A DNA stretch of 43,876 nt from Candidatus Zixiibacteriota bacterium (GTDB lineage: Bacteria; RBG-13-66-14; B26-G2; WVWN01), in contig JAUWLW010000026.1 in NCBI GenBank assembly GCA_030613505.1, positions 1-43,876 on the forward strand, given 5' to 3'. Of the stretch, positions 1 through 43,876 are shown piece after piece. Position 1 is the stretch's first letter. Each line of letters begins with the position of its first letter. A program made the translations under genes and the position numbers. The notes beneath the pieces are model-generated. The model was given only the letters and a program-made list of their open reading frames with translations, had not been told where the DNA came from and searched no databases.

Positions 1-7
1 CGGATAG

Positions 8-44
8 GAAGCGACGGGTTTAATACCCGCCGCTTCTTTATTAT
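8..44 (+). terminator. Intrinsic terminator of the gene upstream of the window
   Basis: A 12-bp stem (8-19 with 25-36, one A/C mismatch) with a 5-nt loop is followed by a T-rich stretch. It is nearly identical in sequence to the terminator at 4315-4350 that closes the first operon. Confidence 0.8.
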
Positions 45-108
45 GTTTTTAACGTGGGCGCGAAGGCGGCTCGAGCTAAAGGTCGGCCGCTACTTTATCC
101 CCCGGGCC

Positions 109-137
109 TTGCCTACCGTATAAACACCTGTTATAAT
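109..137 (+). promoter_or_regulatory. Sigma70-like promoter of the lipoprotein operon
   Basis: TTGCCT (109-114), a 17-nt spacer and TATAAT (132-137). The predicted transcript start near 144 leaves a leader of about 14 nt, which holds the GGGAGG ribosome site of the gene at 158. Confidence 0.7.
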
Positions 138-157
138 CTACCCGTACGGGAGGCCCT

Positions 158-1336
158 ATGGACGGAGAAAGGCGGATGTGGCGGGTGGCGACCCGGGCCG
201 TAATAACGGCCGGCGGGGTCGCGTTTTTTATTTTACTGAGTTGCGGCGAGCCGCTGGCGCCGTTGGAACCCGGGTGGGTCACGGTCGGGGTGTTACCCCT
301 CGAAAGCCGTTCCGGCGTTAATTCTATTTACGCCAGAGGTGGTCCCGTGTGGGCGGTGGCGTACGAGTACGTGTACCCCGGACCAGTGACGCGGGCTAAG
401 ATCATATCGTACGCCGACAGGCAATTCCTCGTAGAATACGAAAGCCCGCCCGAGTACGAATACGCCGAATTAGCGGACATCGCGTTCGTACGTTACGGCG
501 AAAAGGGTTGGGCCGTGGGGGGGAAATCGGAAAATAACGAATGGGGGCCTTATATGTTGAAGTACGATTACGTTTTGGCGTACGACGGGAGAGCCCTGGG
601 ATGGAAAGAGGTGCGGCTGGACGGGTTCCGAGAACGGGCTCTGAGCGCCGTAATGCCGATTAACGATGAGGAAATTTGGGTATTGATAGACGACAATTAT
701 TATTCCGGCGACCACGACGGCCTGTTGGCCAAATATACCGGCGGCGAATTTAAGGTATATAACGAACTGGGGCCCGTAACCGCGGTCTACCCGTATACTA
801 GATACTCGCCTATGACGTTGTACGCCGTATCGTACGCCCAGGGCGGGTACGCCCCGGGCGAGTTGCCCAAGGTTTATATTTCCGCGGACGGCGGGGCCTC
901 GTGGGCTGAAGAAACGTTGCCCGAAGATATAGTGCAAGGCCGGGAGATCAGTAGAGCTTACGCGGGGGGAGGGTTCGGCCCCGACGTATACATTTTGGCC
1001 GAGTGTGGTAACGACGCGTGGGCGGTTATTCGGCGCACCGGCGCTCCCGGCGCCGGGGAATACGAATTGGCCTTTTTGGCTTACGGCGGTCCCTATTTCA
1101 CCACGTTGAATAGTATTGCCTTTAGAAATCCCCACTCGCCCCCGCGGGGCGTCTCGGCCGACGGCGTCGCGGTGGGCCGCGAGACTTCGGTCGTATTCGA
1201 CGAGGGTGGTGTTTATTTGGAGAAATTACCGTACGCGCTGGATTTAAGTAACGCCATATCCTTTGGCGGGAACGGCTTCTTTGCGGTCGGCAAAAACCAG
1301 GCGTTCGGCGGGTACGAGTTGCTCTATCACCCGTGA
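158..1336 (+). CDS. Lipoprotein, beta-propeller-like, paralogue 1 of 3
   Basis: Exported lipoprotein of unknown function, 392 aa. The signal peptide ends in a good lipobox (LLSC, Cys29), followed by CGEP. The body is rich in Tyr, Gly and Trp, with phrases such as GWAVGG and WAVAYEY spaced like the blades of a beta-propeller; this fold is inferred from pattern only. The ATG at 158 is chosen because GGGAGG lies just upstream and because it puts the lipobox Cys at residue 29, as in the next gene. It closely resembles the third gene: both end in AFGGxELLYHP and share FDEGxVYLE. First gene of a four-gene operon. No known function is recognised. Confidence 0.85.
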   Translation: MDGERRMWRVATRAVITAGGVAFFILLSCGEPLAPLEPGWVTVGVLPLESRSGVNSIYARGGPVWAVAYEYVYPGPVTRAKIISYADRQFLVEYESPPEYEYAELADIAFVRYGEKGWAVGGKSENNEWGPYMLKYDYVLAYDGRALGWKEVRLDGFRERALSAVMPINDEEIWVLIDDNYYSGDHDGLLAKYTGGEFKVYNELGPVTAVYPYTRYSPMTLYAVSYAQGGYAPGELPKVYISADGGASWAEETLPEDIVQGREISRAYAGGGFGPDVYILAECGNDAWAVIRRTGAPGAGEYELAFLAYGGPYFTTLNSIAFRNPHSPPRGVSADGVAVGRETSVVFDEGGVYLEKLPYALDLSNAISFGGNGFFAVGKNQAFGGYELLYHP

Positions 1337-1390
1337 GGCGCTTTGATTAACGTGCGAAAAACGCTGTACTCTATGTGCTCAGGAGGCCCT

Positions 1391-2497
1391 ATGGCAGGGA
1401 AGACGCGGTTTCAGGTGAAAGCGACCCGGGCCCTATTGTGGGCCGGCGGGGTCGCGGTTTTTATCTTGCTGAGCTGCGGCGAGGCCGTTTTACCCCAGCC
1501 GACGCGGTGGGTGGAACGCGCGCGGTTCCCCGGTTCAATAAAAAGAATAAACGGCTTAACGGCCGCCCCGGACGGGGCCGTTTACGCAGTAGGAGAAACG
1601 GACGATAGTAAGGCGGTAATATACCGTTACAAAGGGGGTTCGCCAAAGGAAGTATACCGCGGACCGTACGGCTCCAGTAGGTTCGATTCCGTCCGCTGTG
1701 GCGGAGGGCGAATATGGGCCGGAGGGTCGAGAGTAGTGGGTAAAGACTACTTGCCGTACTGCGTCCGGAGTTCGGACGGCGTCAATTGGGAGGAATTCGA
1801 AATCCCGCGGTCCTTAGGTTTTGTAGGTGTAAACCCTTACCCCCGCGCCGACGATTTCGTATGGTTCGGCGGGGGTACGGCCGCCTACCGGGAGCTTTTT
1901 GCGACGTACGACCGGGGCGTGTGGAAAAAGCTTAACGTCCCCTCCGAGGCCGAAGGGTCGGAGTTCGTAGTAACCGAAGGGGGGAGAGCTTACTATTATT
2001 ATTATAAAAACGAGGTACTAACCGTACTAATAAGCGATGACCGCGGCAATACGTGGACCCGGGAGACGGTCGAAGTCGAATATCCTCTTTACGAAATCCG
2101 CAAACCCAAGTATATAAAAATGGCCGCCGCCGGGGAAACGGTATACTTAAAAACCGATTTATACGGAAAAGAGGAAGATTTCAATCTCGTAGGGGTCGTA
2201 GCGCGTGACGAAGCCCCTCCGGGCCGCGGGGGCTACGACGTTGCGTTCGCCGCTCCCCACGGCCCTTACTTCACCGATATTAAGGCTATGGCTTTCCGCT
2301 CGTTTTCGGATGGATACGCGGTAGGCCCTATGACCTCCGTAGCGTTGGAAGACGGTAGGTGGCTTAAAGAGGCCACCCCCGAGTCGTGGAGCCCGATGTT
2401 TCACCTCGTCGCGACGGGGCCCTATTCTTATTGGGCTATTGTGGACAATACCGCGAGCAGTCACGATTATATACTTTACGAGGCGACCTTCGAATGA
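1391..2497 (+). CDS. Lipoprotein, beta-propeller-like, paralogue 2 of 3
   Basis: Exported lipoprotein, 368 aa from the ATG at 1391. That start follows AGGAGG-CCCT, the same context as the first gene (GGAGG-CCCT), and puts the lipobox Cys (FILLSC) at residue 29 in both. An in-frame codon at 1343 would add 16 residues but has no comparable ribosome site. The C-terminal half shares the GPYFT and PPGRGGY phrases with its neighbours but lacks the ELLYHP ending, so it is the most diverged of the three. Its stop overlaps the next start (ATGA), suggesting translational coupling. Function unknown; probably outer-membrane or periplasm anchored. Confidence 0.85.
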   Translation: MAGKTRFQVKATRALLWAGGVAVFILLSCGEAVLPQPTRWVERARFPGSIKRINGLTAAPDGAVYAVGETDDSKAVIYRYKGGSPKEVYRGPYGSSRFDSVRCGGGRIWAGGSRVVGKDYLPYCVRSSDGVNWEEFEIPRSLGFVGVNPYPRADDFVWFGGGTAAYRELFATYDRGVWKKLNVPSEAEGSEFVVTEGGRAYYYYYKNEVLTVLISDDRGNTWTRETVEVEYPLYEIRKPKYIKMAAAGETVYLKTDLYGKEEDFNLVGVVARDEAPPGRGGYDVAFAAPHGPYFTDIKAMAFRSFSDGYAVGPMTSVALEDGRWLKEATPESWSPMFHLVATGPYSYWAIVDNTASSHDYILYEATFE

Positions 2498-3615
2498 GAA
2501 TAGGTAATCGGTTACTAAAACGCCGCAACGTGGGTTTAGTGGCCGTTACGGCCGCCGTTATCGGCGTTATGAATTGCGGCGAGCCGCAGGGGCCGCTCGA
2601 GGGGAGGTGGGTTCACGTAGCCGATTTCCCCGCTGATATCTCATGCGTAAACGCCATCTCGCCGTACTGGTTTGACGAGGTCGGCGTATATGCCGTCGCG
2701 GAACGTAACGGCGCGTACGTGTTAACTAAGTGCTCCCGGCACGGGTTCTCGACCGAGTTCGATATGAACGAACGCTACGACGACGGTTCGCTGGCCGACG
2801 TCGCCACTTACGGCCTTAGCGTTTGGATTTCCGGAGCTAAGGTCTCCGGGAAAATAACGGCGCCTTTTGTTTTAAGAAAACCCAACCTGGGCGAATGGAA
2901 AGAGATACCGGTCCCTTATCGCCCGGGCGCCACCGTGAGCGCCGTCGTTCCCATTAACGAATCGGATTGCTGGTTCCTGATTGACGACCGTTACGGCCGA
3001 GGCACGCACGAGGGGACCTTGGCGAAGTACTCCGGGGGGGGAGTTACGACGTACGAGGGCTTCGGCGACGTAACGATCTTTCGGACCGTGGACCCGGGAA
3101 GGCCGTCGCGGCTATACGCCGTCACATCCGGCGAAGGCGAACCTATAAGGGTCTTTATAACGGCCGACGAGGGCGCGTCGTGGGCGGAGGAGACGCTGCC
3201 GCCCGACGTCGCGCCGGGGCATCATTTGTTGGCCGCGACGGCGGCCGCAACTGCGGGCCCGTATTTATACCTTATAGTAGGCCTCGGCTACGAGGGCGAG
3301 GCGGGCAGATATTGCGCCGTCGTCAAACGCGCCGGCCCGCCCGGGCGCGGGGAGTACGCGCCCGTATTCATAGCGCCGGAGGGGCCCCATTTCCACGGCC
3401 TTGCGAGCCTCGCCTTCTTGCACCCGGGATACCGCGATTACGGCCTCGGCGTGGGCAGCGATACGACGGTCTTGTTCGACGAGGGGAACGTTTATTTGGA
3501 GCGGCTGGCGTACCCGCTCGAGTTCGCTGAGGTAGTCGTATCCGAAACGAGCGGCTTCTTAGCCGTAGGGATGAACGAGGCTTTCGGCGGTTGCGAGTTG
3601 CTCTACCACCCTTAA
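2494..3615 (+). CDS. Lipoprotein, beta-propeller-like, paralogue 3 of 3
   Basis: Exported protein, 373 aa, starting at the ATG that overlaps the previous stop as ATGA. The open frame extends upstream, but that part lies inside the previous gene. The N-terminus is a signal peptide ending VMNC (Cys28), then GEPQGPLEGRW, which aligns with GEPLAPLEPGW of paralogue 1. Asn just before the Cys is unusual for a lipobox, so lipidation is likely but less certain. The body aligns with paralogue 1 almost throughout: SADGGASWAEETLP against TADEGASWAEETLP, and both end in ELLYHP. This points to tandem duplication. Function unknown. Confidence 0.85.
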   Translation: MRIGNRLLKRRNVGLVAVTAAVIGVMNCGEPQGPLEGRWVHVADFPADISCVNAISPYWFDEVGVYAVAERNGAYVLTKCSRHGFSTEFDMNERYDDGSLADVATYGLSVWISGAKVSGKITAPFVLRKPNLGEWKEIPVPYRPGATVSAVVPINESDCWFLIDDRYGRGTHEGTLAKYSGGGVTTYEGFGDVTIFRTVDPGRPSRLYAVTSGEGEPIRVFITADEGASWAEETLPPDVAPGHHLLAATAAATAGPYLYLIVGLGYEGEAGRYCAVVKRAGPPGRGEYAPVFIAPEGPHFHGLASLAFLHPGYRDYGLGVGSDTTVLFDEGNVYLERLAYPLEFAEVVVSETSGFLAVGMNEAFGGCELLYHP

Positions 3616-3628
3616 CGGAGGAAACGCG

Positions 3629-4297
3629 ATGAGGTTACTTACCGTAGTCCTACTTTGTATGCCGACCCTCGCGGCGGCGGCCGACCTCTCGTTCACCGCC
3701 GGCCTCTTCCGCTTCAACGCCACCGATTACTACTACCCCAACTTCTACCTCGACGCCGGCTACCGCGGCGAGATAACGTACGCCGTGGGCGACGTCAACC
3801 GCCACCTCTTCCGCCTCCAAATCTACGGCTACCCGGGCGACGACAACGGCTTCGAACCGATATTGGAGTACGGGTATAATCGGAAGATTTCGCTCGGTGG
3901 CTGGGAGCTCGTCGCCAGGCCGGTCGGCGGCCTGGGCGTCGTCAAGCTGCAATACCCGGCGCCGTATTACCCAGTGGTAACGCACCAATACTTACCGTGG
4001 CTCCGGCTCGGTTACGACGCCTCGATAGGCCACAAACTAGCAGGGCCTATTTTCGTGCGCGGCGGCGACCGCGGCCGCCTCCTCTACTACCTCTCGGATA
4101 CGTACGCGGTGTTCAACGATGATAAGACGGCTTGGCAGAACGCGCCCTACGGCGAAGTCGAGATAGCCGTCGCGCCGGGTTGGAAGTTGCTCGGCCGCGG
4201 CGGCCTGGAAATCGGCGGCTATTATAACGACGTTTTCTATCCGCTCGAGAAAAAGCTCCGCCCCTTCGGCGAGGCGGGGGTGGCATGGTCGTTCTAA
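3629..4297 (+). CDS. Small exported beta-barrel-like protein
   Basis: 222 aa with an AGGA/GGAGG ribosome site and a clear signal peptide cut near AAAA-DLSF. The mature part has alternating aromatic and polar residues (YYYPNFYLDAGYRG, LFRLQIYGYPG) and ends in AWSF. Short beta strands and a terminal Phe are typical of outer-membrane barrels, so an outer-membrane location is inferred. It sits 13 nt after the third lipoprotein gene and before the operon terminator, so it may work with the three lipoproteins at the cell surface. No family is recognised. Confidence 0.75.
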   Translation: MRLLTVVLLCMPTLAAAADLSFTAGLFRFNATDYYYPNFYLDAGYRGEITYAVGDVNRHLFRLQIYGYPGDDNGFEPILEYGYNRKISLGGWELVARPVGGLGVVKLQYPAPYYPVVTHQYLPWLRLGYDASIGHKLAGPIFVRGGDRGRLLYYLSDTYAVFNDDKTAWQNAPYGEVEIAVAPGWKLLGRGGLEIGGYYNDVFYPLEKKLRPFGEAGVAWSF

Positions 4298-4314
4298 TTC
4301 GTACTGTCGGAAAG

Positions 4315-4350
4315 GAAGCGGCGGGTTTTATACCCGCCGCTTCGTTATTA
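4315..4350 (+). terminator. Terminator of the lipoprotein operon
   Basis: Perfect 12-bp stem (4315-4326 with 4332-4343) followed by TTCGTTATT and further T residues. It is a near copy of the hairpin at 8-36. Confidence 0.8.
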
Positions 4351-4407
4351 CCCTTTTAAGTGTGCGTGCGGCGATGGGCGGACATAAAGTCCGCCCCCGC
4401 TTTAAAA

Positions 4408-4440
4408 GAAAGCCGGCCGCGAGGGCCGGCTTTTATTTTC
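4408..4440. terminator. Bidirectional terminator between convergent operons
   Basis: Stem GCCGGCC/GGCCGGC (4412-4418 with 4424-4430), with A residues on the left and T residues on the right. It can therefore act on both strands between the lipoprotein operon and the purL operon. Confidence 0.75.
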
Positions 4441-4455
4441 GCGAGTAACCGGTTC

Positions 4456-5394
4456 TTATTTTAACTTCTCCGCCATCCACGCCCGCGTCTTGGCGACGCC
4501 CTCGTCCAGGGACACCCGGGGCCGCCAGTCCAGAAGCTGCACCGCCTTGGCGTTGTCGCACACCAGCCTCCATACCTCGGCCTGCGCGTGCGGGTGCGAC
4601 GCGTACTCGACGCGGCCTTCCTCGCCGGCGATTTTCTGCGCCAGGTCGCGGATCTCTATTTCACGGCCCAGGCCGCCGTTGATTACGGAGCCGGCGGCGT
4701 TCGACTCGCCCGCCCGGCCTATGAGGTCCGCGCAGTCGTCCACGTACAGCAGGTCGCGCGTCTGGCGGCCGTCGCCGAAGACGACGAGCGGCTCCCCCTT
4801 GAGGAAGTGGTTCAGGAACGTCACGACGACGCCGCCCTCGCCGTTGGTCCGCTGGAACGGGCCGTAGGTGTTGAAGGGCCGGAGGATGAGGGCGTGCAGG
4901 CCGTAGGCGTGGTAGTACGACAGCGTCAGGTTTTCGCCCGCCAGCTTGGCCGCGGCGTACGGCGACGCCGGCCTGGTGGGATACCTCTCGTTTATAGGCG
5001 TACCGTCCACCGCCGGCGCGTACACCAGGCAAGTCGAGACGTAGATGAACCGGCTCGCCTGCTTGCGGGCGAACTCCAAAACCTTAAACGTGCCGACCAC
5101 GTCCGACTGGAAGGTCGCGCCGGGTTCGTCGATGGAATCCTGGACGTTTATGGCCGCGGCGAGGTGGTAGACGATGTCGAAGCGCTCGTCCGCCAACCGC
5201 CGCCACGCCGCGTCGTCGCATATGTCGCCCTCGAAGAGGCCCTCGTAGCCGCTCTTCCCTTCGAATTCGGCCAAATTCTCCACGCAGCCGTTCGAAAGGT
5301 TGTCGAGCGCCAAGACGTCGTACCCGCGGGGCAACAGCCACCCGACGACGTGGCGACCTATGAAACCCGCGCCGCCCGTAACTAGCGCTCTCAT
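4456..5394 (-). CDS. NAD-dependent epimerase/dehydratase (extended SDR)
   Basis: 312 aa, a nucleotide-sugar epimerase/dehydratase of the extended short-chain dehydrogenase family. The N-terminus is MRALVTGGAGFIG, the Rossmann TGxxGxxG motif. YAAAK supplies the catalytic Tyr and Lys. The upstream catalytic position reads STCLVY, with Thr-Cys where SS or ST is usual. RPFNTYGPFQR and GDGRQTRDLLYVDD are typical of the UDP-glucose 4-epimerase and dTDP-glucose 4,6-dehydratase groups; the exact substrate cannot be read. The start at 5394 is chosen because AGGAGG lies 9-10 nt upstream and the Rossmann motif begins there, although the frame runs further. It follows purQ by 17 nt, so it is probably co-transcribed. 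Confidence 0.85.
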   Translation of the reverse strand: MRALVTGGAGFIGRHVVGWLLPRGYDVLALDNLSNGCVENLAEFEGKSGYEGLFEGDICDDAAWRRLADERFDIVYHLAAAINVQDSIDEPGATFQSDVVGTFKVLEFARKQASRFIYVSTCLVYAPAVDGTPINERYPTRPASPYAAAKLAGENLTLSYYHAYGLHALILRPFNTYGPFQRTNGEGGVVVTFLNHFLKGEPLVVFGDGRQTRDLLYVDDCADLIGRAGESNAAGSVINGGLGREIEIRDLAQKIAGEEGRVEYASHPHAQAEVWRLVCDNAKAVQLLDWRPRVSLDEGVAKTRAWMAEKLK

Positions 5395-5411
5395 GACGCG
5401 CGTTCCTCCTC

Positions 5412-6194
5412 TCAAACCAGCTTCAAAAAGTCCTCGAAGATTAGGCGCCCCGGGCCGCGCGCGGTCAACTCTTTGCTCGCGGCGCGGCGCCGCTTCAAGC
5501 CCCAGGGCCCCGGTAAGTAACGGGGTATCTGATAAAGCCAACTCGCTCGCTCGGGATGAGGCATGGTCGCGACCGCGGCCACGCTGCACGAGCTTATCGC
5601 CGCGGCGTCCAGCGCGGAGTCGTTGGGGTTGTACTCCTCGCCCGCGGCGCCGCCGGCCTCGTCTACGTAGCGGAGGTATATCAGCTCGTCGCGGTCAAGC
5701 GCCGCTGCCGCCTTCTCGTCGGCGCACGCAAAGCGGCCCTCGGCGTGCGCAATGGGGAGCGGCAGCACCTCGCCCGTCGCCTCGTGGCGGCAGAAGACCC
5801 AACGGTTAAGGAAGCCCTTATGGTAGGGGTGGCGGTTGTGGGCCAGCGCCATCTCGACCAGGCCCGGCTCGCGGCCCGGCACGATGCCCGCCTCGACCAA
5901 CACCTGCGCGCCGTTGCATATCCCCAAAAGCGCCTTGCCGCGCGCCGCCTCCTCCGCCAGGATGTCGACGACGGCGTCCTTGGCGGCCACGGCGCCGGCG
6001 CGCACGCGGTCCTCGTACGCGAAGCCGCCCGGCAGGACGTACCCGTCGTACCGCCGTATCTCGTCGGCCGAGAGGTTGAAGCGCACGACGTCCGCCCGGG
6101 CCCCCGCGGCCTCCAGCGCCCGCGCCGTCTCGTATTCGCAGTTCACGCCCGGGAACTGGATTACGGCCAACTTGGGTTTTCGACGAGGGGACAC
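5412..6194 (-). CDS. purQ: Phosphoribosylformylglycinamidine synthase, glutaminase subunit
   Basis: 260 aa, class I glutamine amidotransferase of purine synthesis. It supplies ammonia to PurL, which converts FGAR to FGAM. Seen: VIQFPGVNCEYE near the N-terminus, the nucleophile in GICNGAQVL (Cys93), and the His-Glu of the triad in MPHPERAS near the C-terminus. GTG start with AAAGG about 9 nt upstream. It lies 48 nt after purL in the same direction. The small bacterial enzyme normally needs a third subunit, PurS; no purS is seen next to it. Confidence 0.95.
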   Translation of the reverse strand: MSPRRKPKLAVIQFPGVNCEYETARALEAAGARADVVRFNLSADEIRRYDGYVLPGGFAYEDRVRAGAVAAKDAVVDILAEEAARGKALLGICNGAQVLVEAGIVPGREPGLVEMALAHNRHPYHKGFLNRWVFCRHEATGEVLPLPIAHAEGRFACADEKAAAALDRDELIYLRYVDEAGGAAGEEYNPNDSALDAAAISSCSVAAVATMPHPERASWLYQIPRYLPGPWGLKRRRAASKELTARGPGRLIFEDFLKLV

Positions 6195-6242
6195 GGTTTA
6201 TAACCTTTATGCCTGCGCCGTCCGGCGCCGATAAGATTGCCT

Positions 6243-8585
6243 TTAAAAATACCCCTTCAAAGTTTCGCCCCAGGCCGCGGCCATGTCCGGGGCGGCGAGC
6301 TCGAGCAGCGTCTTCTCGCCTTCCTCTATCGTCAACTTCGGCTCGTCGGTAACTTCGCCCAGCCGCCACCAGTCGACGCCGGCGTCGTCCATTATTAGTT
6401 CCGCCGCCTCGGCCGAGCCCTTGCGGACCTCCAGCACGAAGCCGCCGTTCTCGCAGAACAGCGCCACGTCGGCGGGCGTGGAACCGAGCGCCGGGCCGAC
6501 GTCGACGGCGCACCCCAGCGCCGCGGCCCACCTGGGCCTGACTATCATTTCGGCCAGGCAGACGGCCAGGCCGCCGTCGGCTATGTCGTGCGCCGCGGCC
6601 ACGCACTTCGTCTCGACCAGCTCCAGGACCGCCTCGTGCATCTGGCGTTCCTCGCCGAAGCGCGGCATGGGCGCGGGCCATCCCAGCCGGCCGCGCAGCT
6701 GGTAATACTGGCTGCCGCCCAGCTCGCCCCACCTGCGGCCCACGAGGTAGAGGGGGTTGCCGGCCTCCTTGAGCTGCGTCGTAACGGCGACGGCGAAGTC
6801 CTCCATAAAGCCGAGCACACACACGACGGGGGAAGGCTTTACGGCGACGCCGTGGCTCGAGTCGTTATAGAAAGACACGTTCCCGGATACTACCGGCAGC
6901 GGCGCGTCGGTCCCGCGCAGGCCCAGCGCCCGGCAGGCGTCGCCGATGCCCCGCACCGCCTCCTCGAAGGTCCAAAAGACCTCCGGGTCCTCCGGGTTGC
7001 CGAAGTTGAGGCAATCCGTCACCGCCACCGGCGTCGCGCCCACGGCCACGACGTTGCGACAAGCTTCCAGGACCGCGTGGGCGCCGCCGGCGTAGGGGTC
7101 CAGCTTCCCGACGTACGGGTTGCCGTCGCAGGCCAGCGCGATGGCCTGGTCCTTGCCGGGCCACGGCGCCAGGACCGCGGCGTCCGCTTCGCCGGCCTCG
7201 ATAACGGTGTTGCCCTGAACGTTGCGGTCGTAGTGCTCATAGAGCGGCCGGCGCGAGCAGATGTTGGGCAAGGCCAAAAGCTCGAGCAGCGTCTCGGCCA
7301 GGTCCCCCGGCGCCCTCAGGCGGACGAACTCCAGCGGCGCCGCCGGCGCCAGCGCCTCCCGCCGGTAGCTGGGCGCGGTCGAGATTACCTCCAACGGGAT
7401 TTCGGCCACGACCTCGCCGCGGGCCGTCATCCGGAAGTACTTCTCCTCCATAACCTCGCCCACGATGGTGGCCTGCGCGCCCGGGAAGACGCGCGGCAGC
7501 TCGTACTCGTCGTTGTATACGGCCAATATTTCCTCGGCGAAGTAGGCCGGCGCCGCGATGACGTAGCGCTCCTGCGTCTCGCCCACGGCTATTATCGGCG
7601 GCTCGAGGCCGTCGATGGCCAGCGGGACCTTGTCTAGGTCGAGGGTGCCGCCCAGCTTGGCCGCCGCGCAGAGCTCGGAGGCCGCGCCCCCCAGGCCGCC
7701 GGCGCCCAGGTCCTTCATCCCGATTTGGACGCCCTTCTCCCGCGCCCGCGCCACGACTTCGCGCGTCGCCACCGCCAGAACGCGCTTGAGGAACGGGTCC
7801 GGCACCTGCACCGCGGCCTTGTTGGCCACGTCTTCCTCCTCGTCGAGGACGGCCGAGGCGAAGGAGGCGCCGCCCACGCCCGAGTCGTCGGTGGGCTTGC
7901 CGACCAGGATGATGAAGTAGTGCTCGTCCCGGGCCGCCGCGGGCACCCGGCTCGAGACGACGTCGTCTTCGGCCACCACCCCCCCCGCGACGCCGTTCAC
8001 CAGGCAGTTGTCGTCATAGCTCTCGTCGAAGTACACGTCGCCGCCGGCGTTCGGTACGCCGATGGCGTTAGCGTAGCGCCATATCCCCTCCACCACGCCG
8101 CGCGCGATGGCCTGACTCCGCTTCTCGTGCTCGCCGGAGATGGCGCCGAACCGCAGCGGGTCGAGGACCGCGACGACGTCGGCCCCCATGCAGTAGACGT
8201 CCCGCACGATGCCGCCGATGCCGGTGGCCGCGCCCTCCAGCGGCAGCACCTGCGAGGGGTGGTTGTGGCTCTCGTGGGCCAGCGCGACGCAGTGGGAGAC
8301 GCCGTCCTCCTCGAAGACGCGGACGATGCCGGCGTCCTGGCCCGGGCCGCAAACGACGTTGGGCGCGGACGTGGGGAGGTACCGCCTCAGGATGCGCCGG
8401 CTCGACTTGTACGAGCAGTGCTCCGACCAGGCGACGTCGAAGAGGTACGCCTCGACCTTGGTAGGCGCGCGGCCCAGCAGCTCGCACACCCGGCTCAGCT
8501 CGTCGACGTCGATGCGCAGGTTCCAGCGCGCCGCCAGGACCCGCGCCTCCCGCATTGGTTCGTCCTTCGCCTTTTTCTTCGCCAT
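6243..8585 (-). CDS. purL: Phosphoribosylformylglycinamidine synthase, synthetase subunit
   Basis: 780 aa, the ATP-dependent synthetase of the fourth step of purine biosynthesis, of the small type that works with PurQ and PurS. Seen: the N-terminal region with WSEHCSYKSSR, the catalytic-loop phrase ALAHESHNHPS, GIGGIVRD, GMKDLGAGGL, and a second half with AHDIADGGL. This is the usual tandem of two AIR-synthase-like halves. The length fits the family (about 720-800). The start ATG at 8585 has AAGG upstream and a promoter at 8600-8628. First gene of the purL-purQ-epimerase operon. Confidence 0.95.
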   Translation of the reverse strand: MAKKKAKDEPMREARVLAARWNLRIDVDELSRVCELLGRAPTKVEAYLFDVAWSEHCSYKSSRRILRRYLPTSAPNVVCGPGQDAGIVRVFEEDGVSHCVALAHESHNHPSQVLPLEGAATGIGGIVRDVYCMGADVVAVLDPLRFGAISGEHEKRSQAIARGVVEGIWRYANAIGVPNAGGDVYFDESYDDNCLVNGVAGGVVAEDDVVSSRVPAAARDEHYFIILVGKPTDDSGVGGASFASAVLDEEEDVANKAAVQVPDPFLKRVLAVATREVVARAREKGVQIGMKDLGAGGLGGAASELCAAAKLGGTLDLDKVPLAIDGLEPPIIAVGETQERYVIAAPAYFAEEILAVYNDEYELPRVFPGAQATIVGEVMEEKYFRMTARGEVVAEIPLEVISTAPSYRREALAPAAPLEFVRLRAPGDLAETLLELLALPNICSRRPLYEHYDRNVQGNTVIEAGEADAAVLAPWPGKDQAIALACDGNPYVGKLDPYAGGAHAVLEACRNVVAVGATPVAVTDCLNFGNPEDPEVFWTFEEAVRGIGDACRALGLRGTDAPLPVVSGNVSFYNDSSHGVAVKPSPVVCVLGFMEDFAVAVTTQLKEAGNPLYLVGRRWGELGGSQYYQLRGRLGWPAPMPRFGEERQMHEAVLELVETKCVAAAHDIADGGLAVCLAEMIVRPRWAAALGCAVDVGPALGSTPADVALFCENGGFVLEVRKGSAEAAELIMDDAGVDWWRLGEVTDEPKLTIEEGEKTLLELAAPDMAAAWGETLKGYF

Positions 8586-8599
8586 AGCGCCTTACCCGC

Positions 8600-8628
8600 A
8601 TAATAATAAAACGCCCCCCCGGGCGCAA
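8600..8628 (-). promoter_or_regulatory. Promoter of the purL operon
   Basis: On the minus strand TTGCGC (8628-8623), a 17-nt spacer and TATTAT (8605-8600), just upstream of the purL ribosome site. No purine riboswitch-like structure was recognised here. Confidence 0.55.
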
Positions 8629-8789
8629 TTAAAAACTTTGGGGGGAGGGGATAGCAAGCATCACAAGGCCGCGCGCCCCCGCGTCGCTTTACGGCACCCA
8701 ACGCGGGCCTGAAAGGCTCCTGGCGCCAGTTTGCCCCTTCGCTACGAGCGGGGCTTGTGGCACTTCATTAAGTTTACGATAATGCGAAT

Positions 8790-9734
8790 TTAGTTAAACA
8801 ACGCCCTCACCCGGCCGAGGGAGCAGGGCCAAACCGCGGGGTTCGCCGCACGGAAATATTGAACGCGGTTATTAGCCGTATCCGCAACGTAAATACGCTG
8901 GCTTTTTGAAATAGCCAAGCCTTCCGGGTAAACGAACTTTCCATTGCCGCTACCATATCCACCAAACGACCCGAGGTGTTTTCCTGTTAGCGCGAAATAG
9001 TGTACTAAGGACCGGCCGTTCTCGGAAACGAAAACTTTTTCCTTTATACCTACGTCCCACGTTTCACTAAGGACCCCAACGCCTATATGGCGCAGGAAAC
9101 CTCCGGACGCGGTAAAGACCGATACCCGGTTGTTCGGTGATGCGTCAGCAACATAAACTTCGCCGTTTGGAGCGATACCTATCCCCTGGGGCGCGGAGAA
9201 CTGCCCGTTACCGGACCCTTTTGAACCCCACTTCCCCAGGAACGACCCTGTTGCCGTGAAGTACTGAACACGGTAGCCCCATTCAACAACGTAGACATTA
9301 CCATTTGAAGCGATGGCTACATCCCGGGGACTTTCAAACTGCCCATTTCCAGAACCGGGCGAGCCCCATTTGCCGAGGAACGAACCCGTCGGCGTGAAGT
9401 ATTGGATGCGGTCGTTCCCGCTATCCGTAACGTACACGTTGCCGTTTGGGGCGACGGCAACACTTGTGGGGTGCCAGAATTGGCCGTTGCCCGAACCGAA
9501 GGCACCCCATTTACCTAAGAACGAACCAGTTGCGTTGAAGTACTGGATACGGTCGTTCCCACCATCCGCTACGTAAATGTTGGCATTCGGGGAAATAGCA
9601 ATCCCTGGAGGCCCATCGAATTGCCCGTTGCCCGAACCGAAGCCACCCCATTTGCCTTCGTAAACGTAAGTACAACCTAAAACGGCTGCCGCGACCGCAG
9701 ACGCTCCCATTACGTAAAACGTTATCCTTCTCAT
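8790..9734 (-). CDS. Lipoprotein made of NHL repeats with C-terminal SLGRVRALF motif
   Basis: 314 aa exported protein. The signal peptide ends in VLGC (Cys21), a good lipobox. The rest is about six NHL-type beta-propeller repeats of roughly 40-45 residues, with the pattern KWGxxGSGNGQF...P...A...NGNVYVxDxGNxRxQYF. NHL propellers bind proteins or sugars; no partner can be named. The last residues read AVWPCSLGRVRALFN, matching the end of the protein at 15058-15885 (AVAPASLGKVKALFR). The last few residues lie outside the propeller repeats, so they may be a tag. The ATG at 9734 has AAGGAG 6-7 nt upstream. Codon use is less GC-rich than in the core genes. Confidence 0.88.
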   Translation of the reverse strand: MRRITFYVMGASAVAAAVLGCTYVYEGKWGGFGSGNGQFDGPPGIAISPNANIYVADGGNDRIQYFNATGSFLGKWGAFGSGNGQFWHPTSVAVAPNGNVYVTDSGNDRIQYFTPTGSFLGKWGSPGSGNGQFESPRDVAIASNGNVYVVEWGYRVQYFTATGSFLGKWGSKGSGNGQFSAPQGIGIAPNGEVYVADASPNNRVSVFTASGGFLRHIGVGVLSETWDVGIKEKVFVSENGRSLVHYFALTGKHLGSFGGYGSGNGKFVYPEGLAISKSQRIYVADTANNRVQYFRAANPAVWPCSLGRVRALFN

Positions 9735-9790
9735 CTCGCGCTCCTTTTCATAAAGAGGTTACATATACACGATAACGTTTATTAAACTCT

Positions 9791-9844
9791 CCCGCCGACC
9801 GCGCGCCGCGGGTTCTCAAGGTCGGCGGGCCCGAGACCCGCGGC
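9791..9844. other. Two interleaved inverted repeats (possible pseudoknot or switch)
   Basis: Stem A pairs 9791-9800 with 9820-9829 (10 bp, perfect). Stem B pairs 9805-9817 with 9833-9844 (12 bp, one bulge). The arms alternate A, B, A', B', so the two stems form either a pseudoknot or two mutually exclusive hairpins. It lies 57 nt upstream of the NHL lipoprotein gene. No T-run follows it on either strand. Confidence 0.6.
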
Positions 9845-9921
9845 CGGCTTACGGCATGAGACTACGAGCGACCGCCCTACCTTAACCTTTTTTGTTACAT
9901 TTCATCGAAGCCGGGACTAAA

Positions 9922-10272
9922 CTACGACGGAAGGTTTACTTTTATTTGCTTACGGTTCGGGAAACGCTCACCAACTAAGGGTTCGAGTATCTCCCCCAAA
10001 TACGCTTCTATCCCATCCCGATAAACCGGCGGTACCGAAGCCCAAGTAACGTAGAGACCAAAGTGTTTATACGCCTGTATATCTTTATCTTTTAGGTGAG
10101 CTTTAAACCTATCGCGAATGACGCCTTGTCCGACGCGGACAGTGGCTGGTTGGTCGCCTCCGTGCCAAATAATATAGACGCCTTCCATATCATCAAAATG
10201 TTCATGTTTAAGGTTCAAGGAATCCAAAGGACACCAAACGTCGCCCTTACATTTATTCCAGGTTAGCCGCAT
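9922..10272 (-). CDS. GIY-YIG-like small protein
   Basis: 116 aa from the ATG at 10272, with a GGTGAG-type ribosome site 8 nt upstream; an in-frame GTG at 10281 is possible but too close to that site. The sequence has the order of motifs of the GIY-YIG nuclease fold: GVYIIW near residue 30, VRVGQG about 12 residues on, an Arg in IRDRFKAH, and a Glu in GIEAYLGEIL, then ERFPNRK. The second motif is VGQG rather than YIG, so activity may be altered. Such domains occur in DNA repair and mobile endonucleases. It sits alone in an AT-richer stretch of orphan genes. Assignment is from motifs only. Confidence 0.6.
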   Translation of the reverse strand: MRLTWNKCKGDVWCPLDSLNLKHEHFDDMEGVYIIWHGGDQPATVRVGQGVIRDRFKAHLKDKDIQAYKHFGLYVTWASVPPVYRDGIEAYLGEILEPLVGERFPNRKQIKVNLPS

Positions 10273-10453
10273 TTCGTTCACTCACCCTCTAACTGCCACG
10301 ACCCGGTTACCTACAAACGTATCGAAATCCTAACTACTCATCAACGCAGGGTACTTTTAACCGCCGTTGGGCGTCAACGCGCCGGCCCCTTATTAAAAAC
10401 AAACCCGTTTCGCTAACGCTCCCGGTATTAGTTATTTTTCAGTTTTTTTTAAA

Positions 10454-10618
10454 TCACCTTTCGCCCGTACCTCGGCACGATTGGCAAGTTCCAGTACCTT
10501 GACACCAAGTACACGGTTTTTCGCTCGGTGTACCAAAGCCTGGGTAACCCTCTTTACCTGAACCGGCGCAGTACTTACAACGCCCCGTACCATTACAATC
10601 AGCGCACTTCTGACCCAT
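10454..10618 (-). CDS. Mini zinc-finger protein with four CxxCxGxG motifs
   Basis: 54 aa from an ATG with AAGGAG 7 nt upstream. The protein is almost entirely four copies of the DnaJ-type cysteine motif: CADCNGTG, CKYCAGSG, CTWCQGTG and CQSCRGTG. Two copies lie on each side of a 13-residue linker (KEGYPGFGTPSEK). The spacing suggests two zinc ions, as in the central zinc-binding domain of DnaJ/Hsp40, but there is no J domain or substrate domain. Stand-alone versions occur as small zinc proteins; the role here is unknown. A longer open frame overlaps it in another frame but has no family resemblance. Confidence 0.8.
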   Translation of the reverse strand: MGQKCADCNGTGRCKYCAGSGKEGYPGFGTPSEKPCTWCQGTGTCQSCRGTGER

Positions 10619-10716
10619 TTCGTTCTCCTTTCACACTGTGGCCATTTAATCCCGGGTTCGAAACCAAGCGGTACTCCTACGGTTAATACGCGTCGCATTA
10701 ACGGGATATTAGTATA

Positions 10717-11214
10717 CTAAAACCCTATTTTTTCGATTCGGTCCTTACCTAGGAAACGCTCCAACCTTTTATGATAAAACCTGTATATTACGTCGTATAG
10801 GTAATCGAAAAACCTTGTGTGACTTTCTTCGGTCCCGTCTAAGAGGAAAGTATCTTTCCCCTCGTCCAGTCGGACTTCATAAATCCCAGACCCATAAGGT
10901 TTCTCTCTGAATATTAGATGTATTAAACTGGTAGGCCGCGGGGTAATAACGTTGGGTTTGATTAACGTCAATAATACACCTATATGCCAACGCGCGTCTT
11001 CCTCCATGGTGAGGGCGCCGAACGTAGTGTATTCTTCATTAGAGTCATACTCTCCACTCATAGGCCGGACTTTAACCGCTTCCGGCGGGGCCTCTAAGTA
11101 ATTAAGGAATTTATTTAAAACGTCCGCTGCGAAAGTTGATACTTCGTTACTTTTATTAAAATATCCTTCGTGACTTTCCCAAAAAGCGTTTACGATCTCT
11201 TCGTATCTAGCCAT
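10717..11214 (-). CDS. Hypothetical cytoplasmic protein
   Basis: 165 aa, family not recognised. It has no signal peptide or membrane segment and is rich in aromatic and charged residues (AFWESHEGYFNK, YLYDVIYRFYHKRLERF), so it is probably a soluble mixed alpha/beta protein. The ATG at 11214 has a weak GAAGGGA upstream. Codon use is more AT-rich than that of the core genes nearby. It may be transcribed with the mini zinc-finger gene 98 nt downstream, but no shared promoter was read. Confidence 0.65.
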   Translation of the reverse strand: MARYEEIVNAFWESHEGYFNKSNEVSTFAADVLNKFLNYLEAPPEAVKVRPMSGEYDSNEEYTTFGALTMEEDARWHIGVLLTLIKPNVITPRPTSLIHLIFREKPYGSGIYEVRLDEGKDTFLLDGTEESHTRFFDYLYDVIYRFYHKRLERFLGKDRIEKIGF

Positions 11215-11406
11215 AAGAAACCATCCCTTCTAGAAAATGAAGATCCACCATTACTTTGTTTATGCGCTTCCAGTTCGTGACGACGCCCGTCGCCTATTAC
11301 ATCCGCGTATTTTTTATTTTTTACTTAGTTAACGAACTCCGCGTATTTCTTATTCGACTGGTATTCACACAAAACCGCTTCCTTGCCTTTCCTAGCCGCC
11401 CCCAAC

Positions 11407-11456
11407 AAAAAAGCCCGACGCCTCCCGCTCATTTCTAAGAGCTGTTCGCGTCGGGT
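11407..11456 (-). terminator. Large branched terminator
   Basis: An 8-bp perfect stem (11414-11421 with 11448-11455) encloses a smaller 4-bp stem. On the minus strand it is followed by six T residues (11412-11407). It is either a second terminator after trxA or the 3' end of a short RNA. Confidence 0.65.
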
Positions 11457-11526
11457 CCTTTTCGGTCGCTTCATAATCTCTCGCTTTCCCTCCGAAAAGA
11501 TAGCATAACGTCGGCCGGTTTGGTAT

Positions 11527-11557
11527 AAAAAACACCCGCCGCTCAAGCAGCGACGGG
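11527..11557 (-). terminator. Terminator of trxA
   Basis: A 9-bp stem (11535-11543 with 11549-11557; one G-U pair on the minus strand) is followed on that strand by six T residues (11532-11527). It lies 45 nt past the trxA stop. Confidence 0.8.
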
Positions 11558-11601
11558 ATTGTTGCTACCCTGTTTTCGCGGCGCCGCGGCCTGGCCGCGC
11601 C

Positions 11602-11928
11602 CTATTTCACCTTATCCACGAACTCCTGGATGGTCTCCTTGGAGACCGCGCCGACCATCTTCTCGGCCACCTGGCCCCCCTTGAATATGAGCAGCGTCGG
11701 GATGGAGCGGATGCCGTACTTGGACGCGATGGAGGGGTGCTCGTCGACGTTGACCCTGCCGACCTTGACCGCCTCCGCGTTGTCTTTCGCGATCTCCGCG
11801 ACCGCCGGCTCGATCATCTTGCACGGCATGCACCATTCGGCCCATAAGTCGATGAGGACCGGTTTATCCGATTGCAAGACCTCGGCCTCGAAGTTGCCTT
11901 CCGTGAACTCGTGCATGTTCTCCGCCAT
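11602..11928 (-). CDS. trxA: Thioredoxin
   Basis: 108 aa, full length for thioredoxin. It is a cytoplasmic disulfide reductase fold with redox cysteines in WAEWCMPCK (Cys33, Cys36) and the cis-proline loop IRSIPTLLIFKGG. Met replaces the usual Gly in the WCGPC motif; changes at this spot tune redox potential in the family. The start at 11928 is chosen for AGGAGG 9 nt upstream; an upstream in-frame Met would add 15 unrelated residues. Single-gene transcript with a strong promoter (11991-12019) and terminator (11527-11557). Confidence 0.93.
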   Translation of the reverse strand: MAENMHEFTEGNFEAEVLQSDKPVLIDLWAEWCMPCKMIEPAVAEIAKDNAEAVKVGRVNVDEHPSIASKYGIRSIPTLLIFKGGQVAEKMVGAVSKETIQEFVDKVK

Positions 11929-11990
11929 ACGTACGGACCTCCTGAGCGGCGCCGAACCGATTATCATTCCCAATTGTGGGGGGGCGTATA

Positions 11991-12019
11991 TGATAAGTTA
12001 AGCGGGGGTTCCGTGTCAA
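11991..12019 (-). promoter_or_regulatory. Promoter of trxA
   Basis: On the minus strand TTGACA (12019-12014), a 17-nt spacer and TTATCA (11996-11991), or TATCAT with an 18-nt spacer. The same arrangement occurs at dnaN. Confidence 0.7.
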
Positions 12020-12106
12020 CCTCTTAATGGGCGGGCCCCCCCCCCCCCCCCCCCGGCCCCCCCGCCCCCCCCCCCCGCCCCCGCCGTGTCAACCTCTTAA
12101 TGGGCG
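12011..12106. repeat. 23-bp direct repeat flanking a C-homopolymer tract
   Basis: The same 23 bases, beginning CCGTGTCAACCTC, occur at 12011-12033 and 12084-12106. Between them is an almost pure C stretch broken by a few G. The left copy carries the -35 box of the trxA promoter. The tract length may be unreliable because assemblies handle homopolymers poorly. Confidence 0.85.
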
Positions 12107-12201
12107 CCCCCCCTCCCGCCCCGCCGTTACAACTTGGGTTGAGGGCGCCCCGGCCGTATGTTAAACTGCGCCGGTTTAATTACCCCAAGGATATCAACCA
12201 G

Positions 12202-14418
12202 TTGCGTCGCTTAAGAGAATTGAAAGCTTTCGTATCGCGCAGGCCCGCGCTGGCCGCGGCCGTCGTTTTGGCGGTCCTGTACGTCGTCGTCGTCTCGGTA
12301 AAATTGTACCACTGGGCACCCGGCGCGTACTTCACCTCGGACCCCGCTTTCCGCTTCCGCTACATGCAGACGTTCGCGGCCGGCGAAACGGTCCCGGCGC
12401 TGGACCGCGCCGCGCAGTGGCCGGAGGGCGTCGACACCGCGCGGTCCTTCTTCCTCACCCAGGACGCCTTCGTCGGCCTCTCGTACCGGCTGCTGGGGCC
12501 GCTGGTGCGCGGCGTCCCCCCCTTAAATTTCCTCCGGTGGCACGTCTCGCTCTGGAGCAGCCTTACGCTCTTCGTCGTATATTTATGGGCGCGGCGCGCG
12601 TTCGGCTCGCGGCGGGGGGCGCTGCTCGCGGCGCTGGTGTACGCCCTCGCTTTACCCATATACTTGCGGACGTGCGGGAATTACCTCCGCGAGGACTTCG
12701 TCCTCCCCGTATTATTTTTCGCGCTGTACTGCCAGGCGAGGGTAGTGCAGGGAGGGGGATGGCGCTGGTTCGCCGGCGCCGCGGCGGCCTTCGCGCTCGC
12801 CCTGGTGAGCTGGCACGCGTCGTCTTTCCTTTATTTCTTCGCGACGCTGCCGCTGGCCGCGGCCGCGCTGGCATCCAACGAGACGAAGAACGTAGGCCGG
12901 GGCGCGGCCGCGCTGGTAGTCGCCGCGGCCGTCGCGTACCTGCACCCGGCGTTGCGCGAGAAGGTCTTCCTGGCGTCGCCGTCCTTCGCGCTCGCCGTCG
13001 CGGCGACCGCGGGCGCGCTGGTCGCGTGGCGGTGGCGGCTGAAATGGTGGCAGCGGGTCGCCGCGCTCGGTATATTCTTCGCCGCCGCCTACGGCCTGGC
13101 GCGACCCTTCGCGGCCGCGGCCGAGTACTCCCACATCTACACGATGATATTTTACAAAATCCGGTACCTGGGGATTAAACCGGCCGACCCGACTGCGCTG
13201 CCGCTCGCCGCGCGCGAGATATGGACCGGCCCGGCGGACTCGCCGTCGCTCGCGGCCGCGGCCGTACTCTTGGGGCCGCCGCTCGTCGTCGCCGGGGCGC
13301 CGCTCGTCCGGAATTTCAAAAAATTTGCCCGCGGCTTCGCGACGCCGGCCGGCTATCTCGGCGCCGCGACGTTGGCCTTCTTCGTCGTCTTCGGCCTGCT
13401 CTACGCCGGCTACACCCGCTTCAGCGTCGTCTTCATCTTCTTCGTCGCCGTCTTCGCCGCCGGCTACGGCGGCCTGGTGAGGAATCGCCGCGCGCTCGCC
13501 TGGCTGCTGATACCCGCCGTAATCGTTCCGCTCGAGGCGGCTAAGGCGTTCCGCTACGAGTATCGGCCCTGGCCGTGGACGTCGCTCCTAAAGGCCGCGG
13601 CCGAATCGGAGAGCGGCTACGCCACCAACGTCGGCGACGAGGAGTGGCGCCTTATAAGGTGGTTCGGCAATTTACCCGACCGCGCCGAAACCGCGGCCCT
13701 CGCGCCCATCGCCGCGTCGGCGACGCTCTTGACGTACGCCGGCACGCCCATCGTCCTCCACCCCATCTACGAGGCGCCGGGGATGCGCGCCAAGGTCGAC
13801 GAATGCTGGCGGGCAATATTCGAGGAAGAGGAGGACTTCTACCGCGTGTGCGAGAAGTACGACGTGACGTACGTGGCGTACCACGCCGCCTTCGTCATGA
13901 ACCGTGGCCCCGCCTCCATCCGCTACACCCGCGCCGTAACCGAAGTCCCCGTTGATTCCTGCGCGTACCTGATGCAATTCGAGCCGGCGAAACTCGAGCA
14001 CTTCACGCCCGTCTTCGAGACCGTATCGTGGCGGGTCTTCCTCGTCGGCGTACCCGGCCGCGAGGCGCCGGGGCGCGGGCCGCCGTCGCCGCTGTTCACC
14101 GGGCCGGCCGCGGCCGGCGGCTTCTACGACGAAAACTTTACCGGCCGCGCGTACGCCGTCGTCGACGACGCGCTGGCGTACTACAACGACGGCGTCGAGC
14201 TGTACGACCGTAGGGAATTCGCCGCCGCCCGGGCCAAGTTCGTACCGGCGCTCGAGCTTTGTCCGCGGTTGGCCGGCGTTTGGGACGCGCTGGCCTGGCT
14301 CGAGCTCCAGGACGGCAACGCCCGCGCAGCGGCCTACGCCGCCGAACAGGCCCTCGCGCTCGACCCCTACGACGACGCCGCGCTGGAGGCGCTCGCAATG
14401 CTGCGAGGCGAACGATAA
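12202..14418 (+). CDS. STT3-like GT-C membrane glycosyltransferase with TPR tail
   Basis: About 738 aa. Some ten or more membrane segments follow a short basic N-terminus. The first outside loop has SDPAFRFRYMQTF followed by AAQWPEG, like the acidic loop and the xxPEG phrase of STT3 oligosaccharyltransferases; GNYLREDF may be the second acidic motif. After the membrane part comes a soluble domain, and the last 60 residues (YYNDGVELYDRREFAAARAKF onward) are a TPR pair. Inferred role: moving a glycan from a polyprenyl carrier on the outer face of the membrane. I prefer the TTG at 12202, with AAGGA 10 nt upstream; an ATG at 12100 lies inside the C-rich repeat and has no ribosome site. It overlaps the next gene by one base (TAATG). 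Confidence 0.7.
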   Translation: MRRLRELKAFVSRRPALAAAVVLAVLYVVVVSVKLYHWAPGAYFTSDPAFRFRYMQTFAAGETVPALDRAAQWPEGVDTARSFFLTQDAFVGLSYRLLGPLVRGVPPLNFLRWHVSLWSSLTLFVVYLWARRAFGSRRGALLAALVYALALPIYLRTCGNYLREDFVLPVLFFALYCQARVVQGGGWRWFAGAAAAFALALVSWHASSFLYFFATLPLAAAALASNETKNVGRGAAALVVAAAVAYLHPALREKVFLASPSFALAVAATAGALVAWRWRLKWWQRVAALGIFFAAAYGLARPFAAAAEYSHIYTMIFYKIRYLGIKPADPTALPLAAREIWTGPADSPSLAAAAVLLGPPLVVAGAPLVRNFKKFARGFATPAGYLGAATLAFFVVFGLLYAGYTRFSVVFIFFVAVFAAGYGGLVRNRRALAWLLIPAVIVPLEAAKAFRYEYRPWPWTSLLKAAAESESGYATNVGDEEWRLIRWFGNLPDRAETAALAPIAASATLLTYAGTPIVLHPIYEAPGMRAKVDECWRAIFEEEEDFYRVCEKYDVTYVAYHAAFVMNRGPASIRYTRAVTEVPVDSCAYLMQFEPAKLEHFTPVFETVSWRVFLVGVPGREAPGRGPPSPLFTGPAAAGGFYDENFTGRAYAVVDDALAYYNDGVELYDRREFAAARAKFVPALELCPRLAGVWDALAWLELQDGNARAAAYAAEQALALDPYDDAALEALAMLRGER

Positions 14419-15011
14419 TGCTGGACCTCGTCGTCGGCATCGACCGGGCGCTCTTCGCCCTGATAAACCAGACGCTAGCCTGGCCGCCGCTGGACGGCGT
14501 CTTCCTCGTCATAACCCATAAATATTTTTACCTCGGCGCCGGCATCCTCACGGCGATATACCTGCCGGCGCGGTACCGGCGGCCGGGGCTGTATTGCGTA
14601 ATCGCCGCGGCCGTGGCGGTGGGCCTCTCGGACGTGACCGCGGTCCGCCTCCTCAAGCCGCTCTTCGCCCGGGCCAGGCCGCCGTTCGCGCTCGAGACGG
14701 TTCGCCTCCTCCTGCCGCACCAGGCACCGTCGCCGGCGTTCCCCTCGGCCCACGCGGCGAACACTTTCGCCTTCGCCTTCGTCGTCTTCACGGAGTACAA
14801 GCGCGTCGGCGGGGCGCTCTTCGTCGTCGCGGCCTTCGTCTCGTACTCGCGCGTCTACGTCGGCGTCCATTACCCGCTGGACGCGGCCGGCGGCGCGATA
14901 TGGGGAATATTTGTCGGGATATGCGCGGTCTCGGGGCGGTTCTACCTGGGCACGTTCGCGCGGCGGTGGTGGTACCTGGGGAGGAGGCGAAGAAAAAACG
15001 GAAACGCATAA
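14418..15011 (+). CDS. PAP2-family polyprenyl diphosphate phosphatase
   Basis: 197 aa membrane phosphatase. All three motifs of the family are intact: KPLFARARP (KxxxxxxRP), PSAH (PSGH type) and SRVYVGVHYPLD (SRxxxxxHxxxD). About five membrane segments are visible. Members dephosphorylate undecaprenyl diphosphate and other lipid phosphates on the outer face of the membrane. Its start shares a base with the stop of the STT3-like gene, so the two are coupled. A transferase that releases a polyprenyl diphosphate and a phosphatase that recycles it would make sense together; this is inference. Confidence 0.9.
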   Translation: MLDLVVGIDRALFALINQTLAWPPLDGVFLVITHKYFYLGAGILTAIYLPARYRRPGLYCVIAAAVAVGLSDVTAVRLLKPLFARARPPFALETVRLLLPHQAPSPAFPSAHAANTFAFAFVVFTEYKRVGGALFVVAAFVSYSRVYVGVHYPLDAAGGAIWGIFVGICAVSGRFYLGTFARRWWYLGRRRRKNGNA

Positions 15012-15037
15012 AAAAGCCGCCTCGGAGGAGGCGGCTT
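15010..15037 (-). terminator. Terminator between convergent genes
   Basis: Stem GCCGCCTC/GAGGCGGC (15016-15023 with 15028-15035), with six T residues on the minus strand. It serves the secreted-protein gene at 15058-15885 and may also slow plus-strand transcripts. Confidence 0.75.
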
Positions 15038-15057
15038 GTCGTTCGGGAAAATACGCG

Positions 15058-15885
15058 TTACCGGAAAAGCGCTTTGACCTTTCCCAACGACGCCGGCGCG
15101 ACGGCGGTAGCGCCGCCGAGGTCGATCTGGTAGCACCACCCGTGGTCCGGGGCGGTTTTAATAAAACGCCAATAAGTAGTCCCGTAGGAAGGCGGGTAGC
15201 CCGGGCCGCACGTCGCGTCCTTGTCCGAATACATCACGGGAAAAGTCGAAACTAACGAACCTGCCCCGGTGTAAATGTAGGCGGCGGCTGTGCTACCGTA
15301 ACCCCCTTCGACTATTATATATTGACCGTGGCCGCCGTTAAAATACTCCGTAGCAGCGCTCAAAATACCTTCTACCGCGAACGAATTCACTATACTCCAC
15401 GCCCTCGTCATGCGATAGACGACGTGGTTCAGGCCGACGTAAATACACCGCCCACCGGGTATAAAAGCGTACTCGTCAAAGTACGGTTCGCGTTCGATTG
15501 ACTCTACCAAGAAGCCCGTCGACGTAGAGTACGTAAGAAGATAACCGAACGTGTCAAACGGGATAGAAACGTATCCCGTACCGAATACGCTGTGGTCCGC
15601 TCCGGTAGGTAAAATCCCAGGGCCAAACGGGAGATAACCGAGTCCGGTCCAGCCGGCCTTCGTCCCGTCCGGCGTGTACGCGATCAGGTAAAAGTTTTCG
15701 CCGTAATCGTACGTTACTATATACACGTAATCCGCGCCCCGGTACACGCCCACCGTCATTTCGGGAGGGTAATATACGTCCACTCTGAAGGAACTTATCA
15801 CCGACCCCACCTCGCCGTAAGCGGGCAGGGCCGTGACGGCCAACGCCGCCCCGACGGTTATTAACCTCATTAACCTCTTACCCAT
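15058..15885 (-). CDS. Secreted beta-rich protein with C-terminal SLGKVKALF motif
   Basis: 275 aa with a signal peptide (cleavage near AYG-EVGS) and no lipobox. The mature part is rich in Tyr, Gly and Thr with weak repeats (YVYIVTYDYG, FGYLLTYST, GQYIIVEGGYG), suggesting a beta-propeller or sandwich; no family is recognised. It ends in AVAPASLGKVKALFR, which matches the end of the NHL lipoprotein at 8790-9734. The ATG at 15885 has AGGAGG 8 nt upstream, while a GTG one codon earlier is too close to it. A promoter is at 15919-15947 and a terminator at 15010-15037, so it is a single-gene unit. Confidence 0.8.
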   Translation of the reverse strand: MGKRLMRLITVGAALAVTALPAYGEVGSVISSFRVDVYYPPEMTVGVYRGADYVYIVTYDYGENFYLIAYTPDGTKAGWTGLGYLPFGPGILPTGADHSVFGTGYVSIPFDTFGYLLTYSTSTGFLVESIEREPYFDEYAFIPGGRCIYVGLNHVVYRMTRAWSIVNSFAVEGILSAATEYFNGGHGQYIIVEGGYGSTAAAYIYTGAGSLVSTFPVMYSDKDATCGPGYPPSYGTTYWRFIKTAPDHGWCYQIDLGGATAVAPASLGKVKALFR

Positions 15886-15918
15886 CACAATAACCTCCTC
15901 TTTTTTACCTCTATTCTA

Positions 15919-15947
15919 ATTTTACTCCGCAGCCGCTTAAAAGTCAA
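15919..15947 (-). promoter_or_regulatory. Promoter of the secreted-protein gene
   Basis: On the minus strand TTGACT (15947-15942), a 17-nt spacer and TAAAAT (15924-15919), followed by the AGGAGG leader of the gene at 15885. Confidence 0.65.
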
Positions 15948-16113
15948 GTATGTTTTAAAAAACATTTCGGGATTATCTTCGCAACCCGTTTGCGGCAGCC
16001 TCCTCCTGAGAAAATAAAACAGGCCGCGCCCCGGATCTCGACCCATTCCTTCGCCATTGGGCCTATTCCGATTCGGGGCCATATCGAGGGAGGGAAAGAA
16101 CGCCACGTTTTTC

Positions 16114-16142
16114 TTGACTTAATCGCTAATTATTGCCAAAAT
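16114..16142 (+). promoter_or_regulatory. Possible promoter of the HEAT-repeat gene
   Basis: TTGACT (16114-16119), a 17-nt spacer and CAAAAT (16137-16142). The predicted transcript start near 16149 would leave almost no leader before the ATG at 16153, which lacks a ribosome site. Confidence 0.4.
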
Positions 16143-16152
16143 CGCGCCTAAG

Positions 16153-17028
16153 ATGGATACGAAATTAAATAAATACGTCCGTAAGGTCGGCTGGGCGCTT
16201 CTGTTCGCCGCGGCGGCCTGGGCGCAAATCGGGCCGCCGGACCCGAGTTGGGGCGCGGACCGTTTGGCCGCGTACGTCACGAGCGGCGACACCGCCGTCG
16301 CGGTGGAGGCCGCCAAAGCGCTGGGCGAGATAAAAGACAACGGCATCGTCTTCAACGCGCTGGCGGGCGCGGTGGAGAATAAAAAGCTCGACGCGCCGGT
16401 GCGGCTGGCCGCCATCCGGGCCTTGGAAGGGTACGGCGCGCCGCGCGCCGCGGCGAGCTTCATAACCGTCTTGGGCCACGACGACGTCCGCTGGGCCGCC
16501 GCGGACGCGCTCCTCAGCTTCAAATCGGCCGACGTAACGAGCCGGCTGGTGCGCGTCCTATCTTCGGACAAAAAGGCCAAGCGGCGGGCGACGGCCGCGT
16601 ACGCCCTCGGCCGTCTCCGCGACGCCGCGGCCTTCCAACCTCTCCTCCGCGCGTTGGGCGACCGCGACGCGGACGTCCGCGCCCGGGCTTGCGCCGCCGC
16701 GGCCTCCTACGGCGACCGCGCCGCGGTGGAGCCCCTCATCGCCAACCTTCAGACCGACAAGAAAAGCCGGGGCCGCCTGGCCGCGGCGCAAGCGTTGGGC
16801 GTCGTCCGCGACGAGCGCTCCGTGCGGCCGCTGGCCGAAGCGCTGAACGACAAGAAGGCGGAGGTCCGGGCCGCCGCGGCCGCGAGCCTCGCCGCCGTCG
16901 GCGACGCCCGCGCGCTGGACCCGCTGCGAGCCCGCCTTAAAAAGGAAAAAGACAAAGCCGCCCGGGCCGCGATATCGCGGGCCCTCGACGACTTTAAATC
17001 CGCCATACTCTCCGAGATCAAACCTTAA
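16153..17028 (+). CDS. Exported HEAT-repeat protein
   Basis: 291 aa. The N-terminus (KVGWALLFAAAAWAQ) is a signal peptide, so the protein is probably periplasmic. From about residue 40 onward there are seven or eight HEAT/PBS-lyase-type helical repeats of about 31 residues. Their pattern is DVR or VRxxAAxALG, for example RRATAAYALGRLRDAAAFQPLLRAL and GRLAAAQALGVVRDERSVRPLAEAL. These form scaffolds for protein binding; the partner is unknown. No ribosome site precedes the ATG. It lies just before dnaN, where dnaA often lies in bacteria, but dnaN has its own promoter. Confidence 0.82.
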   Translation: MDTKLNKYVRKVGWALLFAAAAWAQIGPPDPSWGADRLAAYVTSGDTAVAVEAAKALGEIKDNGIVFNALAGAVENKKLDAPVRLAAIRALEGYGAPRAAASFITVLGHDDVRWAAADALLSFKSADVTSRLVRVLSSDKKAKRRATAAYALGRLRDAAAFQPLLRALGDRDADVRARACAAAASYGDRAAVEPLIANLQTDKKSRGRLAAAQALGVVRDERSVRPLAEALNDKKAEVRAAAAASLAAVGDARALDPLRARLKKEKDKAARAAISRALDDFKSAILSEIKP

Positions 17029-17036
17029 CAAATCAA

Positions 17037-17066
17037 TTGACAATCGGCGCGCCCGAGTGTTATCAT
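17037..17066 (+). promoter_or_regulatory. Promoter of dnaN-recF
   Basis: TTGACA (17037-17042), an 18-nt spacer and TATCAT (17061-17066), or TTATCA with 17 nt. The leader is about 48 nt and carries AAGGGAG before the GTG start. Confidence 0.75.
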
Positions 17067-17120
17067 CCTGCGTAAGTAGCGGTATTTTATATAATTTAAA
17101 CCACACCAAGGGAGACCACG

Positions 17121-18215
17121 GTGAAGTTCACCTGTGACCGCAAAGAGCTGGTGGACGCGCTCGCTATCGCGCAGAGCGCCGTCCCGCCCAAGAGCACGCT
17201 GGCCATTCTGGGGAATATCCTCTTCGCGGCCGAGGCCGACAGCCTCGAGCTGACCGGCACCAACATCGACCTCTGGGCGCGGACCAAGGTCGCCGCCGAC
17301 ATCGCCGACAAGGGCTCGTTAACGCTTCCCGCGCGCCGCTTCGTCGAAATAGCCCGCCACCTCGACTCCGAAGAGGTGGAAGTGACGGTGGAGGGCACCC
17401 AGGCCACGGTGAAGGGCGGCCGCGCCACCTTTAAACTTATGGGCCTCGACGCCGCCGACTACCCCGTCTTCCCCGAGGTCGCGGTCGAGCAGACGCTGAC
17501 CCTCTCGCAGGCCACGCTTAAAAATCTCATTAAGAAGACGCTCTTCGCCGCCGCGGAAGACGTGACCCGCTACGCCCTCAACGGCGTCTGCATCCAGGCG
17601 GAGGGCAACGAGGTCCGCTTCGTCGCCACCGACGGCTACCGGTTGGCGTACACCTCGCTCAAAACCGAGATCGAGATCGGCGGCATCTTGGACGTTATCC
17701 TTCCCAACAAGGCCGCGGCCGAGCTGTCCAAGGTTCTGGCCGACGACGAGCCGGTGGAAATCGCCTTCGGCGAAAACCACATCTCTTTTGACTGCGGCCG
17801 GTTCCGCTTCGTGACCCGCCAGGCCGAGGGCAAGTTCCCGCCCTACCGCGAGGTGATCCCGCAGTCCTTCGAGCGCGAGGTGCGCGTAAGCCGGGGCCTG
17901 TTCCTCGACGTCGTCGACCGGATGGCGTTGATGTGCGACGAGAACAACCGCCAGATTATCGTCACCTTCCGCAAGGACCAGCTCGAGGTGGAGGCGAAAA
18001 CCGCCGAGGTGGGCGAGGCGCGCGAGCCGCTCCCGTGCGTATACGACGGCGAGGAATTCAAGGTAAGCTACAACCCCGCCTTCCTCCGCGAGATCGTAGC
18101 CTCGCTGGACGGCGACGACGTAATATACGAGCTAAACGACCCCGCGAAGCAGGGCTCGTTCCGCGGCACCGGCGACGAGAACCACTTCTGTATACTCATG
18201 CCCATCAAGATTTAG
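17121..18215 (+). CDS. dnaN: DNA polymerase III beta subunit (sliding clamp)
   Basis: 364 aa, the usual length. Two copies form a ring around DNA that holds the replicative polymerase. Typical phrases are MKFTCDRKELVDALAIAQSAVP at the N-terminus, LANILF-like ILGNILF, FVATDGYRLAY in the middle domain, FPPYREVIP, and NPAFLREIVASL with a C-terminal FCILMPIKI, corresponding to the family's VxMPMR end. GTG start at 17121 with AAGGGAG 8 nt upstream. The order dnaN-recF-gyrB is the ancient replication-origin cluster, but dnaA is not beside it. Confidence 0.96.
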   Translation: MKFTCDRKELVDALAIAQSAVPPKSTLAILGNILFAAEADSLELTGTNIDLWARTKVAADIADKGSLTLPARRFVEIARHLDSEEVEVTVEGTQATVKGGRATFKLMGLDAADYPVFPEVAVEQTLTLSQATLKNLIKKTLFAAAEDVTRYALNGVCIQAEGNEVRFVATDGYRLAYTSLKTEIEIGGILDVILPNKAAAELSKVLADDEPVEIAFGENHISFDCGRFRFVTRQAEGKFPPYREVIPQSFEREVRVSRGLFLDVVDRMALMCDENNRQIIVTFRKDQLEVEAKTAEVGEAREPLPCVYDGEEFKVSYNPAFLREIVASLDGDDVIYELNDPAKQGSFRGTGDENHFCILMPIKI

Positions 18216-18235
18216 CGGCGGGCCGGTGAGCCGCT

Positions 18236-19321
18236 TTGTTCGCGAGCCAAATCCATTTAAAAAACTTTCGCAACTACCGGGAGACGACCGTAACGGCGCC
18301 GCCCGGTTTGATTTTGGTGGTCGGCCCCAACGGCGCCGGCAAGACCAACCTGCTGGAGGCGGTCCACTTCCTGGCGCTGGGCCGGTCCTTCCGGACCAAC
18401 CGCGACCGCGACCTCGTGCGCCTCGGCGAGGACGCGCTGTCGGTGCGGGCGACGGTCCAGAGCGCTTGCGGCGAGCAGCTCTTCGCGCTGGACTACGGCG
18501 CCGCCGGCAAGGTCGCCGCCGTCAACGACGAAACCATCCCCCGCCTTATCGACTACGTCGGTACCCTCGCCGTCGTCGCGTTCGGGCCCGACGACCTCGC
18601 GCTGGCCAAGGGCGAGCCGGCCGTTCGGCGGCGCTTTCTGGACGTCTGGCTCGGCCAGGAGAGTCGGGAATACCTCTACACGCTGCAGCGCTACTACGCC
18701 GTCCTGCGCTCGCGGAACGCGTTGCTCGCCCGGGCGGCGCCTCGAGCCGAGATGGAGCCGTACGACCACGAGCTCGTCGCCGCCGGCGCCACGCTGACGT
18801 TCTTCCGGGCCGGGGCGGCCAGCGGGTTGGCCGCCGCCGCGGCCGCGGCTTACGGCGAGCTCGCGCCCGAAGACGAGGACTTCGTCGTGGAGTACGACCC
18901 CGCCGTACCTTGCGACGGCGACGAAGAAGAGATCGGGCGCGCCTTTGAACGCAAGCTGGAGGAAGGCCGCGGCGCCGAAGAGCGGCGCCGCCAAACGCTC
19001 GTGGGGCCGCACCGCGACGACTTGCGACTGGCGGTAAAAGGCTGCGACGCCCGCCGGTTCGCGAGCGAAGGACAGCAGCGCACCGCGGCGCTTTCCCTCC
19101 GCGTCGCCCAGTTCCGCCTCCTGAAGAAAACGCGCGGCGACCCGCCGCTCCTGCTGCTGGACGACGTCGCCTCCGAGCTCGACGCCGGCCGCCAACGGCG
19201 TTTGGCCGACGTCGTGGCCGGCGCGGAGCAAATCTTTTTTACCGCTACCACCCCCCCCGCCGGTATCGAGCCTGATGCTAAAATACGTATATCAGAAGGC
19301 CAAATCGAGGCCTCCGGTTAG
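18236..19321 (+). CDS. recF: DNA replication and repair protein RecF
   Basis: 361 aa SMC-like ATPase that helps load RecA at single-strand gaps. Seen: N-terminal LKNFRNYRETT, Walker A GPNGAGKTNLLEA, the RecF phrase RRRFLDVWLGQ, GPHRDDL, the ABC signature SEGQQRTAALSLRVAQ, and Walker B LLLLDDVASELD. The start is the TTG at 18236 with GGTGAG about 8 nt upstream; no ATG or GTG fits in frame. It begins 20 nt after dnaN and probably shares its transcript. It ends 214 nt before gyrB, which has its own promoter. Confidence 0.95.
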   Translation: MFASQIHLKNFRNYRETTVTAPPGLILVVGPNGAGKTNLLEAVHFLALGRSFRTNRDRDLVRLGEDALSVRATVQSACGEQLFALDYGAAGKVAAVNDETIPRLIDYVGTLAVVAFGPDDLALAKGEPAVRRRFLDVWLGQESREYLYTLQRYYAVLRSRNALLARAAPRAEMEPYDHELVAAGATLTFFRAGAASGLAAAAAAAYGELAPEDEDFVVEYDPAVPCDGDEEEIGRAFERKLEEGRGAEERRRQTLVGPHRDDLRLAVKGCDARRFASEGQQRTAALSLRVAQFRLLKKTRGDPPLLLLDDVASELDAGRQRRLADVVAGAEQIFFTATTPPAGIEPDAKIRISEGQIEASG

Positions 19322-19437
19322 GCCGCGCCGAAGAAAGGCCTTGCGCGCGCGAAACGCCTAAAACCCCCATCTTATTACTATAACGATATCAACATCTTAC
19401 GATACCGCAACCCGGCTCAAGTCGGCCGGAATTTCCC

Positions 19438-19465
19438 TTGATTTTAAACCGTAATTATTATATAA

Positions 19466-19466
<1 letters not shown>
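19438..19466 (+). promoter_or_regulatory. Promoter of gyrB
   Basis: TTGATT (19438-19443), a 17-nt spacer and TATAAT (19461-19466). The start point near 19473 gives a leader of about 63 nt and supports the long GyrB form. Confidence 0.75.
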
Positions 19467-21695
<2,229 letters not shown>

Positions 21696-21741
21696 AACAC
21701 TTTCACCGGGAAAGACCCGCCCCAGCCGGGCTCCTTTATAT

Positions 21742-22572
21742 ATGACGACCACCCCCTTCGACGCTCCGTTGGCCGAGGCGACTTTCGTCGTCTTCGACCT
21801 CGAGACTACGGGTCTGGACGTAACGCAGGGCGCGCGCGTCGTCGAGGTGGGCGCGCTCAAACTCTGCCGCGGCGACGTCGTCGACCATTTCCTGACATTG
21901 GTGGACCCGGAGGTCCCGGTCCCGGCCGGCGCCACCGCGGTCCACGGCCTGACCGACGCCGACCTCGCCCGCCAGCCCAAGTTGGCGGAGGTCTTCCCGC
22001 GCTTCGTCGCCTTCGCGAGCGACGCGGCGCTCGTCGCCCACAACCTCCGGTTCGACATGTCGTTCGTCGTCGCGGCGACGACGGAGCTCGGCCTGCCGAA
22101 ACTGCCTAACGCTGCGGTCGACCTGCTGGGCCTGGCGCGCAACTGTCACCCGGGCCTCGACAGCTACAGACTCGAGACGCTGGCCCAAACGTTTAACGTG
22201 ACGAACCCGGCGCCTCACCGGGCGTTGGGCGACGTCGCCGTCGAGAGCCAGCTCCTGCTCGCGTTCTCGGCCGCGGCGCGCGAACGCTTCGGCGCCGAAA
22301 CGGTAGGCGATTTGGCCCTGTTTTCGCGCGGGATACCGGCCGGGGGAGACGTAAGCGCCGAGACCATAGTGGCGCTGGAGTGGGCCGCGGCGGCCGGGGA
22401 GGCCGTGGCGATAATATACCGAGGCAGCAAGGGCGAGAGCTCGAGGTCTATTACCCCCCTCGCCGTAAAAACCCGCGGCGGCCGCTGCTACGTCGCCGCC
22501 TATTGCCACGCCAGCGAGGCCAAGCGCGAATTCCGCCTCGATCGGCTGGTTCTCGCGGCCGGCGAGGACTAG
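21742..22572 (+). CDS. DEDDh 3'-5' exonuclease fused to a WYL domain
   Basis: 276 aa. The N-terminal two thirds is a DnaQ-type exonuclease with all metal-binding residues: FDLETTGLD (ExoI), HNLRFDMSF (ExoII) and HRALGDVAVE (ExoIII). The last 70 residues (AVAIIYRGSKGE, ITPLAV, YVAAYCHASEAKREFRLDRL) fit the WYL domain, which senses nucleic acids or nucleotides in many regulators and defence proteins. It could be a repair nuclease controlled by a nucleic-acid ligand (inference). It follows gyrB by 46 nt with no clear ribosome site. It is not the standard polymerase III epsilon subunit. Confidence 0.85.
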   Translation: MTTTPFDAPLAEATFVVFDLETTGLDVTQGARVVEVGALKLCRGDVVDHFLTLVDPEVPVPAGATAVHGLTDADLARQPKLAEVFPRFVAFASDAALVAHNLRFDMSFVVAATTELGLPKLPNAAVDLLGLARNCHPGLDSYRLETLAQTFNVTNPAPHRALGDVAVESQLLLAFSAAARERFGAETVGDLALFSRGIPAGGDVSAETIVALEWAAAAGEAVAIIYRGSKGESSRSITPLAVKTRGGRCYVAAYCHASEAKREFRLDRLVLAAGED

Positions 22573-22588
22573 CTCCCGCCGTTACGCC

Positions 22589-22617
22589 TTGACCCGCCGA
22601 CGACGGCGTGGTATCCT
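22589..22617 (+). promoter_or_regulatory. Possible promoter abutting def
   Basis: TTGACC (22589-22594), a 17-nt spacer and TATCCT (22612-22617), directly against the ATG at 22618. A start point near 22624 would give a leaderless message that could use the in-frame GTG at 22627. Confidence 0.4.
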
Positions 22618-23160
22618 ATGCCGGTAGTGAACGAAGACGATACAGCGTACCGCCTCCGCTACCTCGACGACGCCGTACTCCGCGAGAAATCCGAAAACGT
22701 TAAATCCGTCCGGACGGCGGAAAGCGAATTGATAAAGGCCTTGGCGGACGTCATGGTCAAGCACCGGGGCGTAGGCCTGGCCGCCCCGCAGTTAGGGGTC
22801 TTGAAGCGGATAATCGTGGTCCACCCCTCCCTCCTCCCCGAGGGCGCCGATACGTTGTTTATTAACCCGGAAATCGTCTGGACGTCGGACGACGAAGAGG
22901 TCGAAGAAGAGGGTTGCCTCAGCCTGCTGTCGATAGCGTCGCTGCTCGCCCGGCCGGCGCGCGTAACGGTAAAATATGTCGACGCCGAAGGGCGCGAGCG
23001 GGAACTCGAGGCGGAGGGGCTCGGCGCCCGGGCGCTGGTCCACGAGACCGACCATCTGGACGGCGTACTCTTCATCGACCACCTCTCCCGCCTGAAGAGA
23101 AAACAAGTTCGCGACCATTTTCGCAAACTGTACCGCGAACTCGGCCTGGGAAGCCGTTAA
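22618..23160 (+). CDS. def: Peptide deformylase
   Basis: 180 aa. It removes the formyl group from the N-terminal Met of new proteins, using a metal ion. All three motifs are present: GVGLAAPQLG (51-60), EGCLSL (Cys100) and HETDHLDG (His142, His146, Glu143). The C-terminus HLSRLKRKQVRDHFRKLYRE is typical. No ribosome site is visible before the ATG at 22618, and a promoter-like sequence ends at 22617, so the true start may be the GTG at 22627. It sits within a co-directional run. Confidence 0.93.
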   Translation: MPVVNEDDTAYRLRYLDDAVLREKSENVKSVRTAESELIKALADVMVKHRGVGLAAPQLGVLKRIIVVHPSLLPEGADTLFINPEIVWTSDDEEVEEEGCLSLLSIASLLARPARVTVKYVDAEGRERELEAEGLGARALVHETDHLDGVLFIDHLSRLKRKQVRDHFRKLYRELGLGSR

Positions 23161-23191
23161 AACCCGGGCGGCGGCGAACGAAGGATTCGGC

Positions 23192-23818
23192 ATGCGTTTA
23201 AAGTTCCCCAAGCTCATCCCGCGCGAGGAACGGTTCTTCGACATGTTCACCGAGCTCGCCGGCCTGGCGGTCGAGGCCGCGACCGAGTTGACGAAACTCG
23301 TCAACGACATCGAAAACGCGTCTCGCTTGGCGCGTACGATAAAGGACATCGAGCACCGCGCCGACGACATCACCCACGGAATAATCGACAACCTCAACCG
23401 CTCGTTCGTAACGCCCATCGAGAGGGGCGACATCCACGCGATGGCCTGCGCCCTCGACGAAGTAATCGACTACATCGAAGTCGCGGGCCACAAGATAAGC
23501 CTCTACGAACTGGACGGCGTGCGGCAAGAGGTCGTGGTAATCGCCGAGCTCATTCTGGCCAGCACAAAAACCGTCGAGAAAGCGGTGCGCAGCCTCCGGC
23601 GATTTCCGGACGTAAAGCCCCACCTGCTGGAGATAAACCGCCTCGAGGAGGAAGCGGACCACATTTGCCGCAACGCCCTCGCCAACCTCCTCAACAACGA
23701 GACCGATGCCGTCACCATTATCAAGTGGAAAGAGATAATAGAGATCCTCGAGGGCGCCACCGACCGCTGCGAAGACGTCGCCAACATCGTCGACGGCGTA
23801 ATAGTTAAAAACGCGTAG
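23192..23818 (+). CDS. DUF47 (PhoU-like) protein, Pit accessory
   Basis: 208 aa all-helical protein of the DUF47 family, related to PhoU. Typical phrases: PREERFFDMF at the N-terminus, IKDIEHRADDITHGIIDNLNRSFVTPIERGDIHAMA, and IIKWKEIIEILEGATDRCEDVANIVDGVIVKNA at the C-terminus. Members are nearly always next to a Pit phosphate transporter and are thought to control it. Here the transporter follows after 35 nt, which fits. Confidence 0.92.
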   Translation: MRLKFPKLIPREERFFDMFTELAGLAVEAATELTKLVNDIENASRLARTIKDIEHRADDITHGIIDNLNRSFVTPIERGDIHAMACALDEVIDYIEVAGHKISLYELDGVRQEVVVIAELILASTKTVEKAVRSLRRFPDVKPHLLEINRLEEEADHICRNALANLLNNETDAVTIIKWKEIIEILEGATDRCEDVANIVDGVIVKNA

Positions 23819-23853
23819 GCTCCCAAGTCCCGCGCCAACTAGAACCGTCCCCC

Positions 23854-24855
23854 ATGTCCGAGACATTTATCCTCGTCGGCGTTACAATAATCCTGGCCTG
23901 GGGGTACGATTTCATCAACGGCGTCAACGACTGCGCCAACGCCATCGCCACCACGGTCTCGACCCGCGCGCTCAAGCCCTACCAGGCGGTCTTGATGGCC
24001 GCCGTTTTTAACACCCTGGGCGCGTTCGTCACTACCGCCGTCGCCAAGACCATCGGCAAGGGGATCGTCGACCCGGCCGAAATCAACTTGTGGATCCTCA
24101 TCTTCGCTCTCGTCGGCGCCATCGTATGGTCCGGCAGTTGCTCGTACCTCGGCATCCCCATAAGCGTCACGCACGCCATGGTCGGCGGCCTGATGGGAGC
24201 CGCCGCGGCCGCCTTCGGCATCGGCACCTGGCAGTGGGCCGGCATCCAGAAGGTCCTCATCGCGATGGTCGTTTCGCCCGTCGCCGGTTTCGTTATTGGG
24301 CACATCTTCATGGTGGGGATATTGTGGCTTTCGCGCCGAGCGGTACCCCGCAAAGCCCACAAATTTTTCCGCGTCTCGCAGATTTTCTCCGCCGCTGGTA
24401 TGGCGTTCAGCCACGGCTCGAACGACGCCCAGAACGCGATGGGCGTAATTACCGCGGCGCTGGTGATCGGCGGCTTCCAGACCGAATTCCACGTGCCGGT
24501 TTGGGTTATACTCGGTTCAGCCTTGTTTATGGGGCTCGGGACCCAGCTCGGCGGGTGGCGCATAATACGGACGATGGGCTCGCGCATGGTTCGCCTCCAG
24601 CCGTCACACGGCTTCAGCGCCGAGACCTCCTCGGCCCTGGTCATCTTCGTCAACTCCTGGCTGGGCGCGCCCATCAGCACGACGCAGGTCATCGCCACCG
24701 CAATTATGGGCGTGGGCGCTACCGAGAACATCAACGCCGTCCGCTGGGCGCTGGCGCGGCGCATCGTCATCACGTGGTTCCTGACTATACCCGGCGCCGC
24801 CGCCATAAGCGCCGTTTGTTACTATTTCATGCACTATCTATTCGGCGTAGCATAA
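23854..24855 (+). CDS. pit: Pit-family inorganic phosphate transporter
   Basis: 333 aa inner-membrane phosphate transporter with about ten membrane segments. Both halves carry the inverted signature repeat: DFINGVNDCANAIATTVSTR near the N-terminus and AFSHGSNDAQNAMGVI in the middle. SWLGAPISTTQV in the second half matches YLGIPISVTHA in the first. The length is typical of the short bacterial form. It is paired with the DUF47 gene just upstream and followed 17 nt later by a lipoprotein gene. Confidence 0.94.
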   Translation: MSETFILVGVTIILAWGYDFINGVNDCANAIATTVSTRALKPYQAVLMAAVFNTLGAFVTTAVAKTIGKGIVDPAEINLWILIFALVGAIVWSGSCSYLGIPISVTHAMVGGLMGAAAAAFGIGTWQWAGIQKVLIAMVVSPVAGFVIGHIFMVGILWLSRRAVPRKAHKFFRVSQIFSAAGMAFSHGSNDAQNAMGVITAALVIGGFQTEFHVPVWVILGSALFMGLGTQLGGWRIIRTMGSRMVRLQPSHGFSAETSSALVIFVNSWLGAPISTTQVIATAIMGVGATENINAVRWALARRIVITWFLTIPGAAAISAVCYYFMHYLFGVA

Positions 24856-24872
24856 CTCGCCGGGAGGAGAAC

Positions 24873-25649
24873 ATGGCAACTCGCGTACTCGTCATATCCC
24901 TCGCAGCCTGCGTGGCCTTCTTCGCCGGCTGCGGCCCCTGCGCTAAAAAAGAACAGCTCCCCCCGCCCACCCCCATCGAGGAGGTGCTGACCGAGGCCGT
25001 CAGCCAATGGGAAGTGGGCCGCTGGTGCGAATACCGCCTTACGAGCCGCGGCGGCAAGGAGTCGGACGTCCTCGTCGCGCTCACCGGCAAGGAGCGCCGC
25101 GGCGGCCGCGACTACTTCTGGCTGGAGTTCGTCGTCGAACGCGAGGGGCGCAAAGTCATATCGAAGGCCCTGGTACCCCAGCTCGAGAGCGTATCCTTCC
25201 TTAAAAGCGGCAAGGACTTAACGCGGGAATCGGAACGCCTTATCGTCAAGGTGGGCGACGCCCCGGCGGTGGAGCTACCGCTTAAGGAACTCCAGCTGCT
25301 GCAGAAGGCGATGGAAACCTTGGGCCAGGGGCCCGACTTGAACGAGGTCTTCGGCGGCGGCGGGGACGTCGACGCCGAGGAGGCCGGGACCGAAGCGTAC
25401 GAAACGCTCGCCGGTAAAAAGTTGACTTGCGAAAAACTGGTCCTCACGAAAGCGGGGCGCGAGGTCGGCTACGCTTACGTCGCCGAGGAAATACCGGTCT
25501 TCGGCATCGCCTTCTCCGAGCACGAGAAGGGCACGCTGGAGCTGGTCGACTACGGCGACTCCGGCGCCACCACCGCCATTACGGAAGAGCCCCAAAAGCT
25601 CGACTTCGTCGGCATCGCCGAGGGCTTGAAAGACATAAAGATCAAATAG
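24873..25649 (+). CDS. Lipoprotein of unknown function
   Basis: 258 aa. The ATG at 24873 has GGGAGGAG upstream; the frame is open far upstream, but that part overlaps the pit gene in another frame. The signal peptide ends in FFAGC (Cys20). The mature part is acidic and mixed beta (WCEYRLTSRGGKESDVLVALTGKE, KKLTCEKLVLTKAGREVGYAYVAEEIPVFGIAF). It has the feel of outer-membrane lipoprotein-sorting (LolA-like) or DUF-type periplasmic proteins, but no family is firmly recognised. It sits between the Pit transporter and a NeuB-type synthase. Confidence 0.82.
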   Translation: MATRVLVISLAACVAFFAGCGPCAKKEQLPPPTPIEEVLTEAVSQWEVGRWCEYRLTSRGGKESDVLVALTGKERRGGRDYFWLEFVVEREGRKVISKALVPQLESVSFLKSGKDLTRESERLIVKVGDAPAVELPLKELQLLQKAMETLGQGPDLNEVFGGGGDVDAEEAGTEAYETLAGKKLTCEKLVLTKAGREVGYAYVAEEIPVFGIAFSEHEKGTLELVDYGDSGATTAITEEPQKLDFVGIAEGLKDIKIK

Positions 25650-25656
25650 GGGAAAT

Positions 25657-26745
25657 ATGATGGAGGCAAAACGCAACTCGAGCCCTAAGCCGGAGGCCCC
25701 TTTCGGCCCCGACAAACCCGCCTTTATCGTCGGCGAGGCCGGCTCCAACTGGCGGGCCGGCGAGCTGGGCGGCGACGAGGAACGCGCCCACAAGCTTATA
25801 GACGCCGCCGCCGAAGCCGGCTGCGACGCCGTCAAGTTCCAGGTCTTTCGGGCGGCGACGATCTACGCCCCGGGCGCGGGCGAAAGCGATTATCTCTCCG
25901 CCGCCGGGATCAAAGAGGATATTCTCGAAATCCTCGGCGGCCTCGAGATGCCCTACGAGATGCTGGCAGGCCTCGCGGCCCACGCCCGGGAACGCGGCCT
26001 GGAGTTCATGGCCTCCGCCTTCTCCGTGGCCGACGCCCGGGCGGTAGACCCGCACGTCACGGTCCACAAGGTGGCTTCCTCCGAGCTCAACCACTTCCGC
26101 CTCCTGGAATATTTAATATCGACCGGCAAGCCCCTTCTCATGTCGACCGGCGCCGGCACGTACGCCGACATTCAGCGCGCGCTCGATTTCGTGCGCGCCG
26201 CGGCCGACGTCCCGGTAGCTCTTCTACAGTGCACCGCGGCCTACCCCGCACCGCCCGAAGCGGTCAACCTACTCGCCATCCCCAAATTGGCCGATACGTT
26301 CGGCGCCGTCACCGGCCTGTCGGACCACTCCGCCGACCCGGTGGCCGCTCCCGCCGCGGCCGTCGCGTTGGGCGCCAAGGTGGTCGAAAAACATTTCACC
26401 CTCGACTCCGGCCTGCCCGGGCCGGACCACTCCTTCGCCATCGAGCCCTACGAGCTCGCCGCCATGGTCCGGGCGATACGGCTGGTGGAGACGATGCGGG
26501 GGAGCGGCGAAAAAGAGATCCAGGCCGCCGAAGAGGAGCTGTTCCGCTACTCGCAGCGCGGCATCCAGGCCACGCGCGACGTCGCCGCCGGCGACGTACT
26601 GCGCGAGGGCGAGAACGTCGACATCCTGCGCCCCGGCAAGAACCCCAAAGGGCTGAACCCGTTTCTCATAGTTGACGTGAACGGCCGCCGCGCCACCCGC
26701 GACATTCCCGCCGGCGACGGCATCCAAGAGGGCGACTTCGCCTGA
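25657..26745 (+). CDS. NeuB-family sialic-acid-like synthase
   Basis: 362 aa. It condenses phosphoenolpyruvate with an N-acetylmannosamine-like sugar to make a nonulosonic acid (sialic, legionaminic or pseudaminic type). Seen: IVGEAGSNW, DAVKFQVF, KVASSELNHFRLLEYLISTGKPLLMSTG, LLQCTAAYPAPPEAVNL, TGLSDHSADP, VVEKHFTLDSGLPGPDHSFA, and a C-terminal SAF/antifreeze-like domain (SQRGIQATRDVAAGDVL onward). The activating NeuA and epimerase NeuC genes are not in the window, so the exact sugar is unknown. It starts 7 nt after the lipoprotein gene. Confidence 0.9.
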   Translation: MMEAKRNSSPKPEAPFGPDKPAFIVGEAGSNWRAGELGGDEERAHKLIDAAAEAGCDAVKFQVFRAATIYAPGAGESDYLSAAGIKEDILEILGGLEMPYEMLAGLAAHARERGLEFMASAFSVADARAVDPHVTVHKVASSELNHFRLLEYLISTGKPLLMSTGAGTYADIQRALDFVRAAADVPVALLQCTAAYPAPPEAVNLLAIPKLADTFGAVTGLSDHSADPVAAPAAAVALGAKVVEKHFTLDSGLPGPDHSFAIEPYELAAMVRAIRLVETMRGSGEKEIQAAEEELFRYSQRGIQATRDVAAGDVLREGENVDILRPGKNPKGLNPFLIVDVNGRRATRDIPAGDGIQEGDFA

Positions 26746-26779
26746 CGGCCTCCCGCGGCCGCTTCTCACAAGGAAGGCT

Positions 26780-27433
26780 ATGGCAGAGAGAGCGTTTTGG
26801 GAAGACCACCACGCGCGCCGGCGCATGGTCTACCCCGCCGAAGAGGTCGTGCGGTTCGTGGCCTACGCCTTCCCCCGCGCCGAAGGCCGCCGCGCCTTGC
26901 GCGCCCTGGACCTGGGCTCCGGCTCCGGGCGCCACGCCGTCCTCCTGAGCCGCTCCGGCTTCCGGACCTTCGCGCTCGACTACTCCTTGCAGGCCGCCCG
27001 CAACGTGCGGGCCTTTTTGGCCGAGGAGGGGCTCGCCGGAAGCGCCGCCTGCGGCGCGATGGACCGTCTCCCGTTCCGGGATAATACTTTCGACGTCGTC
27101 CTGCCGTGGGAGTGCATATTCTACGGCGACGAGGCCGCGGTCGCGGGAGCGGTTGCGGAGGTCCGACGGGTCCTCGCGCCCGGCGGTTGGTGCTTCACCA
27201 ACCTACGCTCCCCGGACGATTCGCACGCCGCCGAATCGGAGGCCGTGGGCCCGAACGTCTACCTCAACCGCGGCGAGTGGGACGGCCTCCTCTTCACCGT
27301 CTACGACGAGGAGGGGGCGCGCGGGCTCTTCGCCGACGGCTTCGAGTTGGTGTGGTTCGACCGCTACCTCGTCACTCGCCGCAACGATACCGCTAGAGAT
27401 GCAGGATGGATGCTCGTCGTCCGCAAAAAGTAA
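26780..27433 (+). CDS. Class I SAM-dependent methyltransferase
   Basis: 217 aa. Motif I is LDLGSGSGRHAVLL near residue 43. Then follow ALDYSLQAA, DRLPFRDNTFDVVLPW, the post-motif EVRRVLAPGGWCFTNLRS, and a C-terminal beta meander. Substrate unknown; its place between a NeuB-type synthase and a WbqC-like gene suggests a sugar or sugar-linked target. AAGGA lies about 9 nt upstream of the ATG. Its end overlaps the start of the next gene by 28 nt. Confidence 0.88.
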   Translation: MAERAFWEDHHARRRMVYPAEEVVRFVAYAFPRAEGRRALRALDLGSGSGRHAVLLSRSGFRTFALDYSLQAARNVRAFLAEEGLAGSAACGAMDRLPFRDNTFDVVLPWECIFYGDEAAVAGAVAEVRRVLAPGGWCFTNLRSPDDSHAAESEAVGPNVYLNRGEWDGLLFTVYDEEGARGLFADGFELVWFDRYLVTRRNDTARDAGWMLVVRKK

Positions 27434-28122
27434 TCGCCCTCCACCAGCCGGTCTACCTCCCCTTCGCCGGCTTCTTCCGCAAGATGGCCCGGGCGGACGC
27501 CTTCGCCTTCATGGACTTCGTCCAACTCAACAAACGGAGCTGGCAGGTCCGCAACCGCATCAAGACCCGCGACGGGCCCCTCTGGCTCACGGTGCCGGTG
27601 CAAGTCAAAGGAAGGTACTCCCAGCTAATCCGCGACGCGCGCGTCGCCGGCGACAACTGGCGCCGCAAGCACTGGGAGGCGGTACGCCACAGCTACCGCG
27701 CGGCGCCGTACTTCGACGACTACGCCGGTTTCTTCGACGACGTATACGGCCGCGAGTGGGAGTGGCTGGTGGAGCTCAACCTCCACTTAATAGACGGCAT
27801 GCGCCGCTTCCTGGGCGTCGAGACGCCGGCGGTAGACGTCAAGGGGATGTCCTTCGAGGGAACGAAGACGGACCTCGTCGTCGACATCTGCAAGAAGCTG
27901 GACGGCACGGCGTACCTCTCCTCCGACGGCGAGGCGGCCTATATTGAAAAAGAAAAGTTCGACGCCGCGGGCCTGGGCCAAAGCTACCTCGGCTGGGAGC
28001 CGACGCCGTACCCGCAGCTCTTCGGCGAGTTCGTACCGAACCTCTCGGCGATCGACGTACTCTTCAACTGCGGCCCGGCGAGCCTGGACGTGATTATGGG
28101 GAAACCGCACCAAGGGGTCTAA
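27406..28122 (+). CDS. WbqC-like family protein
   Basis: 238 aa. The start IALHQPVYLPFAGFFRKMARADAFAFMDFVQ and the phrases RNRIKTRDGPLWLTVPV and DVLFNCGP are typical of the WbqC family (named after an O-antigen cluster gene). The biochemical activity of the family is not settled; members lie in surface-polysaccharide clusters and often beside methyltransferases. It overlaps the methyltransferase by 28 nt, so the two are co-translated. It probably acts with the NeuB-type synthase two genes upstream in making a surface sugar. Confidence 0.88.
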   Translation: MDARRPQKVIALHQPVYLPFAGFFRKMARADAFAFMDFVQLNKRSWQVRNRIKTRDGPLWLTVPVQVKGRYSQLIRDARVAGDNWRRKHWEAVRHSYRAAPYFDDYAGFFDDVYGREWEWLVELNLHLIDGMRRFLGVETPAVDVKGMSFEGTKTDLVVDICKKLDGTAYLSSDGEAAYIEKEKFDAAGLGQSYLGWEPTPYPQLFGEFVPNLSAIDVLFNCGPASLDVIMGKPHQGV

Positions 28123-28156
28123 CGACCTCAAACATAGAATCGGGGGGAGGAAGAGA

Positions 28157-29179
28157 ATGCGGCTAAGACGATTTATCAATCCCGTATTAACGTTTACGTT
28201 AACGGCTATTTTAACCGTGGATTGCGATAACCCCACGGCGGAAGAAGACAAAAAATGGCAAGGCCCGTTTCCCTGGAAGATCTTCGAAATTAACGAGCTA
28301 CCTAAAAATACGAGTATTACGGGCATATATATGATATCTGCCAACTACGGGTGGGCTTGCACTAACGGTTCCGAAATTTTAGGATTCAACGGCGATACCT
28401 GGTGCGTACATAGCGATTTCACGAACTCTCTTAAAGCCAATTTTTGGGATATACACTTTTCGGCCCCCGACGACGGTTGGGGCGTAGGCTTAAAACATAT
28501 ACCCGGTGTTTACCCCGGCCTCGTCGTCCACTACGACGGGAAGGATTGGAAGGAATTCGCCTCGCCTCCCGGCGAGCCCATTTTGTTCTGCGTCTACGCC
28601 CTCGCGCCCGACGACGTATGGGTAGGCGGGCCGGAGGGCATATTCCACTACGACGGCTCGGGCTGGACCCCCTGGCCCGTCGCCCGGTTCGTCTGGGGCC
28701 TCCACTTCACCTCCCCCGCCCACGGCTGGGCCGTGACCAGCCACGGGAGTTATCACCGCTGGGACGGCTCGAGCTGGACGAGCGTTAGCTCATTCGATAT
28801 TGAACGCCGCTTCGACGTCTTCGCGCCCACGCCTACAACCGCCTGGGCCGTAGGGGGCGGTACGGGGTTGGAGATACCGCCCGGCTACCCCATATTCCGT
28901 TACGACGCGGGACGTGACACCTGGGTAGAGTGGGAAAAGGACTGGTCGCGGGAGTACCCGCCTATCCTCAACGGCGTACACTTCGCGAGCCCGTCCGACG
29001 GCTGGGCCGCCGGCCAGGCAATATATCATTTCGAAGGCGAAACTTGGAACCACGTCCCGACCCCGGAAGGGTTCCACGCGTACGATGTCTTCACCCTAGG
29101 CGGCGACGAGGTGTGGGTAGGCGGCTTCGACCGCAAGATATATAAGTACGCCCCCGAAAGGGTAAAGGCCGCGCCGTAA
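28157..29179 (+). CDS. Exported beta-propeller protein (BNR/Ycf48-like)
   Basis: 340 aa. The N-terminus looks like a signal peptide followed by Cys23 (ILTVDC). Asp just before the Cys is not normal for a lipobox, so it may be a plain secreted protein or an atypical lipoprotein. The body has about seven blades marked by S..DGWGVG, PDDVWVGG, PAHGWAV, PTTAWAVGG, PSDGWAAG and GDEVWVGG, each followed by a phrase like YDGSGW. This is typical of BNR or Ycf48-like propellers. GGAGG upstream of the ATG. Codon use at the 5' end is AT-richer than that of the genes before it. Confidence 0.82.
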   Translation: MRLRRFINPVLTFTLTAILTVDCDNPTAEEDKKWQGPFPWKIFEINELPKNTSITGIYMISANYGWACTNGSEILGFNGDTWCVHSDFTNSLKANFWDIHFSAPDDGWGVGLKHIPGVYPGLVVHYDGKDWKEFASPPGEPILFCVYALAPDDVWVGGPEGIFHYDGSGWTPWPVARFVWGLHFTSPAHGWAVTSHGSYHRWDGSSWTSVSSFDIERRFDVFAPTPTTAWAVGGGTGLEIPPGYPIFRYDAGRDTWVEWEKDWSREYPPILNGVHFASPSDGWAAGQAIYHFEGETWNHVPTPEGFHAYDVFTLGGDEVWVGGFDRKIYKYAPERVKAAP

Positions 29180-29191
29180 CGCGGCCCTTTT
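29164..29191 (+). terminator. Terminator after the beta-propeller gene
   Basis: Stem GGCCGCG/CGCGGCC (29167-29173 with 29180-29186), then CTTTT. The stem overlaps the stop codon of the gene. Confidence 0.7.
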
Positions 29192-29213
29192 ACGCTAACG
29201 CGCGTTTGAACGT

Positions 29214-29864
29214 TCATAAACCTAACTTCGTTATTATGCCCTCCGCCTCCTCGCGGTCCTTCGCGAAGACCATCAAGTCTCCCCAGTAGCCCTGGCCCAC
29301 GACCAGCACGCCGTTGTACCACGGGACCTGCTGCGAGACGACCTGCACGTCGACGCCGGCCTCGCGAAGAGCGTCGGCTACGCGGATCGCCTCCGGCTCC
29401 GACCCCGCGCGGAAGACGACCGCCGTGTCCTCGTGCGAGAGTAGGATCTGGCGTACTTTTTTGACGTCGTCCACGACGTCGATTCCCTTCCACTCGCCGA
29501 GTTCGGCCAAACCCTCGTCGGCGGTGAGGTATATCGCCGGCTCGGCCGCGGCTACGGCCAGCCGCAAGCCCTCGTCTCGCGCTTCGTCCTCGTACACCTG
29601 CACTTCTTCTACCGGCGTAAGCTCCACGCCCTGGCGCCATAGCTCGTCCAGCAGCGCGACGACGCGCTCGTCCGGCAGGCCCTTCCCCTTCAAGAGCCGC
29701 TTGACCTCGTCGCGCGTGCGTCGGCCGTAACCAATTCTCGCCCGGCCGTACGAAAGCGCCGGCAGTACGGGCCGGGGGCTGTTCGCGAGCAGCAGCTCCG
29801 CCAGCGGCGCCGCGTCGATAACGACGACTACTTGCTGCTCCCCGTAACCGGTTTTGGCCGTCAT
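29214..29864 (-). CDS. PIN-like domain fused to a DUF2007 domain
   Basis: 216 aa, assigned from pattern. The N-terminal part (VVVVIDAAPLAELLL with Asp17, then ARDEGLRLAVAAAEPAIYLTADEGLAELGEWKGIDVV) follows the acidic pattern of PIN ribonucleases. The last 75 residues (SEPEAIRVADALREAGVDVQVVSQQ ... AKDREEAEGIITKL) fit DUF2007, a small putative signalling domain. The start overlaps the stop of the exported helical-repeat gene (ATGA). It has no signal peptide, so it is cytoplasmic although the rest of the operon is envelope-related. Confidence 0.65.
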   Translation of the reverse strand: MTAKTGYGEQQVVVVIDAAPLAELLLANSPRPVLPALSYGRARIGYGRRTRDEVKRLLKGKGLPDERVVALLDELWRQGVELTPVEEVQVYEDEARDEGLRLAVAAAEPAIYLTADEGLAELGEWKGIDVVDDVKKVRQILLSHEDTAVVFRAGSEPEAIRVADALREAGVDVQVVSQQVPWYNGVLVVGQGYWGDLMVFAKDREEAEGIITKLGL

Positions 29865-30445
29865 TCGCTCTCCTCGTTTAAATAGTCGAAGTACTTGAGT
29901 CCTTCGTCGCCGGGGAAGCGCTCCGCGAACGCGTCGCGCACTCCCCGCGCTTCCTCCGTCCGCCCCTCCTTATAATACGCCTCGGCCAGCGCCACGCCGA
30001 GCAAGCGCGCGGTGTCGTCGTCGCAGTCGCGCCACGCGCGCTCGAGCAACGCGACGCGGTCACCCGCGGCGTTGAGGTCCGCGGCGAGCAGCACCGCCCG
30101 GCCGCGCAGCGGCCAGGGAAGCTCGCCGTCGCCGGCCATATCGCGGAAGACGATGTCCGCCGTCGCCGCGTAGCCGTCGGCCAACAGCGCGAGCGTATCC
30201 ACGTACGCGGCGAGCGGTTTCGTCTCGACGTTCTTCTTATACAATAACAATACGCAATCCAACGCCTGGTTGGCCAAGGGCGCCACCGGGTCCCCCCGGC
30301 CGTAGGCCACGAGCTCCGCGGCGGCCTTTTCCTTCTCCCCCGCTTCGAGGTAGGCCGCGGCGTCGTGGAGCGAACCGGCGGCCGAAGCCGTCGCCGCCAG
30401 CGCCAGCGCCGATATAAATAGTATCGCTACTCGTGGCGCATACAT
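29861..30445 (-). CDS. Exported helical-repeat (TPR-like) protein
   Basis: 194 aa with a signal peptide cut near ASA-AGSL. The mature part is all-helical with TPR-like phrases (DAAAYLEAGEKEKAAAELVAYGRGD, GVALAEAYYKEGRTEEARGVRDAFAERFPGD). It is probably periplasmic and binds a partner protein. It starts 4 nt after the large DUF4175-type gene and overlaps the next gene by 4 nt, so it belongs to a three-gene operon. No known family is recognised beyond the repeats. Confidence 0.78.
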   Translation of the reverse strand: MYAPRVAILFISALALAATASAAGSLHDAAAYLEAGEKEKAAAELVAYGRGDPVAPLANQALDCVLLLYKKNVETKPLAAYVDTLALLADGYAATADIVFRDMAGDGELPWPLRGRAVLLAADLNAAGDRVALLERAWRDCDDDTARLLGVALAEAYYKEGRTEEARGVRDAFAERFPGDEGLKYFDYLNEESE

Positions 30446-30449
30446 ACTC

Positions 30450-33400
30450 TTATTCGCCCCCGGCCAGGCGGCGGTAGTATTCGGCCAGCGACGCGCGAAG
30501 GTCCGCCGGGACGTACCCCGCCGCGGGAGGCGCGCTCGCCGTTCCGGCCTCGAGCCGCGGCGCCGTCAGCGTACCGGGCAGCGGCGCCGCCGTCGGCGTC
30601 GCGTATTCCCGGGCCGGCTCGGCCCGGCGCCGGCTCGAGCGCCCCTGGACCCGCAAAGCCCGCGTCGACGAGAGCATCCGCTCCAGCAGCTTCTCCTGCT
30701 TCTCTAAAACGCTTTCGTCGAGCCGCCCGGTTTTAAGTTCCCGCTCGAGCTCCGCCATCTCTTCGGCCAGGCCGCCCAGGTCGCCCGCCTTCTCGGCGCC
30801 GCGGCCGCGGCCCTCCCGCGCCAACTTCTCCAACCCCTCCCGTATCATCGCCTGCTCCGCGGCCAGCCGCTCGAGCGCGAGCCGAAGCTCGGAAGGCGAC
30901 ATCCCGGGCATCATCGAAAACATCGACTTCCCCTGGCGATTGACCTGGCGCTGGCCCTCGGCGAGCATCTTCATGTGCTCTATCATCTCGGCCAGGCCCA
31001 TCGACGAGCCGGCGGCGGCGACGTTGCTCCGCACCTCCAACAGCGCCGCGGCTACGACGTTAAGGCCCGCCAAAGCGCGTACGTTCGCCTCCGCCGCGGC
31101 GCCGCGGTTGCCCAGCTCGTAATTGCGCGCGCCGGCCTCCAGCTCCGCGCCGATGTCCGCCAGCGCCTCGCTGACGGCCAGCGGTACCAGGAGCGACTTC
31201 TCCGCGGCCGCCCGGGCGTCTCCGCTTACGCTGCCCACTTCGGCCGCCAAACCCTCCTGGCGTTCGGCGAAGGCCGGCCCGGCGTCGCCCGCCAGCTCCG
31301 CAGCCATCGCCTCCGTCCGGTGCGACGCGGCCAACACGCGCTCGATCGCCCGGTCCAACTCGGCCAGCAGCGCGCGCCGCTTCCCCTCGCGGTAGCGCTT
31401 CGACAACTCGCGCAGCGCCGCGGCCAGCTCCTCCAACTCCTTTTCCGCGGCCGCGCCGCCGGCCACAGCCTCCTCCATCTCGCCCGCGGCCAGGTCTTGC
31501 GCGGCGCGTTCGGCGGCGCGCGCCGCCCCACCCCTCTCGTACTCTTCGGCTATTTTACGGAGCTCGGCGGCGAGCTCGGCGTCAACGTCGTCGAAGGTCC
31601 GGGCCGCCTCCCGTACGTCGGCGCCGAATTCTTTAACGTCGCGCGCGAGCTCGCGCTGGTCGCGGGGGGCGTCGGCGGCCTCGAGCCGCTCGAGGACGTC
31701 GCGCTGCCGCTCGGCCAACTCCTCGGCGCAGGCGGCCAGGTTGCGCAACAGCTCCTCGCGCCGGGCTTCTTTTAATATGTTGATGACGCGCTCGAGGTTG
31801 CGCTCCAGCTCGGCCTGGTCCAGCTTAACCTCCTCCATCAGCTCGCGGACGCGCTCCGGGTCCACCTCGCGCAGCGCCTCGGATAGTTTGCGCAGCGCCT
31901 CCTTCGACTCCTCGTCCAGCACCTCGTTCAACAGGCGGCTGGCTTCGACGATCTTGGCCGCGAGCTCCGGGCTGATGACGTTCTCGCCGGCGCGCTCCAG
32001 TAAGGCTTCGAGTTTCTCCGCCGCTTCGCCCAGCTCGCGCCGGAGCCGCTCTTGTTCGGCGACCAGCTCGCGCAGCTCCGGGCGGGACAACGCTTCCTCC
32101 CGGCCCCGCGCCGCGGCATCCCTCAGCTGCTCGCGCAGGCGCCGCGCCTGCTCCCGCAAACCCGCCAGGTCGGAAACGCCCTCCGTCATCTCCGCGCTCA
32201 CCTCCTCGAACATCTCCGCCGCGGTGGGGAAGCGGAAGCGGTACGTCGCCGAACGCCCGGCCTTGGGGCCGCGCACGTCGTCGTTGTCGAACGCCTCTAC
32301 GTAGTACGCTATCACGTCGCCGGGGAAAAGGTCCATACCCGGCGGAATGAGGTCGACGTCGCCCTCCAGCTCGCGCCGGCCGCCGCCCGAGCCGACCTCG
32401 CCCGTCAGGCGCCGGCCGGTGGCCTCGTTATAATAGACGACGCGCACGTCGCCCAGGCCGAAGTCGTCGGCGCAAGTGAACCGCAGCCGCGGCGAACGCG
32501 ACGTGTCGGCGATGACCAGGTCTCGGGCCGGCTCTACGACCACGACCTCCGGCGCCCCGTCCGGCTCGACGGCGACGGCGAAGCGCGGCGTGAAGGCCTC
32601 GCCCCAACGCGACGCGGCCTTGACGCGATAGGTCCCGGCTTCGGCCACGACGAAGTCGCCGGCGAAGACGTCGCCCTCGCGTTCGCACGGTGCGCGGAGG
32701 CCGCCGGGCGCCTCGAGCTCGACCGCTTCCGCGCCCTCGACGCCGACCTCTACGCGGACCGTAGAACCGGCGAGCGCGCGGACGTCCCCCTCTCCCGGCG
32801 GCAGCGCCCGGGCCGGCAAGCCGGCGTACGCCGGCGGCGTCACCGCGACGCGCAGCCCGCCGAAGGACGGCGGCGGCACGACCTCGACCTTGTAACGCCG
32901 GCTCTTCTCGCCGCCCGCGACGACGTAGTACCGGAAATCCTCGGCGCCGGCCTTGACCGCCGCGGCGAGCTCTCGCGGGCCGCGAAGTTCCATCGGGACC
33001 TCGCTTGCGGCGCCGCCCCGCTCGACGACGACGGCGGCCTCCCCGGCGAAATCCCGCCGGAGCGTCGCCTCAACCGCTACGGTTCCGCCTACGCCCACGC
33101 GCGTGTCGCCCGGGGACACGCCGGCGATAAGGCCCCCCGTCGGCGCGGCTTCGGCCAAGGCCGCCAGGCGGTCGCCCAGGAACCCGGGCGCAGCGAACGC
33201 GACGACCAACCACGCCGCCGCCGCCCCGGAGAGCAAGCCCAGCGGTACGTACCTATACCGCCCGGGCAAAGGCGCCTTCATACTCGCCGGGAGGCGCCGC
33301 TCGACGTCGCCGACGAACGCCTCGGCCAGCTGGGGCGAGGTACCACGGTCGCCCTCGGCCGCGGCGACGTAGTACGCCGACGCCAGCCGCCGCCTGAGCG

Positions 33401-33683
33401 ACGGCACCCGCGATTCGGCGGTGTCCACGGCGTCGGCCAGGCGCGCCCGCGCCGCCAGGCCCCGGCCCAGAAGTCGCCAGAATACGTACAGCGCGCCGCC
33501 GGCGGCGACCACCGCCGAACCCGCGGCGAGCCACCACCCCCAAAGTGCCGACGCAACCAAGGCGAACAACGTCGCGGCCGCGACCACCGCTACAACGCCG
33601 GCGGCGCCGCACAGCGCCACGCTGGCGACGCGGCCTTGCTTCAGCCGGATAACGGCCTTAATAATCTCCCGCGGCCTGTCCAT
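30450..33683 (-). CDS. DUF4175-type large membrane protein with coiled coil
   Basis: 1077 aa. Two membrane segments lie in the first 75 residues and one near residues 148-168. A beta-rich outside region follows (VAVTPPAYAGLPARALPPGEG, TYRVKAASRWGE, DDFGLGDVRVVYY, AYYVEAFDNDD). From about residue 490 on there is a very long charged helical region rich in Glu, Arg, Leu and Ala (EQERLRRELGEAAEKLEALLE), then a short Pro/Ala-rich tail. This layout matches the DUF4175 family, whose function is unknown. No ribosome site is seen before the ATG, and the promoter at 33702-33730 would give a short leader. First gene of a three-gene operon. Confidence 0.82.
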   Translation of the reverse strand: MDRPREIIKAVIRLKQGRVASVALCGAAGVVAVVAAATLFALVASALWGWWLAAGSAVVAAGGALYVFWRLLGRGLAARARLADAVDTAESRVPSLRRRLASAYYVAAAEGDRGTSPQLAEAFVGDVERRLPASMKAPLPGRYRYVPLGLLSGAAAAWLVVAFAAPGFLGDRLAALAEAAPTGGLIAGVSPGDTRVGVGGTVAVEATLRRDFAGEAAVVVERGGAASEVPMELRGPRELAAAVKAGAEDFRYYVVAGGEKSRRYKVEVVPPPSFGGLRVAVTPPAYAGLPARALPPGEGDVRALAGSTVRVEVGVEGAEAVELEAPGGLRAPCEREGDVFAGDFVVAEAGTYRVKAASRWGEAFTPRFAVAVEPDGAPEVVVVEPARDLVIADTSRSPRLRFTCADDFGLGDVRVVYYNEATGRRLTGEVGSGGGRRELEGDVDLIPPGMDLFPGDVIAYYVEAFDNDDVRGPKAGRSATYRFRFPTAAEMFEEVSAEMTEGVSDLAGLREQARRLREQLRDAAARGREEALSRPELRELVAEQERLRRELGEAAEKLEALLERAGENVISPELAAKIVEASRLLNEVLDEESKEALRKLSEALREVDPERVRELMEEVKLDQAELERNLERVINILKEARREELLRNLAACAEELAERQRDVLERLEAADAPRDQRELARDVKEFGADVREAARTFDDVDAELAAELRKIAEEYERGGAARAAERAAQDLAAGEMEEAVAGGAAAEKELEELAAALRELSKRYREGKRRALLAELDRAIERVLAASHRTEAMAAELAGDAGPAFAERQEGLAAEVGSVSGDARAAAEKSLLVPLAVSEALADIGAELEAGARNYELGNRGAAAEANVRALAGLNVVAAALLEVRSNVAAAGSSMGLAEMIEHMKMLAEGQRQVNRQGKSMFSMMPGMSPSELRLALERLAAEQAMIREGLEKLAREGRGRGAEKAGDLGGLAEEMAELERELKTGRLDESVLEKQEKLLERMLSSTRALRVQGRSSRRRAEPAREYATPTAAPLPGTLTAPRLEAGTASAPPAAGYVPADLRASLAEYYRRLAGGE

Positions 33684-33701
33684 AAAGCGTTTACCGATAC
33701 G

Positions 33702-33730
33702 ATTTTAACCCATTATACGCCCCGTGCCAA
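33702..33730 (-). promoter_or_regulatory. Promoter of the DUF4175-type operon
   Basis: On the minus strand TTGGCA (33730-33725), a 17-nt spacer and TAAAAT (33707-33702). The leader is about 13 nt. Confidence 0.6.
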
Positions 33731-33774
33731 CATTATTAGGGAAGGGCCGCGGCTGCGGACGCAGCCGGTTACCC

Positions 33775-33803
33775 TTTACTAAACGAAAAAGCTTTGCTAA
33801 AAT
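33775..33803 (+). promoter_or_regulatory. Possible promoter of the GT-C gene at 33812
   Basis: TTTACT (33775-33780), a 17-nt spacer and TAAAAT (33798-33803). The start point near 33810 would make the message leaderless. Confidence 0.45.
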
Positions 33804-33811
33804 CCCGAATT

Positions 33812-35491
33812 ATGATGACCAACACAAATCTATCGCGGCGGGCCGAGGTGACGATCCTGATTCTGATATTCATCGTCGCCTTGGCCCCACGGCTCTGGTG
33901 CTTCTTCCATAATTTTTTACCCGAGGCCGACGCCGGAAACATCCTCGAGGTCGGCCGCAACCTGTCCCAAGGGCGCGGGTACGTAACGTACGCCAAATGG
34001 GACTTCTACGGCGAACCCGGCCCGGTCGTTCACGCCGAGGGCAACCGCCAACCGCTGGTGCCGCTGGTGGCCGCGGCCACGTTCGCGCTGGGGGCGAACA
34101 CCGCCGCAGCAGCACGCATACTCACGCTCATAGCCTCGCTCGGCGCGCTGGCGTTGTTATATTTACTTATCAGGCGGTGGCTCGGGCCGAGGCTCGCGCT
34201 GGCCGGCGTCGCCGTGGCGGCGCTCGAGCCGGCGTTCCTATGGTTCTCGAGCCGGGTCCAACCCGAAGCCTACTTCATCCTGCTCTTCTTCGCCGCCATC
34301 GCGGTAGCGGGCGACTTCGAGCGCGAGCGCCCTTCCCTCGTTAGACCCATTATCGTGGGCGTACTTTTAAGCCTCTCGTACCTGTGCCAGCTGAACGGCG
34401 CGCTGCTACTAGTCGCGTACCTGGTGGCGCTGTTCGTGGCCTACCGGCGGAGAGCCTTCACGCCGGCGGCGCTGGCGCTGCTGGCCTTCGCCGTCGCGGC
34501 GGTGCCGTGGTTGATACGAAACGCCCGCGTCTTCGGCGACCCGTTCTACTCTCAGGCCAAGTACTTCATAATCGCGCCCAACCTGGAACAAGTGTGGGCG
34601 GTCAAAAGGCACGTACCGACGTGGGCCGGCTTCTTCGCTTCGTACGATTTCTTCGGCCTACTGGGCCGGTACGTCCGGGGGTTGTGGCGGGCGATCGAAC
34701 CGTTCCTGCTCGGCAACCTCGGCACGGGCGAGCCGTTCAAAGGCGCGCCGTTCGTCGCTTTCGTCTTACTGGCCGCGGTCGCCGTCCCGCTACTCCGGCG
34801 CCGGCGCGCGCTCCTCTTCCCGGCGCTCGCCCTCCTGGCCTCCATCCTGGGCTTCGCCGTTTACGGTTGGGGGCTCTTCCGCTACTTCACGCCGTTCTAC
34901 CTGCTGGCCATCCCCCTCGGCCTCGCGGGGGCAATACGGGTCGCGGGCCTGTTCAAACGGCGGCGGCGTTGGATCACGGCCGCGTTGGTCGTCATATTAT
35001 TGCTGCCTTTCGTCAAGCCGCTCGCTAGAACGCTCCGGCAGGACGACCGGGTCGAATATAAACGCCTCGCCGAAGTCGCAACGTGGCTCAACGAACACAC
35101 CAAACCCGACGAGGTCGTCGTCACCTGGCCGCGCGTCATCCAACTCCTGTACCAATACGACCGGCCCACGCTCTATTGGCCCGTGGGCGGCGTTCGCGAG
35201 ATCCTCGCCGTCTTGGCCAATTACGACGTCCGGTTCGTCGTCGTCGAGCCGATCGTGCTGCCGCTCCGCCCGGGTTTGACGGCCTTGTGGTACAAAGGTT
35301 ACACGGGCCTGAAGAAAGTGCCTACGGACGTGTCGGAGGACAAACTGACCATCATACGCGTCGACTACGGCGGCGAAGCCTTTAAACAAGCTTACCGCGC
35401 CGAGGATACGACCTATTTAATCGTCTACGAGGTCGACCAGGCCAAGCTGCGCGCCACCGTTTACGGCGCGTACTTGACCGGTATAGAGTAG
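33812..35491 (+). CDS. GT-C membrane glycosyltransferase (ArnT/PMT-like)
   Basis: 559 aa from the ATG at 33812; a TTG at 33794 in frame is possible but would lie upstream of the predicted transcript start. The first outside loop has LPEADAGNILEVGRNLSQGRGY, with the Asp expected in GT-C enzymes, and GNRQPLVPLVAAATFALG follows. About ten membrane segments come next, then a soluble C-terminal domain (LAEVATWLNEHTKPDEVVVTWP onward). It probably moves a sugar from a polyprenyl phosphate on the outer face of the membrane. It is divergent from the DUF4175 operon and forms its own unit, closed by the terminator at 35598. Confidence 0.83.
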   Translation: MMTNTNLSRRAEVTILILIFIVALAPRLWCFFHNFLPEADAGNILEVGRNLSQGRGYVTYAKWDFYGEPGPVVHAEGNRQPLVPLVAAATFALGANTAAAARILTLIASLGALALLYLLIRRWLGPRLALAGVAVAALEPAFLWFSSRVQPEAYFILLFFAAIAVAGDFERERPSLVRPIIVGVLLSLSYLCQLNGALLLVAYLVALFVAYRRRAFTPAALALLAFAVAAVPWLIRNARVFGDPFYSQAKYFIIAPNLEQVWAVKRHVPTWAGFFASYDFFGLLGRYVRGLWRAIEPFLLGNLGTGEPFKGAPFVAFVLLAAVAVPLLRRRRALLFPALALLASILGFAVYGWGLFRYFTPFYLLAIPLGLAGAIRVAGLFKRRRRWITAALVVILLLPFVKPLARTLRQDDRVEYKRLAEVATWLNEHTKPDEVVVTWPRVIQLLYQYDRPTLYWPVGGVREILAVLANYDVRFVVVEPIVLPLRPGLTALWYKGYTGLKKVPTDVSEDKLTIIRVDYGGEAFKQAYRAEDTTYLIVYEVDQAKLRATVYGAYLTGIE

Positions 35492-35597
35492 CCGGCGCCG
35501 GCTCTGAGGCCGGGCGACCGATCCGTTTTTCTCGCTAACGAGAGTAAACACGACGACGCAAAAAGAACGCACCGCCGTAATAATGAAATATGTGGAG

Positions 35598-35623
35598 CCG
35601 GCCGCCTACGGGCGGCCGGTTTT
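35598..35623 (+). terminator. Terminator of the GT-C gene at 33812
   Basis: Perfect 9-bp stem CCGGCCGCC/GGCGGCCGG (35598-35606 with 35611-35619), loop TACG, then four T residues. Confidence 0.8.
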
Positions 35624-35680
35624 GCTGTAGGCGGCTTTAATCCGGAAAACTTTGAGCCGCGGCCCGTCGACGACGACATT

Positions 35681-37231
35681 TCAATCTCCCGCCCTCGGCG
35701 TCGCGCCCTCGCCGGCGCGGCCCGCCACGCGCTCGAATATTATGAGTTTATCCTTAAAGTGAACCGGCCGGTACCGCTCGAGGAGGGGCCGGACCTCCGC
35801 CAGAAACGGGTTCATGTCGTACGCGAAGACGTAGTCGGCGGCGGGACGCTCGGCCTCGACGTCGTATACGCGCAGGCCGGCGAACTTACCCAAGGACGGC
35901 GGCGACTCGACGCCGGGCGCGTACTTTATGGGGAAATGCGGCATATTGGCGCCGAAGTCGATTAAGTTACAACCGCCGTTCGAGACGACGTAATAAGCCA
36001 CCGCGTTACGTAAAACCTCGATGCGCCAGCTCCGCGCCCGGCGTTCTTTGATCAGCGGCAGCAGCGCCCCCCCGCGCGCCACGACGCAGCAACCCGAATT
36101 GAAGACCTTCAGCTTGGCGTTCTCGGCGGCGTAGTACCGGCCCAGAGGAATTAGATTGGCCACCGCCAAGGCGACGGCGACGCCGGCCGCGGGCCGCATC
36201 AACAAACGCGGCACGTTGAGGGCAAGCCACGGCGTAATTAATAAAAACAAGAATAACGCCATTCGCTCCGATATGCAAAATACGCCCGGTGGCGTCGTAC
36301 ACGGCGCGGCGAAGTAAATGACGACGAAGACGCCCGCCAAAGCGGCGAACGAATCCGAAGGCCGCAACCGGCGGCCGGAGCCGCGCAACCGTCCCGCGAT
36401 GGCCGCGGCCAAAAGAAGCAAGACCAGCGCCGTCACCGCCCATGCCACCGCCTCCTGCGCCGGCCCGAAGGAGACGAAGACCCGGCTCGAGAACAGCTCC
36501 CGCGCGAGCAAACCCAACGGATTGTAATCGTACTCGCGCCCCTTCGGCGTCGTAATTAAATAGTACGCCGGGAGGATATAGGACGGAGCGAGATACAAAG
36601 GCCCCCGCAGGAAACGCCTCCCTCCCGGCGCCGTGGCCGCCAGCCATAAACTCATGACCCAAATCGAAATAATGGCGGCTCCCGCCGCTATGAAATGGGT
36701 GAAATAACAGGCCGCCACCAAAAGGTTGAGGACCGCCCAGAAGCGCCAATCGGCCCTCTCGCGCCGCGACCAGAAGAAGGCCGTCGTCAACAAAAACGCC
36801 GGCAAACCCACCATGAAGTTGAAAAAGCCCATCTGGAAAGGGTACGAGGTCGCGGCCACCAAAAACAACAGGCCGAGCGCGGAAGCCCTCCCTGCCACCG
36901 CCTTCGTAAAATACCACGCCGCCGCGGCGAAGGCGATCACGTACAGGGACAGGAAAATCTTCTCGGCGACTAACGGCCGGAACGCCGCGAGCAGCGGCAC
37001 CGTCACGCCGTGGTAGGCCCAATAGGGCGCGGGCGTGAGGTTGAGCTCGTAATAATCAGTATAAAGGGAATCGCCGGCGAGCAAGGACTTGAGGACGACG
37101 GCCGTCGAGAGGTGCACCGGCCCGTCCTGCGTCGGGACGTACTTGAAGCCCCAGAAGAACGCGACGTAGGTCGCGGCGACCGCGACGTACGTAAAGAATA
37201 AGATTTTACCCCGATAACGCGACGGAAGCAT
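35681..37231 (-). CDS. Polytopic membrane protein, GT-C-like
   Basis: 516 aa with about eleven membrane segments and a soluble C-terminal domain from about residue 390 (FNSGCCVVARGGALLPLIKERR, YVFAYDMNPFLAEVRPLLERYRPVHF). The first outside loop contains VPTQDGPVHLSTAVVLKSLL; an acidic residue there is expected for GT-C glycosyltransferases. This specific group is not recognised, so the assignment is from layout and neighbours. Last gene of the histidine-kinase operon, 25 nt after the other GT-C gene. Confidence 0.7.
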   Translation of the reverse strand: MLPSRYRGKILFFTYVAVAATYVAFFWGFKYVPTQDGPVHLSTAVVLKSLLAGDSLYTDYYELNLTPAPYWAYHGVTVPLLAAFRPLVAEKIFLSLYVIAFAAAAWYFTKAVAGRASALGLLFLVAATSYPFQMGFFNFMVGLPAFLLTTAFFWSRRERADWRFWAVLNLLVAACYFTHFIAAGAAIISIWVMSLWLAATAPGGRRFLRGPLYLAPSYILPAYYLITTPKGREYDYNPLGLLARELFSSRVFVSFGPAQEAVAWAVTALVLLLLAAAIAGRLRGSGRRLRPSDSFAALAGVFVVIYFAAPCTTPPGVFCISERMALFLFLLITPWLALNVPRLLMRPAAGVAVALAVANLIPLGRYYAAENAKLKVFNSGCCVVARGGALLPLIKERRARSWRIEVLRNAVAYYVVSNGGCNLIDFGANMPHFPIKYAPGVESPPSLGKFAGLRVYDVEAERPAADYVFAYDMNPFLAEVRPLLERYRPVHFKDKLIIFERVAGRAGEGATPRAGD

Positions 37232-37256
37232 AACCCCTCACCCCCGACGGGTTTCG

Positions 37257-38981
37257 TCACTCCTCCAGCTTTTTATCCCACCCGGCGGGCTTCCACCCCG
37301 CCGGCTCCGCGGCCAGCCGGTAGATGTACACGTACTCGCCGGGCGATTCGACCTTCGCGACGAAATAGTACCGGCCCAGGTCGCGGCCCGCGCTGAGCGG
37401 CTGCAGGACGCCGGCTCCCGCGGCCGCGGCGAAATAACCGCCGGGGTCTCGGCCCGTGACGCTGTCGTAGCAAACGTACGTCACGCCGGCGCGCCGGGCG
37501 CGGGCCGTAAACAGCGCGAAGTCCGCGGTCCGAAAAGAAGCCGGCGGCCGTGCCGCGGGCCCCGCCGGGCCGAAGTAATAACCGAATAGGTACGGGTCCG
37601 CCGCGATTACTACGTCGTTGCGCCCGGCGGCGCGAGCCAGCCACAACGCCGCCTCCTTGACCGACGCCCGGTGGTACTTTATGGCCTCCCGTTCGTCGAC
37701 GTACGCGCGGAAGTTGCCGTCGGCGAACAACCCGATGGCGACCAGCGCCGCGGCCGCCAAAGCCCATCGGCGGGGCTCGAGCCGCGCGCCCGCCACTCCC
37801 CATGCCGCGCACGCCGCGAGGCCCGCCAGCGGCACCAGGCCCGCGAAAAATAGCGTCCCGGGCGACCCGCCGCGCCAGGTCGCGAGGCGCCACCCGAGCG
37901 CCGCGACAAAAGCGCCGCACGCGACGGCCGCCGCGGCGTACCACCACCTGCCCAAGCGCAACTTCCCCCCCGCGGCCCATAGAACCTTGCCCCCCTCCAA
38001 AAACGCCAACACTAATATGGGCCATACCGGGAATACGAAGCGCTGGAAACTAAAGGGGAAGACGACGTGCACCAACGTATAAACGACGGCGAAACCGAGA
38101 TACGCCCGTTCGCCGGGGCTGCCTCGCGCGGCGAGCTTTACGCAGCCGATGGCGGCGACGGCGGCGAATAAGGCCGTAACGACCCATGACCCGGGCCGCG
38201 CCGGCTCGTAAAAAGATGCCACGAGCGCGCGCGGGAAAGCCCACCCGCCCGTGCCCAGGGCCCAAATCTCCTCCACGTACGGATTTAGCAACCCGGTGCG
38301 CGCATAACCGACCAGCAGCCACGCACCCGCCGGCAAGACGGCCAGTAACGCGTAAAATATTAACCGCGGCCGGCGACGCCAGTGCAAGACGTCGCACAGC
38401 GCGACCAGCGGTATCAACGCCAACGCTTCATATCTTGTCGCGGCCGCCGCGCCGGCCCACAAATACGCCCACCCGCTCCCGCGCCCCGCCGTCGCTACCG
38501 CCGCGAGTATCAAGGCCACGTACGCCATCTCGCATAAGGGCAAAGCCGCCAACAACGGGAACTGCGACGACGTCGCTACCAACGCCACGGCCAACAGCGC
38601 CCACCGTCCGAGCCGCGGCCTGGTCCAATAATAGGCCAACGCCAAGACGGCGAGCGCCGCGAAGATATTGACGACGCTCGCCGCGGTAAGGAAGGGGTCG
38701 GGCCCGGGCGCGACGAGTCGCACCAGGGCCATCGCCGCCGGGTAGACGGGCGCGCGCTTGAACGACGCGGGAAGCTCGAGTTGCGCCAGGCTGACGGCGG
38801 CCGCCCGAAAAGACAAGAAATCCGGCGGCGGCGCCGCGAAGAAATTATAATTGCTCAACAAGAATACGAACGCGAAGACCAAGAGCGCGGCCACCAACGC
38901 CCTCTCGGTAGGGGCCGCCCCCCGGCCAAACCGCCCCCCGAAGGAGGCGGCGAAATCGCGCCCGCGCGTCAAAATCGGCAT
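37257..38981 (-). CDS. GT-C-like membrane glycosyltransferase
   Basis: 574 aa with about twelve membrane segments. The first outside loop has PPPDFLSFRAAAVSLAQLELPASFKRAPVYP; the Asp and the KRAPVYP phrase match the GT-C/ArnT style loop. ATRYEALALIPLVALC is also typical of the group. The C-terminal soluble part ends VYIYRLAAEPAGWKPAGWDKKLEE. The donor is probably a polyprenyl-linked sugar; the acceptor is unknown. It starts 4 nt after the F5/8C-like lipoprotein gene, in the histidine-kinase operon. Confidence 0.78.
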   Translation of the reverse strand: MPILTRGRDFAASFGGRFGRGAAPTERALVAALLVFAFVFLLSNYNFFAAPPPDFLSFRAAAVSLAQLELPASFKRAPVYPAAMALVRLVAPGPDPFLTAASVVNIFAALAVLALAYYWTRPRLGRWALLAVALVATSSQFPLLAALPLCEMAYVALILAAVATAGRGSGWAYLWAGAAAATRYEALALIPLVALCDVLHWRRRPRLIFYALLAVLPAGAWLLVGYARTGLLNPYVEEIWALGTGGWAFPRALVASFYEPARPGSWVVTALFAAVAAIGCVKLAARGSPGERAYLGFAVVYTLVHVVFPFSFQRFVFPVWPILVLAFLEGGKVLWAAGGKLRLGRWWYAAAAVACGAFVAALGWRLATWRGGSPGTLFFAGLVPLAGLAACAAWGVAGARLEPRRWALAAAALVAIGLFADGNFRAYVDEREAIKYHRASVKEAALWLARAAGRNDVVIAADPYLFGYYFGPAGPAARPPASFRTADFALFTARARRAGVTYVCYDSVTGRDPGGYFAAAAGAGVLQPLSAGRDLGRYYFVAKVESPGEYVYIYRLAAEPAGWKPAGWDKKLEE

Positions 38982-38985
38982 ATCG

Positions 38986-39513
38986 CTACTCGGCGTATTT
39001 GACTTCCAATTCGTAGATCGACCACCAGTAAGGAGCGGCCTTGTTCAATGTCACCAGCACGTGGCGCACCTCGCGCGGATGGTCGAAGTTTATGGTCGTA
39101 ACGCCTTTCTTCGTCGCGTCGGGCCCGCCCGCGGCGGCCTCCTCCCAATCGCTCCCGTCGCGCGATACCTCGACGACGAAGCCGCGCGGGAAGTCGTTGG
39201 GCACCGGCTTGGCGTTCAGCACCAGGCCCGCGACCTCGCGGGGACGGTCGAACCGCAGCTCGACGAAGAAACCGGGTTCCATATGCGCCACCGTCGTCCA
39301 CCGCGTCTCCATCGAGCCGTCGAACGCGAACGCGAGGTTATCCAACTTGAGCGCGTCGGGGTGCATCGGGACCTCGCCCAGGCTGTCGGCGATGAGCGTG
39401 AACTCCCCTTCGCCGGCGGGGGGCGCGCCGCAGGAAAACAAAAGCCCAAGCGCGAGCGCGGCCAAGAGTGCCGACGCGCCCCAAGCGGCGATAGTCCGTT
39501 TCCGTATCCGCAT
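38986..39513 (-). CDS. Lipoprotein with F5/8C (discoidin-like) domain
   Basis: 175 aa. The signal peptide ends in LLFSC (Cys28). The mature part is one galactose-binding-like sandwich: AFDGSMETRWTTVAHMEPGFFVELRFDRPREVAGLVL, then FVVEVSRDGSDWEEAA and HPREVRHVLVTLNKAAPYWWSIYELEVKYAE. This is typical of F5/8 type C domains, which bind sugars or membranes. Its ATG directly follows the stop of the kinase gene (TAG-ATG), so the two are coupled. It may sense or bind a surface glycan for the kinase; this is inference. Confidence 0.82.
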   Translation of the reverse strand: MRIRKRTIAAWGASALLAALALGLLFSCGAPPAGEGEFTLIADSLGEVPMHPDALKLDNLAFAFDGSMETRWTTVAHMEPGFFVELRFDRPREVAGLVLNAKPVPNDFPRGFVVEVSRDGSDWEEAAAGGPDATKKGVTTINFDHPREVRHVLVTLNKAAPYWWSIYELEVKYAE

Positions 39514-40812
39514 CTAACTTTCTCCCCTTTTCCGCGACCTTCGCGGCACGTGGGCGGTGAAGGTAGACCCCTTGCCCGGCTCGCTGCGAACCTCGAGCCG
39601 GCCGTGATGAACCTCTTCCACGATCCGCTTCACGAGGGAAAGGCCCAAACCCCACCCTTTCTCTTTGGTGCTGTATCCGGGCGTGAATATCAGACCCATC
39701 TCCGCCGGGTCTATGCCGACGCCGTTGTCGGTTACGGCTACGGCGACGGAGTCTTTATCCTCCCGTACCTCTACGACGATGCGGCCCTGCCCGGGCGGCA
39801 GGCCCTTGGTCGCGTCGACGGCGTTTTTGACGAAGTTCTCCACCACCCACTCCATCAAGATGAGACTATGGGGGACCAGCACCTTCGCGGGCGTTACGGC
39901 CTCGAACGTTATCTCGGCCTGGGCCGGCGAGCGGCGTCGACCGTACGCCAGCGCCCGCTCCACCAACGGCACGACGTCGCCCTCCGGCAATCGCACCGGA
40001 GCGCCTATCTCCTGGAAGCGAGCGGCCACCTTCCCGAGGCGCTTAATGTCCTCGGCCATCTCGTCAATGGGCTCGCGCAGCGCTTCGTCGTCGCCCGCCC
40101 GCTCGCGCAGGTGCTCGAGCCAGCCGATGAGGGAAGTGACTGGGGTCCCGAGCTGGTGCGCCGTCTCGCGCGCCATCCCGGCCCAGATGGCCTGCTGCTC
40201 GGTCCTCTTCAGCCGCCGGTAGGCCAACGCGCCCGTAAAGGCGAACGCGACGATGAGGACCAGCTCCAACGCCGGCACCCAGTACAGCAGGCGGATGGTC
40301 CGCGGCTCGCCGTAGTGGAACCGGCCGAAGAGGCGGTCCGCGGGCCGGCCGGTGTCGGCGTCGACCTCGTAGCGGATTATAGGTATGGGGTCGTTGCGGC
40401 GGTCGAGGTCGGCGGCGAAGCCCTTGACGAGCTCGAGGTTCTCGTCCGGGTCGGCCCCCAGCCGCTCGTTGAAGCCGGGCCACCACACCTGGGGCGTTCC
40501 CCGGGCGTCGGTGGCGACGGTGGGGAAATTCATCGTGCCGCCGATATCCTGCGCCAGCAGGATGATGACTTCCTCCATCCCCGGGTCCTGGAGGTCGGAG
40601 GCCAAGAGCGTTTGGAAGGTGGCGTAGGCGTTGCTGGTGACGCGGAACTCGCGCCGCAGCCGGCCTATGACGAAGAGCGTGTGGAGGATGAGGACGACGG
40701 CGACGAGGGACAGCGCCACGACGAAGTAAACCTCGACGAAACGCCGGCGCCTTCTGAGCGCCAGCACGTTCTCCCGCACGTACGGGCTCCGGTCTTTCTT
40801 GCGAACCGCCAT
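39514..40812 (-). CDS. Sensor histidine kinase
   Basis: 432 aa inner-membrane kinase. Membrane segments at about 28-50 and 180-199 flank a 130-residue outside sensor domain. Then come the phosphoacceptor box ARETAHQLGTPVTSL (His219), N box VENFVKNAVDAT, G1 DNGVGID, F-like IFTPGYSTKEKG and G2 WGLGLSLVKRI. All the catalytic parts look intact. HQLGTP instead of HELRTP places it in the HPK4-type group. No response regulator gene is adjacent. First gene of an operon with a sugar-binding-like lipoprotein and two GT-C-like proteins. Confidence 0.92.
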   Translation of the reverse strand: MAVRKKDRSPYVRENVLALRRRRRFVEVYFVVALSLVAVVLILHTLFVIGRLRREFRVTSNAYATFQTLLASDLQDPGMEEVIILLAQDIGGTMNFPTVATDARGTPQVWWPGFNERLGADPDENLELVKGFAADLDRRNDPIPIIRYEVDADTGRPADRLFGRFHYGEPRTIRLLYWVPALELVLIVAFAFTGALAYRRLKRTEQQAIWAGMARETAHQLGTPVTSLIGWLEHLRERAGDDEALREPIDEMAEDIKRLGKVAARFQEIGAPVRLPEGDVVPLVERALAYGRRRSPAQAEITFEAVTPAKVLVPHSLILMEWVVENFVKNAVDATKGLPPGQGRIVVEVREDKDSVAVAVTDNGVGIDPAEMGLIFTPGYSTKEKGWGLGLSLVKRIVEEVHHGRLEVRSEPGKGSTFTAHVPRRSRKRGES

Positions 40813-40832
40813 AGGCTTTTAAACTTGTAAAA

Positions 40833-40861
40833 AATATAACACGCGCGGAGCTATAAATCAA
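40833..40861 (-). promoter_or_regulatory. Promoter of the histidine-kinase operon
   Basis: On the minus strand TTGATT (40861-40856), a 17-nt spacer and TATATT (40838-40833). It lies back to back with the tRNA-Ala promoter. Confidence 0.7.
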
Positions 40862-40889
40862 CGGCGGCCGGGGGGCCGCGCCTTTCCCC

Positions 40890-40918
40890 TTGACTTAGGC
40901 CGCGATTTCGTCTATCAT
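40890..40918 (+). promoter_or_regulatory. Promoter of tRNA-Ala
   Basis: TTGACT (40890-40895), a 17-nt spacer and TATCAT (40913-40918), about 11 nt before the tRNA 5' end. Confidence 0.75.
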
Positions 40919-40929
40919 TCACGAACCGC

Positions 40930-41002
40930 GGGGGTGTGGCGCAGCTGGAAGCGCGTCTGCATGGCATGCAGAAGGTCAGGGGTTCGAATCCCCTCACCTC
41001 CA
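40930..41002 (+). tRNA. tRNA-Ala (anticodon GGC)
   Basis: 73 nt with a complete cloverleaf. Acceptor arms are GGGGGTG and CACCTCC. The anticodon stem TCTGC/GCAGA has loop ATGGCAT, giving anticodon GGC. The T arm is AGGGG-TTCGAAT-CCCCT. The acceptor carries the G3-U70 pair that marks alanine tRNAs. The 3' CCA is not encoded. It has its own promoter and is followed by a terminator at 41020. Confidence 0.96.
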
Positions 41003-41019
41003 AAAGGAAACAGCCTTAC

Positions 41020-41043
41020 GGCCGGCCGCTTCGGCCGGCCTTT
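41020..41043 (+). terminator. Terminator after tRNA-Ala
   Basis: 9-bp stem GGCCGGCCG/CGGCCGGCC (41020-41028 with 41032-41040), then TTT. It leaves just room for the ribosome site of clpP. Confidence 0.65.
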
Positions 41044-41059
41044 ACGCCGGAGGTAAGCC

Positions 41060-41668
41060 GTGACCCTCATTCCATGGGTAGTCGAACAGACGGCCCGGGG
41101 CGAGCGCCAGTACGACATCTACTCCCGCCTCCTCAAGGACCACGTCATCTTCATCGGCGCGCCCGTCGACGACGACGTCGCCAACCTCGTCATCGCGCAA
41201 CTTCTCTACCTGGAGAAGGAGGACCCGGAGCGCGACGTCCTGCTGTACATAAACTCGCCCGGCGGCGCGGTATCGGCGGGCTTCGCCATCTACGACACGA
41301 TGCAGTTTATCCGCTCCGACGTCGCGACGTACTGCCTGGGTATGGCCGCCAGCATGGCCGCGGTCATCCTCGCCGCCGGCACCAAAGGCAAACGCTTCGC
41401 CCTCCCCAACTCGACCATTCTCCTCCACCAGCTCGCCGGCGGCTTCAAGGGCCAGGCCTCCGATATCGACATACACGCCAAAGAAATTCTGCGGCTCAAA
41501 CAGCTGCTCAACGATATCCTCGCCAAGCACACGGGCCAGGACCTCGCCACCGTCGAGCGCGATACGGACCGCGACTACTTCATGACGCCCGAAGAGGCTG
41601 TCGCGTACGGCATCATCGACGAGGTCGTAAAGAGCCGCGCCAAAATGTTAAAGGACGAAAAAAAGTAG
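41060..41668 (+). CDS. clpP: ATP-dependent Clp protease, proteolytic subunit
   Basis: 202 aa. It forms the double-ring serine protease chamber that works with ClpX or ClpA. The catalytic triad is complete: Ser98 in GMAASMA, His123 in LLHQLAGG, Asp172 in DRDYFM. Other landmarks are [34 protein letters not shown] and the handle region [26 protein letters not shown] replaces the usual HQPxGG. GTG start with GGAGG 6 nt upstream. No clpX or tig gene is beside it, which differs from the common tig-clpP-clpX order. Confidence 0.95.
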
Positions 41669-41683
41669 AGGCCGCAACCGGCC

Positions 41684-41713
41684 CAAAAAAACCGGCGCAA
41701 GCCGGTTTTTTTA
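41684..41713. terminator. Terminator after clpP
   Basis: Seven A residues, ACCGGC, loop GCAA, GCCGGT and seven T residues. The A and T runs extend the stem to about 12 bp and make it usable on both strands. Confidence 0.85.
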
Positions 41714-41726
41714 TTCGCGGCCCGGG

Positions 41727-41755
41727 TTGTTACCGGCGGCTTAATATTTTATACT
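41727..41755 (+). promoter_or_regulatory. Promoter of the GT-C/TPR gene
   Basis: TTGTTA (41727-41732), a 17-nt spacer and TATACT (41750-41755). The start point near 41762 is 3 nt before the GTG, so the message would be leaderless. Confidence 0.6.
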
Positions 41756-41764
41756 CGACGCGTC

Positions 41765-43669
41765 GTGAAAGCTGCGCTGCGTCGATACCTGCCCCTGGCC
41801 GCGGTGGTCGCGGCCGCGCTCGCCGTCCGGCTGCTCTACTTCGTCGGAATCTGCGACTTCCCGCTCTTCTACGCCGCGACCGGCGATACGGTGGAATACG
41901 CCCGCCGGGCGCAAACCATTTTGGCGGGCGAGCTCCTGGGCCGCGGCGTCTACTTCCACTCCAGCCCGGCGTACCCGTACTTCATCGCGGCCGTCAAGGC
42001 CGTCACGCGGGGGGGCTTCGCCGACTTCCGCGTCGTAGCGTTCCTCCAGCTGCTGGCATCCGTCGCGACCGCGGCGCTTGTCTTCCTGCTCGGCAAGCGG
42101 CTGGCCGGTACGGCGGCCGGCGTCGTCGCGGGCCTCGTCTACGCGCTATCGCCCGCGGCCGTCTTCTACGACGGCGAGCTCCTCATGGATTTTTTATTGC
42201 CGGCGGTCCTCGCGGGAGTGGCGCTGCTGGCGTCGACGACGCGTTGGTCGCCGGGCCGCGCGGCCGCCGCGGGCGCGCTGATAGCCGTGGGCGCATTGGC
42301 CCGGCCCAACTACCTGCTGCTCCTGCTGCCGGCGGCGCTGGTCATATGGTTCCTGGCGGAGGGGACGTCCCGCCTCGCGCGGGGCAAGTACGTCGCCGCG
42401 CTCGTCGCCGCCGCCGCGCTGGTGGTCGCCCCCTGCGCCGTCCGCAACTACGTCGTGGGGCGCGACGTCGTCCTCATCTCCTCCAACGGCGGCGTCAACC
42501 TCTTCATCGGCAACAACCCCCAGGCCAACGGGACGTTCAAGGCGCCCGGGCCCTGGCCCGCGCACCTAGAGGCGTCGTCCACCGCGTACGCGGAGGAGAA
42601 GCTGGGCCGGCCGCTCAAGCCGTCCGAGGTGTCGGCGTTCTTCACCCGCGAGGCCGCGACGTACGTCGTCACGCAGCCGGGGGATTATTTGACGAAAGTA
42701 GGCCGGCGCCTCCGCCTCGTCGCCGGCGCGTACGAGATCCCGAACCACATGGACTTCAACTTCTTCAGGCCGCGGAGCGGGGTGTTGAAAATCTTGCCCT
42801 TCACGTGGGGCATAATATTCCCGTGGGCGCTGGCGGGCGCCGTACTGGCGGCGTCGCGGCGCAAGTTCCGGCCGACGCTGGCGTTGGCCGTCGTATACCT
42901 CGGTTCGCTCGCCACGCTATTCTTCGTAACGGGGCGGTACCGGTTCCCGGCCTTTCCGCTGCTGGCGGTCTTCGCCGCGGTAGGCGTCGTGGGTCTCGTC
43001 GAGGCGGCCCGGAGCCGGACGAAGTGGAAGATCGCCGTGGGCGCGGCGGTAGTAATCGCCGGCTACGTCGCGGCCTATTGGCCGCCCCCCGCCAACGTCA
43101 AGATATCCGAAGCGTACTCCCACCATCATCTCGGCGGCGCGTACGCGTCATTGGGGGACGACCGCGCCGCGGCCAAAGCGTACGAGAAGGCCGTCGCCGT
43201 CGCGCCGGAGGACGCCTTCTCGTGGAACAACCTCGGCCTGGCCTATATAAGATTGAATAACGTACCCGCCGCCGAGCGCGCGCTGGACCAGGCGCTCAAA
43301 CTTACCCCCGACAACCCGGACACGTTGAACAGCTACGGCACGCTACTCTTATACCAAGACCGATACGCGGAGGCCGAGCGCTTCATAGGCGGCGCGCTGG
43401 CGCGCGACCCGGACAACGTACCGGCGCTGGTCAACTACGGCATCGTCCTACTGGCGCGGCGCGACGGCGACGGCGCGCTCCGCACGCTCGAGCGGGCGGC
43501 GGCGCTCAACCCCGGTTACGCGAACGCGTACTTCAACATGGCGTTGGTGTACGAGGTGCGAGGCGACTTAGCCGCCGCCGCCGCGGCCTACCGCCGGGGC
43601 CTGGAGTTCGCTCCCGGCAACGCCGAGGCCCGCCGGCGCCTAGCCGCCATAACGGGCCGCGGGCCCTAG
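41765..43669 (+). CDS. GT-C membrane glycosyltransferase with C-terminal TPR repeats
   Basis: 634 aa, GTG start without a ribosome site but directly downstream of a promoter. The first outside loop has ATGDTVEYARRAQTIL followed by HSSPAYPYFIAAV, the acidic and SxPxYP phrases of ArnT/PMT-like enzymes. About ten membrane segments run to residue 440. Then come four or five TPR repeats: SHHHLGGAYASLGDDRAAAKAYEKAVAVAPEDAFSWNNLGLAYIRLNNVPAAERALDQAL and on to the end. The layout resembles Tmtc-like and O-mannosyl transferases, where TPRs bind protein acceptors. Protein glycosylation outside the membrane is therefore possible; this is inference. Confidence 0.82.
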   Translation: MKAALRRYLPLAAVVAAALAVRLLYFVGICDFPLFYAATGDTVEYARRAQTILAGELLGRGVYFHSSPAYPYFIAAVKAVTRGGFADFRVVAFLQLLASVATAALVFLLGKRLAGTAAGVVAGLVYALSPAAVFYDGELLMDFLLPAVLAGVALLASTTRWSPGRAAAAGALIAVGALARPNYLLLLLPAALVIWFLAEGTSRLARGKYVAALVAAAALVVAPCAVRNYVVGRDVVLISSNGGVNLFIGNNPQANGTFKAPGPWPAHLEASSTAYAEEKLGRPLKPSEVSAFFTREAATYVVTQPGDYLTKVGRRLRLVAGAYEIPNHMDFNFFRPRSGVLKILPFTWGIIFPWALAGAVLAASRRKFRPTLALAVVYLGSLATLFFVTGRYRFPAFPLLAVFAAVGVVGLVEAARSRTKWKIAVGAAVVIAGYVAAYWPPPANVKISEAYSHHHLGGAYASLGDDRAAAKAYEKAVAVAPEDAFSWNNLGLAYIRLNNVPAAERALDQALKLTPDNPDTLNSYGTLLLYQDRYAEAERFIGGALARDPDNVPALVNYGIVLLARRDGDGALRTLERAAALNPGYANAYFNMALVYEVRGDLAAAAAAYRRGLEFAPGNAEARRRLAAITGRGP

Positions 43670-43736
43670 ACCCGGGGCAAAAAACGAAAAGCCGCCCGCG
43701 GCGGAGGCGAGAGGACCGCAACGGCGCGTAAAAAAC

Positions 43737-43765
43737 TTGTGATTTTCATAACGATATTCTATACT
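43737..43765 (+). promoter_or_regulatory. Promoter of the aminotransferase gene
   Basis: TTGTGA (43737-43742), a 17-nt spacer and TATACT (43760-43765), 44 nt before the ATG. Confidence 0.6.
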
Positions 43766-43808
43766 TGCCGTCCGGCAACCCGCCGAAGGTCAACCGAGGT
43801 TACCAGCC

Positions 43809-43876
43809 ATGGTTAAAAAATACTTAATGACCCCCGGGCCGACGCCCGTTCCCGCGGCGGTGGCTTCCGCGCAGAC
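43809..43876 (+). CDS. Class V aminotransferase, N-terminal fragment (cut by window end)
   Basis: Only 22 residues are present. They begin MVKKYLMTPGPTPVP, the start typical of alanine-glyoxylate / serine-pyruvate aminotransferases and related class V enzymes (TPGPTPVPPEV). GAGGT lies 8 nt upstream. The substrate cannot be told from this fragment. Confidence 0.75.
   Translation, partial: MVKKYLMTPGPTPVPAAVASAQ

Follow-up and report, generated by a model that had tools for sequence, protein, structure and literature searches.

The window, by which we mean the whole stretch of 43,876 nucleotides analysed here, encodes on its reverse strand two exported proteins that finish in closely similar tails (Table 1). 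Both tails were read directly at their stop codons, as the initial annotation had claimed, and AVAPASLGKVKALFR, at the end of a secreted beta-propeller protein, is identical in 10 of 15 residues to AVWPCSLGRVRALFN, at the end of an NHL-repeat propeller; BLASTP aligns exactly these 15 residues, the sole meaningful match between the two proteins. The two had been called otherwise unrelated, which is true of their sequences but not of their folds, both being beta-propellers in AlphaFold2 models. Two details of the earlier description are amended. The first tail had been placed at 15061-15108, but 15 residues take up 45 nucleotides and that end lies one codon too far. The label 'NHL lipoprotein' for the protein at 8790-9734 is doubtful, as its possible lipobox, VLGC, is not conserved among paralogues and the cysteine corresponds to W-G or something similar in most of them. 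Elsewhere in the window, a long run of C with few other bases (about 12035-12085), upstream of an ORF at 12100-14418, is a possible assembly artefact or slippage site.

Table 1. Features of the tagged proteins in the window, and of related loci elsewhere in the genome
Feature	Position	Strand	Evidence or remark
Tag AVAPASLGKVKALFR of the secreted propeller protein	15061..15105	-	Direct read; genome-wide motif
Core SLGKVKALFR of this tag	15061-15090	-	
Stop codon after this tag	15058-15060	-	
Tag AVWPCSLGRVRALFN of the NHL propeller protein	8793..8837	-	Direct read; AlphaFold2
Core SLGRVRALFN of this tag	8793-8822	-	
Stop codon after this tag	8790-8792	-	
Secreted beta-propeller protein, 276 aa	15058..15888	-	ORF, 24 paralogues aligned, AlphaFold2, Foldseek
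Its Sec signal peptide-like residues 1-25	about 15814-15888	-	
NHL-repeat beta-propeller protein, 314 aa	8790..9734	-	PF01436, E 5.8e-35
Its signal peptide	about 9675-9734	-	
sprA of the window's genome	L074:5811-11672; from C76:35811		Adjoins two tagged NHL genes
Two tagged NHL genes beside sprA	C76:33421-35668	opposite to sprA	Upstream of sprA
TGA-containing tagged paralogues	L055:8019-13243 (G000:C56 about 28.0-33.2 kb), L032:7353-8003, L046:3862-4485		

AlphaFold2 models of both proteins were built on paralogue alignments, that of the NHL protein comprising 30 sequences, tagged or variant-tagged. The secreted propeller protein has a mean pLDDT of 85, with about 90 in the domain and less than 50 over residues 263-276, and a Foldseek search with this model returned propellers, among them the NHL domain 1q7f and the glutaminyl cyclase 3nol. 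The NHL protein has a mean pLDDT of 91.6; its propeller reaches 95-99, the last two blocks fall to 56 and 48, and the final 3 residues lie below 50. In both window proteins the tag is thus modelled as disordered and outside the folded domain. The models show no secondary structure in either tail, helix included, and no Ig-like C-terminal domain of the kind that defines the type A signals of the type IX secretion system (T9SS) in either protein. An amphipathic helical tail was also considered and found no support, the hydrophobic moment being not raised at 100 degrees and peaking, with a modest z, near 160-180 degrees.

The window is contig C70 of a genome of 2.86 Mb from the same phylum as Candidatus Coatesbacteria RBG_13_66_14; the assignment follows from SprA coordinates that coincide in G020 (RBG_13_66_14) and G008 and so identify the two as one genome. 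A strict, degenerate DNA pattern, roughly [ST]-[LF]-G-[RK]-[VIL]-[KR]-[AS]-x-[FY]-x-stop, gave 114 matches genome-wide as against none in a reversed control, and a looser pattern gave 135. When a stop was no longer required, 116 copies were found, 114 of them directly before a stop; the remaining copies lie 46 residues short of the end of a called protein and a few residues from a stop, respectively. The shared occurrence of the tail is far beyond chance. Its consensus reads V-x-P-[TA]-S-[LF]-G-[RK]-[VI]-K-A-L-[FY]-[RK]-stop, and its profile, numbered from the C-terminus, V(-14) x P(-12) [AT] S(-10) [LVF] G(-8) [RK] [VI] [KR] A(-4) L(-3) [FY](-2) [RK].

The proteins that carry the tag were drawn from 883 kb taken around its matches, a non-random part of the genome in which 816 distinct genes were called, 124 of them for tag-bearing proteins. 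Stripped of their final 16 residues, these 124 fall into 15 families, with clusters of 73 (a loose one, of propellers), 22 and 10 and several small ones. NHL propellers account for 31 of the 99 tagged proteins scanned, and the other passengers include a cupredoxin and an InhA-like MAM protein. With 73 members in one loose propeller cluster, the tail could be taken for the conserved end of a single amplified family that spread by duplication. Yet at least 14 further families carry it, it lies outside the fold in both AlphaFold2 models, and in other phyla a sister form of the tail, described below, ends CBM96/DNRLRE, Laminin-G-like, DUF4350 and other proteins. Since unrelated passengers share the tail, we rejected amplification of one family, the least credible of the explanations considered.

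A heuristic search found a signal peptide and no later transmembrane helix in 98 of the 124 tagged proteins. A further 25 lack a visible signal peptide, and most of these do not serve as counter-examples. Twelve are interrupted by an in-frame TGA, ahead of which the same frame encodes a signal peptide; five start where a contig ends; and in three a plain signal peptide is present but failed the charge rule of the heuristic. In the other five the absence is unexplained. The tagged proteins thus bear the Sec signal peptide that is required of type A T9SS substrates. The initial annotation expected the tail on many proteins with signal peptides and invariably at their extreme end, an expectation strongly borne out here as well as across several further phyla. 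Restriction to two proteins, or an equal frequency inside proteins and on cytoplasmic ones, is excluded by the number of copies, by their nearly invariant terminal position and by the signal peptides of nearly all tagged proteins that are not truncated.

Of 260 exported proteins without a strict lipobox 98 carry the tag, but none of the 18 with one does (Fisher p 5e-4). It does not strictly exclude a lipid anchor, because three tandem lipoproteins (L088:4524-6355, minus strand) carry degenerate tails, SLGKVLATYY, SLGKVLALFR and TLGSVLAVFYTI; these are the likeliest cases of a tag-like tail combined with a lipobox. The window itself encodes, at 158-3615 on the plus strand, three tandem lipoprotein-like proteins of similar length that are untagged, two of them terminating in ELLYHP.

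The in-frame TGA codons form a subject of their own. In eight tagged secreted paralogues (Table 1) its site is conserved: it lies about 38 codons into the gene, usually as GC-[TGA]-G, and in paralogues that lack the TGA the residue there is G, S or A. A hairpin follows about 16-18 nucleotides downstream in several copies, and a tRNA-Sec gene is predicted at G000:C62:50539-50632 (66.7 bits against a gathering score of 47). TGA is also a normal stop in this genome, terminating 8 of the 124 tagged genes. Because of the conserved in-frame TGA, the hairpins and the tRNA-Sec gene, the small TGA-containing tagged proteins look, at the level of sequence, like an undescribed family of secreted selenoproteins. 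Paralogues at L061:17239-17991 and L047:5573-6316 (both minus strand) have an in-frame TGA after CPG or CVG, followed by a tagged C-terminal part, and further L047 copies terminate at the same CPG; these may be a second such family. In an NHL protein at L034:2166-3119, TGA replaces the tryptophan of a repeat (GK[TGA]GSFG), a single case that may be a nonsense mutation or an error.

Short conserved tails at the very end of many exported proteins are also the hallmark of PEP-CTERM, GlyGly-CTERM, MYXO-CTERM and LPXTG proteins. Those tails combine a signature motif with a hydrophobic helix and basic residues at the end, and are cut by an intramembrane enzyme or a sortase, whereas the tag has no hydrophobic helix. 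The initial annotation had drawn this distinction for PEP-CTERM and LPXTG, and the consensus tail, with no hydrophobic stretch, upholds it. No Pfam or NCBIfam model was found to cover the tail, in the form seen in the window or in its sister form, and no paper describing the tail or its motif strings was found in the open-licence literature. A peptide so short and C-terminal, and exposed if the predicted disorder is correct, would resemble a degron, and the tail might protect or mature the protein, for instance as a tag for quality control or for a periplasmic protease. A defined pattern that is encoded in the genes of more than 100 exported proteins and conserved across phyla would, however, be odd for degradation, and we regard a role of this kind as very unlikely.

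The distribution of the tag was traced in 14 genomes of the phylum. Four genomes of the same genus, that of the window included, hold 95-136 copies each, relatives of the same order or class 2-18, and members of family f5 only 0-2. Exported proteins of f5 end instead in TWGQIKADFE, TWGQIKAAF, TWGRIKADF or SWGTIKTEF, which define a sister form (the W-form), [ST]-W-G-x-I-K-A-x-F-stop, likewise terminal on signal-peptide proteins. A scan of 84,980 species for the W-form with F before the stop matched at least 118 stretches, so that the phyla given here are a minimum; the named records among the matches listed fall mostly in Coatesbacteria, Fermentibacterota (Aegiribacteria, Sabulitectum), Latescibacterota, Krumholzibacteriota, Eisenbacteria and Poribacteria, with a few in Rhodothermia, and those outside the main phyla are scattered and lie in tiny ORFs. 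Among the matches listed, 79 of 87 complete W-tailed ORFs of at least 100 aa start with a hydrophobic, signal-like segment. Strict W-tails number up to 27 per genome, as in Coatesbacteria RBG_13_66_14, and 10 in Krumholzibacteriota OFTM315. In Rhodothermia and relatives (L166, L174, L181, L213) one orthologous secreted protein per genome ends in RRTWGSIKAMF amid conserved neighbours, and there the tag may be a single-protein trait. A contig recorded as Syntrophaceae (L175), from a 1.6 Mb MAG without SprA, is probably mis-binned; its tagged protein clusters with those of Fermentibacterota.

The machinery that inserts outer-membrane beta-barrels, BAM, recognises C-terminal peptides ending in F. 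The tag resembles this beta-signal in its C-terminal position and in an aromatic residue that is last or last but one, and the W-form, which often ends in F, also alternates in hydrophobicity with a beta period, its moment being maximal at 160-180 degrees. A tail that mimicked the beta-signal could draw soluble proteins to the outer membrane. The form in the window nevertheless has a residue after its F or Y, the passengers are propellers, cupredoxins and similar soluble domains and not barrels, and a beta-signal includes no strictly conserved [ST]-[LW]-G or K. Untagged barrel-like proteins ending in F, such as that at 3629-4297 in the window, exist alongside the tagged ones. Mimicry of the beta-signal is, in our judgement, improbable, if somewhat less so than a protease tag. 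By the tests made, the tail belongs among C-terminal sorting tags and is neither a type A T9SS domain, a CTERM or LPXTG tail, nor the beta-signal of a barrel.

The T9SS is the known system that lies closest. SprA, the translocon on which T9SS substrates of any type depend, is present throughout the phylum sample: PF14349 detects it in 11 of the 14 genomes, and a profile built from three Coatesbacteria SprA proteins, which matches the solved Flavobacterium johnsoniae SprA (6h3i) at 3.9e-47, detects it in the remaining three. Of 40 genomes reached through W-tail loci, 35 were judged credible and five represent tiny ORFs without signal peptide; among the matches listed, SprA occurs in 34 of the 35, with a 1.6 Mb MAG as the exception; of the five it occurs in one, from WOR-3. 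The sprA gene of the window's own genome adjoins tagged genes (Table 1), and downstream of it lie two MotA/ExbB and two ExbD genes (L074:5811-14261, G000:C76), a possible energising module for the T9SS. PorV (PF19572) was matched, often weakly, in 12 of the 14 genomes of the phylum, with no match in that of the window.

The initial annotation had also called for one processing or transport family co-occurring with the tag. SprA answers to this in so far as it accompanies the tag in almost every genome that bears it; many genomes with SprA are untagged, however, and no partner-like neighbour recurs near tags across phyla, the recurrent untagged clusters there being neighbourhoods common to orthologous loci. 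In Latescibacterota, SprA is nearly universal (60 of 64 genomes) while the W-tag is confined to 21 of the 64, a block of genomes (G054-G092) having the T9SS without the tag, and SprA was accordingly set aside as a discriminating partner. Because the T9SS is wider than the tag in this phylum, the co-occurrence of the two may reflect only shared ancestry.

The type A C-terminal domain (CTD) of the T9SS (Por_Secre_tail, PF18962 / TIGR04183) resembles the tag in several respects: it is C-terminal on unrelated, Sec-exported passengers of FCB-group bacteria with SprA, and a lysine and hydrophobic residues close to the terminus are important in both. It is, on the other hand, an Ig-like domain of about 75 residues with motifs A-E, whereas the tag comprises 10-14 residues and no folded domain. 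Classical tails matching PF18962 number 20-58 per genome and sit on other proteins, none of those checked being tagged as well; of 97 untagged exported proteins 7 matched PF18962, which is absent from the family listing of 99 tagged ones. Type B (TIGR04131) and type C CTDs, also T9SS-dependent, are about 100 residues long and contain several conserved motifs. Those of type B probably escape cleavage (PMC10202324) and use PorP/SprF-like shuttles, often encoded by neighbouring genes (PMC12618676), whereas the tag has no recurring neighbour. A short T9SS signal is conceivable, because type A CTDs need their last 13 residues and the last 22 residues of HBP35 are enough to secrete GFP (PMC10202324).

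This coexistence of two clearly different C-terminal signals within the same genomes can be read in another way, namely that tagged proteins follow a second route, independent of the T9SS, through a dedicated receptor, which might be a protein of the outer membrane or surface layer or a different export machine, the T9SS being left to the CTD proteins. The difference in size between the two groups, with a median of 269 aa for tagged and 549 aa for CTD-like proteins, fits such a division, as do the Latescibacterota genomes that have the T9SS and no tag. No neighbour gene recurs near the tags, however, no candidate receptor was found, and SprA is present in every tag-bearing lineage examined. 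We consider this the most serious competitor, though a tentative one; on its terms a helix-free peptide of 10-14 residues and a receptor outside the T9SS would constitute a route of FCB-group candidate phyla by which up to 100 or more proteins per genome reach the surface or the outside.

The reading that we favour, at about even odds in our own estimation, is that the tail is a C-terminal sorting tag of an undescribed kind, which acts once Sec has exported the protein, with the T9SS as its likeliest reader. A tagged protein would be exported through Sec and lose its N-terminal signal peptide; its domain would fold, leaving the last 10-14 residues as a flexible appendage; and a receptor at the outer membrane would bind this appendage through the conserved [ST]-[LW]-G-x-[VI]-K-A-x-F and either send the protein across the outer membrane or retain it at the surface, presumably without cleavage of the tag. 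The receptor would most likely be the T9SS, in the form of the SprA translocon with a PorV- or SprF-like shuttle, and the tag would replace the function of the last residues of the classical C-terminal domain. We rank the T9SS first among possible readers, not securely. Of the undescribed export or anchoring system proposed at the outset, the terminal tail shared by exported proteins is directly observed, and the exporting or anchoring itself is what we infer.

C-terminal sorting tags have repeatedly exposed entire export systems. With the one described here, sequence alone is enough to list much of what is exported or displayed at the surface in Coatesbacteria, Fermentibacterota and some of the Latescibacterota. 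If the T9SS reads it, a T9SS signal can consist of about a dozen residues and need not be a folded domain, which would bear on what the translocon recognises in the CTD. Otherwise a new outer-membrane or anchoring machine is to be found. The split within Latescibacterota, between genomes with the tag and genomes without it, allows candidate readers to be tested directly.
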